DNA of 64,000 nucleotides, taken from positions 4,069,855 to 4,133,854 of the forward strand of contig NC_134030.1 in assembly GCF_964204645.1 (NCBI RefSeq), in the 5' to 3' direction. The notes beneath the pieces are model-generated. The model was given only the letters and a program-made list of their open reading frames with translations, made no database searches and was not told the origin of the DNA. The DNA is from Tubulanus polymorphus. Its lineage: Eukaryota > Nemertea > Palaeonemertea > Tubulaniformes > Tubulanidae. Made by a program: the position numbers and the translations under genes. Positions 1 to 64,000 of the stretch are shown piece after piece; position 1 is the stretch's first letter, and every line of letters begins with the position of its first letter.

Positions 1-54
1 AGCTGCTAGGCGCTCAGGGGTCATCTATCAGGCCAGGTACCCAATTACTCCTGG

Positions 55-140
55 GTGCAAAGAGGCAATGAGGATAAGTGTCTTGCCGGGGACACAACGG
101 TAATATACGGGGTTCGAATCCATGACGATCTGGTTTCCCA
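55..140 (+). repeat. tRNA-like / SINE-type fragment with B-box-like motif
   Basis: The stretch contains a 'cttgccggggacacaacgg' segment followed by a GGGTTCGAATCC-like B box near 118. This layout (cttgcc..ggacacaacg then a ggttcgaatcc box) is common in dispersed repeats of marine invertebrates. No complete cloverleaf could be drawn, so it is read as repeat debris rather than a tRNA gene. Confidence 0.35.
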
Positions 141-833
141 GAACGCTTTCCGTATCCCATAAATTAAATGCCCTTCATTGTTACTTAAAAGCAGGAAAAT
201 CAGTAGAAACTTTGGAGCTCAATAGAGTGAAAACTGTAAGAGATAAAGCTGGTAATTGAAAAGTTTGTAGGGTATGACCCTTGGATAATTTTGGTGATGA
301 TTATTCTTACTGAAAGTGAAGTCCTATGCAAATGAGCTAATTCGCATAAATCATAATCAGTGACCTATTTATTTGAAAACCCCCTAAATTGCAGGTATCA
401 AAATGAACAAATCGGGTATCTAGCCTCAGCTAACAGCTGACAATGGAATATTCTATGTCTACGGTTAGAAATATATATTTTATGGGTAATTATAATTAGT
501 AAATGAGCTAATAATTAAATCATGTGACCTCCGGATAAGTACCCACTACTTTCAAATGCAAAAAAACTCAAATATTTCGAATAGCAACACCACAAAAACG
601 CAGCATAAAAACTTACTAATGGGTGCTGCCATTTAATCAAGCCATTTAGCGGCAGGTTTCTCCGCTGAATTCTATGCGACTAAACTGCTATAAGAAATGT
701 CGACGAAAGTCGACAGGGCACTGAAAAAGTTATAGAAGGAATTTGGGGATTCACTACATGGTCAGATTGTATAAAATACAAAGAAATTGATTATTTTGAC
801 CGCTATTAGGCTCAATAAAACTTTTGATCATAT

Positions 834-1250
834 TACCTAATGAGATGAAAAACGCCGAGATATCGCACGTGCCCCCTCATCCGAGAAACAACCGTTTGCC
901 GCAGCCACAACAAAATGTACGCGATCCGCAGCACAATTAATTGCGCGACCCGTGAAATCATATACTGCATCGAATGCACCAAGTGCAACCTGCTGTACGT
1001 CGGCCTAACTGGAATGTCTTTACAAGAACGCGTCACACATCACGTCTCCAAATCAGAACGTATAATTCGACTCCAGTCGCGGACCACTTCAACCAGGTCG
1101 ACCACACCTACCGACACTTTCTGGTGTATGGTCTCCAACACCTACCAGGCTCGACGAGACCGATCCGCGAAGCAGCCAAACGAGACTGGATATTGGTCTT
1201 GATTCGTTTCAATATCAAATCGACACTAATTTTAGATACCAGTAACTAGC
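834..1250 (+). mobile_element. Penelope-like retroelement remnant, GIY-YIG endonuclease end
   Basis: From about 849 the frame reads TCPLI..INCATREIIYCIECTKC and then LYVGLTG, the conserved pattern that leads into the C-terminal GIY-YIG endonuclease of Penelope-like elements (a CxxC pair, then the YVG..G core). The second half of the domain, with the typical PVADHFN and REAAKRDWI motifs, continues in a different frame (positions 1080-1200), so a frameshift lies near 1060-1075. No reverse transcriptase can be read in 1-830. The copy is therefore a 5'-truncated, frameshifted relic. Family assignment rests on the motifs. The alternative, a stand-alone GIY-YIG gene, is unlikely given the frameshift. 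Confidence 0.8.
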
Positions 1251-1626
1251 ATAGTACCCGTCCACGGATGGATTGTCATAAATGTATTGGATATAGTTAT
1301 AAAATGTACGCTGAAAGATTCCATTATCTGCCTCATTTATGATCTACTATACCGTTGTCTAACAATACGGTTATTACAGATAATGAGAGTGGTAAAATTG
1401 TTTTTACAACAGCGTTAGAGGGTGGCAACCATCTCTTGCAACCAGCGACATGACAAATATGGTTGTTTCCGAACGTTCAACTGGCCCTTCGTTCGTTCTT
1501 CCATCACATCACTTTCCGTTACCTATCAATGAATATCGCCTGCTGCATTATTTTATAGGTTACTTAGATATGAAAATTTTATGCGTAATATTCGTGATCC
1601 TTAATGTTTTGTTTTTTTCATTCCAG

Positions 1627-2378
1627 ATTTGGATGTTTTAACAGCAATACAGAAAAACAAGTCTGAAGCAGCCCGCGAAGCTCGTAACATCTTTGGAGCT
1701 TTCGTTAACAGGTGCGTTGACTCCCTTCGCGAGCCTGAGGAGCAAGCTCCTCCATTAGTTATTGTGCCACCTTTTGAGCTTGCTCTTCCGCAGGAGGCGG
1801 ACCCTGCCCCTGTACATCTGGAGCAGGAGGACGCCCCTGCCGTGGGGACCCCGACAGAGGCCCCACCGCTTCTGAAGCCCGCACTGCGTCGGTCGCCCCG
1901 TAGAAATATAAATCCAGATATCAATTATGCAATAGGTTCGGGGCGTCCCAAAACAAAAAAGGGCAAACGTGCGGCTCGTCCTCCTCCACCGAGACAACCA
2001 AATTTTGAGGAGGAGAGCAGTGATGAGGAGGAATTCGCCACTCCTGGAGCGACATCACCACCAGGGCCCGCAACTCCACCACCACCACCACCACCATCAA
2101 CTGGACCAGCATCAACGATACCACGAATTAGACGAAACAAAAGAAGAATAGAAGAAGAAAATGAAAATAATGAAACACCTAATATTACACCCGCCCAGGC
2201 GTCAACATCGGGCGCTCCAGTGGGGGCACCACCCTCCCCCGCTGTTGAGCTTATCGCGCGCGGCCCTGGTTGGTCTAAAAACATTGATTACCACGATCCC
2301 ATCAAAATGCTCCGCGATGTTGAAGGGGCCTTTAAAGGAAAATTTCAAATGGTTAAACGTCGGCGAACATCAAAGTAA
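1627..2378 (+). CDS. Proline-rich, low-complexity hypothetical protein (terminal exon-like ORF)
   Basis: An open frame of about 250 codons begins right after a strong splice acceptor (pyrimidine tract then 'ttccag' ending at 1626) and ends at a TAA at 2376-2378. There is no ATG at its start, so it is read as the last exon of a split gene whose upstream exons are not identified. The protein has a helical start (AREARNIFGAF), an acidic/proline-rich middle with an EEESSDEEE block and a run of prolines, basic patches (PRIRRNKRR, KTKKGKR) resembling nuclear localisation signals, and ends in MVKRRRTSK. The ORF is visibly richer in G+C than its AT-rich surroundings. No family was recognised. It could also be a retroelement-derived ORF, because RRSPRRNINPDINY loosely resembles tails of LTR polyproteins. 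Confidence 0.4.
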
Positions 2379-2795
2379 ATCAGCCCCTTCACTCGCCATC
2401 ACCCGGGCAACAACATCAGCCCACGCACGTCTGCAGATCGGCACTTCTTGAAACTCAGTTTTCCCTTCCTCCTTCGTCGATCTGCAGGTCACGCAGTGTT
2501 AAATATCTGTCAACACTCCTTGAACCAGTGGGCGTGCAGTCCTTCCTTACTTTTATTTTGAAAAATATAAAAATAAAAAACCAGACCTTTATTTAATCAT
2601 TGTTTTTATGGAGTTTTTACGGTTTCTCCAAAAAAATTTAAAATGATACAAATATAAAAAAATTCATTATCATTTCATCAATTTATTTATTTTTTGGATT
2701 AAAAGAAATTTTTTTCCATCATCTCCCATTCTCATTCATATACATTTTAAATCATTCATTAATTTATTTTTTGACTGTACGTCCCACTGTGTTCC
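2379..2795. other. AT-rich spacer, no gene seen
   Basis: It holds a short inverted repeat (ctgcagatcg at 2431-2440 against cgatctgcag at 2478-2487) and AT-rich homopolymer stretches with AATAAA-like strings near 2570 that could serve as the 3' end of the preceding ORF. Nothing else was recognised. Confidence 0.4.
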
Positions 2796-2799
2796 ATAC

Positions 2800-3175
2800 C
2801 ATTTTTGCAACACCTTATTCATTAAGGTCCATTTTGCTTCTCACGATGCTGAAGCATTTACCATTTTTGCATTTCCTCTTGCAAAACCTTATTAACTATG
2901 GTTCATTTTGCTTCTCACGATGCTGAAGCATTTACCATCCTCGCATTACCTCTTACAACACCTTATTAACTAAGGTTCATTGTGCTTCTCATGATGCTGA
3001 AGCATTTACCATCCTTGCATTACCTCTTACAACACCTTATTAACTAAGGTTCATTTTGCTTCTCATGATGCTGAAGCATTTACCATCCTTGCATTACCTC
3101 TTACAACACCTTATTAACTAAGGTTCATTGTGCTTCTCATGATGCTGAAGCATTTACCATTTTTGCATGGTCTTT
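2800..3175. repeat. Tandem array, about 74-base unit, five copies
   Basis: Each unit contains 'accttattaactaaggttc', then 'gcttctcatgatgctgaagc' and 'atttaccatccttgcatta'. Copies 3 to 5 are nearly identical and copies 1 and 2 are more diverged, as expected from growth of the array at one side. Confidence 0.9.
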
Positions 3176-3284
3176 CTTATGAGTCATCTATTCTAACGCT
3201 ATGGTCGGCCGTTGCAAAATCTCTTTCGGGATAAGCAGGGAATCAATTCCTATAATAACTCCTATGGAGTTTGAAAAAGGTGGA

Positions 3285-3450
3285 TTTTTCAAATCAAAAG
3301 GAACAGCATTCACATGTGATTCCTTATCGAACTAGGAAGGTGGAGAAGGAATAGCTATGTTTCACACATAATGCGTTTCCTTATGAAGCTGAAAATAACG
3401 TGGAGAAGGAACAGCTATGTTTCACATAATGCGATTCCTTAGGAAACTAC
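3285..3450. repeat. Short tandem repeat, about 60-base unit, three diverged copies
   Basis: The motif 'ggagaaggaa.agctatgttt' followed by 'cacataatgcg.ttcctta' recurs at about 60-base spacing. The first copy (from about 3296) is partial. Confidence 0.75.
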
Positions 3451-4059
3451 ATTGAAACAGATTGTTCAATGTTCCATGTTGCCCCTCCCCACAAATACTA
3501 TGACGTTTATACGTCAATTGTAAAACGATTATATCGTTATTAACATACTTGTTTTTCTAATTACAGAATTAAAGATTAATTTAATATGACATGAAAACTT
3601 GAATGATTGAAATGTTAATATCTAATGCTCAACAACGCATGAAAATCCTTCACATGTGAGCGGAAGGATTGAAAATGTTTACTCAGGAAGGAAAAGGAAT
3701 ATATATTTATATACGTGAGATTGCCTGGATTAAAAATTGCACAAGAAAGGAAACCACAGCAAAGACTATGGTAATCAATTTCATCACATTTCTAAGGTGC
3801 GAAAGTTCGCTGGATCAGTGATCAATCAATGAATTTATGAGTTCTTAATTGAACATGGAAAATCTGCAAAAATGCAATGATAAAGAATCTTGGATAAAAA
3901 AAGAATAAAATAAAGATCTTGGATTAGAGATTTAGTCGTAATCACTTCAGTGATCAGGTTTTATTGATTGATATTGATCTCTACTTATTCTAACGATCAC
4001 CAGGATGATGATTTGAGTTTAAGATTCTTGTTAGATTAATCTGCATCTCTTGTTGAAAT
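3451..4059. other. Unannotated AT-rich stretch
   Basis: No ORF, RNA gene or repeat family was recognised in this interval. Confidence 0.4.
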
Positions 4060-4245
4060 CAATAAGGCATATGAGAGAGGAGGTCTGAGATATGAGAGAG
4101 GCAGTTGGGGAGGTATGAGAGTGGAGGTTCAGGAGAGTGGAGGTTCAGGAGAGAGGAGGTTCAGGGAATATGAAAGTTTATGGAGATATAGTAGAGAGTG
4201 TATGGAAGTATGATAGAGGAGTTTAAGGAGATATCATAGAGGAGA
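4060..4245. repeat. Purine-rich (GA/GGAGGTT) minisatellite
   Basis: Irregular repeats of 'gagaggaggttcagg' and 'atgagag.ggag' make the top strand almost all purines plus T over nearly 200 bases. Confidence 0.7.
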
Positions 4246-5215
4246 TTGTCTTAAAGGAAAATTGTTAAGTTCATAACAATCGAGCAACTCGGTAATAGAC
4301 ACCGCTCTGATAAAGTAACGTCTTCTGGTCCTCGATTGCGGTCTGAATTGCAAGAATTGTGTTAAGCAATTTAAATATGGTTGATAGAGCGTGGAATTGT
4401 TTCCATGTAGGCATGCAATGCACAAAACACACATCAGATTAAGGCTGTTGAGAGGGAATTATCAATAGATTTAAGAAATCGACGATGAATTTGGTTTCAA
4501 GAGGTTGATCATTCATATGGCAGTTAATCAGATCAGGTTCTCAGGCACTTCCTTGGTCCCCAAAAACTGCATAAGTTGTATCAAAGTATGTGATATAACC
4601 TACTAATTTATTACATGAAAAGAGGCTACTTGTAGTTTCTCAGCCACTTCACAATTATTGTTGCAAAGAGGTCCCAAAATCCGACCAGCACCACCAATAG
4701 ATTTCTACAGAACAGTTAGTGTTGTAATTTTTGTGGTTCCAGTTTTTTTTTCACTGTCCGAGATAATAGAAAATTCCTAAATTTTGAGTCCTTCAGTGCT
4801 GAAATTCCATTTTATCACAAATTTTAAGTTTCCTAATCTTAACTTTGCAAAAATTTGAACTTTTCCTATTCTATTTCTTGTCAAAGATTTCATTCCAGTT
4901 CTCAAAATTATTTGCAGTTTTTTAATGTCTGCGAAATATCGTCAGTTATTTTCCTGGTTTCATATTTATTATTGCCCAAAATCATATCTCATATGAATTA
5001 TTATTACTATTATTGGATTTTTTTCGCTGATTGATTATAGATCTTTTGGGGTTTGGTTTGATATTATGATTGATCAAGGTGATCCATCTAAAACTGTTTC
5101 ATAAATTTTGAAATATTCATATTTGAAAACAATTTCGTTGATACTTCTAAACTAGTAATTCTACAAAAATTCTAAAAACAATTTTACACGTATCTTACGA
5201 CTATTCTAGAAATGA
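4246..5215. other. Unannotated stretch
   Basis: No gene was recognised. Short open frames here are unsupported by splice sites or known motifs. Confidence 0.4.
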
Positions 5216-5219
5216 GAAT

Positions 5220-5470
5220 TATATCAATTTTAATGTAACTATTTTATCTGAATTTTTAATCTATTAAAGTAACTATTTTATATCTGAATTTTGAAATACC
5301 TATGATATCTAAAAACTATTTATCTGAATTTTAATCTATTAAGGTAACTATTTTATATCTGAATTTTAAAATACCTATGATATCGAAAAACTATTTTATC
5401 TGAATATTATACTATTTAATTTGTGTGTATTTTATCTCAAAGTATCTTTAAACTATTTTATTTGTATGTA
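5220..5470. repeat. AT-rich tandem repeat, about 76-base unit
   Basis: The segment 'ctgaattttaatctattaa' then 'gtaactattttatatctg' and 'aaatacctatgatatc' occurs twice 76 bases apart (for example 'tatgatatc' at 5301 and 5377), with degenerate 'aactatttta.tttgtatgta' copies continuing to about 5520. Confidence 0.7.
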
Positions 5471-5520
5471 TATAAAAAAAGTATTTCATTTGTATATATT
5501 TTAAAACTATTTAATTTGTA

Positions 5521-6825
5521 CATATTCTTTTAGAACAATGTTTTTTTTGTATTATAATACTAGCTAAAAGTTCAATGTGATGAAATATTTTATATTTGAC
5601 TATCACTATGTATATTCTAACCTCAGTGATTTCATGAATGGAATAACTGAAGGTCCAGGTTTTATCACCGAATACTCTTTGACACAATTACGTGGTCCAC
5701 AACACATATATAAATAGTGGTTATATAAAAGGCCCGTGTTGTATATAATGCACGCATAAAGAGCTTTTACTCATAGTTGATATAGGCTCAGTAAACATGA
5801 CATGTGTTCGAGAACTTTTTCTCGTACTTATTTTACCTTTTTTCTTGAGAATTTTTTTTTTCAATTTTCTATTTTACAACGGAAGATCTACTCATTTTTC
5901 GTAGATGTTTCACTATCATGGAATGCGATAAATAATAAGAAACAGTCCAAGTGTATTTTTGATAGGATATTTTCAGCTTCCCGACGTATGAAATTGACAT
6001 AGGTTATTCAAGCCTAGGTTCAGAAAATCACTACTAGGTGGCATGTCAGATTATTACCGTAGTTCAATTACATCAAATGAATATGATAACATAACCACTT
6101 GTAGTACGAACAGTAACAACAAACTTAATTTTCCTGCACAAGATACAGAAAGTCCAATACTATTTCTGAATTAGAATTTCCTCTAGCCTAAATGCTAGCG
6201 GTCATGTTATTATTTTTATCCAACGTCGTCACGGCTTTTTCAAAACTCGTCTTTGAACGTAATGATAATCTATAGTATTTTTGGAAATGATATAGATCAA
6301 CACAAATTTGATGTCATCATAACAAAATATGTCGCTGAAAACATCATATGAAAAATACACTCCGATTGTTTTTTTTTATTTATTTCGTTCCATACAAAAC
6401 CGTACTCAGCTCCACAGTTTGATTCGGATACAAGACTTACAAGAATTTAGATACATGAAATTACATAACTGTTGAACTGGGTTTTGTTAAGTTGTGAGCA
6501 TGACGTTTATAATTCACTAGTGTGTTTGTTTCAAGTTAGCCTTATTTTAAATTAGTTAGATTTGGTTTAGTTATTTGTATCAATTTTTGCTGTTTTGAAT
6601 TTAATTCGTTCCAGTTGATTTAAATCTAGTTTAGTTTAAGTTTTAGTTAGTTTAGGTCAAGTTGATTTACTAAATGCAGTTAACTTAAAACCTCTGATAA
6701 ACTGAGGGTCTATTTATCTTATGATAAGTTACACTCAGGTACATTAATCAATAATCCCGTTTAAGATCTCATTATTTTATGCAGTTTAGAGATTTTCACT
6801 GAATAGAATAGTAACAATAGAATGT
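5521..6825. other. Unannotated AT-rich stretch
   Basis: It contains a loose run of 'tttagtt/ttaagtt' words (about 6530-6690), probably decayed minisatellite. No gene was recognised. Confidence 0.4.
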
Positions 6826-6829
6826 GATG

Positions 6830-7372
6830 GGAACTGAGGGTAAATTCATCATTGTTGAAATTACTCTCAGGATCATCATTAAAACAATGAATGATCTGAG
6901 GGTAAATTCATCATTGTTGAAATTACTCTCAGGATCATCATTAAAACATGAATGAATTGAGGGTAAATTCATCATTGTTGAAATTACCCTCAGGATCATC
7001 ATTAAAACAATGAATGAACTGAGGGTAAATTCATTATTGTTGAAATTACCCTCAGGATCATCATTAAAACAATGAATGAACTGAGGGTGAATTCATCATT
7101 GTTGAAATTACTCTCAGGATCATCATAAAAACAATGAATGAACTGAGGGTAAATTTATCATGGTTGAAATTACTCTCAGGATCATCATAAAAACAATGAA
7201 TGAACTGAGGGTAAATTCATCATTGTTGAAATTACTCTCAGGATCATCATAAAAACAATGAATGAACTGAGGGTAAATTCATCATTGTTGAAATTACTCT
7301 CAGGATCATCATTAAAACATGAATGAACTGAGGGTAAATTCATCATTGTTGAAATTGCTCTCAGTTCATTGA
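6830..7372. repeat. Tandem array, about 62-base unit, nine copies
   Basis: The unit is 'aactgagggtaaattcatca', 'ttgttgaaattactctcagg', 'atcatcattaaaacaatgaa', tg. Within each unit 'tgagggtaa' and 'ttac(c/t)ctca' are near-perfect reverse complements, so every copy can fold into a hairpin of about 36 bases. Confidence 0.93.
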
Positions 7373-7869
7373 AAATATTTTAGCGTTAACACCAGTTTTA
7401 ATTACCCCTCCCCCTGTTTTCTTGTTAATTGATAGTTACATCACAAGTTATAGAATAGATGATTGGGTTTTTTTGGGACCTAAGTGTGTTCACTTTTTAT
7501 CTGTAATTTGTCTGTTTTGGAAGCGCTTCAATGGATTGTCTTGAGATTTTGGTTTATGCACATATCTACCCTAGACACGCATCTGCAGCCCAAAACTGAC
7601 AGAGAATCAAGATAGCTGACTGGTAGCCATCATGGGAATTGAATTATATACAATTTTTTCATCAGTTTTGGTACCTACGCATTTTACTGCAATCAATTGC
7701 AAATTTCTAGCATTGGTTTTTGTTGTGTTTACCAAGGGCATTGAATATTGAAATTGTCAGATTCTCAAGCATTGCACATGGTGTGGGCATGGTGTCCCTG
7801 CACCCTTTGTTTTTTTTATTTTCTCACTGCTTTCAAGGTTCTCGTACACATTTCATGCAGCTTTTTCAT
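7373..7869. other. Unannotated stretch between arrays
   Basis: No gene was recognised. Open frames entering this region continue into the inverted repeat and have no homology signal. Confidence 0.4.
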
Positions 7870-8240
7870 TCAATATCGATGTCCTCACTTGCCAGGTTTT
7901 AATTGTCATCTGCCGAAGCTCATGCCAACACGATCCTTGGCCGCAAACTCTTCATTGGTCTATTACATTGCTCAAGATTTCCTGGTTAGACAGGTTACCA
8001 CTGAGCGGCCACCAGTCTATGTATTAAGTGAATCGGATGCGTTGTTTTTCGCCGGTAGTTTCGCTACGCATCCGATTGACTGGATATAAAGACTGGTGGC
8101 CACTTAGCAGCAACCTGTCGACCCGAGAGATCTTGGACAACATAATGGACCAATGAAGGGTTTTGCGTGCAGGGTTTGTGTTAGCGTGAGTGCCGGTGGG
8201 CGGCAATAAAACCCTGGTGATTGAGGATGTATCGATGTAC
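7870..8240. repeat. Long imperfect inverted repeat (foldback element)
   Basis: The left arm (about 7870-8045) matches the reverse complement of the right arm (about 8065-8240). Matched blocks include 'cttcattggtc' with 'ggaccaatgaag', 'ggccaccagtct' with 'agactggtggcc', and 'aatcggatgcg' with 'cgcatccgatt'. The loop is about 20 bases ('ttgtttttcgccggtagt'). It could be a foldback transposon or a hairpin RNA source. No transposase is visible. Confidence 0.8.
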
Positions 8241-9140
8241 ATATCAACACATAAATAGGCAAACATTATAGGCGGCATTATTATTGGGAGGTTCACCTGG
8301 CCTTATATACTGCGCGGTAAAAAAACCACTCTTTCTGTGGTTGTGTAGTACCAGTAATTGATGATCATCGAGTGAGTGATTGGCCTGGCCCAGTTATTCC
8401 AATTGGAAATCACTTTGGTTTTGATTATGATTGGTATAAGATATTTCATCAAATCGATTGACACATTTTATCCGTACTAACACTACTTGTACATATTGTA
8501 AAGTTGTAAATAGCTTTTTATTTATATTTCTTTTATTTTATCATTTTATATTCTTTTCTTTTATTTTATATTATATTTCTTTTTAGATTTTTAATTGATT
8601 TCGATTTTCTAATTGTAAATATTTTTTAGATATCCTTTTAACTTTGGATTTTTAATGATTATTTAAACTTTTTAAAAGTAATTTTAAAACTTTTTAATTT
8701 TCTTAACATCATAATATCTATACATCGAATAGGACTATTTTAGTGCAAATTTTGATATAGATTTAATTGATGATTAATATTTTTAATTTTATTGAATAAT
8801 TTTAGTATTCAAAACAACAGAATGAATGCATTCCATCTTAGTTTGATACTGATATTTCTTTTCACTGGTTTTTCATTGACTCATGTCGAATCTATTGTTT
8901 TAGCCACATTTGTACCTATAAGTTTGGATTAGCCCTGCCTCCTTGACATTGCTGATGGTTGATTTCAGATTTTCAGCGTCTGATAACATTTGGTATTAAT
9001 TCAATGCTACGTTCTTTTTTGTTGGTTTTATTTCATATGAACATTTTTAAAGATGACCTTTGTCGAATACTTAGTAGTGCAGAGGTTAAAATAATTATAG
9101 AATTTTATAGAATTGTCTAAAATACTGTACCTAGTAACAT
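8241..9140. other. AT-rich spacer with degenerate repeat words
   Basis: The words 'ttgtacatattgtaaagttg' and 'taaatagctttttatttat' near 8490 are an outlying copy of the array unit found at 9645-9920. No gene was seen. Confidence 0.5.
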
Positions 9141-9359
9141 ATGAGTAGTGTTGCTAGTGTACCTCTATTTACAAGTTGTCCTGTGGTACGATGTAAAACT
9201 GCCTCTTTTAAACAATACGTTTTAGCAATACATTTTATCAGTGATTTTTATTTGTTTGTCCTGTGGTATGACGTTAAACTGCCTCTTTTTAACAGTTTTT
9301 ATCATTTTTTATCGTTTTTACCCATATGTTTTATTGTTTTTACCCATATGTTTTATCAT

Positions 9360-9655
9360 TTTTATCACCCCTTCTTTTTCTACCTGTCTCTATTCTATCC
9401 CTTTCTGTCTCTATCCTATCCCTCTCTGTCTCTATCCTTTCCCTCTCTGTCTCTATCCTTTCCCTCTCTCTATCCTTTCCCTCTTCTATCTAACCGACTA
9501 ACTCTCTCTTCTTCTCTCTCTAACCCACTAACTCTCTCCTCTCCTTTCTTCCTCTCACCACTCTCCTTCCTACTCCCCCTCTCTCTCTTCTCTCTCCCTC
9601 CTCACTCTCCTTTATCTCTCTTTCTTTTCTCTCTCTCCCTCTCTCTCTTGTAAAT
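9360..9655. repeat. Polypyrimidine (CT-rich) tract
   Basis: Nearly uninterrupted C/T sequence with 'tctctatcctttccctc' repeats. A 170-codon open frame crossing it is a by-product of low complexity. Confidence 0.9.
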
Positions 9656-9920
9656 ATTGTAAATTTGTAAATAGTAGTATTTATTTCTCTTTTTGTATCT
9701 TTCTTGTAAATATTGTACATTTGTAAATAGTGGTTTTTATTTCTCCTTTTTTAACTTTCTTGTAAATATTGTACATTTGTAAATAGTAGTTTTTTTTTCT
9801 CTCTCTCTTTTTTAACTTTCTTGTAAATGTTGTAAATTTGTAAATATTAGTTTTTATTTCTTTTTTTTAACTTTCTTGTAAATTTGTAAATAGTAGTTTT
9901 TATTTCTCTTTCTTTTCTAA
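9645..9920. repeat. Tandem array, about 56-base unit, five copies
   Basis: The unit is 'cttgtaaatattgta(a/c)at' plus 'ttgtaaatagtagtttttat', with starts at about 9647, 9703, 9759, 9820 and 9875. Confidence 0.85.
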
Positions 9921-10324
9921 ACTGTCTCTTTTAAACAATACGTTTTATCAATAGATTTTATCAGCGATTTTTATCTGTTTTGTCCTGTGGTATGACGTTA
10001 AACTGCCTCTTTTAAACATACGTTTTATCAATACATTTTATCAGTAATTTTTAAATACATTCGTAGCATTGATACCATTGCAATACATTAGTCCCTCCTC
10101 CTTTTGATTAAGTACACCCAATCATTTACTAACAAGTGATGGTTAAATACACTTGCAAACTAGCAGATCAGAGATCTCAGGACGCAACATCACTTCAATC
10201 CTTATTTCTTGACATATACCTGGTAATATAAAATGCTCTTTTTAGCTTGTGACAAAATGTCTTTGATATAAGAAGCTACTATTTGCTTAACTAGAATCTT
10301 CTTTCAAATATTATAATATCACTG

Positions 10325-11370
10325 GTTTGCAATATACTTAACCCTCATTGGTCGCAGCTGTTACAATCATCTCAACAACGATTGAGCATACTTTCTCCTC
10401 ATTAGTTTGAGGTATAATTCCCCCTCACTGGTTGCAGTTCACTTCATTTGTTGCAGCTATGAACAATCATCTCAATGATTGAGCATACTTTCTCCTCATT
10501 AGTTTGAGGTATAATTCCCCCTCACTGGTTGCAGTTCACCTCATTTGTTGCAGCTATGAACAATCATCTCAATGATTGAGCATACTTTCTCCGCATTAGT
10601 TTGAGGTATAATTCCCCCTCACTGGTTGCAGTTCACTTTAGTTGTTGCAGCTATGAACAATCATCTCAATGATTGAGCATACTTTCCCCTTATTAGTTTG
10701 AAGTATAATTCCCCCTCACTGGTTGCAATTCACTTTAGTTGTTGCAGCTATGAACAATCATCTCAATGATTGAGCATACTTTCCCCTTATTAGTTTGAAG
10801 TATAATTCCCCCTCACTGGTTGCAGTTCACTTCATTTGTTGCAGCTATGAACAATCATGTCAATGATTGAGCATACTTTCTCCTCACTGGTTTGAAGTAT
10901 AATTCCCCCTCACTGGTTGCAGTTCACCTCATTTGTTGCAGCTATGAACAATCATCTCAATGATTGAGCATACTTTCTCCTCATTAGTTTGAGGTATAAT
11001 TCCCCCTCACTGGTTGCAGTTCACCTCATTTGTTGCAGCTATGAACAATCATCTCAATGATTGAGCATACTTTCTCCTCATTAGTTTGAGGTATAATTCC
11101 CCCTCACTGGTTGCAGTTCACTTTATTTGTTGCAGCTATGAACAATCATCTCAATGATTGAGCATACTTTCTCCTCACCGGTTTGCAGTATAATTCCCCC
11201 TCACTGGTTGCAGGTCACTTTATTTGTTGCAGCTATGAACAATCATCTCAATGATTGAGCATACTTTCTCCTTATTAGTTCGCAATATTATTCCCCCTCA
11301 CTGGTTGCAGTTCACTTTATTGGTTGCAGCTATGAACAATCATCTCGGCATACTTTCCCCTCGCTGGTTC
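10325..11370. repeat. Tandem array, 97-base unit, about eleven copies
   Basis: The unit contains 'cctcattagtttgaggtata', 'attccccctcactggttgca', 'gttcacttcatttgttgcag', 'ctatgaacaatcatctcaat' and 'gattgagcatactttct'. Successive 'gattgagcat' sites lie exactly 97 bases apart in the middle copies. Each unit holds a donor-like 'gag|gtataat' and two acceptor-like 'ttgcag' strings; their significance is uncertain. Confidence 0.95.
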
Positions 11371-12359
11371 ATTGGTTGCAGTTTTCAACTTTGGTTTGAT
11401 GATGATGAATGTTGGTTCTGTAAACAGCTCTACGCGAGCAGTTGTCAAAATGTTGAAGTCTTTGCCAGACATGGGTTTGATCTCTCTAAGAAAAAGCTAA
11501 AAGGGTTTCGATAAGAATACAGCACCTAATATTAAAAGTCTAGAAAAGACTGATTTACATTTGTAAAAACGCTGTGAAAGGTGTATCGCTAGATTTCTCA
11601 CATGACTCCTCTCCCTCCTCTGACAAATAAGTAAGACACAAATCTTTTGTTGACTGCTGAATCAATTGATAGTAGTGAAAGTTTAGTGTTCAGATACAAT
11701 GAAAGTGTGAAGTTGAGTTTTAAACGTTATGTTAGGTAGGTGTACATGCCTCCTCTCTCTCTCTCTCTCGCCTCTCCTCTCTCTCTCATAAACAATTAAA
11801 TAAGACACTCAATTGTTTGTATACATTTAGTTTTTTGCTGTGGTTTTCTCAATAGAAAAGTTTGAACTGCTCATTGATTGCAGCTCATTTCGAACTATGA
11901 TAAAAGTGAGGTAAAAGTGGGTGAATTACTGCTAAATCAATTGGTAGTGATGAAAGTTAAGTGTTAAAAACACTGTGAGTGAATTAATTACTGCTTAATC
12001 AATTAGCAGTGATGAAAGTTAAGTGTTAAAAACACTCTGGGTGAATTACTGCTAAATCCATTGGTGGTGATGGAAATTAAGTGTTACAAAACACTGTGGC
12101 TAAATTACTGCTAAATCAACCTGACCTTCTTGAATTGTCAAGTAGAACTGTGAGGTACAAGGAATTGGCAGTGACTTACAACACTGATAGCTGCCTTATT
12201 CAAATACTGCTCGTTGCTGCTGTGTGTTTTTGATTTAGAGGTGATATTGAGAATTGTATCTCTTTCCCTTACCTTCGCGTATTACTACATTAAACATTAT
12301 TACAATAGAATTATTACATTAAACATTATAACATCATGAATCATTACATAATTACATTA
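11371..12359. repeat. Mixed repeats: (CT)n and a 60-base diverged repeat
   Basis: A (CT)n tract lies near 11,753-11,790. From about 11,920 to 12,115 the phrase 'gaattactgctaaatcaatt', 'ggtagtgatgaaagttaagt', 'gttaaaaacactgtg' recurs about every 60 bases in three or four copies. No gene was seen. Confidence 0.65.
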
Positions 12360-14760
12360 TTAAATTACACTGATGACCTCCTTTAATACTGCTGCTTGCT
12401 GCTGGTGTTAATTGATACACTCCGTTATGGGGTGATATTGAGTGCAGGAGTCTCCTCCTTCCTTCTTCAACTGTCATGTAGAAACTTGACATACGAACTG
12501 AATTATCAGTGTGTTACATCACTGATCACCTCCTTTAATACTGCTGCTTGCTGCTGGGTGTTAATTCTTTGATTTAGAGGTGATATTGAGAATTGTTTCT
12601 CTTTCCCTTACCTTCTTGAATTATTACATTAAACATTATTACAATAGAATTATTACATTAAACATTATAACATCATGAATCATCCTCCTTAAATACTGCT
12701 GCTTGCTGCTTGGTGTTAATTGATACACTCTGTTTTGGGGTGATATTGGGTGCAGGAGTCTCCTCCTTCCTTCTTCAACTGTCATGTAGCAGTTTGACAA
12801 ACGGACTGAATTATCAGTGTGTTACATCACTGATGACCTCCTTTAATACTGCTGTTTGCTGCTGGGTGTTAATTGATACACTCTGTTTTGGGGTGATATT
12901 GAGTGCAGAAGTCTCCTCCTTCCTCTTTCAACTGTCATGTAGAAACGTGACAAACGAACTGTATCATCAGTGTGTTACATCACTGATGACCTCCTTCAAT
13001 ACTGCTGCTTGCTGCTGGGTGTTAATTGATACACTTCGTTTTGGGGTGATATTGAGCGCAGGAGTCTCCTCCTTCCTCCTTCAACTGTCATGTAGAAACG
13101 TGACAAACGAACTGAATTATCAGTGTGTTACATCACTGATGACCTCCTTTAATACTGCTGCTTGCTGCTGGGTGTTAATTCTTTGATTTAGAGGTGATAT
13201 TGAGAATTGTTTCTCTTTCCCTTACCTTCTTGAATTATTACATTAAACATTATTACAATAGAATTATTACATTAAACATTATAACATCATGAATCATCCT
13301 CCTTAAATACTGCTGCTTGCTGCTGGGTTTTAATTGATACACTCTGTTTTGGGGTGATATTGGGTGCAGGAGTCTCCTCCTTCCTTCTTCAACTGCCATG
13401 TAGAAACGTGACAAACGAACTGAATTATCAGTGTGTTACAACACTGATGACCTCCTTTAATACTGCTGCTTGCTGCTGGGTGTTAATTGATACACTCAGT
13501 TTTGGGGTGATATTGGGTGCAGGAGTCTCCTCCTTCCTTCTTCAACTGTCATGTAGCAGTTTGACAAACGGACTGAATTATCAGTGTGTTACATCACTGA
13601 TGACCTCCTTAAATACTGCTGCTTGCTGCTGGGTGTTAATTCTTTGATTTAAAGGTGATATTGAGAATTGTTTCTCTTTCCCTTACCTTCTTGAATTATT
13701 ACATTAAACATTATTACAATAGAATTATTACATTAAACATTATAACATCATGAATCATTACATAATTACATTATCAAATTACACTGATGACCTCCTTTAA
13801 TACTGCTGCTTGCTGCTGGGTGTTAATTGATACACTCCGTTATGGGGTGATATTGAGTGCAGGAGTCTCCTCCTTCCTTCTTCAACTGTCATGTAGAAAC
13901 TTGACATACGGACTGAATTATCAGTGTGTTACATCACTGATGACCTCCTTCAATACTGCTGCTTGCTGCTGGGTGTTAATTCTTTGATTTAGAGGTGATA
14001 TTGAGAATTGTTTCTCTTTCCCTTACCTTCTTGAATTATTACATTAAACATTATTACAATAGAATTATTACATTAAACATTATAACATCATGAATCATTA
14101 CATAATTACATTATCAAATTACACTGATGACCTCCTTTAATACTGCTGCTTGCTGCTGGGTGTTAATTGATACACTCCGTTATGGGGTGATATTGAGTGC
14201 AGGAGTCTCCTCCTTCCTTCTTCAACTGTCATGTAGAAACTTGACATACGGACTGAATTATCAGTGTGTTACATCACTGATGACCTCCTTCAATACTGCT
14301 GCTTGCTGCTGGGTGTTAATTGATACACTTCGTTTTGGGGTGATATTGAGCGCAGGAGTCTCCTCCTTCCTCCTTCAACTCTCATGTAGAAACGTGACAA
14401 ACGGACTGAATTGTAAGTGTGTTACAACACTGATGGCCTCCTTTAATACTGCTGCTTGTTGCTGGGTGTTAATTGATACACTCTGTTTTGGGGTGATATT
14501 GAGTGCAGGAGTCTCCTCCTTCCTTCGTCAACTGTCATGTAGAAACGTGACAAACGGACTGAATTGTCAGTGTGTTACATCACTGATGACCTCCTTTAAT
14601 ACTGCTGCTTGCTGCTGGGTGTTAATTGATACACTCTGTTTTGGGGTGATAATGAGTTTAGGAGTCTCCTCCTTCCTTCTTCAACTGTCATGTAGAAACG
14701 TGACAAAAGAACTGAATTATCAGTGTGTTACAACACTGATGACCTCCTTTAATTTTAAAT
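12360..14760. repeat. Higher-order tandem array of 153- and 187-base units
   Basis: Type A units (153 bases) carry 'actgctgcttgctgctgggt', 'gttaattgatacactc', 'ggggtgatattgagtgcagg' and 'agtctcctccttccttcttc'. Type B units share the start but then diverge ('ctttgatttagaggtgatat') and run through 'attacattaaacatt' repeats; A+B make a 340-base higher-order period (for example 13,792 to 14,132). About eleven A units are present. Since 153 is a multiple of three, runs of A units stay open in one frame and give 66 to 214 residue ORFs rich in Cys and hydrophobic residues (repeating AACCWVLIDTLR and GVSSFLLQLSCRN). No start, splice or homology evidence supports a protein. Confidence 0.95.
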
Positions 14761-14764
14761 TTGA

Positions 14765-16290
14765 ATTCTAAATTATTCAAAAGAGCTATCCATTGATAGC
14801 TTTGTGGTGGTTGTATCATTAAAATGGCGCTGGTGTTGGGTCTGTGTACATATTGTATTATATGTCGGTGAATTGGGATTGATTATTTTGTTTCCTGATC
14901 GTCCTTATTGCGACTTTACGTTTTAAATGTATGAATATTCAAAAGAGCTATCCATTGATAGCTTTGTGGTGGTTGCATCTTTGAAATGTCATTGGTGTTG
15001 GTTCTGTGTACATATTGTATCATATGTCGCTGAATTATGATTGATTATTTTGTTTCCTGATCGTCCTTATTGCGACTTTACGTTTTAAATGTATAAATAT
15101 TCAAAGGAGCTATCCATCGATAGCTATGTGGTAGTTGTATCATTGAAATGTCGCTGGTGTTGGTTCTCTATATATTGAATCATATGTCGCTGAATTATGA
15201 TTGTTTCTGCTTCCCGATTGTCCTCATTAGGACTTAATGTTTAGAATTTGAAAATATTGAAAAGAGTTATCCATTGATAGCTTTGTGGTGGTTGTATCTT
15301 TCAAATGTCGCTGGTGTTGGTTCAGTGTATATATTTTGTCGGTGAATTGGGATTGATTATTTTGTTTCCTGATCGTCCTATAACGACTTAATGTTTTAAA
15401 TGTATAAATATTCAAAAGAGCTATCCATTGATAGCTTTGTGGTGGTTTGCATCTTTGAAATGTCGCTGGTGTTGGTTCTGTATATATTGAATCATATGTC
15501 GCTGAATTATGATTGATTCTGTTTCCTGATCGTCCTTATAACGATTTAAAGTTTTGAATGTATAAATATTCAAAGCAGCTATCTATCGATAGCTTTGTGG
15601 TGGTTGTATCATTGAAATGTCGCTGGTGTTGGTTCAATGTATATATTGTAATATATGTCGGTGAATTGGGATTGATTATTTTGTTTCCTGATCGTCCTTA
15701 TAACGACTTAAAGTTTTAAATGTATAAATATTCAAAGGAGCTATCCATCGATAGCTTTGTGGTGGTTGTATCATTGAAATGTCGCTGGTGTTGGTTCTGT
15801 GTACATATTGTATCGTATGTCGCTGAATTATGATTGATTCTGTTTCCTGATCGTCCTTATAACGACTTAAAGTTTTAAATGTATAAATATTCAAAGGAGC
15901 TATCCATTGATAGCTTTGTGGTGGTTGTATCATTGAAATGTCGCTGGTGTTGGTTCAATGTATATATTGTAATATATGTCGGTGAATTGGGATTGATTAT
16001 TTTGTTTCCTGATCGTCCTTATTGCGACTTTACGTTTTAAATGTATAAATATTCAAGGTGCTATCCATTGATAGCTTTGTCGTGGTTGCATCTTTGAAAT
16101 GTCGTTGGTGTTGGTTCTGTGTACATATTGTATCATATGTCGCTGAATTACGATTGATTCTGCTTCCCGAATGTCCTCATTACGACTAAACGTTTAGATT
16201 GTAAAAATATTCAGAAGAGCTATCCATTGATAGCTTTGTGGTGGTTGAATCTTTGAAATATCGCTGGTGTTGGTTCTGTGTATATATGGT
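14765..16290. repeat. Tandem array, about 160-base unit, about ten copies
   Basis: Each unit has 'agctatccattgatagct' (itself an inverted repeat agctatc..gatagct), then 'ttgtggtggttgtatcattg', 'aaatgtcgctggtgttggtt' and 'ctgatcgtccttat.acgac'. Starts recur about every 158 to 163 bases. Confidence 0.95.
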
Positions 16291-17454
16291 ATCAGCAAAT
16301 TATCATTACATACGGAGTTGCGTTTTAAGATTGTTATATTCAAAGATGCTATTGTTTGATAGCTTAAATTTGGTTCTTTGCACCTGAAGGTTGTCAGGTG
16401 TTATTAGAAAACACTAATAGTGGGGTTGAATTAAGTTACTGCTTTCATTAGGCAGTCAAAGAAATTGTCCAAAAAGACCAATGAGGTTAAATTACATTGC
16501 TGCGTTATATCATGACTCAACTCATCTTCGTCGCTGACTGAGTGACCCTTTTTCTCTTGCGGAGGCCACCTTGTTTTACCGCAAGAATTCTGGTCCACGC
16601 TAACAAAGCTGAATATCGTTCAAGTCTTTGGGATGACAATTATCAGCTGGATTCTCCTTTCTGGATACATGTTAACTGATATTCAATTTTTATCATTTTC
16701 TTCTTGCAAAAGTTCTTAATCAATATATAGGTGTAAAAGAATAATAGATATGACAGAGTATAAAAGAATACTAGATATAAAAGAATGATGTAAAATAATT
16801 ATAATGTCCTTTGAACTTTACATGTCAACTAAACATTATTGGAAATACTGCTGCCTGTTAATTACTACATTCTGTTTTAAGGGTGATGATTAAAATTTGG
16901 ATGAATCATTACTTTGTTCAGTAGATGCGTTAAATAGCCCTTGAAGCAGCTAAACTGGGTCAGAGTGTTTTATCAATGCTGATAAACTCTAAACCTGAGT
17001 TAACAAAGCTTCAAAACATTGCAGCCAATTCTTTAAAAGTCTTGTCCATTATAGACTTAAAAGTGAAGATCGATCATCATAAACACCGGTGAAAACAATT
17101 GACGTCTCACTTAGCACCTGACGTCTCACTTTGCACCTGACGTCTCACTTTGCACTGATGCATCCATGCACTAACGCACTTGCATGAAATGGCACTAAAT
17201 ACATAAAGACACACAGATTGTGTTTATGTATTTTTCAGGGTATACACATGCACACCCGCGGGTCCATGTAGCGTGCTATCTTTCTTTGTTCGTGTGTGGA
17301 AATAATTTGTGATAAGATTAAACACCCATTTTGTAGAGAAAAATGTGAAAGGTTAATGATTAATTGTAAAAGTGGTAGAAATTAAATGTGAAAAAATCAA
17401 TGTCTGAAATAATATAGTGAAGATTCAGTCGCAGTGATTATAGAGAGATTGTAG
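16291..17454. other. Unannotated stretch, with three short 'gacgtctcactttgcacct' repeats
   Basis: Three direct copies of an 18-19 base phrase lie at about 17,101-17,155. The rest shows no gene or array. It may be the promoter or first-exon region of the transcript proposed at 17,455-19,460, but no promoter motif was identified. Confidence 0.4.
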
Positions 17455-19460
17455 TGTCAGATCAACCAGATCAGTTGTACTGAGTTATCTCCCTCAAAGT
17501 CAGGAGCAACGTGACAAAGAGTCACAGTGAAAGTTAACAGTTCCAGAGGAACATCGAGTCATGAGTCTGAACTGACTTTAAATCAGGTATGATATTGAAA
17601 TTGTATAAATCAATTTTCAAAGTCTCAAAATTGAAAATTATTCATATTTTGTGTTTTCTTGTAGCAAATATTGAGAGGTCCAAAGAACTGAGTCACCAGA
17701 GATGAGACAATCACCAGCCATCCGTTAGATGAATGTCGCCACTGAGATCAGTGGTACTGATTCATCTCCGTCAAAGTCAGCAAAAAAGTTACAGTCGCAA
17801 AGGAAAGTAAACAGTTCCAGAGGAACGTCGAGTCATTAGTCTGAACTGACTATAAATCAGGTATGATATTGAAATTATAGGGATCAATTTTCAATGTCTC
17901 AAAATTAAGAATTATTCATGCTTTGTGTTTTCTTGTAGCAAATATTGACGAATAAAGTGTCACCAGAGATGAGACAATCACCAGGCATCAGTTAGATGAA
18001 TGTCACCACTCAGATCAGTAGTAGTGAGTAATCTCCGTCAAAGTAGGGAACAAAGTTACTGAGTCACGAGGAAAGTTAACAGTTCCAACGGAACGTCGAG
18101 TCATTAGTCTGAACTGACTATAAATCAGGTATGTTAAGATACAGATAACATTGATTTCTTGTTTTAGGAAAAGTCCCAAACATTATGATGGTTTGTTACA
18201 TGTTTTCTTATAGCAAATCGTTAGACACGCAATACCAGAGGAATGATCAGTCACTGAACAAACTATAAGTCAGTCATGAAAATTATTCATATTTTTTGTT
18301 TTCTTGTAGCAAATGTGGAGAGGTTTACCACAGAACTGATTGTCACCAGAGATGAGACAATCACCGGGCATCAGTTAGATGAATGTCACCACTGAGATCA
18401 GTAGTACTAAGTCAACTGCCTCAGTCAAGCTGCAAAGTAGAGTCACAAAGTTAACAGTTGCAAAGGAACGTCGAGTCATTAGTCTGAACTGACTATAAAT
18501 CAGGTATGATATTGAAAATTACATCAATTTTCAAGTCTTACATTATTCAAAATTATTCATATTTTGAGTTTTCCTGTTGTAATAAGGAAATATCTAGAGA
18601 TGGTATGTTACTACAAGATGGAAAAATACCTGCAGGGATTTACATGAATATTCCTTAGTTGAAAGGATGAAAGAATGGATGAGTCATGAATCTGAATTGA
18701 CTATAAATCAGGTATATATTGTAATAGATAGATTAATTTTATTGATTTAGTGATTGTTGAAACTATCCTTTAAAGTTCGTTGTTTGATTGTCTTGTAGGT
18801 GAAAATATGTGAAACATCTAATTAAACACGATGTTGGCTTTGATATTCAGATGGCATCTGTTGACCATTTGAGAATACCTGCGTTGCTGGAACTTGTAGA
18901 ACACTAATGCGTTGCTGGAACTTGGAACTCTAATGCGTTGCTGGAACTTGGAGAACACTAATGTGTTGCTGGAACTTGGAACTGTAATGCGTTGCTGGAA
19001 CTTGGAGAACTCTAGTGCGTTGCTGGAACTTGAAGAACTCTAATGCGTTGCTGGAACTTGGAGAACTCGAATGCGTTGCTGGAACTTGGAGAACACTAAT
19101 GCGTTGCTGGAACTTGGAGAACTCTAATGCGTTGCTGGAACTTGGAACTCTAATGCGTTGCTGGAACTTGGAGAACACTTATGTGTCGCTGGAACTTGGA
19201 ACTCCAATGCGTTGCTGGAACTTGGAGAACTCGAATGCGTTGCTGGAACTTGGAGAACTCTAATGCGTTGCTGGAACTTGGAGAACTCTAATGTGTTGCT
19301 CGAACTTGGAGAACTCTAATGTGTTGCTCGAACTTGGAGAACTCTAATGCATGTTAAGACTTGGAGAATTATTGTCTGGGTGCAACTGACCCTGTATGTG
19401 AACATGTGTGTTCAATTTGAATTTTATTTTAATTTAAATAAAACAAGTTAGAATATCTTT
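17455..19460 (+). ncRNA. Candidate spliced long non-coding RNA built of tandem exon cassettes
   Basis: Cassettes of about 260 bases repeat. Each ends in 'ctgactataaatcag' directly followed by gtatga, gtatgt or gtatat, and most restart after 'gttttcttgtag' with 'caaat'. Inferred exons: ..17,455-17,586; 17,665-17,860; 17,939-18,128; 18,214-about 18,266 (donor decayed to cag|tcatg); 18,310-18,503; about 18,587-18,711 (acceptor decayed); terminal 18,799-about 19,460. Introns are about 78 to 87 bases where both sites are intact. Exons are stop-rich in all frames, so the product would be non-coding. They share a hairpin-forming 'gttccagaggaac'. The terminal exon contains the 28-base array and an AATAAA near 19,438. 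The strand follows from the splice sites. Transcription itself is inference. Confidence 0.42.
18885..19350. repeat. Minisatellite, 28-base unit, about 17 copies
   Basis: The unit is 'gcgttgctggaacttggaga' plus 'actctaat', with shorter variants lacking 'ga..'. It lies in the putative terminal exon of the repeat-built transcript. Frames are open on both strands only because of the repeat. Confidence 0.95.
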
Positions 19461-20400
19461 GATTGTTTCTAAAGAGTATTTGATGTTGTTTTGAGGTGGA
19501 ACTGAAATGCAGCAGTCAGTTCCGTAGTGTGTTTGAATATTGACATAACATGATGACTGACCTTGATTTATTTGTGTTGACTTCTGTCAGTGTTTGTTAA
19601 TTACGACTGTTTTAATTCATTTGTTATTGCAAATACATATTTATTTCAATAAAATGGTATGAGGATCTGTAGAGGAGCTGAGTCAACTTGGTGTTGAATA
19701 AGTAAAACGAGGTGGTTAGTACTTTATAGGTGTGACTTGTGTATTTGAAGTACCGGCACGAGCTTTTAAATTTATTGATTTCATGGTGTTTAAATGTTTA
19801 AATAAATTATATTGATTTAAAATGGTGTTTGATAATTGGTTGAATGAAGTCTTTGTTTACTTATGTTTACTTATATGATACATGTACGTATTGAACTATT
19901 GATCACAACTACTGATCTATTCGTGGTTTAGTTGTTCGCTACAAATTGTTTTGTGGTTCTTTTTCTGTAATCTACAGTAGACTCGGCTCTTGACTCGAAT
20001 CTCATTAATCAAGTATAGTATCGCATTGACTCGAGCTCTCCCTCTCTCTCTCCTCGACTGACTTGTTCGAATGGATTTTAGTTAGAACTCGGGCTACTCA
20101 TGGACATGTAAACTAGTTAAAGTCCAGATTATATTTACACTTTTATAAAGTGTAATGAGAGATAACTTCAGTAAACTTTCACTTCAATTCGTGCCAATCT
20201 TGGTCTCAGTTCGTCCCAGTAAGGGTGAGCCGGTTTACTGTAGTGTTTGTCACCTTACCCCAGACCTGCTGGATTACAATCTTATTTAAAGATGAATATT
20301 ATAGACAGCAGATTGATACAGTTTTATTTTACAAACAGAAGATGTGTTAGAAATAAACTAATCTAATAGAGGTTCATAGTATACTGCGAGATGAGTTGAT
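19461..20400. other. Unannotated stretch
   Basis: A small (CT)n tract lies near 20,038. No gene or array was recognised. Confidence 0.4.
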
Positions 20401-20404
20401 CCCT

Positions 20405-20634
20405 ACACTGTACAGAGGTGTCCCGGGTTCGAATCCAGTAATAACTGACGCTGATTCAGAGTGGTCCTGATGCTGAATAGAAGATGTACAGGGATGTCCT
20501 GGGTTCGAACCCAGTAATCACCGACACTGATTCAGAATGGCCCTGATGCTGAATAGAAGATTTACAGGGATGTCCTGGGTTCAAACCCAGTAATCACCGA
20601 CACTGATTCAGAATGGCCCTGATGCTGAAAAGGG
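20405..20634. repeat. Tandem array, 76-base unit, three copies, with B-box-like core
   Basis: Each copy has 'acagggatgtcctgggttc', 'gaacccagtaatcaccgaca' and 'ctgattcagaatggccctga'. The palindromic 'ctgggttcgaacccag' resembles a tRNA T-arm/B box, suggesting tandem growth of a tRNA-derived SINE fragment. Confidence 0.85.
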
Positions 20635-22993
20635 GATCTATTTAATTGTTTTTGTTACCTCGCACAAATCTTAGCGCGCAAAAACGAAATAATTTGTTTT
20701 TGCGCGGGAAAATTTGTTTTTTGTGGAGGATGAAAAACATATCCGTATGTCCCGATCAGCCACCATAGTTGTTCTAGAAGAACATGGCTGATTATTCCAA
20801 GCGAATAACTTTCCTTTTCGACTATAATTAACAACCAACAATCATTACTCACTTAATATTGATGTAAACATTGCATTAACCTTGGGATTTACGAAGTTGT
20901 CGTCGAAGCGTTCGTTATCGCGCAGATAACTTAACAGTACAACATTATTCTGACGACATAAAACTGTCAAACTCGCGAATTACCGGACAGTGAAGAATTA
21001 TGACACGGGATTAATTGTATACAACATACGTCACAGGACGGAATAATACAGCGATATTGTACGTGTCCTTTTATTCATAATTCATCGTAAACTACTCGCA
21101 TCCCTTCTCGTATTCAGAAACAAACATTGATTATTATCATATCGACCGGCTTATAAATTGCGACTGTTTCTCCTCGGAGATACTATTCCTGTCCCAGTGG
21201 CTTAAATAAGACTGTACAACTGCCGATTGTCATCAATCGCCGTCTCGATCGGCACAGTTGTTTCCGGGTCAGCGAACGCTTACTATTTAATTTGGCAAAA
21301 TCTGTCTCTGGATTCGATTGAGAACTCGAAAAGAAAATGAATTAGTGAAAATTGTTACATCGACGCAAAATTTGAATTTATCGGTTCGAAAACCTCGTAA
21401 CGCGATAAAACGGTCGAAATTAAACTGACGCCTTTAGATCTCGCTTTTATGACTCGAAACTATCTACTAGTCTTAATAAACATATATCATTTAATGCCCC
21501 CCGATGAAAAAAGCCGCTCTCCGGCCGAATAAAGCAATTTGCTACAGTGCGACGAGCTGCTCAATTTGGCGACAGGATTATCGACAACTCGTCTCAAATC
21601 ATGGGAAGCAATATTTCCCTGAGGAGTATACGATCAACTAACAGCGTTCTCATTTCAGCATAGTGATCCGTTTAAAACGTATAATATCGTTAGCTACTTC
21701 TACGATACATACGCTAATTATATACTTAATGCTTTCGATCATATTGAATTCCATCTGTCAAGACGAACAACGAAACAGTTAAAACGGCTCTCATATTGTT
21801 GACGCGTTAGAAAAATAAAGAACCGAACGATATTTTGTGATGATCTGGTTTTCAGAAATCAAGAGAAGATATTTCGCAATTAACACAGTTTTCTAAAAAC
21901 AGATATCATCCCTATAAACTACAAGTTTATTACCGATGAGATTTCATATCAAAATCTGCAATAAAAAATCCAGGCCAAATATATATACCCGATACGGGTG
22001 GATAAGAGTAGATACATTTCCCATGATATTGTACTTGGGGGGAAATGTAGGCTACGTCGAGAGCGTGTCCATTTTATAGGAACGGTCGTATCTGAATCTG
22101 TCCATATGTGGTATTATAGCGAACATGACTGATTGCTGCTGAATTAAACTTTCGGGTTTAAATGTGACACTGGCCTATAAAACTCGCCCTGAATTATAGT
22201 AAATGAAATCCGTCTGTCAGAGACACATGTAATCATCAACCCGAGTACAACATTGTCTCCATTTGAATTGTATTTCCCGCAGAAATCAATTCCTAGATCC
22301 GATTATCAGATTGTTAATGAGCTATGAATATTATATTGGAAGGGTTGCGTTGCCATTTCACTTGCGTTTATAGTGTTATATCATCGTATGTCGGGATTGA
22401 TTTCCGAACTGGGTTTGATGCGGCCGGCTTGTAAAGCACCTCTCACACGGTCCATAAATTGGGTAGAGGGAAGAAAATCACATTTTAAGTACATCCAAAT
22501 TTTATTTCAACGTCAAATTCCATAGGTTACATATCGTACAATTAAAGAAACAACGCATAAATGATATAGACGACAGACTTGGCTCGTATTGTAACTTTCA
22601 TTGTTTCTTATTAAATTCTATGATCAATCCCGATTGATAGGTTACCTCGAAAATCAGGTTTTTTTTTACAAATATCAACTATCTTTTCATTTACCGAGTG
22701 AGATGTGCTGAAAAAGTTTTAGGTTGATTTTCTATGTTGGATCACACTACAGAATGATTATACATCCATCTTCCTAAACGATGTAAAAAGAGACAATTTA
22801 CGAGTATGATAATAAATGGCCACACAACACATGACAATAATACACATATAAAAAACATATACAGATATTAGATGTACACATCTTAAGACTATAGACATTA
22901 AGGAGGCAACTTTTAGTGACGGAACTTTAGAACGTAGGTAGATATGGACCCGTATACTGTCGAACACGAAACAGACTCTTTCGGAAGGTCAAA
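20635..22993. other. Intergenic, no gene seen; 3' flank of the ENaC-type gene
   Basis: A perfect 11-base inverted repeat (cgcgcaaaaac at 20,675-20,685 with gtttttgcgcg at 20,696-20,706) is the only structure noted. No coding exon was recognised on either strand. Confidence 0.45.
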
Positions 22994-25900
22994 TTAGATG
23001 TAGCTTCTCTTCTCCTCTTCATCGGGGTCGACAATTTTCCTTTTACGACACGACTGATATCCGAGCAGATCCAACACTTCGAACACCGTCAGAACACTGG
23101 CTCCGATAAATAAACCCATGGCACCACCTATATCACCTGTAAGCACGACACAAAGACATCAAACAATAATTGGCTTTTGTTTCGATCTCGGTCGTTAACT
23201 AATGATCGTGTTTTTGCTACTCACAAAGTAACGCGAATATATCGTAAGCGATCTGTTGTTCGACCAATTCGTAGTTCAGTTTGCGATAAAATATGTCGAT
23301 TTGAAGGAAGTTCTCTCTGAAATATAAATATACGTATATACTCATGTATATTTATCTATTCGTAGCAATGTTACAAGTAGAAAATAAAAAAAGAGTCAAA
23401 GAGCAAAAAATTACTCTACTTTTACTATTTACTTGGGGTGAGAAACATAGACATGTGCGTGATTATTTGAGGGGTTATTCCAATTATGTGTACGTAGATG
23501 CGTGATGAAGGTCACATCATGTAACGACTTCAATATATTATACCTGCATTAGTTTACGGACTAGGTCCGATGTTTATGTGCTGAATGAAGTTTGAATTCG
23601 AATCGAATTTGAAACGTATTACGAACGATGCATATGATGTGTTGGTCTGATCGGCTGAATTTGTTGAAAAACAACCGCGCTTGCTTTGGTTTTCGATTAA
23701 CATACAAGCATTCATAAACTCGTGGCCCAATCCGCCAATAATTTACCTGTAAAACTTAGTACCGATCTTATTATCGGCTAGATATTGTCTCTGCTGACTC
23801 ATGAGACGCTGCAGGGATTCAGTTAATTCTATGTCTAGACCCGATACAGGATCGACCAAGTTGAATCCCGATTCGACCATTGCGGCGATGACACCCTTCT
23901 TGAACTCTGTATAATTGGTTTGCGCCCAACTGATGTTGCGACTGACCAGAGTATCGCTGTGTAGCCGGTAATAGGGCTGACTGTCCTCATCAGTCAGTAT
24001 GAACTTCCAGATATCGAGGGATTGGCGCCGCATTTTCACCCAATTGTCCTATCATTAAAGAAACTTGACCATTAAATGTTCGTGTTAAATTTTAACACGA
24101 CGGGCATTACCAGTGAAAAGTTGAAACATCCACAATTCAAACAACACCAATTGATACCCTTTACGTGCTACTCGCTTTTCCAGGGTTTTCCATGGGCGTG
24201 TATATAAGAGTGAAGGGACGAGGGATTTGGACTATTTAATGCTTACATGTTTTTTCCTAATTTCCTATTGCACAATAATATTTTTACTCTGGTTGCTGTG
24301 TTTTCTAACTATTATCATAGAAGTGTAAGTGATTACATGATATCATGTATCCACAATCTTTGTAACAAACGGATTATGCAAAATAAACTACAACTATGAT
24401 TCGCCAACTTCTTTTTTCGCGATGCTTCTGAATACTGAAAGTCGTCGTACGGTTTCGATTACCTTCAATGACTGCGTTCTCGTGCGCACCTCGTCAAAGT
24501 ACGTGCTGATACCAGCGAGGATGTCTTCCATTCGTGGCGCAGTCGTCTGTCTAGAAATACTCGTCCATCCGATAGTTTGATTCGCCAAATAATCGTGCAA
24601 CAAATTACTAGTTTCCAGGAATTGCGGCCACAGATTTGTGATCATCCATTTGACGCCCTTACGAAGACTGTTTAGATTTATTTTCATTTCTGAGTAGGTT
24701 TCGGAGACCGAAGATTTCAAGTCGTCGAATCGTTCGATGCGATCGGCGAGCACGCGTTCCGGGTACGAATACACGTCCGACAACATGAAATCGCGATCTC
24801 GGTAAAAACCGCGAATCGCCGACAAAAATTCGTCGATGATCGCGCGCATTTTGAACGACGATTGAAACCCTTTATCGTAAACATGTCTCAGATAATCGGT
24901 CATATTATCGCAAACTTTGTCGATACGTTTCAAGTGATCGGCGGCGCTTTGAATGTACCTTTTCACATTCGGCGTTCGCGTAACTGCGTCTTGAAGAAGT
25001 TGTATAGGCGCGATGATTCGAGCGTCTAATTCAGTGAAACTCTTGTACGGATAGTTGAATATAGCTTGACCGCGGTTGTAAGACGCAAACGCCTGCGTAC
25101 AGTTCTCCAGGGCTAACAGCGCTAGGCCCTTACGCGCTTTGATCGCTTCGAACATGGTCAAATACAGCATTTGACGTTGGATGGGATCGTCGTTAACGGC
25201 GAAGACTAAACGGTTCAAATACTGTTCGTAAGTATGAACGAATGTGAAATATCCACGCGGTACTTCACTCCAGGTCGCTTCGTCCATAGCCATAACACCG
25301 CGATAGAAATTCTTCAGGCAGACATGTTGCTGTAACGACGAAACTCGTTTCTTCTTCCTCCACGCGGATATCAGTTCATCGAACGTATCATCGACGTGAT
25401 CTGTGTATTTGATGACGGTGCTGTTTATCTTTACCAGGAGTTCTTCTACTTCCCGCGCTGCTCGCAGTATCCGGGCGATATTTTCCGAATTCTCGTTGAA
25501 GTATTTGTTCACAACAGCCGCCTTAGTGTCTCGAGCTTTTATGTAGCGTTCAAGAAGTGCCGAACTGTTGAGCATTGACTTAACCGTGTCAACGTCGAGA
25601 TAAGACGTGGTCGAGTAGGAAAAATTCGGTTCGTATATCGTGCTGGTACATGGAAGATCACATTTACACATATGCGCCATATATCGCCGATAATACACTG
25701 TTGAGAACAAACGTTTCCGATAATACGACAGGTTACAAAATGTAGGGGATGCAAAAACACTTTAAAGAGGTCATCCATGCATAATTATAGCCTATATATT
25801 TCTAGCGTCCGATACCTACTTTTATTTTCCTTTATGCAACTTTCTTGTGATATGGTGCAAACTGGTGGATTACCTACAAAATGAGCGATTAATGTTCTCG

Positions 25901-28900
25901 TCAGGCTCTATATATAGCTTTAACAACCGTCTTACTCGTTATCAATTTCATTTGAACAAAGTACCATTTTTAGAAGGCATGTACGCTAATCGGCAACCAC
26001 ACATGGTCTCATAAAAGTTTGTTTTGCACGACATTCGGCACCCGACTTGCGAGTATGTTTCGTAATAGTGAGTTGGATTGCCTTCTGTGCAATTTCCGTG
26101 CGGTTTTGGCAAGTTCTTCATCTGCAAACGAACAAACAACTGTTTGCATAAAAATAAACGACATTTCTAGATATTTTCAAAAAAACGTGCATAACGTATA
26201 TCAGAACATGTTTTCCAAATAGATATCGCCTGACAACTGCCATTAATTAGCCCTTTATACAACGGCCATTAAAATCAATTTGTTGCTTCATATGCAAAAA
26301 AATGATTCGGCGCCATCGGGCTGTTTTATTTCAAAGCTTATAACTTGGATTTGTATTCGACATTGTAGAAGTTTGATAAACTTAGAAGCTCGTCTATGTG
26401 CTATGCTCCATCAGTCTTACCACGGTAACTTTGATTCCAGCATACGTATGCGTTCCAGTTGATAGAGCTTGTCCCAAGTCGTGCACGAGTGGAACTTCGT
26501 TATGTTCGTACAGTAACATTTTGATTCCTGCCGAATCATGGGGTCCTCTCATGTATTCGTATTGCTCCACGTTCATTATCAGTCGTAGACCGTTCTCTGA
26601 ACCTAGAAAACGAAATGAAGATAAAACATACGATAGTTCACAGTCATTAATAAGTTTTTATTAATAGGGCTTTTGGAATCCAGGGCAAGATAGACTCAGA
26701 GAGGGACAGGGCCGGATCCAACGATCTCAAGGGTTTTCCAAAAATATAAGGGCACTCAATAGTATGGGCTTTCGTATCCATGCCTCGCAAGCGCGAAGCC
26801 ATTGAAGGGGTCTGGGTTGGGGAACCTCCACCAGAAAATCTTTGGATAATTTTGGGCCATTCTGGTGGTTTTTGGAGGCATAAAAGCTGATTTGAAAAAC
26901 ATGACATTGATGCTAAGTTCTAAACCAAGACTGAGAAGAAAAGGACTTGCTTTCAAGTGATAGGATAATGAAGTTTAACATTTCACTGATATGACACAAA
27001 AAATAACTTGTAATACATGTAATGCAAAATAGAAACAAATGAATTGACATCTTTATCAACTTTCAAGTAGATTTTTTTAAAAAGGGTACGGGCAAAGCTC
27101 GACATTGTGTTCGCACCCCTCGAAGCCCCCTGGATCCGCTACTGGGTCCAATATGGGACTGGCTAAGCAACTTACCAGTTTCTGAGGATCTGATTGGAGG
27201 TTTCGCACCATGATTGAACGCATAACAGGGGCCAAAATCCGTGAAAATCGGAACGAAATCATCCGAATCGCAGCGACCGTCATTCCAACGACACCTTCAA
27301 CAAAATAAGCATCGTAATTATAAACCGAACAATCGCTTTATACAAAATCGATTCGAAAATCATTCGAAAATCGCTTTGCAGATTTTACTGGTAACATAAT
27401 TGCATGAATTAGAATTTTGTGCGAATGTACTTTAACACTTCGCCATTTTTAACGTCGGTATTCCTTTTTCCAACTTAATGGTGCTAATAGTGTTGTACTT
27501 TTATTGTAGCGATATAAACCTGTTAATAGTGATGTTTGTCTTGAATAATTGAGTCGCAATTCTAGTGGATCTGCGACGTATTGAAGCTTAAAAGCGATAC
27601 GACTGGTTCTAGTTATCCATAGCGATAGTTGAAAAATAACTGCTGATAACGATGTTGTATTTATTTTATAAATTCGAATTCAAACAAATTGTTCTACTTG
27701 ATATCTGCTGGTAGATTTCACCCGTCACGAACGCTTCAAATGTCTACCTCGCTAATTAACCAGATATTTTCGACGACCCTTGTCTCGAGTGGGAGGTTGA
27801 CATAACAAAATATGACAACGCGAGGGCAGTGCATGAGGGCGAAATCAGAAAAACACTTTTTTTCTCATGTCCACCGGACGCTCCCGTACGAAGGCGATTA
27901 TTTTTCAGGCACTGATATATTTCTATTACGATTTATTTCTCATTGCGGAATTATTTTCACTTGCGAACATATTTTGATGGAATTTATTTTAATTATGTGT
28001 CAAGAAAATATTTCATGGCCCTTATCAGTCACTATACGTCTTACAATTCATGAAAGAATAGAGTTGTGAATCATGTTTATTCATTTATTCGTGGAAATAT
28101 GAATCGGCATTTTGACAATTCGATGCAGAAATAAATTCAAATCTTACCATACAATCATGTCCTCTTTTCTATGCGATGTTTTAGCGAGTAGTTCTTGTGA
28201 GTTGAGATTTTCAGCGTTGTACATCGTTAGATTCAACTTCCAGCCGTCTCCGCCCTCTCTGTTGTGCATATCGTCCAGTAATGGATAGAGTCCCAATCGA
28301 GTAGCTTCAGTTACTCTTCAAATAGATCCATACATTCATCGTAGGAATTAAAGTAATAATAATAGTAATAGTAATTTAGTAAAAGATGATAATAATTCAT
28401 TTTCATTTTACAACTAAAGCATGTTCCGATGTCGCGATCTCAGAAATTTAAGAGAATGCTCAGAACACAATGAGAACAATTTCTGGGCATGATATATGAT
28501 TTGAAAAGAGATTGTAGCAGGTTTCCCCCGTATATATATCATATTGTATATGAGCGTACGTAGTATGTATATAGACAAACACTTCCATGTAGAAACTGTT
28601 GTAATCCGACTAACCTAAACCAGTTCATGTTACAAAGAACCACTGACGGAAAAGTGAGAGTTTCATTAAAGTTGATCTCCACGTTGACGGTGACTGGATA
28701 ACCGTAATAATAGATGATTCGATCTACAATCTGCCTGGTCATCACTGCAGTGCATAAACTAATGACGAAAAACCAGGCTAATCTGAAACAAATGAACAAC
28801 GAATAAAGCTACGTAACGTAGTCATTTATGAATTGCTTAAGTAGTCTAGAAGTTCTGTCAATCAGAAATTACGATAGAATTTTTAATTACAGTCGAATTG

Positions 28901-31032
28901 GTCAGTTTTTCATTTAATTGTTTGTGGCATGAATAATTTAACTCGAAAGTTACATCAAGTTGGCAATTCTGTTTGAAAGAAATAACGATTATCGATGATA
29001 TAAAGCTATACGCCTGAACCATTTGAAAAATGTACAAGAGATTCGAAACTACTCGACGTAGCAATGCGTGTTTGTTGTATGTGTAATAAAAATGAAGTAG
29101 AATCCGAATTACGTTTCCTTTGTGAATGCAACGCGTATCATGATTTAAGAAAAGACCTATACAACAAAACTGAAGATGTACTAACTGTTGATATAACATC
29201 CCTGTCAAGTACCGAGGTAGTAACTCAAATTCTTTCAAATTGTAAAATAGTTAAATATGTTGGCATTATGTTGAAAGGATGTCCTTACGACGTAACGGTA
29301 ACATGCCATGAATATGTTATATTTGTATGAAAGATTGTGTCTTGTAAGCCTTTTATAGCCTGGCTTTACTTGTAGAGATGACAATTTAATAAACTATATA
29401 TATACCGATTTCCCACAGCTATAGATAATTCGATGCTAACCTGATTTTGTTCCGTAGAAAAAAAATATATATGATTTACGCGGAACGACATACATTTCCA
29501 ATATCCAACTTTTTAAGAAAAAAACGGCTTCTTTCCTGCTCTATTTATGCATGCATACTTAACGCATATTAGATTAACAATATGATATGCTTACAAAGTC
29601 CATTTACAAAAATTAATTACCGAAATGCAAACTACTGAGATCTATTACAGATAACAAAGTACCTTTTATTGCGCAATTTTCTGATATATCCACAATTTTT
29701 CGGTAGCATATAATTGAATTCAGAAAAAGCTCAGTGACCATTTAGGAACTTTTGTACAACAGTCGCAAGGGAATTAAGTACAGAAACAATTGAGTTATTC
29801 GCTGCCTTTCGTAAATCATAGTTGATTAGTAAAAACCACCGAATTGCGAATATTCCGTGTAACGATGATGCATTTCTTCATGTTTAATAAATCACTTTTT
29901 TTCGGACATAAAAAAGCGTAAAAAGCAATATGACCAAGGTCACACCGAGCATAATCTTATTTTCAGAACAAATCGGGTGATAAAACGACCTCGGAAATTA
30001 AGTTAGAAATAAGAGCGACAGAAAAATCGAACCAGGTTTTCCAAAGACTAAACAGCACATTCTGATCAAGATGAACATATTCAGTATATTTGAAACCCGA
30101 CTTTGAAAAATAGCATTGGCGTCATTGATGACTTAGTTAGGATTGCCTTCGAGGCAAATCAAATAATGACTTCATCGCACACGATGATCAGGGCCCTTGT
30201 GTGTAATATCGTGACCATTACATATGAATTTACTTTAAACGCACTGTTAACGGTCGTAAAATATACGTTTCATCAACTTTGAAAGGAATTATTATCTATT
30301 TTCCCGGATGCGAAATGATTTCGCCACGCGACATAAAATTTCGGGTCATAAACCTAACGGAAGCGTCCCGAGGACATAATTACTTCATAAAATCATAAAA
30401 TTAAATAAAAATTCGATTTTTAATTTTATGATTTTATCAATCGGCAAAAAAATTTAAAAAACAGTATTATGTCCCCAGGACGCTTCCGTATAAACCCGAC
30501 TTAGAAACATTATACTTTCGTTTTTATTCTATAATATTAAAAATCAATTTGATTCAAAACATAAATATTCATGTACATTTTCATTCAAGCGAAGAAAGCC
30601 GTTCATTTAATCAACAGTAGGTTTTCGATATGGGCGAAGATCATGCGTGTCATCAACCTGGTGTCATACAGGACAAAACCAAGGGCCCATTTGCACAGTC
30701 GTGAGTCCAAAAGTGGTCTTGACTGGTCTCGCTATAAAACGAAGATGGTCTAAGACTGATCGTGCTATTCTGTGTCCATGATATCTAAATATATTTACGT
30801 ACCTTCTCAGAACGACCGAATCTTCGGCACTGACGTATCTGATACCATGAAAGGTCGTATTCTGTGTAAAATCGTAGAATGCATCCCTCCACGTCACCGG
30901 TTTTATTGTCAATTTTGGTTTCGGATAATGATGATCTCGATCGTTATGCACGTTCGGTTTCAAGTGGTTACTATCGTCTAAGACAGTCAAGTGGTATTTC
31001 GTATTCTCTGCTGCGTCGTCCTTTTTGGTCAT
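22994..31032 (-). CDS. DEG/ENaC (amiloride-sensitive) sodium channel with a large extra domain before TM2
   Basis: Ten exons on the minus strand: 31032-30803, 28782-28615, 28315-28148, 27294-27176, 26596-26421, 26121-25965, 25697-24463, 24048-23747, 23316-23225, 23136-22994. All junction phases agree and the total is 2790 bases (929 residues). Seen in order: the N-terminal HG gating motif (TTFHGIRY), TM1 (LAWFFVISLC), the post-TM1 motif YPVTVNVEINFNETLTFPSV, FTDFGPCYAFN, GLRLIMN, NEVPLV, PGTH-like TGTHTYAGIK, CRMSC, CGCRLAYMP, CKCDLPC, then pre-TM2 FYRKLNYE and TM2 with DIGGAMGLFIGAS (GAS selectivity filter). Such trimeric channels pass Na+ at the plasma membrane. Oddity: about 475 helical residues (about 375-850) are inserted between CKCDLPC and the pre-TM2 strand. 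The donor at 24,463 (aag|gtaatc) is the least certain junction; reading through would stop at 24,394. Confidence 0.92.
26680..27165. mobile_element. Decayed repeat fragments in ENaC introns
   Basis: Around 26,700-26,870 and 27,085-27,160 the text 'ggatccgg.cctg', 'tggcttcgcgcttgcgaggc' (minus strand) and 'ccccctggatccgcta' matches a style of degenerate transposon debris common in marine invertebrates. No ORF survives. The family was not identified. Confidence 0.35.
29040..29335 (+). mobile_element. LINE-type retroelement 3'-end remnant (zinc-knuckle tail of the ORF)
   Basis: The frame starting at 29,064 reads MRVCCMCNKNEVESELRFLC, then C.AYHDLRKDLY. The spacing CxxCxxxx(E)xExRFLxxC with a following LR..LY is the usual C-terminal tail of reverse transcriptase ORFs of non-LTR elements. 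It lies in the first intron of the ENaC-type gene, in antisense. No reverse transcriptase core is seen upstream, so the copy is 5'-truncated. It ends before 'aatttaataaacta', a plausible element 3' end. Confidence 0.6.
30357..30489. mobile_element. MITE-like element with terminal inverted repeats
   Basis: The left end 'acggaagcgtcccgaggaca' and the right end 'tgtccccaggacgcttccgt' are reverse complements with one or two mismatches, and the AT-rich interior is palindromic too ('cataaaatcataaaatta' against 'taattttatgattttat'). It sits in ENaC intron 1. Flanking 'ataaacc' occurs on both sides, but the exact target-site duplication is uncertain. Confidence 0.7.
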
Positions 31033-32453
31033 GATGCCGGTGGCTCCGCGTAAAGATTTAATACACCTACGAACTTCACCCGTGCGATATAAATCTCCGA
31101 CGTTTTCCTATGTCTACGTGTCCTCGGTATATTTTCGTTAAAAGTGGTTACAACGATGTTGCTTCGGCACCTTTTTGCTTATGAAATGATCAACTGATAC
31201 AAACAGTGTATCTATTGCCACCAGCGGTTGCTGAACCAGACTCAACACCTCACACGAAAGTCATGAAGTCCGTCACAAGAAATAAATGAAATTGTGCCAA
31301 GAGCCAAAATCCATCAGTTATAAATCGCCGTTTGTAAATAATCTAATAGCATATACGCACTTATGTTGATAGTTATTGCGTTTGCGCAATGCAGTGTATA
31401 TAAAGAGAGGGAATTCATATAAATCCAGAGTTACTGACTGCGAGTCCGGGGACAAAATGGAATAGTCTGCTCGCGGAATGTCGGCGGAAAAAATCTAATT
31501 GCTTATATATAATTGGATAAAAATCTCAGTACTTATTTCACAAAGTTACCAATCGAATAAATCAGTTGTTTAGAATGTTGAATACAAAACAGACATTAAC
31601 TTCGATATTGACATATCGCTGAATATTATAAATAACGTATGAACCGCGGAGCTGTAAGCAATTTCTATACGACGTACGTCCTTGAACTGAGTTCCGCAAT
31701 ATCGTAACTCGGTAAATTGCATCAAATGTGAAGTATCTACTCAACAATTTACTCATTAGGAACCTTATGTGAAAAGAAATACTCGAAACCATTATGTAAT
31801 AATCGTTTATTTCTCTCCGAAAACAAGAAAAACGGATCTTACGTTATTTCATACAATTTTCAGTATCGGTAAATATCCGTATTCGTATCTGTTATTATAA
31901 ACTTAGCTTTTATGAAATTAGCGAATTGTAAGATTGTCTTGCGGATAATTTATGGATCGTCAACAAACATACAAATCAACGATGATTATTTCGAAGGTGA
32001 TCATTGAACTAATTGGCTTCAACAACTGGTCTTCATATGCATACATCCATCTCTAGAAACAGGAGATTGGAGAGGTGTTCTTTGCATCCACGTTGATGTC
32101 AATGTTGGAATTATACATGTGCGGTAAAGATTAACTGAATACGGTTTTATTACTTTCACCGATGGGTTCTTCACGATACATACCGCTTCTTAGGCAATAT
32201 CAATATCAATATTCTTTTTCTTGTTAGAAATATGATAGTCAGAATCTAAAGAGGTCACTTATCGCGATTCGTTAAACATTTAAAAAGCTTTTTCCATGAA
32301 TCAATTGAAAATTAGAAATGATTTGACTAATGAGAGTACGACATGTGTTCTCAGTGATAAATAGCAATAGCTGTGAGCGAGTATTGACAAAAGGTATTTG
32401 CGATAAAAATGCAAGCTTGATTTCAGGTGTAGTCATTATAGCAAGTGGTAGAT
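31033..32453. other. Divergent intergenic region between the ENaC-type gene and the lipase
   Basis: The 1.42 kb between the two start codons must hold both promoters or 5' UTRs. No TATA box or known element could be assigned with confidence. Confidence 0.5.
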
Positions 32454-35447
32454 ATGTTACACCGACTCGCGATACTTGTAATTTGCGTTCTCTTTCCCGA
32501 AAACCGATGTAAGTCTATTCTTTATTATTTGTTTGATTTTATCTGAATTTGAATGATATTTAGAAATTGTTTTAGCGTGGTTTACGGAGAATGAGGTTTG
32601 TTTTGACGGACTCGGTTGTTTCAACAATGAACATCCATTCGACAATGCGGCGCTTGTTTTACCAGATGAGCCATCAGAGGTTGGTACAGTGTTCTATCTG
32701 TTCACTCGTCACTCAGCGTCGCCACAACTACTCGACTATACGCGTCAGGAAACACTGGAACAGTCGTTTTTTGATCCGTCGACACCGACGAAATTCATCA
32801 TTCACGGTTTCAATAACGATGGTAAAACGAGTTGGGTGACAGAGATAGTCATAGCACTTCTCAATTTGGTAAGTAACGACAAACGATTTTAATAGGGAAG
32901 TTTCCAGTTACCAGACGCCATTTTGAGGCTCTCCCGCAGGTCCCGCATTGTTGGACAGATTTATTCGGCCAATGCATTCGTCCTCCAAGAGATGATGAGG
33001 GAATGTGTTGGCTCTCATAGTACAGTAACATCGCTGCTACAGGCCCGATGGTACAGACACATAGTACACTATAGTCTGGACGGTCTCAAATGAACCGGTT
33101 GATAGCAATTACCCATTCCCTGAACAGGTGGCAATGAATTGTTTCAATGTCCATAAAAAGGTATAATTCTCAGCAAGCGGAGAACACTGTCAATCATCGG
33201 TATATTGACATCAATTGCTATGATCTTCGTGATTATTTTCACAGGAACCCATGAACGTCGTTGTCGTAGATTGGGGCCAAGGTGCGGCTTTTCCTCACTA
33301 CGTACAAGCTGTCGCAAACAGCCGCTTGGTGGCGAGACAAACACGCGTTTTATTGGACCAGATGCGATCGTTAGGAGCCCGAATGAGCGAGGTGCATCTT
33401 ATTGGCCACAGCATCGGGGCGCACGTAGCTGGTTACATAGGCGCAGCGTTAAATGCATCAATTGGTAGAATTTCAGGTAAATCTGAATTTATCAACGACA
33501 GTCGACTTCAAATTAGCTATAGACATCTAACGCGTATAAACGTATTTTGTAAAGGTCTTGATTTGGCGGACCCCCTTTACGGTGATCACGATAAGGCAGT
33601 TCGATTAGATGCGTCAGATGCCAAATTTGTCGACGTAATACACACGAACGCCCGACCGTTTCTGGAAGGAGGTTACGGTGATTACGAGGTGTCTGGTCAC
33701 GTAGACTTCTACGTAAATGGCGGAATAGTACAACCAGGATGCGAAGGTCTTGTTGAAACGGTGAAGAACTTAGCTAAAGGTTTAGTGTCAGGTAACTTTT
33801 AAAAATCTAAATGATGCAATTCATCTACAATCAGTTATTCGTCTATTGCGAAATTAGGTAAATGCTTCCTTTTTCCAATTTCCAGCCGCTACAAAAATAC
33901 TGTCGTGTAGCCATAGTAGATCACATGAAATATTCATTGAGTCTATCTATACGAAATGTCCATTCATCGCTTTTCCATGTAAAGATATGGTAAGTACGCG
34001 AGTGTGTTCCTGTTATTACACTGACAACCATCAAAACATTATACTTGTGTATAGTAATTTTGTTCATTTATTAAGGCATATCAACGGAAATCGTAAAACG
34101 CTCAAAGGCAATGAGCATTGGATTTTCAAAATCGTTCGGGAGGAGGGTTCCAAATTCAATTCCAACAAAATCAAAAGCGAACCCATCCCGGCCCCACATA
34201 AACATTCGCTACGGGCTTGACGTAGCCCAATATAATATAACTCTCTCGCATTGTCAATATGTATATCATACTGACGTGTTTCTTACTTTAGGATACTTTT
34301 ATATGCGGACGATGTATGAGATGTCCAGAAGAAGGATGCATTCGTATGGGTTATCATTTGCACAAGCCTCCGATACGCGGGAAATTCTATATTGACACGA
34401 ATAAAAGTCCACCGTATTGTGGTAAGCAGAATCTATCAAAACCTAAAACATGAAAACATGATGAAATATAAGAAAAAGTTTTAAAAAATTTAATTATCAA
34501 GTTTTATGGACTGTTTCACTTTTGTCTTGTTCATCTTCTGTCTTCGTTTAGGATACCATCACAGCCTCAAACTATTACCTATGAACGACGATGCTAAAGG
34601 TTACATCAATGCTCGCTTGTACGGAAGCGACTCCACGTCGGTAGAGAAAAAGATCTTCAAGTATGTCTGATGACAAATACTTATACAAATCTACGTAAAC
34701 ATTTGATACGATATTACGAGAGTGTTCACATAAACAACCCACAATTATTGATGATTAACAGTTCCAATTGGATTACAGCGTCAAAGCCGGCGCAACTGAA
34801 CCAGAGAAAAGTCTTCTACTGACTTACACCATAGACTATAAAACGATTCGTTTTACAGCCCATACTTACACTAAGATGCTAGTAAAATCCTCTCAAATGA
34901 CGTATAATTTCGCTTGAAATGTGGGAGATTTACAACGTCGTGGTTCTGGATCGCCGCCATCTTGTGCTACAATCAAGAATGCGACTGTCCAAATTGATCA
35001 CGCATTGCAGGAGCGTTCTGATAAGGACACTGACATTGGGAACATGTTTGAAGCAGAACTTGTAGGCCTACATAATACATCGGTAATTCATCGCCATTCT
35101 TGGTTTCAGTGAAGATTATGAGTACGAAGCGGGTAAATACGCAGCCTGGGTGGTTGTTGTGAGGAATGATATCGGACATCCCAAAAGCATCGAACTAACT
35201 TATGTCAAACGGGAAGGTATATTTTGGGGAAGCGGAGCTGATCAGTTAGAAATAGAATCACTCATCCTAAAATCTGGCGTCACAGGAAACGAGTAAATAT
35301 CTGTTTATTATATTTTCAAGATAATGAGTCAATTTTGTAAGTAATATTTTGATTTTCTTACTTTTTAGGCATTATTATTGCGGTGATACACTGGTGCTAA
35401 ATTCAGGCGAACCTAGAATCATAAAACTCTCAACAAATTCATGTTGA
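32454..35447 (+). CDS. Pancreatic-type triacylglycerol lipase with C-terminal PLAT domain (secreted)
   Basis: Nine exons: 32454-32508, 32576-32868, 33245-33476, 33555-33791, 33886-33989, 34292-34421, 34552-34660, 35110-35292, 35369-35447; total 1422 bases, 473 residues, close to vertebrate pancreatic lipase. The start gives a signal peptide (MLHRLAILVICVLF). Then come the family marks VCFDGLGCF, TKFIIHGF, VVVVDW, the nucleophile in GHSIGAH (Ser about 172), GLDLADPLYG (Asp about 196), DAKFVDVIHTNARPF, GHVDFYVNGG, CSHSRS (His about 282) and a Cys-rich lid-side segment ICGRCMRCPEEGC. All three catalytic residues are present, so activity on lipid esters is expected. The last three exons match the PLAT/LH2 beta-sandwich. 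It is transcribed away from the ENaC-type gene. Confidence 0.93.
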
Positions 35448-35475
35448 TATTATTTTGTGGTTTAAACTCCTTTTC

Positions 35476-35481
35476 AATAAA
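35476..35481 (+). terminator. Poly(A) signal AATAAA of the lipase gene
   Basis: AATAAA lies 29 bases after the stop codon, followed by 'tcattatattcttgcgc'. Confidence 0.7.
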
Positions 35482-37464
35482 TCATTATATTCTTGCGCTA
35501 GGATTCGGTCTGTTTCTTATGTTTGATCTGTAAAAGAGGAGTATCTCTCTGACTCGGCGTCAACAACTTCTCCAACCTGATCAGTCATCACACGTGGGCA
35601 TCTTGAGGGCATTGGAATTTGCGAAATCCATTTAATCAAATGATGTGATCACGGGGCGATGGACTCAAAAAAACATTACAATGACATCCCTTCACCAAGA
35701 GCCATAGTTTCAGATGTTACAACAGGTGATTTAGGCTACAAGCCTTGCGTAGAAACATATGGCCCATGCCCCAGGACTGGGTGAATGACATCGTTTGAAT
35801 TTTAAGTGGAAATAATGTTAATTGGTATTCATTGATCAGCGCCATATTAAAGATTGTATAACGTGTAAAAAATCAGTGACCGTTGTTTTGGTCATTGTGG
35901 ATATATTCAATTCAATTCAATACTTTAATACAACTTAAAAGTTTCACAGTGAAACATACAAGTATATAATGCGATAAAGGAAAAAAAGGACAATTAATTT
36001 TACAGAGTAGAAAATTACAATTCAAAATAGACAGGATAACACATTTACGGAACTAGCATGATTTAGCATAAGACACACTCCGGGGCTCCGTCATGAGAAA
36101 ACTGGAAGAAGCATACGTATATACTACCAGGGAGGTGGGAGTGAAAAACGAAGAAGAGGGTTCACTCCCACCTCCCAGGCATATCTAACAAAAAGACCCG
36201 TTTCTTTTGTCTGTTATTTGCTGTATATAGTTACAGAAAAGGTTACAGGATATATACTTCTTATATATCAGACAGTGACCGTCGAAAGGCTTGACGTAAG
36301 TCTCCATCTTTATCCAGAGTAAAGTCTTTAAAACGATCTTAATTTATTAATTTCCCAGGTAGATGAATCAACATAATTCTATACCTCTTATCTTTCAGTC
36401 TCTATCTTGGAGAAATCATTTGACCAAATTATTACTGAAAGCTCGGTCTTACCACCTGTACAATACTCAGTTCATCTGAATGATTAATAAACCTCCTCTC
36501 GAAAGGTTCATAACTACGGCATTGATTAAATTGGTTGACGTATCTGTGAACACCCAATAAATCTAGCGCGGGTTCACGGTAGGGTTGCACTGATTAAAGA
36601 TTAATTCACTGATGTAGAACGTATAACTTTTTAGAAAAACGTGTTACAAGTTTAAAAGGGCCATTTAATGACCAACTCGTTACTCATAGATATGGCATCG
36701 TCCGTTTAAAACGGTTACAACTATCCCAACCAACACCTTCAATATTTTGCACCTTTGCATCGCGTGGGTTACGTGCTCTTAGTTTTCGAATCGGACGTCT
36801 TTTTTAATGAAAACAAACTTGCGGTATTCGTGAGAAGGGAGAAAGCTGTTGTCGAGGACGCTATTTACCGCGTACGGTATAAATTATTCAATCGAGTTTA
36901 ATCTAGTCACGAATTTAGCTGTTATCCGGCCGTTTGGGAAATTATGAACTCGTTCGGTTATTGGTTAATGTCGCATTGTTTGGTTATTAATGCCGAGATA
37001 AATTCATCGCGTCAATAAAAATTAAAACCGGTCAATTCGCTTAGAGCATTGCTGATAACTACAGGTGGATTTACATACGTGAACTATCTATTGAACTTAT
37101 CGTTGTTATACAGAATTCTTTGCATATCGTAAGTGGAATCAAACATTTAATTTTGAAAGTCGCGCAAGAAATCGACACATTATGAATGAAGGGTTCGTAT
37201 GCAAGATTGAATTCAGTTAATCTACAATAAATCTATTGTATTTTTCTATCATTCAGATATTTCTTGACACAGGGAAACCATTTCAGTGAATAATCACGTA
37301 TTCATTCATACGAGAGTGTATCCTTTTTAGAAATGAAACGAAATCCTTGCTTTTTGCATGTTCGGCATGTATCGTAGCACTCGGTGTCGTTGCGATCTCT
37401 AGATATTTTCTACTATTCAATAAAAGGGGCATTAAAAACCCGATTTCATTTTCCAATTTTGTAG
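35482..37464. other. Intergenic stretch with repeat debris
   Basis: At about 35,900-35,990 a minus-strand element end shows 'aattcaattcaa' pentamer repeats of the kind found at non-LTR 3' tails. At 36,130-36,176 a perfect 16-base inverted repeat (gggaggtgggagtgaa / ttcactcccacctccc, 15-base loop) occurs. The first exon of the following TSP1 gene is expected here. A hydrophobic open frame before 37,465 (LLFACSACIVALGVVAIS, 37,347-37,400) may encode its signal peptide, but no in-frame ATG was found. Confidence 0.45.
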
Positions 37465-40288
37465 TCGATGGTTTTTGGGACAATTGGATATCGTGGTCTG
37501 ACTGTTCATCATCATGTGGAACCGGACAGCGTAAACGCGCTAGAAGCTGTTTCGGTCCACAGCACGGCGGATCCGAATGCGAGGGCGTAACCACTGAAAT
37601 CGAACCTTGCAATACGCATCCTTGTCCAGGTAAGTGGTAGTGGTACCTTCGGGAAGGTCCATTCGGCTATATACGGCCACGTACATGCCTTTGTAAAAAT
37701 TTGATACGAAATCCCTAAATTTTCGAAAGTACCTGTAGTCGATTTGTTTTTACGAATGAAGTTGATGGTAAATGGCGAAGCTGGTCGGTATGGGCGAACT
37801 GCACTTTGCCATGTGGTTCTGGTATTCGTAGTAGAATTCGACAGTGTGTGCCACCTCAACATGGCGGTCGATCATGTAACGGAATATCTACTGAAAGTGA
37901 ATCATGTAATGAACATCCCTGTCCTGGTAAGCGTGGCTTATTTCAGAGACAATCTAAAAGATCAATTTCTATGAATCTCGCTATTACGGACTAACTTTTC
38001 AATTTCATGAAGTTGATGGTGTGTGGGAGATGTGGTCGGTTTGGTCGAACTGTTCACTGGAATGTGGAACTGGTAATCGTACTCGCAGCAGGCGCTGTGT
38101 TCCACCTCTTCATGGTGGAAAACCTTGCGAAGGTGTTGAAACTAATACCGAGTTATGCAACGAGCATTCTTGTCCGAGTCAGTATTTTGATAAAAATCAA
38201 GTCGAATTAATGTTCGAGTTCAAAATTGTCTTCGATGATCGGTGCGAGGGTATGTATCGTTTTGATTGATATTTTTCAGTCGATGGTCAGTGGAATACCT
38301 GGTCTAACTGGTTAACCTGCAGCCGGTCGTGTGGAAATGGAACGACCTTTAGAACGAGAAATTGTATCCCTCCGCGTTATGGTGGACAAAACTGTAGCGG
38401 TGATGGACAACAGCTCAAAGCTTGTAACACACGTCCTTGTCCAGGTGATCTGTCCTCACCAAATGCTCAAATCGCGTAGTCATTCTCCTGATTCTAATTC
38501 TCTCTCTCCACTTAATCGTTCTTTTAGTCGACGGATATTGGTCGAATTGGGGAAATTGGTCGCAATGTTCGAAATCGTGCGGCGGTGGAGCGAGTTTCAG
38601 ATATCGAGATTGCTCGCCGCCTTTATATGGCGGGGAAAACTGCACTGGCCTCGACATCGCCCAACAAGAATGTAACACACGGATGTGTCCAAGTAAAGAT
38701 GAATGCTCGGTTTCGACGATATGGGAATAGACTAGAGAAAATTAAATCCTTTTTCATATTTGTCTACATACATTTTAGATGATTCCAATCGCGCTTTTAT
38801 TGCTTAAACACTCTTGCAAATCTCATATTCAAGCTCACACTTTGCTGCTTTTGATGTCTACGTACTAACAATTTTGGTCAGCCACCTGTAAAAGGATAGA
38901 TACCGATAGATAGTTTTCGTTGAAATGCAAATCACAAAATCTAATTCTCTAGGACCTGGATCGTGGCTTCAGTGGGCGACATGGGATGACTGTAGCGCCA
39001 CGTGTATGGGTGGTATCCGGAATCGAGTTCGAGAATGCAACCTGACGACCCATGGAGAAGAGTTAACCCTTCCTTGTGTGGGAAATGCAACACAAACCGA
39101 AATCTGCAATGATTTATCATGTGATCCGGGTAAGTTCGCAGAATGGAGCCAAATTTCAATCTGTTCTTGAAGTGTACATTGTAATTATCTTCATTCCAAA
39201 TCCTAGTTCGGAGTTGTACGGAACTACGGCAAAGAGGACTTCGGGAAAGCAACTGGGTAACGATCGATCCCGACGGACCCACGGGATTTGAACCGTTTCG
39301 CGCGTATTGCGACATGGAGGCCGAAGACGGTATCGGAGTCACATTCGTTTGTAAGTAACATACACCCAGGATACAGGTCTCTGGAATCGTATTCACGAAA
39401 CACCCGCAATCATGTTTCTCGTGTAACATATGGGCGGACACTAGTTACGAGTGCTTCGTAAGTAAGGAATTTTCTCTAAGTTTGAACATAGAAGTACGGC
39501 GTGAACTTACTGGGGGTAGATGATGGTTCGGCCAGAGTCATTTGCGTTAATGACTTTCATATTTCCTTGAATATTTCAGACCACAATCGAGTGAATTACT
39601 CGTCTGTAACTGGTTACGAAGGCTCGTGTGAATATAGAAGGACGCTGGTATATGATTCGCAGGTGATTTCCCCGCTCGTCGATCTCGTTACATCGTCTGA
39701 TCAATGTAAGCAGTATCTGTCGCTTCGCTGCAAAAGCGCCGCAATCAGTAACGATCGGATCATACAATGGCACAAAAAGATGACCTACTGGATCAATCAC
39801 AATTCAGAGGAGAGGTACGTGTGTCACTTAGATTTTCTAGCTGATAACGGCAGAACAACAAGATTAAAAACGATTTATTATTTGAAAGGTTTTACTGGGG
39901 AGGAACACCTGGCGGTACTGACTGTGCGTGTGCCGTTAATTCGACTTGTATCGAGCCGCAATTGAAATGTAACTGCGATAAAAATGACAAAGTTTGGAGA
40001 GAAGATGCCGGTTATGTAAGGGTCAAGGAAGATTTGCCTATTTCTAAGATATGTATCGGAGACACGGGTATGTAACATCCAGTTCCGTGAACGACTCCAG
40101 TGCTTTAAACCGCAGACAAGTCTTAAATCTAAAAATCTGTGAAAAAGATTGCATCTTCATAAGCATTTCATCAACTGACATGTATCGAATTTCATTTGTA
40201 CTTTTATTTCTCAGGTTCACAACCGGACGAGGCAGCAAAATACATGGTCGGTCCACTGATTTGTTGGGGAATGGCGGATTCAGTCTAA
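37465..40288 (+). CDS. Secreted protein with six thrombospondin type-1 repeats and a contactin-associated-like C-terminal module (5' exon missing)
   Basis: Mapped exons: 37465-37629, 37762-37926, 38013-38177, 38280-38444, 38528-38692 (all 165 bases, phase 1 to 1), 38953-39129, 39207-39350, 39580-39814, 39889-40067, 40215-40288 (stop). From the first codon split this is 545 codons in phase. Each of the first six exons is one TSP1 repeat (W..W..C...CG.G...R.R.C...HGG..C), five starting with VDG.W. The last four exons encode a fibrinogen-like module of contactin-associated proteins: [52 protein letters not shown]. It should act outside the cell in matrix or adhesion. The domain order is unusual compared with vertebrate CNTNAPs. 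The start exon and signal peptide remain unassigned. Confidence 0.9.
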
Positions 40289-40394
40289 GTCGACTAAGAT
40301 ACCACGGACGAAAATCTATGTGATTACTGTCAGAATTATGCTGTATAACTTTATCTTATGAATGGAAAATATCTATGGGAATAAAAGGATATCC

Positions 40395-40400
40395 AATAAA
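40395..40400 (+). terminator. Poly(A) signal AATAAA of the TSP1/CNTNAP-like gene
   Basis: It lies about 107 bases after the stop at 40,288, with a second AATAAA at about 40,379-40,384. RSU1 begins about 300 bases further on. Confidence 0.6.
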
Positions 40401-40700
40401 TGATTCGTTGGTTTTTAGAATTGAGTGGATTCCATCCCGCCGCTAGATTGGTGTCAGATCATAACTGTTCAGTGCTGCCCCTACATATGTCATAAGCGGT
40501 TAACATGTGAACTAACAGGACTGCACAATATTCCTCCTGTGGCAAGTGAGCAACAAGTTAGTTCGCATATTCGCCGTTAACGCTATTTTTAGGGGCAGCA
40601 CCCAGCTTGACATTCCTACTGTGGCATGCGAGTAAAAACCAGGAAGTAAAAGGAAAAATTGTCAGTTTTTGGAGTTTTTTGATCAAAATCGTACCATAAA

Positions 40701-43700
40701 ATGTCTAAAATAAAGAAAATTATCGACGAGGTGAAAGAACACAATGGAACTGAAGTAGATTTAGTAGATAAGGCTATAGTGAACATCCTTGATGTACCAG
40801 GAATTCGTGAGTCCTTACTTTATTTTGATTAAAATTGTCTGACTGATCACATCCGTCTACCCTAGGCCTAGGCCTAACTACTGATTACTGAGACTCTGTC
40901 TATGGCTTTGTCCTTTTTACTATGGCAGCTGTCCTGTCCTTGGTCTTTTTTACGATTTCTATTCTTGAAATTTCAGTGAGTTTACAGCAAATAACCAGAC
41001 TGAGCTTGAGTCATAATAAGATTGTTGGTAAGTTTTTTTAGTAAATTATTCATTTCGAGTAGTGAACCATGTCTTTCTTTCAATAATCTCTCACTTTCAA
41101 GGGGGCGGGGCTTATAGTTGAAGTTTGGGGGTGAAATGTAGCTTAGGTCATCCAGTATCCCTGGTTCTAATGTCTGTAAAAGTGTATTGGGATAGGCCTA
41201 TTGGTTGAACTACAACACTTCACCCCCAAACTTCAACTACGAATCCCCTGTGACTATAAGAACCAATTAGGTTGATTATTTTGATAATTTCCAGTCATAC
41301 CTCCTCGGATAGCTGACCTAATCAACTTGGAAATTCTGAATTTGTTCAACAACCATATCGAGGTCAGTCTTTAAACATAGATATTGCTTTTGTAAAACAT
41401 CTTATTTTGTAAAAAAAAAACCACAATAATTCTAATTCCTGAAATTTAAGGTGCAATTGAACAATAGACAGTTTATATGCTATGTTATCTTTGCTATTCT
41501 AGGAGCTTCCTTCTTCAATCAGCACACTACCAAAGCTGAAGATTCTCAGTGTTGGGTAAGTTGTTTTTTATCAGGTTCATTGGCAAATTTCATTTGATAT
41601 TATTCTAAAATCTCACAATTGTTCGATGATTAAACAGTTTATCAAAATGTAAGAAATATTTCAGGCGGTTCGTGTCACCCTTCTTCAGTCTAATAAGTCT
41701 CATTTAGACTTAAGCAGGGTGTTAGGAACCACCTGAAATATTTCTTATATCTTAATAAACCTTTTACTGATTTAACTATTGTGGAATTTTACGGTTTCAT
41801 CACATTGTGATCTACTGAGTCTTTATTTGATATCGACTTTCTCTGTAGAATGAATCGTCTTGATTTACTTCCGCGTGGATTCGGCGCTTTTCCTTCGTTG
41901 GAGGTATTGGATCTAACATACAACAACCTGAGTGAAGATAGTCTACCGGCTAATTTCTTCTGTTTAGGAGGTAAAACTACTATAAAAAGAGAGTTACATA
42001 GATATCTGAAATATAGATGAATGTTTCCTATGTAGCTAATATCTGATTATTTTTCAGATACACTACGTGTCCTGTATATGGGTGACAATGATTTTGTTCG
42101 TCTTCCCCCACATTTCGGACTCCTGAAGCATCTACAAATCGTAAATATTCAAATCTCATTTTCATTTGTCGTAAATCCTGTAAAATGTTGTAGTTTTCAT
42201 AATGTTTTTTTTTCAGTTGGTTTTGAGGGATAATGATCTAATAGATATACCGAAAGAATTGGGCGATTTGTCTCGATTGAAAGAACTTCACATTCAAGGC
42301 AATCGATTGACGGTGCTCCCTCCTGAATTAGGTCAGTATGAATATGAAAAAAATTTAGGTTATAATCCAAAAGGTACAATGCAGTGTAAATCTTTACCAT
42401 GTCAGCAATTACAACACGATCACAACTAAGAAAATTCATCCTTGTATAGTATATTACAGCACGATCGAGTCATTTCAGCCTCATCAGGTATAATATATGA
42501 AATAAACATTAGTTTTGAATATTTCATATCATGTGTTATACCGGGTGAGGAAAAAGTGATTCGGCGAAATCAGTCGTATTGAAATACTTGATTTTCAAGG
42601 ATGAATTTTGTGATTCTATTGTGGCTTTATTGATCATTCAACTCTCTACCAAAAATCTGTCGGTTAACATTCGACAAACGTTTGAACAACTGACCCCTGT
42701 TTGCCAAAATCCCTTTTAATGTTAGAATTTTGTTTACATTTCGTACTCACTGTTATGTAGGTAACCTGGACTTGGTCGGATCGAAGCAAGTTTTTCGCGG
42801 TGAGAATAATCCATGGGTAACGCCTATCGCTGATCAGTTTAAACTAGGAGTGTCGCATGTCTACGATTTCCTCAGATCTGACATGTACAAATAGTAAGTG
42901 CCTTTCGATCAGCTAAATCTCAGGTTTTGTAGCCAGTCTGAAAAGTTTTTCAGGTAAAATCTTCGAAGTGCTGAAAAGTACCTTTTGGATTCAACGTCAT
43001 CGCAGAAAATATTTCTACCAACAAATTCTGTTTTGGACTGATGTATGTAAATATGTGCCTTCATGAAATATACCGGAAAATTGTCTTAGTCTTCAGGAAA
43101 ATGTGCTGACTTTTGACTATGCCTCAGTCTGATTGCTACAAACCCTGAATCGACTATCTAGTACTTGGTGCCGTTTACCCCAATGTTAACCTTACCCGAC
43201 TCATACTGATTGTTACCAAGCACAAGAGTTAATGTCATCCTCCCTCAGCAGGGATTCGAACCCGATGGCATCGCTACACTCAGCCACGGCACGAACCCCT
43301 GCCACAGTAGACTGGTTGTGCAGGTACATGCGCAGCTGGGCCGCACGAAATCTTGCAGCACCAATCAGAATGCTCGTTGTATAATCGCTGAGTTAAATTT
43401 CACGGAAGAACTATAAACGGGAAAACCTATGCTAAAATAAGACGGGATATCTGATTTGCTGATAATGACATCACCTAATCTGCGCACTCGCTCTAGTGTG
43501 GTAGGGCTTCGTACCGCGGCAATCTCGATGCCATCGGGTTCGAATCCCTACCGGGGGAGGATGGTTAATATTGATATTGGCAAAAGTTGAAGATACAGAT
43601 ATCGTCAACAAAAATGATCTATTATTTTTCAGTTTGTACAATCGACACATGTCAGCGAACCCTCCTCCTCCCGACGTCACTAATGACAAATCGAAAAAGA

Positions 43701-43717
43701 TCAGTCGCAAACGTTAA
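40701..43717 (+). CDS. RSU1: Ras suppressor protein 1 (leucine-rich repeat protein)
   Basis: Nine exons: 40701-40806, 40977-41027, 41295-41362, 41503-41555, 41849-41970, 42058-42140, 42217-42331, 42761-42893, 43633-43717; 816 bases, 271 residues (human 277). The protein starts MSKIKKIIDEVKEHNG and carries leucine-rich repeats with signature strings such as LSLSHNKI, LEILNLFNNHIEELP, LEVLDLTYNNLSE, LVLRDNDLIDIPKE and LKELHIQGNRLTVLPPELG, then ENNPWVTPIADQFKLGVSHV and the basic end NDKSKKISRKR. RSU1 binds the LIM protein PINCH in the cytoplasmic ILK-PINCH-parvin complex at integrin adhesions. Nearly all residues of the family landmark segments are kept. Intron 8 (42,894-43,632) contains two inverted tRNA-like repeats. 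Confidence 0.97.
41104..41252. mobile_element. MITE-like element in RSU1 intron 2
   Basis: The left end 'gttgaagtttgggggtgaa' and the right end 'ttcacccccaaacttcaac' are perfect reverse complements. A related pair of ends occurs at 50,319-50,611, so this is a small family. Confidence 0.7.
41633..41762. mobile_element. MITE-like inverted repeat in RSU1 intron 4
   Basis: 'gtaagaaatatttcaggcgg' and 'ccacctgaaatatttctta' face each other, with further pairing (gtttat.. / ..ataaac) outside. The interior is 'gtgtcacccttcttcagtc' and related. Confidence 0.65.
43225..43325 (-). repeat. tRNA-like SINE fragment (antisense), RSU1 intron 8
   Basis: Read on the minus strand it contains 'atcgggttcgaatccctgct' preceded by 'ctgtggcaggggttcgtgcc'. 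It is the inverted relative of the copy at 43,470-43,562. Confidence 0.65.
43470..43562 (+). repeat. tRNA-like SINE fragment (sense), RSU1 intron 8
   Basis: It has 'ctagtgtggtagggcttcgt' (A-box-like) and 'atcgggttcgaatccctacc' (B box), then 'gggggaggatggttaat', matching the reverse complement of the copy at 43,225-43,325. A full tRNA fold is not formed. Confidence 0.65.
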
Positions 43718-44274
43718 GAGAACGAACTATGAGATCAGGAGGATGCAAGTCTCAACTATCGGTCCTCTTCGCGCGAGAAATAACATTCGCCGTTAACTAC
43801 TGCTGATGACCGACGACTGACTGTAGAAAAATGGATGCATTTAGACGAAGTGTTTTATTTTATAAGCGAAAAAATAGCGAGAAATTTCAGTTACCCCGGT
43901 ATTTAGTGAATTCACGCGCAGCTTAGGACTTTGACATTTGATAAGATTATGATACAGTTCCCCTCTCTTAACACTCAGTGATCTGCCACCTGCTGTGGAT
44001 TAAGTTCAACTGTATACTGGACTTGTTTTTTTATCGTATTATATAATGGTGCTATTCTTATAAACAATACCGGTATTCTATTCTGCATATATAGATAAAC
44101 GATAGATAATGATGATTAACAGTATACTTTACTTTTCTGTGTCTGTTTTTATGTTTGCAGTAATCCATCGATGATTAATCTAATAGGTTTTTGTTCAGTT
44201 TTCATTGTTATCTATGTTCAATATCAACTTGTTTGAGTAGGAATGTCCTTTAGTATTTTGTTTTTGATTTATGC

Positions 44275-44280
44275 AATAAA
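44275..44280 (+). terminator. Poly(A) signal AATAAA of RSU1
   Basis: AATAAA follows about 560 bases of AT-rich 3' UTR after the RSU1 stop. Confidence 0.5.
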
Positions 44281-44502
44281 TATGCATGTCTCTTTATCCT
44301 AATTATTTGTTATTCACTAAATCTGGATGATATCGAGGTCAAGCTGTCCAACAAGATACAAAGTCTCCTGATCGACGCTCAATGCTAAGAAGGAAGGAAA
44401 TAGTTCAGGACTTTTTTGGCAAAGAATGTGAGAAGTATCCACTTGACCTAGGAAATTTAACGTCAGCTATCTTGACAAGTTTGGACTTGTGATGTGATTT
44501 CC

Positions 44503-44655
44503 GCAGCACCAGTACCTGTTGTGTTAAAGTAGGGTAGGTACTGGTGCTGCGCTAGGAACACCCACTATATAGGATGTACGTAGGATACTGTTAAGTAAAT
44601 CTAAGTGACGAGGGGTCTAGTATCCAGCCATTTTTCCCAGGGTCCCTGACATAAT
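44503..44655. mobile_element. Dispersed repeat with 15-base hairpin, copy 1
   Basis: It opens with gcagcaccagtacct (44,503-44,517) paired perfectly with aggtactggtgctgc (44,536-44,550) and continues 'gctaggaacacccactatat', 'gtctagtatccagccat', 'cagggtccctgaca'. A second copy is at 50,703-50,850. It is non-coding; the family is unknown. Confidence 0.75.
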
Positions 44656-46426
44656 GTCCGATGTGATAAAAGGATGAGAATTTCAGTAAGTAATTTGTCA
44701 TTTATTTTATATATATAGATATACTTATATACATCGACAGAGCAGTAATAATGTTGTACATTATGTGACACAAGCCTGCGGCCACCACACGTCGACAACA
44801 AGAAACATATCCCCCAAAAAGTAGAAGATGCAGCAATTTACATAATGAAAATAATGTATACGTACGTAAAAGGGCATAAATTAAGATGAACTTTACACGA
44901 AGAAAAAAGAAAATAAATACAGTGACGTGCGTCGCGATGACTAAATATTTATAATAAACGAAAAATCATCGATTAACCTGCTTTTAATTCAATATCAATT
45001 GAAGTCTCAGCGGCCTCGGTTTTTTAAACGAGAGACCATCCGAGAAATGCGCACCACATATTTCCCGTCCTCGATGTCCATCGAGTTCATTTTACGATGA
45101 TACAAATGCAAAAATAATCTGAAAACGCGACTACAAACAAAATGATTTTAATGTAAATGAAACGAAAAGTATTTTTTCCCATGAATATTTACACGATGAT
45201 TTCGAAGGTCTATATGACGTATTAATACATAAGTAATTATTCCGTTTTCAACGAAATGTACAAAATCTGAATCGCGGCTAAACCTATCGTATTGGCCGCA
45301 AAGAAAGACATTCATCGCACGCAAGAATGACCGATACCTTATTACCTAAAACTCTGTTTAAGCCTAGGGCTATACCACACCATGCCTACTCTAATACAAC
45401 AAAACCTCTTTATCAAGATAATGAATTTTCGCGCAACAGGAATGTTCAACTTAATCACAATCTGAAAGCTTTTCAAAAACATATGATACAATAACACCTG
45501 CAGTAATGTTTTCTGGCCAGCAACTTTTCATTCAAGCTTCTCTGAAGTCAGGGCTAAAATTATAACGTAACATTACTTAATGTCACACAATGCAATAAAC
45601 TATGGATATATTCGCTCTTACATCCTTTATCATCATTAGCTTGATATTTCTATGCTACAGCCTGATATAATGAGGAACGAACGTATCAGTCATTCAATGA
45701 TATATCCATAGTTAGCTTTACTATATTCATTACTTACAATACGGAACATTTTGCCAAGCTACATTCAATCCAGATAGGGCTGCAGTCATACGTTAAGGGT
45801 TTAATATCATGCACGAGAACAACAACATACGAATCTTTTATCATACGTTATTTCTAGAAAGGCTATAATGTACCAGCATGAATGCAAAATTTTGCATATT
45901 TTCAAGCTTAGAAGTAGCCGATTTTACACCCACACTTTACAAACTGCCTCAGAGATGCATTGATCTAGCAGATCATACGCAAAGCTCGCAATAGTGAGTA
46001 ATACCAGTCTCCCTAAACCGGTACATGCAGATGGCCAACATATGTGAGTGCATTAAATTTAAATTTTATCGTATATATATATATGTATCACAATATGCAT
46101 GGACATTAAGTTGAAAGCGTAGAGGTTAACATTACCGTAAATCATCTAAAATAACTACAACCACATTCATTCTACATGTAATAAGTAGTATTGTAGGACC
46201 TCTGAATCACAAGGATAGATAATTGTAATACATGTACATGTACTAACTTATCAATTTAGGAGGCCTACGCGGTATTTATGATGACACCAATTTGACAATA
46301 TCGAGCACATTATTTTTTAGATCACATACCGACGGGGTACATCTATTTCACGATCATAAGATAATTGAAACATCAGATTATTAAACTGTAATGATGCGTT
46401 AAACAAGTAGACTTCTCTTCACTTGA
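44656..46426. other. Intergenic, no gene seen
   Basis: AT-rich, with a (TA)n run near 46,072. No exon or RNA gene was recognised on either strand. Confidence 0.45.
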
Positions 46427-46609
46427 TTAACTCAAAAGTTGCTCAAAATTTAGTGATTTTTCTACGAGTATTTCGACTTCGCCAATTCTCGACTCGGTTA
46501 TGGTTTCGGAATCTACTGTATACAATGCGATGGTGCGCAGTAAAAGACCCTTAGGTAAAATTCGGACATGGAAGAAATCATCATGTAAAAATCCCTCACT
46601 AATATCCAT
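46427..46609 (-). CDS. Orphan terminal-exon-like ORF, weak C2-domain resemblance
   Basis: A 60-codon minus-strand frame ends in a TAA. An acceptor-like 'ggatattag' precedes TGAGGG at 46,598. The protein segment F.HVRILPKG..LRTIALYTVDSET then SRIGEVEILVEKSL has the rhythm of the last strands of a synaptotagmin-like C2 domain (T(L/I).L.. .D.., IGEV). No partner exon was found upstream within 47 kb, so it may be an isolated pseudo-exon or chance. Low confidence. Confidence 0.28.
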   Translation of the reverse strand: MDISEGFLHDDFFHVRILPKGLLLRTIALYTVDSETITESRIGEVEILVEKSLNFEQLLS

Positions 46610-47208
46610 TCAAGACGCGAAGTTAACAAGAAGGGAATACCACAATTACCGTATTTCTTCCATGGACTATTGGTATTTCCTCCACACAGAATTTTTTCCT
46701 TGGGTGCTTTTTACCTACAACCATTAACTGGTCTATTTTTGATACAGTGCGTACGATGTAATACACTACTACATACGTCAGCGATTGTCACTATCGAAGA
46801 GGCTTTCATTCATTCATTCATTTATTTGTTAGAGATTTTGACGTGCAAACTACACTGATTACAGTCAAACTCACTTATGCTGTCAGTGCAAGACCCTCGT
46901 TATGTTAATGACTCCATATAAAGATTTACACTCAAATCGCCTCAGATCTCACAGGGCTAATATCATAAATTCTCTCCAAAAAACGCAAACCCACGACAGG
47001 ATGGTTTGTTATTATGATGCATTTGAGCCAGAAAATCTGTGATATATTGTCCGAGGCAGGTGATAATCAGAGGCTAAACAGAGTCTACTGTAAGATCGAA
47101 TTGGAAACAGCTCATCTAACGATGAACTAAGTGAGTTTGACTGTATTAAAGTATCGATAATAAATTGAGATTTCTAGACATTCGCGTTTCGCGCGTTTTC
47201 AATTATCA
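46610..47208. other. 3' flank of the PAFAH1B-type gene, no other gene seen
   Basis: A minus-strand AATAAA (plus-strand tttatt near 46,821) could be the poly(A) signal of the PAF acetylhydrolase gene about 390 bases past its stop. Nothing else was recognised. Confidence 0.45.
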
Positions 47209-49582
47209 TTAATTATCGCCATCGTCGACGCTTTCGCACTTGACGAATGTTTTCGTTAGGTTCTGTATTTCCTCGACTAACGGCTCGCACAGTTTCTGGT
47301 AACCTTGCTCGGTAAGGTGTAGATAATCGTACATGTCGCGATGGTTGATCTCGCCGTCGGCGTTCACGAACGTCTCGGCTTCGACGTTCAAGAACTGCGC
47401 GTTCGCCTGATTCGATAGTTTATTCGCCAGCATTGAATTTATTTTCGCATTTTTCACTCGAAGAGGATTCGGAAACTGACCGCGCGGCGGCAAAGACTGA
47501 AAAGTTCGAGCAAAACATTTTTGAATTAAGATGGAAAAAGAAATAAGCTAAAACAAGCCCTATACTACTACAGTTAACATAGCTTAACTCAAAAATGGTC
47601 GTCTTCCCTCTGCAGGGAATTCAAACTTGACGACTTCACATTATTGACAGTTTTTGCCATGGCACAAAAGCCTGTCTGATTAGACCAAATATACGGGTAG
47701 ATGCAGCTTATCAGGGGATGTTATTTTAGGCAATCAGAAGTCACGTTTTATCTATCTACTTCATAGCTAGGCCTATTTGTGAATTAGCCTCAGCGATGCT
47801 GCTGATCGGATAGTCGTTTAAAACTTCAACGAACTTTAGACCAACTAGCCCTTGTAAGTAAGAGTCTATTGTAAGGCAATGTACTGGTTGTATTTACCAT
47901 GACAATTATTTGAGCTGAACGTTGTTTTTCTCCGATTGCTTTCACAATTTCCAGAATTCCATCGACAACTTCTTCAGCAGTGTGTTCATAATTATTGGTC
48001 CCAGTGCAAACAACAACCACCTACAAAACAAACAGTTACTGCTTGTATTTCCTAGATTATTGGATAGTTAGCTGATGTGGCATTATATTAGTAAACATTA
48101 CTTTGCCGACATACTACACTTAGTTAAAACATTCAATAAAATTCAACGAGCCTTTAGTGGAAAGACGCTGTGCTAGGAATATGCTGGCCCGGGTTCAAAT
48201 ACTGCTCTATCCGCTCAATTTTCAAAAATTCCGTTCCTGAATGTCACCTGCCTTATTTGAATGAACAACCCGGTTATAAAACCTCTACACCGTACGAACC
48301 TTTGGACTGATCTGCTCCAATTCTCCGTGTTGAACGCGCCATAAAACATGCTGCGTCTTATCACCATTTATACCGAAATTCAAACAATGTAACGGCTCAA
48401 AGTATTTACTCCATACCTGTAATTGATACGGCGCACAGTTACAGGTTAGCAATTCATTATCAAATGAAATAGATTCAAAGCTAGACGGAAAGGGAGGACA
48501 TCTAGACTACAGTCATTGCCTGACTTAACTGGGCTTGGAACAAAGGAAACAGTATTTACCCTGGTTTGCGCTAGTTGCTGGATGTAGGAATCACCGATAA
48601 GTAAAACATCTGGTTCACTGTCTCTCACTTCAGACACGTAGCGTTTGTGCTATAAAGAAATAAAGATTGTAAATTAATGCGTTGATCAAATCATCACTCC
48701 TCAGGAATGTATGACGAATCATACTCTGCAGACAGTAGTAAACAACATTATCCATGTTAACAACAAGACAAGTTTAAAACGACACGATCCATGCACGTAG
48801 GAAAAATGTTCGCAGCGACTAGTTTAGGTGTCCCTACTATGTACTAATGGTTATGTACCTAACCATAACACTTTTATTTAACAAACTGTCTACGTTTGCG
48901 GGAGTCTGCACTATATCTACGTACGCGCATACGTGAAGGAATAGCGTTAGGGTAAGGTGAGGCTTTATATAGATTGACTTTCGTCGAGTATTCCAGTCGT
49001 GTGCTGTGGCTCAGTGGGTAAAGCACTAGACTATCGCTAGAAACTTTTGCTTTGGATTCGAATCCCAATATTGCGAGTCAGAATTCTAGTGTATTGCGCA
49101 TGCGCTAACTACTAACTCCCGTAATCAGCAGCTATCGCACTCCGTTTACGGACTCTCATAACCACAGCCACGGCGTTTCTTTAATAACACTAGCGGTATG
49201 CAGTGGAAATGAGACCTAATCAACTGCAGTTAGACTTTAAAAAAATTATACACGTTCACAATCACAGGGACTTGACACAAAAGGATTTTGACCCACACAG
49301 ACAGTATGTATCTAAGTACCTGTCTAAATGATCAACAATTACAGAAACAGGGCTTTTTCACAGGTGATAGAAGGCAAAAATATCTCGCCTTTCAATCCAG
49401 TCCAGTGGCAGCGCCAGTAGTGATACTGTCGTACTGTGATGATACTGATGGTACCAGTGTCTATATAGAGTACTGTCGCGTCGGTCGTCGCAAGGAAGGA
49501 AAATTCCGTTACTTACCACACTTAACCAGCGACCATCGCCTTGTACATCATCCAGTTGGGTCGGTACAGCTGCTGAATTCAT
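47209..49582 (-). CDS. PAFAH1B2: Platelet-activating factor acetylhydrolase 1b catalytic subunit (GDSL-type esterase)
   Basis: Five exons, all phase 0: 49582-49517, 48649-48560, 48416-48300, 48020-47898, 47496-47209; 227 residues (human PAFAH1B2 229). It begins MNSAAVPTQLDDVQGDGRW. Seen: the nucleophile block EPDVLLIGDS (Ser about 43), LNFGINGDKTQHVLWR (block II Gly), TGTNNYEHTAEEV (block III Asn), LPPRGQFPNPLR, and DYLHLT with Asp about 189 and His about 192. It is a complete set for the SGNH catalytic machinery. The cytosolic enzyme removes the acetyl group of PAF and, in vertebrates, binds LIS1. B2 versus B3 cannot be told for an invertebrate, which usually has one gene. Its start codon is 272 bases from the divergent TIR gene. 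Confidence 0.95.
48145..48210 (+). repeat. tRNA-like repeat fragment in PAFAH1B intron 3
   Basis: 'cctttagtggaaagacgctg' then 'cccgggttcaaatactgct' resemble degraded A and B boxes. Confidence 0.35.
48998..49078 (+). repeat. tRNA-derived SINE head in PAFAH1B intron 1
   Basis: An A box 'tggctcagtggg' and a B box 'ggattcgaatccc' are correctly ordered and about 35 bases apart ('gtgtgctgtggctcagtggg', then 'taaagcactagactatcgct'). The acceptor stem does not pair convincingly, so it is called a SINE rather than a working tRNA gene. Confidence 0.6.
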
Positions 49583-49854
49583 CTCGAATAATCTACACTC
49601 TTCAACACTTCGTATTAACGACAGCCTAAAGTCAGATGGGTCTCAGTTCTGTAAGAAGGGTACCCCCCAATATATTATGCAGGAAGTGTAGAAAAATACG
49701 TCAATGCGCGTGCGTAAATATTCGTTAATTTGTTTGATAGTAGCTGTAATAAATTATTTTTCGTGAATTTGTTTGAAACTGGCTGTAATGATTATTCCAT
49801 AATTGTATTGAATTGCACGATACAATTAAATTAATATTTATTCCCGTGAAAAAC
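49583..49854. promoter_or_regulatory. Candidate bidirectional promoter, PAFAH1B-type / TIR gene
   Basis: Only 272 bases separate the two divergent start codons. Unless 5' UTR introns lie inside, both transcripts must start here. No TATA box was identified with certainty; the call rests on spacing. Confidence 0.5.
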
Positions 49855-52535
49855 ATGGATCCCTCCTCTGAATATGACATTAGTTTATGGTATAATGAAG
49901 ATAGAAAGCAACCCGATGACAGAGTGAAGTCTACTGAAATAGCTAGACAATTGACGGTTTATTTCCTAGAAAAAGGTTTCAATGTCTACAATCCTGAATA
50001 TGATTTTTTGCCTGGTAAACAATTCAATTCTTAGAATTTTACTTTCGTTTTCATTTCACACTTCATTAGTCAGTAACCTGTCGTCTGTGGTTTAGTTTTA
50101 CGATCGGATACTTTCAAAGCTCATCCGATTATAAAAAGCTTACCACCAACGATTAGGTAACTAACTAACACTTCATATGATAATATGCATGTATTAGGGC
50201 CTAGTTTCACTCCATGATCTCACCTCCTCTCTTCTGGTCCCTAAGGCCTAACTGATTACTTTGTCATTGCATTGACATCAGCACCCTCGTCTATCATCCC
50301 TCTTAGATAGGGTCGAGGGCCTTGTATTTGAAGATTGGGGGTGACTTGGAACTGTAGCTTAGATCGTCCAGTATCCCTGATTAGGTAGTGATAACTCGTA
50401 TCCCTGGTACTTCTGGGACCTACCTACTTCCCTAGACCTACTGGATGATCTTAGTCAGTAACCTGTCTGTGGTTCAGTTTCACGATCGGATATTTTCACG
50501 TTGGTATAAGCCCATCCGATTATAAAAAGCTTACCACCAACGATTAGGTAACTAACTAGGATGATCTAGGCTACAGTTCTCCCCCAAACTTCAAATACAA
50601 GCCCCTATGGATGGATCCTGCCCCACTCACTTAACAGCTGCCCACTGTTCCATGGACTCGCTACACGGGCTCCTCACAAAACCGAGTGTTCAAAAAACTC
50701 TTCCGTAGCACCAGCACCTTTAAAGTAGGGTAGGTACTGGTGCTGCGCTAGTAACACACACTATATAGGGTGTACATAGGATACTGATCAAGTAAATCTA
50801 AGTGACAAGGAGTCTAGTATCCAGCCATTTTTCCCTGGGTCCCTAACAACATCTGGTATGGAGACTAAGTGACGAGCCCCTTGGTGTGATGCAATGTGCC
50901 CAGGAACGTTCGTTAACCTGTCGGCGTGTGAACTGTTTCTATTTGTTTAATTCCACTTTATTTATCTGTTCAATTTAGGTGGAAATTTTTTCAATGAAAC
51001 AAAACGTGTGTTGGATGCATCGGAATATTTGATATTCCTTCTTAGTCCGGGATTTATGGAGAGTGGTTGGCATGTATTTACCCAACAGTCGACATTCAAG
51101 GAACTTTTAGACCAGAAGAAAAGCGACAGGTTTATTGCAATAACTATTCTAGGGTTACCTTGTGAAGATGTTCCCAGTGAGTTTAATATGAAACGTATTA
51201 TATATGGCGACGATAATATCAACCACATCACCGAAAAGCTTGATAAGTTACTTGAAAAAGGTAAAGAAAGAATAATCATTTCTGCCCCTGGGCCCAGTTC
51301 CATAGACTGAGTATCAAAGTTGTCCCTATCTGGGTGACAACCACCATAGTAAAAATTAGAAACCATGGTAATAACTGATAAATTTCAAAATATTCCCAGG
51401 GACTATTTTTCTTCCACATCTATGAAACCCAGCCCTGGTTTCAAAGTTAATTGTTCAAATGTACCAGATACAGGATATTCGTAAATACATTGCAGAAAGT
51501 CATCCGATTGAAGAGACTGGAGAAAAACTAGATCCTGGTGCACAAGCTGCCGATGACCCTGAAAATGTAGCTGAAAGTGAACCCAAGGATGAAGTTGTTC
51601 CCAGACCAGACACTGCCAAAATTAGTAAGCCTTTGCTATTGAAAATAACTAATGATGGAACATATGATTATGGGTCATTTCACTCAAGTGGAACTATTCG
51701 ATTTGGGGTTTTTTACAGATAATCACTCAGGAAACGGCGGGAATACTCGGATAAAAATACCCTATCCCATCCCAGGTAATAAATGCTATTTTTTCAGAAG
51801 TTGAAGAAGCAAGCGAATCTTTTTAATGACTTGCTTCTATTTATTACATGATTTATACATGTAAGTTACTTGTAGGTAGAAGCGCTATACAAGTGACATC
51901 AGGCCAGAACGAGATAGACAATTCTGATAGTGTTTTATTAAGGTAATATAGAACACCCTACTCCAAATCTTGATGTTGACTTGTCTCAATTCCTATTACT
52001 GAATGTTTGAAATATTGTGTGTTTAGTAAAGATTCCAGTGCCTCTGTTCACGAGGTGAAGATCAACGGCGATTCTGATATTCCAGCTGCATGCACTAATG
52101 CAGAACCAGCTGCGTGTGAGAACACTGTTGTTACACAGAGTGAAGAAGACACTAGCGGAAAACAAATGATTCCTTCAGAAAGTGGTATGTTGAGAGTTCG
52201 TGTACGCTGCAGTGGAGGATATTTGTATTTATATATGTATGTAACAGCCTCCACTGCAGCGACACAAACATAAATAACTCATAAATAGGTGTTTTGATCG
52301 GAAATCCTTTGGATTGATTTCCAGGGCCGAATTCCTCTTGAACTTCCTTTATTTGGCTCGAAATATTGAGTTGCATGAGTATGAATTGTGGACATGTATA
52401 TTTGCAGGTTGGTTTCAACCACGGAGATTCATTAGTTTTGCCTGGTCGGATATCCTGTTCCCTGTTCTGCAGAGAATATTCGCTATTGGTGGTAACGTCT
52501 TTGAGACATGGCTTCATCGTAGATTTAACAGTTGA
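49855..52535 (+). CDS. TIR-domain protein, probably cytosolic signalling adaptor
   Basis: Exons with agreed phases: 49855-50014, 50979-51260, 51433-51624; then probably 52027-52184 and 52408-52535 (stop). The first two exons encode a TIR domain: YDISLWYNEDR (strand A), helix with ARQLTVYFLEKGFNVY, the BB-loop-like PEYDFLPGGNFF, YLIFLLSPGFMESGW and a later FIAITILGLP strand. No signal peptide or membrane helix precedes it. The glutamate found four residues after the conserved Trp in NAD-cleaving TIRs is Thr here (WHVFT), so catalysis is doubtful. After the TIR come an acidic linker (AADDPENVAESEP) and a C-terminal GWFQPRRFISFAWSD segment. The 51624-to-52027 junction is out of phase by one, so a small exon is missing or the exon at 51,798 ends one isoform early (TAA at 51,828). 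A poly(A) signal AATAAA is at 52,665. Confidence 0.72.
50070..50170. repeat. Direct repeat copy 1 (TIR gene intron 1)
   Basis: 'cagtaacctgtcgtctgtgg' through 'aagcttaccaccaacgatta' recurs at 50,457-50,560. Confidence 0.8.
50319..50611. mobile_element. MITE-like element with a nested copy of the 50,070 repeat
   Basis: The ends 'cttgtatttgaagattgggg' and 'ccccaaacttcaaatacaag' are inverted and related to the ends of the element at 41,104-41,252. 'actgtagcttagatcgtcca' pairs with 'ggatgatctaggctacagt'. The segment 50,457-50,560 inside is a second copy of 50,070-50,170. Confidence 0.7.
50703..50850. mobile_element. Dispersed repeat with hairpin, copy 2
   Basis: It matches 44,503-44,655 along its length (hairpin 'ggtaggtactggtgctgc', then 'gtctagtatccagccat'); the left hairpin arm is slightly mutated (gtagcaccagcacct). 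Confidence 0.75.
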
Positions 52536-52797
52536 TTCTACGCATTTCAAACCAACATACATTTATACATGGTGCCAATCGACCATGGGAATTCATATTG
52601 TGATAAAAATCGAGAAAGTATTTTTCAATATTTTGGCCAAGATCGATACTTAATTTGTCTCTGCAATAAAATTGCATTAATGTCTGTTATCAAATATAGC
52701 TTTTAGTCAAATTTTATAACTAGAAATGTATTTACTCATAAATTTATTAATAATCATGAAATAATAATTATAATAATAATAGAATATTCATCAACAA

Positions 52798-52979
52798 TTA
52801 CGATTTTGTTTTTTCTGGCTTTCGTGGCTTTTCTTTTTTACGCTTTACCAACCCAAGACGTGTCAATAACGAATTTTGTCTTGACTTGATAAAATTCAAT
52901 GCACCAATTATCGCGGCGTGTTTCTCAGGAATACGTAGAATAGCCGCAATTAAGGTCTTATAGAAACCATAGTTAACTA
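52798..52979 (-). CDS. Candidate terminal exon on the minus strand, unknown basic protein
   Basis: An open frame of 59 codons plus stop follows the acceptor 'tattttcccag'. It reads GFYKTLIAAILRIPEKHAAI.. and ends in a lysine-rich tail (LVKRKKEKPRKPEKTKS). A minus-strand AATAAA lies about 50 bases downstream (plus-strand tttatt near 52,743). A phase-compatible upstream exon (KVVFCPKQ, about 53,113-53,140, donor gtaatg) can be drawn. No family was recognised. It conflicts with plus-strand exon candidates in the same interval, so at most one set is likely real. Confidence 0.3.
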
Positions 52980-53080
52980 CTGGGAAAATATTAAGCTCTT
53001 GTTCAATAGATCCGTTCGTTTTCCTTGTTTGTTAGCATTCAGTGAAGCGTGTAACTATATCTACACCTGATCCGAGGAAG

Positions 53081-53361
53081 GAACATCAGAATTAGGTCTC
53101 GTTATCGGTGAAAGTAACTTCATTACCTTGCTTGGGACAGAACACAACCTTATTCCTTTTGTAGAGGTAAGTTCAATATAGTTCGGGCTTATTGTATTTG
53201 GGGATGTGTCGGGCAGAAATTCGGACCGATCTAAAAATCTTTGTTAAAACGAAAATGCATATGTATATATTCATATATACATTTTTTCCTCGCTTTTCCC
53301 TACAACATAACAGAAAAGAAAATATCGTGCATTTTTATATAGAACCAGTCCGCATGACTAG
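53081..53361 (+). CDS. Candidate small plus-strand exons (alternative 3' end of the TIR gene?)
   Basis: Exon 53081-53166 (GTSELGLVIGESNFITLL.., strong donor gag|gtaagt) joins in phase to 53314-53361, which ends in TAG. Its first phase also fits the donor at 52,184 of the TIR gene, so it could be an alternative C-terminus. No homology was seen. It overlaps a minus-strand candidate. Confidence 0.22.
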
Positions 53362-53878
53362 TAAATCGTGGGTACGTGACATTTCAAAAAGTCGTGGGGC
53401 GCAAAGTTAGGAAAATCTAATAAAAACTCTGCCAATTTAGTATAAACAGATTGGCGATTCGTATACTTAAATATATGACTTTAATACTATCGCTGTATTT
53501 GTCTTTATGATTGACGTCTCGTTGACATGTTTGTGAATGTAATGGACTTTCTAGTATAGATCGGTCTGAAAGAATCCAGTTTAGTTTATTAATAGCCGTC
53601 AACATTCAGAGTCGAACTGATAATTGAATCTGCTCTCGCAGACCTGTGGATATATCATTATTATTACTATTTGGACGAATAATTTATGAGAAACTAATCG
53701 CGCTGCTGCTGGTGGTGTCACTGAAATTTCCCGTTCAATATCGACAGTTCATAGTCATAAAGTGTAATCGTCAATCTGGCGCGATGATGTTTGGCACTAG
53801 GTTTACCACATAGTTCCAGACGGAATTATTATATACCAATTCATTATACCATTTATCGTATCGTTAACAGATTGGAAA

Positions 53879-56020
53879 ATGCGCGTTTTGGGAAGAAGAA
53901 TAGCCATCAGCGAATTGGAGTCTAGCCCGCCTCGTAATTTGGGTATAGTCATCGATACGTTGAAGAATGCTGTAGATGATGTATTAGCGAAGTTAGGAAT
54001 ACTCGAAAAGGAATATTGTCGGCCGTATCCGGATATATGTCGGGAAATTAAACAATGGCTTCCTCATCTAAAAGACGTGGCGCGGGCTTTACATCTGCGG
54101 GAACTATCGTCTGCGAAATTAGTCGATGCTATATTCGTTCAAGTCGACACACCGGGCGTGGTCGTCGCTGCCGATCCGGACGATTTGGAGAAACTGAAAG
54201 AAGTGACGAAAAAAGTGAAACATTTCGTCCCCAATAAATTTGAGGAATGCCTCAGTATTATCGATAAAGTGATGATGTTCTTGCAGAAGTTTTGCCTGTC
54301 GTTCTACGATATGGCAAACGACCCGGATTACGAAACCGGTCAACATTATTCGTTGAGTATGATTCACTGGAAAGAGTCGATGAAACAGAAACTAGACAGC
54401 GTTCGTCGTCTCGCTATGAAGTTCGCGGTCGATTCCGTCTTCCCGATGCACCTGTGCGCCGCCGCGCAGAAAATCGTCACCAAGACCGAATCAGAACGAT
54501 TCGCTTTCCTGTCGCTTTTCACGCACGTTTCCGAAACTATCCGCGAAGTGTGCGATACGCTGAAAGACTGGATCAAAATGGAGGAAAACTATCCGGAATT
54601 CCTGGCGCACGATATCAAAGATTTGGAAAAACAAAAGACGGCGCTGTCCAGGAAAACCCGCGACGCGCAAGAGGCCCACTTTCAAGCGATACACCGAATT
54701 AAGAATATCGACGCACAACGCTCGAAAAATGATAAACAGGATAAAATACTGAAAATAAAAGCGGACAATCTGATCGTCGAAGAAGAGATGTTGATCCGAT
54801 ATATATCCGAAACGAAAGTCGACATCGACATAAGAAAATTTCAAAAAGAGGAACTGATTAGAAACATCGGCAGTTCGGACGGCGCCGAACTTCGCGAGAA
54901 ATTCGACGAAATACGCGAAGATATGAGAATCCTCAAGGATCGTCTCCCAACCCTCGAAAAGCGTATGGTTTTTGTAAAGGAAAAACTCGATTGGATCGAC
55001 AACGAACGAGACTGCCTGGAGAACAAAAATCATGAACTGTTGCTGGAGAAACAAAGCTTGTCGAAAACGGGCGACGAAAAGAGCCGTTGTGAAAACGAAC
55101 TCGATAAAGTAACCCGGTTGTTAGAACACGTTAAACTGATGGCGTTGTTTAAAATGTCGCCTGATGTTCTGGTGAAAATTCACTACGGTATACCATACGA
55201 AATGAAAACTCATTCGACGAAATTAGCCTCGGATAAACACGAGATAAGTGAGTAATAACTGCATACAGAATAACATAGTCCCCATAAATGTCTATATGAA
55301 ATTATGCGAACGAAACTCTTGATTCAAAATTAGGAGACTTTTACTTATCTAGTGTGAGATCATGAAAACTGAAATTGCACGGTAAGAGAAGCACACATTG
55401 GTTTTTTGCTTGTTTTCTGGGATCAATGAGTTTAGGGGTCGTCAACATAAAACGTATTGTATATGATATATGAAGTTATGCGTACGCAACTCTGATTCAA
55501 AACATAAGGCTGTTATGCAGTATGATCATGAAAACTGAAATTGTATGGCGAAAGAAGACAGAGCACATACCGATCTGTGTAAAGTTCACTTCTTAATGTA
55601 TTATTTTCTTCAGATTTGTTAGATCGGGCGTGTAATGTAGTGGCCGAAGAAATCAGTAAAGACTGGCCGTCGTTATATTCGCTATTGCCGTTCCTTCCAC
55701 CTCGAGGTCGTCTGAATATTGAAGCCGATATACAAGATATTACCCGTTCTTACCCACGCGACAGTCACGCCGACCAGGCTCTGAAATCTTTGTACAGATG
55801 GCGTCGATTTCACATACGAGCCAGACTACAAGATCTGAAAACCACATTGGCGCAGATGAATCGTCAAGATGTACTGGACGTTGTGGAATATACGCTTAAT
55901 CCGCCCGTTAATTCTACAGAGGTGAAGGAAAGTACTCTTCCGACTTTTCTCGAACCGCACCTCATACCGTATTACCGGGCTGTCGAACGTTACGACCAAC
56001 TACGTGCATCTCATGGTTGA
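53879..56020 (+). CDS. Large helical protein with C-terminal death domain
   Basis: Two exons: 53879-55247 (donor ata a|gtgagt) and 55614-56020, joined in phase; 591 residues from the first ATG. An acceptor-like 'cgttaacag' eight bases before the ATG suggests a 5' UTR intron or more N-terminal sequence. Residues about 1-230 are mostly helical with conserved-looking aromatic positions (EYCRPYPDICREIKQWLPHL). Residues about 235-430 are highly charged with heptad-like spacing (coiled coil). The second exon, residues about 458-550, has the death-domain pattern: ISKDWPSLYSLLPFL, then DIQDI, then DQALKSLYRWRRF and a final helix LQDLKTTLAQMNRQDVLDVV. A signalling adaptor role is inferred. No exact family was recognised for the N-terminal part. 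Its G+C is higher than the flanks. Confidence 0.75.
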
Positions 56021-59000
56021 GACGACACCTAGCGATCTGACTGTCAGTCTGTCTACCTGGGGCCCTGTCGACATTACAGGTTTATATTCATATAGCTCCG
56101 TTGCATATCCTCCCTTAAATTACCTGGAAATCTTAATTAACAATAATCAAGTACACACAAATATATTTTGCAAATACAAATTTATTTCAACTTTTTTTTC
56201 ATCACAAATAATATGTATTCTTTGCGCGTAGACCGCTGCCAGAAAGTGAATCTGTATTGACTATATATACATATATACTCTGTTAGATACCGATAAATAT
56301 ATAATGTACTATATGATGATACAATATTCATAATAGTTAAAATCAGTTAAAATATAGTTGTGAGGATTATAGAGCGATCTCAGATATACGACCAACAACA
56401 TTATATATATATACGTCAAGATTTGGGCTCAAAGAAGAAATTATATCATCTTCAAATAACCGAAATTGCCCCGTGGGAATAACTTACGATATAACAATTC
56501 AAGTTCATTTTCTGAACTTTCTGATTTTCTCCTGACGACATTAGATTTCCGTATGTAGTTATCGTATATAGTTTTTTGATGCACATGGATAGCTAGAAGA
56601 CAAACGGACGGATAACTGAGTTACGACAAGCCTAAAAGCAGGAATATATGTATTCGTGTACTGATGAAAAGTGGCAGATTTATCAGGGATTGTTTTAGTT
56701 TGAATGAACTTCACAAATAACATCCTGAAGGGATTTGTCAATTTTCCTTCATGTCCTTACGCCATAGACCATGTGAATATTCAAAACTCTGGTTGGCATC
56801 CTTGGCGAAGTCTTGAATTCTGCTGTTTGAGAAACTATTACTGCGTTGGAACAAACACCCTCAAAACTTTACCCGGTAACAGTAATCCCTGCAGCACACT
56901 TCATAGGCTACAGTCGTTATGTGATGAAATTACCATTATACATGAAATCATACACAGAATTAAAAGATAAAACCTCACTATATATAAAATCACACCTGAC
57001 GATGGTCTCTAGAGAGATAGAGATAGAGAGAGAGATTTCGAACGTCGTCTTTGATTCTTGATAGATTAATTTCATCTTATTTCATTGAAATATATGTAGT
57101 GGGTTTTAATCTTTTTATCTATTCTCCACGTCATTCTACGATGATATATACCGTTATCTGCAGTAATATATAAATACAAAAACATAGCCGCCATTGTATA
57201 TACAACATCAATGATTGTTTCAATTGGTCATTGCGCTTAAAGAGCGGAGAGCATAAAAAGTTTTCGAAAATCTTGATGAGATCAACGAAGCTGTCGTTTG
57301 TATTTTAGTGGAAGCTTGCCAGATGATTAAAAACGCCACTTCGGGTGAAATTGGATGCTCAACGTGAAACGTTGTCGTATCGGAAGCAAAAGATGATACA
57401 TTTTTGTAAATAAGACGAGGAAGTAAGGAAGTAATTATAGATGGAAAAATTACAAGAAAGAAACGAAAGGAAGATATTTGAATATGGTATTATCGTCACA
57501 ACCAAGCGCTGAGTTTGCGCTATGATTATAGAATATACTATGTTAGTACACGTATCTATCATTCGTAAGGAAAGTAAACGATAAATTGATTACCGGGAGA
57601 GATTATTTAAAAAAGAAACGGACAGGAATGGTACGCTATCCCAGTAACAGGATTACTGATGAATTATCGTGATTTTGAGAGACTTGTTCATTACAAATAT
57701 GACAGTGAAATCGTTCAGTCTACATTTTACATAACCATAAAAACGGGTGCTTTATACATTTGCAGCTATTTTTCATAATTTCAAACACAGGAAGCAATAA
57801 GTTCCAATTTGCACACATTTGACCTAGTCATATCACACTATCAGTTGCTTATAAGCCCGCATAATGCAAATTTCTAAAATTATAATGCATCCCGTTCTAA
57901 TTTCTTATTCTTATTCCCGAAGCCTTCGGCCCGATTCCAGAGTCGAGACTTGGAGATAAACAAAAAAACAACGGTCTTAGATTAAAGCCCATTTTCGGCC
58001 GAAGTCTCGACTGTGGAAAGAGTTTCTGGTGCTACCTGTATTAAGACGAAACGCTCATCAAACCAACCATATGATACATATACATGTTTTCCAAATATTC
58101 AACACTAAATATCAATGTCAACGAAAGAGATAGAACAGAAGCTTGCACAAATCCCAGCAATATTTTTTACTGGCCTAAGACACACAAGATACAGGACCAT
58201 TTTTGAAAAGGAATATACACAGCACGATAAAAATGGACGGGGACATAATCATTATCGGGATTGGTAGATTGACTCCAATAGATATCACCGATACAAACAT
58301 AAATAGAGAATTTACATGTATTTTAATTATATACACGTTTCTAAATCATTACGAGATACGGCAGACCGATTTGTTCATGAATATCTCTGTCATGGTTTAA
58401 TTTTACGCTGACCCACGTTACGTGGAGGAACAATATTTGAAAAGCAGGAATCCGCAAAAAATATTTCCACGGATGAGCACAACGCTGGGATACATCAAAC
58501 GCATTCGAACATATTTTTTGCTTACAATCAATTATAGCCAATGTACAAAGAAAGCATTTACAACATAGAATCAATTGAAAAGTAACGATACATACATTAC
58601 ATATGTCACCCGTCAAAATGTCTGAACACAGACGAAACCTTTAAGAACATATATAGTGCACAACTCCTTATTTTCTGCTTTTTCAGATCCGTCCTGCTTC
58701 GCTAACTGCTATAAATATAATACATGCTCTTGATTTCCATACACGCCATCAACCACTGCGCTCTGAAACTATCTTCACCAAGCACGACACGGCCATCAAA
58801 CTGATTGATAGCCATACACGACCGCACAGGATTATCACAGCAAAAGAGCAGCTTTTTCACCATGCGACTACACTTTAACAATTCAACGACGTAAAACTGT
58901 CGTCAATACTGTCGAAACGATAATATCACACTAAACATATCACAACTCCAGCAAATACAAGAACTTCCTCTTCACCAAAGGCATTATTTTATTGCACAGA

Positions 59001-60651
59001 CGTTGGACCAGTGTTCGATCCCTGCTCGTTATGAAATCTGTCCGGTGCTTAACGTATAAATACATATCGATAACAACAAGTATTTTCACGAACATGTGAA
59101 CTAATCGCCCCTGAAATGTTGTTTTTTATTCCTATATTTTGAGCCAAGCAAAGAACTGATTGAATAGTGGCCATGCCTTTGTAGTTCGATATTAATATCT
59201 CATATTCTCAACACATGAGGTAGACAATTAATACGGACCGTCTTCATCTCGCAAAAGCAAGCAAAAGGCATGTATCTTGATTAATACCATCTATTTTTTT
59301 TTTCACGCGATAGTTTCCATTCGTACATTTTGCCATTCATTATACATTAAGAGAACACCAAGCAAACGTTCTTCGTTATCGAAATATATCAGAAAATATA
59401 ATACTTTCACTCATATATCGAATATCGGTTTTTTGCGCGCCGTTTTTTTCCGTATGACTGCTCAACAAATCACACATACATCATAAATCGTCGGTCAGCA
59501 GATATTGAATATTCATACCCTGTGTTAAATTGCATACTCCTTAAAATACTGTCGCAATTCTCAACAGTCCAACTAATTTACCTTTGAAAAACGCTATTGG
59601 CGTACAGTTCGATGCCTGACAGCAAGAACGTGACGTCACTGATTGACTGGGCTTCACGGTCAGTCGTTGGAAAATAAACGAGACAAGTTTAACTACCAAT
59701 CACAATATCACATAACAGGTAATCATTTGATTAACATTGCAGGAACGACACTTTTTTGTGTTATACATAAACCGTGGACCCTAAAACGATTTAGAGTCTA
59801 TACATAGACACGCGGTGATAAGTGGACAATCACATGACACATCAAATCGTGCTAATGGTTGACTACAGCAGCTTTTCTACCATATTTTCACACACATCAG
59901 ATCACAGTAACTGGAAAACAAATATCATCATGAAGTTATTTTGACGAAGTTTGCGTTGAAATTTCGACCAGATTTTTGTTTACATGTCAAAATACTCGTT
60001 CATCTTCATAATGACGATTGCGATAGTCGTCGAGGAGGTTACGGTTTAATCGATAGAGGACGTACAGAATTAGATCGGGGAAAAGATGGTTGGTGGTAAT
60101 AGTCTCAAAGAAGTTCGAAAGAAGTTTGGCCATATCATATCACGAAACATTCACTGTACTCTTTGAAATAAATTCATCAATTGAAGAATTTCTCCAATCA
60201 GTATATAGAATGTTTTGAATATGAATTTCGCAAGATGAACGAGCTATCATTCATCTGGATGGATTCTACCGGGGCTCAATATATGTATATAGCCCATACG
60301 TTGTGGGATAGTGGGGGACGTGATTTATCCATCCTTGAAATAGTAGCTACTCGAAAAGATACAGCGGAGATTTTGAGTGCACAGTGAAAAGTAAATGGAC
60401 GCACAAATTCAGTGGTATAACCGTGAAAGGAGTTACATGTATAACGTATTTTGTCTATGATAGATAGATGTTGCTTTTGTTCACGCATACTTCGGAATAT
60501 GCAGTTATTTTTCACAAAATATATGTATATAAGTACGGTTTTTATGTAATAGAAGGCTTTGGCCCAACTGGTGCCCACATTGGGCCCACGCGAGCTCACA
60601 AACGTAGCATAACATAACAGCTTTAGGACCTCATAATCTCTGTTGGATTGT
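56021..60651. other. Long intergenic or 3' UTR stretch, no gene seen
   Basis: AT-rich sequence with a GA-rich microsatellite at about 57,008-57,036 and no recognisable exon, array or RNA gene. The convergent neighbours (death-domain gene +, tetraspanin -) could both have long 3' UTRs here. Confidence 0.45.
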
Positions 60652-62442
60652 CTAAGCGGCGCCCACCTTATCTGAATCTATAGTCTTCCTCAAACACAAG
60701 GCAAGAATGATAAACACCAACTACAAAAGATAGAAATACAGAAAATGAGAATATTTCCTTAATCATTTTCATCTACGAAACGTTTTATAGTCGAAGGTGC
60801 GTATGACACAGATATAGAGAAATGCTTACCTGCAACGCGCATATACAACTCAGAACGAGAACCACCCACCATTTGTTAGCTTCTATCAGATCGTCCAATC
60901 TTTTGAAACATGACTAAAATAATTAAGAAAATTGTTGACAGCAGAAAAAAAGCCATCGCGTAGCTAGTAAACGTGAAGTGGACATAATAGCTTATGGCTA
61001 GGTCTCACTCAATCCTAGCAATCCTGAGACACCCACTGTGGGTCAAACTAATGAGAAATACGTACCATATTTTGATTCGAATTGGAGGTCGACGGATTTG
61101 TCGGACAATTCATGTCACTCGGCTGCATTTTTAGTGAGAATTTGGAATTTGCCGGAAATATACAACACGAGACTGGAATAGCAAACGTCGTCGTTCTGCC
61201 ATTCCATTGCTGCGCTTTATTCTTCCACTTTGTAGCTCCATCAAACACTGTGTAACTGTCGACTCCGCAGCATCCAAACTGAAATTATACAACACGCGTG
61301 GATGATATCCCTCGAAGCAACCTAGTGACTGATCCTGTCAGTAATAATCCCTTTCAAAATCTAGAGATGAAAAATAATATGTTTGATATTTTAGGCAAGT
61401 ATTGTCTAGGGATATATCCCGGACCCCTTTGGTCGTTGAACCCATTGCTTGTTGAATACTAACAAATTAAGTGGGATATATGATCATCATAAACATTGTA
61501 GTAGGGCATTAGGCGATTTATGTCATTTGAAGTAAGCCGAGAATGTGGACGTGGAGAAAGAGAGAGAGAGTCCGAAACGTTGTGTATATCGTCAATTTAT
61601 TATTGAAATGATAAGTTGACGATATACACAACGTTTCGGACTCAGAGTGTTTCGGACTCAACGTTTCGGAGTGTTGCTATTCTACTATTTGTTGTTTAGT
61701 ATAGCATGTTTCCACCAGGGATGATATGATGGTCAAACGAGATGATGTCCAAATATGGACATATTCTTCATTATCTTACTTGGAATTGAGCAAAATTAAC
61801 GAACAACGAGAGGTAATCCGTAGCGTTGTAACCGGCAAAATTCTTGTGTATGGCATTCGTCAAGGGTTCTTTAACAGCTCCTACGATCTACAAAAACAAC
61901 AATTCACATCAACGACAAAACGATTTCGTCGCGAAATTAAAGAAACGCTCGACGATTCAAGCGTGATGTGTTCATGGTCTTACCAAATCTCGTTTGACAA
62001 AGAATATTATGATACCAGCAATCTGAACCAGCAGTATAATAGATACCAAGATTGCATACTGAAAGAAATAGATAGATAGGCTGGTTTCATAGTTCAATTA
62101 AGATCTGAATAGGCAATAAGCCGGCAAATAATCACCAGGACCACCATTTCATTCTGAATAGTCAAATCATTGCCATAAAACATGCCCAACATTACTTACT
62201 ATCATCAGCAAACTACCAGAGTTGCAGCAAGCTCCGCAACATCCTAAGAACCCGAACAAAAAGAAAACGGCCCCGATGACAATCAGTGGAATGAACGCTG
62301 ACTGTAGAAATGATTCGATATCGAAATCTTTCACTGGTTGCATGGTCGCACCGCCGGGTAGCGCGGCAAAAGCGGCATTAAAATAATTCGCACCCGCTAC
62401 GCGCACGACGATACCAACAGCTAAGAACGCGAGTCCAATGAT
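60652..62442 (-). CDS. Tetraspanin (5' exon not found)
   Basis: Six exons, all phase 0: 62442-62200, 62058-61984, 61887-61780, 61278-61066, 60913-60830, 60720-60652 (stop TAG); 263 residues lacking about 20-30 N-terminal ones. Seen: the end of TM1 (IIGLAFLAVGIVV), small loop, TM2 (IPLIVIGAVFFLFGFLGCCGACC), TM3 (YAILVSIILLVQIAGIIIFF), the large extracellular loop with the CCG motif (FGCCGVDS), PVSCC, and one more Cys (SDMNC), a last Cys in SCFKRL, then TM4 (WWVVLVLSC.. LVFIILALCL). CCG plus PVSCC plus the other Cys residues fit the disulfide core of the family. It organises membrane partner proteins in tetraspanin webs. The first exon (cytoplasmic start and half of TM1) is probably upstream of 62,443 or beyond the window. 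The subfamily was not assigned. Confidence 0.93.
61570..61641. repeat. Near-perfect hairpin in a tetraspanin intron
   Basis: The arm gtccgaaacgttgtgtatat.. (61,570-61,595) pairs perfectly over 26 bases with 61,616-61,641, extending to about 31 bases with one mismatch around a loop of about 10 bases. Partial direct copies ('ttcggactcaacgtttcgga') follow to 61,672, and a (GA)n run precedes it. Confidence 0.85.
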
Positions 62443-64000
62443 CTGAAAAAAGCAAAAAACAATTCCGATTTATAAACTACCCCATGACAAACGTGCATTT
62501 TTATCGGCCGGGCCACACTTGTCCAATTTAACTGAAATCAAGAAGCCAGAAAGCGTTTTTCGACCCGCAGTGAGCACTGTTTATCTTGAGGAGGCTAGGG
62601 CTTTGAGGATGGGATCACCATGGGAAGGCGGTCTACACTAGAAATTCTATCATTTTTAGCTAGTGTGAGGCAATAACTGGTACCTGTATTGAAAAACTAT
62701 TGAAAGCTGACACAATTATTCTAGTCAAAATAGATTAAGTTGAAAGTTTTTATTAACACATTGACTTAAAATCCCCGATAAACGCTGAAGGCATCAACTT
62801 TCCTTTCTGCGCATTAAGTTTCGTTTTCGCTGTGACTTCAGCATTTTTGCATTTTTTCAATACATGAAATAATATTCGTCAGTATTGGAAGAGTTTTGAA
62901 TTGATCTTTGTCCTAAAAAAGCTTGTTTGAAACTTTTAATTCAAGGGACCAAAGAATTGACGCCACGTGGATATAAAATGAATGGTGGCCGAAGGCGCAT
63001 TTTAACACAGGATGGCGAAAATGTGATCTATATATTTGATTACTTCAGGCGCGGGCGCCGGGTATAATCAATTTATGCGTCTGCGCTATATCGCAATAGA
63101 TATATGCTTTTTTATTCGAAATAATCAGATCATAGAATATACAATGCGCTCACATATACCTTCGATCATGGAGATATTTGGATATCATGAAAACAAATTA
63201 TAGGAAAACTAACTCGGAGGGTTTATTGGCCGCTTGGAAAATTACACATGCATTCTTAAAAATGAAATAAGATAAAATAAGAGTGATACAATTTTATTTA
63301 TTACAAAATGAACGCCAAATTTCGTAACACCAATATAGATGACGCTCATTGACTCACACAGAACCCCTTAAATAATGCATAGTAATTACCAATAGAATAA
63401 TGTTTGTAACGGGCGTCAAAATACGTTTTACTATTACCTATATTAAACATTCACTGATGCATATAGCGCTATATTATCGAAATAAGCGATTTATATGGAT
63501 CAGAACATCAGCAACATCTGTGTACACTAAAGATATGAACTTTCAAATATGGCATATTGCAGCCATAAATCCATGTATTTTGTATTCATGTATTTAAAAC
63601 ATGAATAGCTCTGTTGCGTATAGGCCTACCGCTTATTACATACTCTATACTATAAGAACTTAGACGGTTGTGGTATAATTAGACTTGTTCATTTCGTTCA
63701 TTTGTCCAAAAATGTATACATAATCTTACAAACATTACTGTCTACGTCAACCCATAGTTGGGATGCTTTAGTTAACATAGTATAGACAATCTCAAAGCGA
63801 GCAATAGGTGACAGGGCATTTCAGTTTACAGCACCTGCCCCGTGAAACCAGCTGCCCACATAGTATTAGACAAAGATCACCAGTGCAATTCCCAAGCGTT
63901 TTAAATTTCTATTTCATCAGCTCATATCTATTTCATACTGATTGATGACAAGCGCACTGATTACACTTTGTAGGAGTGCGCTATATAAGAAAATAAATCA
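62443..64000. other. Tetraspanin intron or upstream flank, no exon recognised
   Basis: The missing first coding exon of the tetraspanin was looked for on the minus strand, but no ATG-led hydrophobic segment ending in a phase-0 donor was convincing. No repeats of note. Confidence 0.4.

Follow-up and report, generated by a model that had tools for sequence, protein, structure and literature searches.

A large helix-rich insert at the predicted knuckle of a DEG/ENaC channel and of its paralogues in the genome of Tubulanus polymorphus

Protons, peptides, sodium or force are the stimuli of DEG/ENaC channels, whose ectodomain is fairly constant and comprises a few hundred residues. The locus described here raises the question of what several hundred additional residues are doing in the ectodomain of one such channel. 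The gene is located on the minus strand of a 64,000-nucleotide stretch of Tubulanus polymorphus DNA (below, the window, whose numbering is used throughout). A first-pass annotation had noticed there ca. 475 extra residues between the CxCxxPC segment and the second transmembrane segment of a DEG/ENaC protein.

The spliced model of the gene runs from position 31032 to 22994 and contains 11 coding exons with AG/GT borders and compatible phases; its reading frame of 2850 bases, including the stop codon, encodes 949 residues. The initial count was ten phase-consistent exons and 2790 bases; the agreement of phases holds, and both totals are replaced by those given here. The coordinates proposed for the two exons that carry the insert (25697-24463 and 24048-23747) turned out to be exact, with AG/GT borders and matching phases. 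The ATG at the start of exon 1 was chosen within the model. The features of the gene are as follows.

30803..31032, minus strand: exon 1, cytosolic N terminus with the HG gating motif TTFHGIRY (spliced model, GT donor)
28615..28782, minus strand: exon 2, TM1 and start of the ectodomain, FPSVVLCNMN
28148..28315, minus strand: exon 3, finger region (phase agrees with paralogues)
27176..27294, minus strand: exon 4, finger/palm, CRWNDGRC...GPCYAFN
26421..26602, minus strand: exon 5, beta-ball/palm, GLRLIMNVEQYEY
25965..26121, minus strand: exon 6, thumb, Cys-rich
25820..25873, minus strand: exon 7, thumb, short, NPPVCTISQESCIKENK
24463..25697, minus strand: exon 8, CKCDLPC, strand beta10 and the first ca. 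386 residues of the insert (25620-24463), by comparison with paralogous exons
24049..24462, minus strand: intron within the insert, 414 bases, GT...AG, with an in-frame TAG at 24394
23747..24048, minus strand: exon 9, end of the insert (ca. 24048-23791) and knuckle helix segment QQRQYLADNKIGTKFYR
23225..23316, minus strand: exon 10, palm strand and pre-TM2 region, ENFLQIDIFYRKLNYELVEQ
22994..23136, minus strand: exon 11, TM2, GAS selectivity filter DIGGAMGLFIGAS and C terminus to the TAA

Head to head with the channel gene, on the plus strand at 32557-33802, are exons of a lipase gene (Pfam Lipase, PF00151, E 1.3e-41 and 1.4e-10).

The window gene is predicted to encode a DEG/ENaC channel, as originally proposed. 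The protein matches Pfam ASC with an E-value of 1.3e-90 and 305 bits (cut-off 23.6), and its best match among PDB sequences by phmmer is ASIC1 (E 3e-59). Only two membrane-like hydrophobic segments are present, at residues 72-96 (TM1) and 894-929 (TM2), and the HG motif (TTFHGI), CKCDLPC and the GAS filter are all intact in the spliced protein. The product would be a pore-forming DEG/ENaC subunit of an ASIC-related clade with a Na+-selective GAS pore. The phmmer alignment revealed that ASIC proton-sensing residues are not kept: chicken E239 falls in a gap, D346 is replaced by K, D350 by M and the wrist His by V. Since these acidic-pocket and wrist residues are replaced or absent, ASIC-type proton gating of the window channel appears unlikely. 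In mouse ASIC1, His73 and Lys211 have been named as determinants of proton gating (PMC10507113).

The ASIC1 match is split in two, query residues 54-385 being aligned with 21-375 of the chicken protein and residues 858-931 with 386-459. The 472 window residues in between occupy a space of ca. 10 residues in ASIC1, which bears out the early estimate of their number. Counted between motifs, 504 residues separate CKCDLPC (370-376) from FYRKLNYE, which begins at residue 881. On the N-terminal side of the insert lies palm strand beta10 (CKCDLPC...IYEP), and on its C-terminal side are the knuckle helix segment and the strand that leads to TM2. Beta10 is located at the three-fold axis, and its far end connects to the knuckle (PMC9052164). 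Because the insert follows this strand and precedes the knuckle helix, it would be found at the top of the ectodomain and not next to the gating wrist, where it had first been put. Its site is predicted to be the knuckle, at the apex of the ectodomain and beside the corner that binds FMRFamide in related channels. The breakpoint is uncertain by some 40 residues, since the Pfam ASC profile reaches ca. 45 residues further into the block (to query 430) and both ends of the insert look like knuckle segment; placement between the two knuckle helices is a possible alternative.

A scan for hydrophobic segments detected no transmembrane-like stretch in any insert examined, so additional transmembrane segments inside the insert were rejected and the block is predicted from topology to be extracellular, in agreement with the first-pass annotation. 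Its helix-rich character was likewise upheld: the hydrophobic moment at the helix angle exceeds that of shuffled sequences with z of 2.3-7.6 in twelve inserts, versus 0.3 in the core ectodomain of the window protein. The inserts are poor in Pro, Gly and Cys. AlphaFold, run on exon 8 alone as a single sequence, returned helix nearly throughout with a pLDDT of 38, and this model was not used for claims about the fold. Sequence and profile searches of Pfam and PDB with the insert retrieved only scattered sub-threshold or coiled-coil-type matches, the best in PDB being the Nsp1 coiled coil (E 8.5e-5); by these searches, the insert has no convincing relative in either collection. Pattern searches gave 47 matches in viruses and 74 in prokaryotes, none of which was confirmed.

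Is this a single odd gene, as it had first appeared? It is not: a relative of the insert occupies the same site in at least 26 other DEG/ENaC genes of this genome, which makes at least 27 with the window gene, and all insert-bearing genes counted adjoin Pfam ASC matches on the same strand. When the genome was searched with the window insert, matches were found in other DEG/ENaC genes, with E-values of 2e-58 and 1e-26, which rules out a chance frame. Four paralogues are referred to below by letter.

C6:543-545 kb: paralogue A, from the own-genome search with the window insert
C1:963-964 kb: paralogue B, from the same search
C1:26.796 Mb: paralogue C, from the same search
C1:28.684 Mb: paralogue D, from a repeat search with the inserts of A-C

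Three further loci (L021, L023 and L024), chosen for DEG/ENaC matches with long open frames, also contain the block. A search with an insert from this set retrieved a tandem cluster of nine genes and about a dozen dispersed copies. The cluster occupies C6:7.107-7.175 Mb on both strands (L008, L021, L023, L035-L043), and its inserts are ca. 60-82% identical to each other. The deep groups of inserts are related by profile comparison with an E-value of 9.7e-6 and a probability of 82.5%, over the first ca. 220 aligned columns only; homology of the C-terminal half between groups is suggested by position and splice site. Two inserts located on different contigs, L058 (C4:8.83 Mb) and L060 (C6:9.87 Mb), are 98% identical with dS of 0.04, which suggests a very recent interchromosomal duplication or an assembly duplicate.

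In most paralogues, the entire insert and CxCxxPC are contained in one open exon of ca. 480 codons, and the open frames of paralogue inserts are mostly ca. 400-500 codons long; some copies have an intron within the insert, as does the window gene. Paralogues A, B, C and D lack the 414-base intron and have the insert in one exon, and paralogue B is contiguous across the window exon 8/9 junction (TRSQSTDDNWNKL versus TRTQSLK/DNWVKM). The simplest reading is that this intron was gained later. One intron of paralogue A contains a minisatellite (L014:3991-4665); its unit translates approximately as SDNLLSVHCT / QTICCLYTAP in the three forward frames.

Insert-bearing genes whose junction or donor was checked have a phase-2 splice site following F-[ILVY]-[RK] at the end of the insert exon; the junction residue is different in a few members of the C6 cluster. 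Three DEG/ENaC genes of this genome lack the insert; their corresponding exon continues for ca. 40 residues beyond the PC motif and ends, ahead of the palm strand, at the same phase-2 site. Since insert-less channels have the same splice site, the simplest reading would be that the block arose by growth inside an ancestral exon. Exon shuffling is disfavoured as its origin, because the downstream splice site and phase are shared with insert-less genes.

A tree was built from 20 rows of channel core, without the insert except for a few flanking residues; several rows were fragmentary and long-branched. The ten insert-bearing rows are separated from the rest by a branch with support of 85/88, not starred, and a single origin of the insert is likely. 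In this tree, the window gene does not group with ASIC and is placed in the separate insert group. An insert-less gene, L003 (C6:5.898-5.901 Mb), pairs with chicken ASIC1 with support of 95/91 and is probably the true ASIC of Tubulanus polymorphus.

The window gene and the paralogue nearest to it are 57% identical in the core and 27% in the insert. Among close paralogues, dN/dS over the insert is 0.27-0.59, and the insert is therefore constrained; by these estimates it is under purifying selection, yet evolves much faster than the pore-bearing core. The window insert contains seven N-glycosylation sequons, and eight are counted from CKCDLPC onward, versus 3.6 expected from shuffling. This excess is suggestive in the window gene and weak or absent in most paralogues, and general sequon enrichment of the insert was accordingly dropped. 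As judged from these comparisons, the insert is a real, conserved and rapidly evolving part of the channel.

What, then, might it do? The reading that we prefer, and to which we give close to an even chance, is that the knuckle has grown into an apical helical recognition module that gates the GAS pore and has been diversified for different ligands. The structure of the gene, the position of the insert, its paralogues and their grouping on the core tree, the helical periodicity, the selection on the coding sequence and the intact pore motifs are observed; we infer the fold, the geometry of the crown, ligand sensing and coupling to the pore as follows. The connection between beta10 and beta11, i.e., the apical knuckle, would have expanded from tens of residues to an autonomous all-helical domain of ca. 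430-480 residues. Each subunit would contribute one such domain, and the three would make up a crown above the ectodomain, close to the three-fold axis. Once a peptide or environmental ligand is bound, the crown would pack differently on the knuckle and against the finger of the adjacent subunit; this shift would travel by way of beta10, beta11 and the palm to TM2, so that the GAS pore is opened or modulated. The gene family would have diversified the crown module for recognition of different ligands.

The site lends itself to this role. In FaNaC, finger helices together with knuckle alpha6 make up the peptide (FMRFamide) pocket (PMC11026163). The knuckles converge on the extracellular side into an upper vestibule, and the knuckle of ENaC has been implicated in Na+ self-inhibition (PMC6827283). 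A domain grown at this site would be in a good position to detect a ligand and to bias gating. The rapid divergence of the insert within an expanded family would be easier to explain by recognition than by a fixed structural role. Tandem copies and a high rate of change would also be in keeping with host-parasite pressure, self/non-self recognition or relaxed constraint, and the fact that modulation of ENaC at its knuckle requires no ligand domain speaks against a ligand module.

Other explanations must be weighed against this one. The most basic is that two genes, or an unspliced frame, have been joined in the gene model. It is true that the model is built from genomic sequence and that the exon 8 frame continues into the TAG at 24394, which the first-pass annotation had considered as a possible gene end; the TAG is indeed in frame, but it lies in the intron that the four paralogues lack. 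Moreover, the paralogues hold CxCxxPC and the entire block in a single open exon with matching flanking splice phases, and relatives of the insert are found in other DEG/ENaC genes. The artefact, already rejected by the first-pass annotation, is thus very improbable indeed. A largely passive bulk, i.e., an expansion that was tolerated in a variable loop of the knuckle, spread by gene duplication and has no dedicated function, would be in keeping with the fast evolution of the insert and with the knuckle insertions, predicted to be loops, of most placozoan TadNaCs (PMC6827283). The dN/dS values, the retention of long open frames, the helical periodicity conserved across inserts and their similar length in very diverged copies all argue against it, and we regard it as quite improbable.

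Two further alternatives assign the insert a function other than ligand sensing. The crown could act as a stalk with a hold on extracellular matrix, cuticle or an adjacent cell, force being transmitted through beta10 and the palm to open the pore. A long, Cys-poor block of amphipathic helices with the sequons of the window insert is compatible with such a tether, and N-glycans of ENaC have been proposed as matrix tethers (PMC7958617). Conservation would be expected of a structural tether, however, whereas the insert diverges much faster than the core; Pfam and PDB searches found no matrix-binding domain in it, and most paralogues do not share a clear sequon excess. We consider the tether unlikely, though a serious contender. 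Somewhat less probable still is a module for assembly or auto-inhibition, which would set the pairing of subunits in trimers or keep the channel shut and would sense nothing. At least 27 co-resident paralogues would require pairing rules, the knuckles of three subunits converge at the top, and changes in the ENaC knuckle alter Na+ self-inhibition (PMC6827283, PMC9052164); yet the insert is far larger than pairing needs in other DEG/ENaCs, and none of the measurements made here favours this role.

If the preferred reading, an apical recognition module, is taken further, these DEG/ENaC subunits, at least 27 in number, would constitute an undescribed class of receptor channels with an apical helical domain of ca. 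480 residues without known relatives, diversified for ligands in the manner of chemoreceptors; we put this forward as a possibility, on balance doubtful. The insert clade may be a large unrecognised receptor family in the Tubulanus polymorphus lineage. A large clade with a knuckle domain as big as the remaining ectodomain would be a natural experiment on the coupling of apex and pore, and paralogues of the same animal that lack the insert at the same site would make deletion and swap experiments straightforward.

A search of the literature, covering sources other than subscription papers and preprints, found no description of a channel of this kind. The pickpocket (PPK) channels of Drosophila are a comparably expanded DEG/ENaC family, with 31 members (PMC12304301), but represent a separate insect radiation, and no comparable insert is mentioned in the abstracts surveyed. 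FaNaC shares the DEG/ENaC fold, and its ligand pocket lies beside the insertion point of the window channel; the available part of that source reports no comparable insert (PMC11026163), and FaNaC is not the closest relative, with 57-94 bits versus 204 for ASIC1 in the PDB sequence search. The knuckle insertions of placozoan TadNaC are described only as predicted loops (PMC6827283), whereas that of the window channel comprises several hundred helical residues. With chicken and human ASIC1, the window channel shares the whole channel core, the HG motif, CxCxxPC and the GAS filter, and differs in having the 472-residue block where ASIC has ca. 10 residues. An extra module related to gating is known in the DEG/ENaC ectodomain, namely the GRIP domain of ENaC, which is located in the finger and cleaved by proteases. 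In contrast to GRIP, the block described here is placed at the knuckle and is helical.
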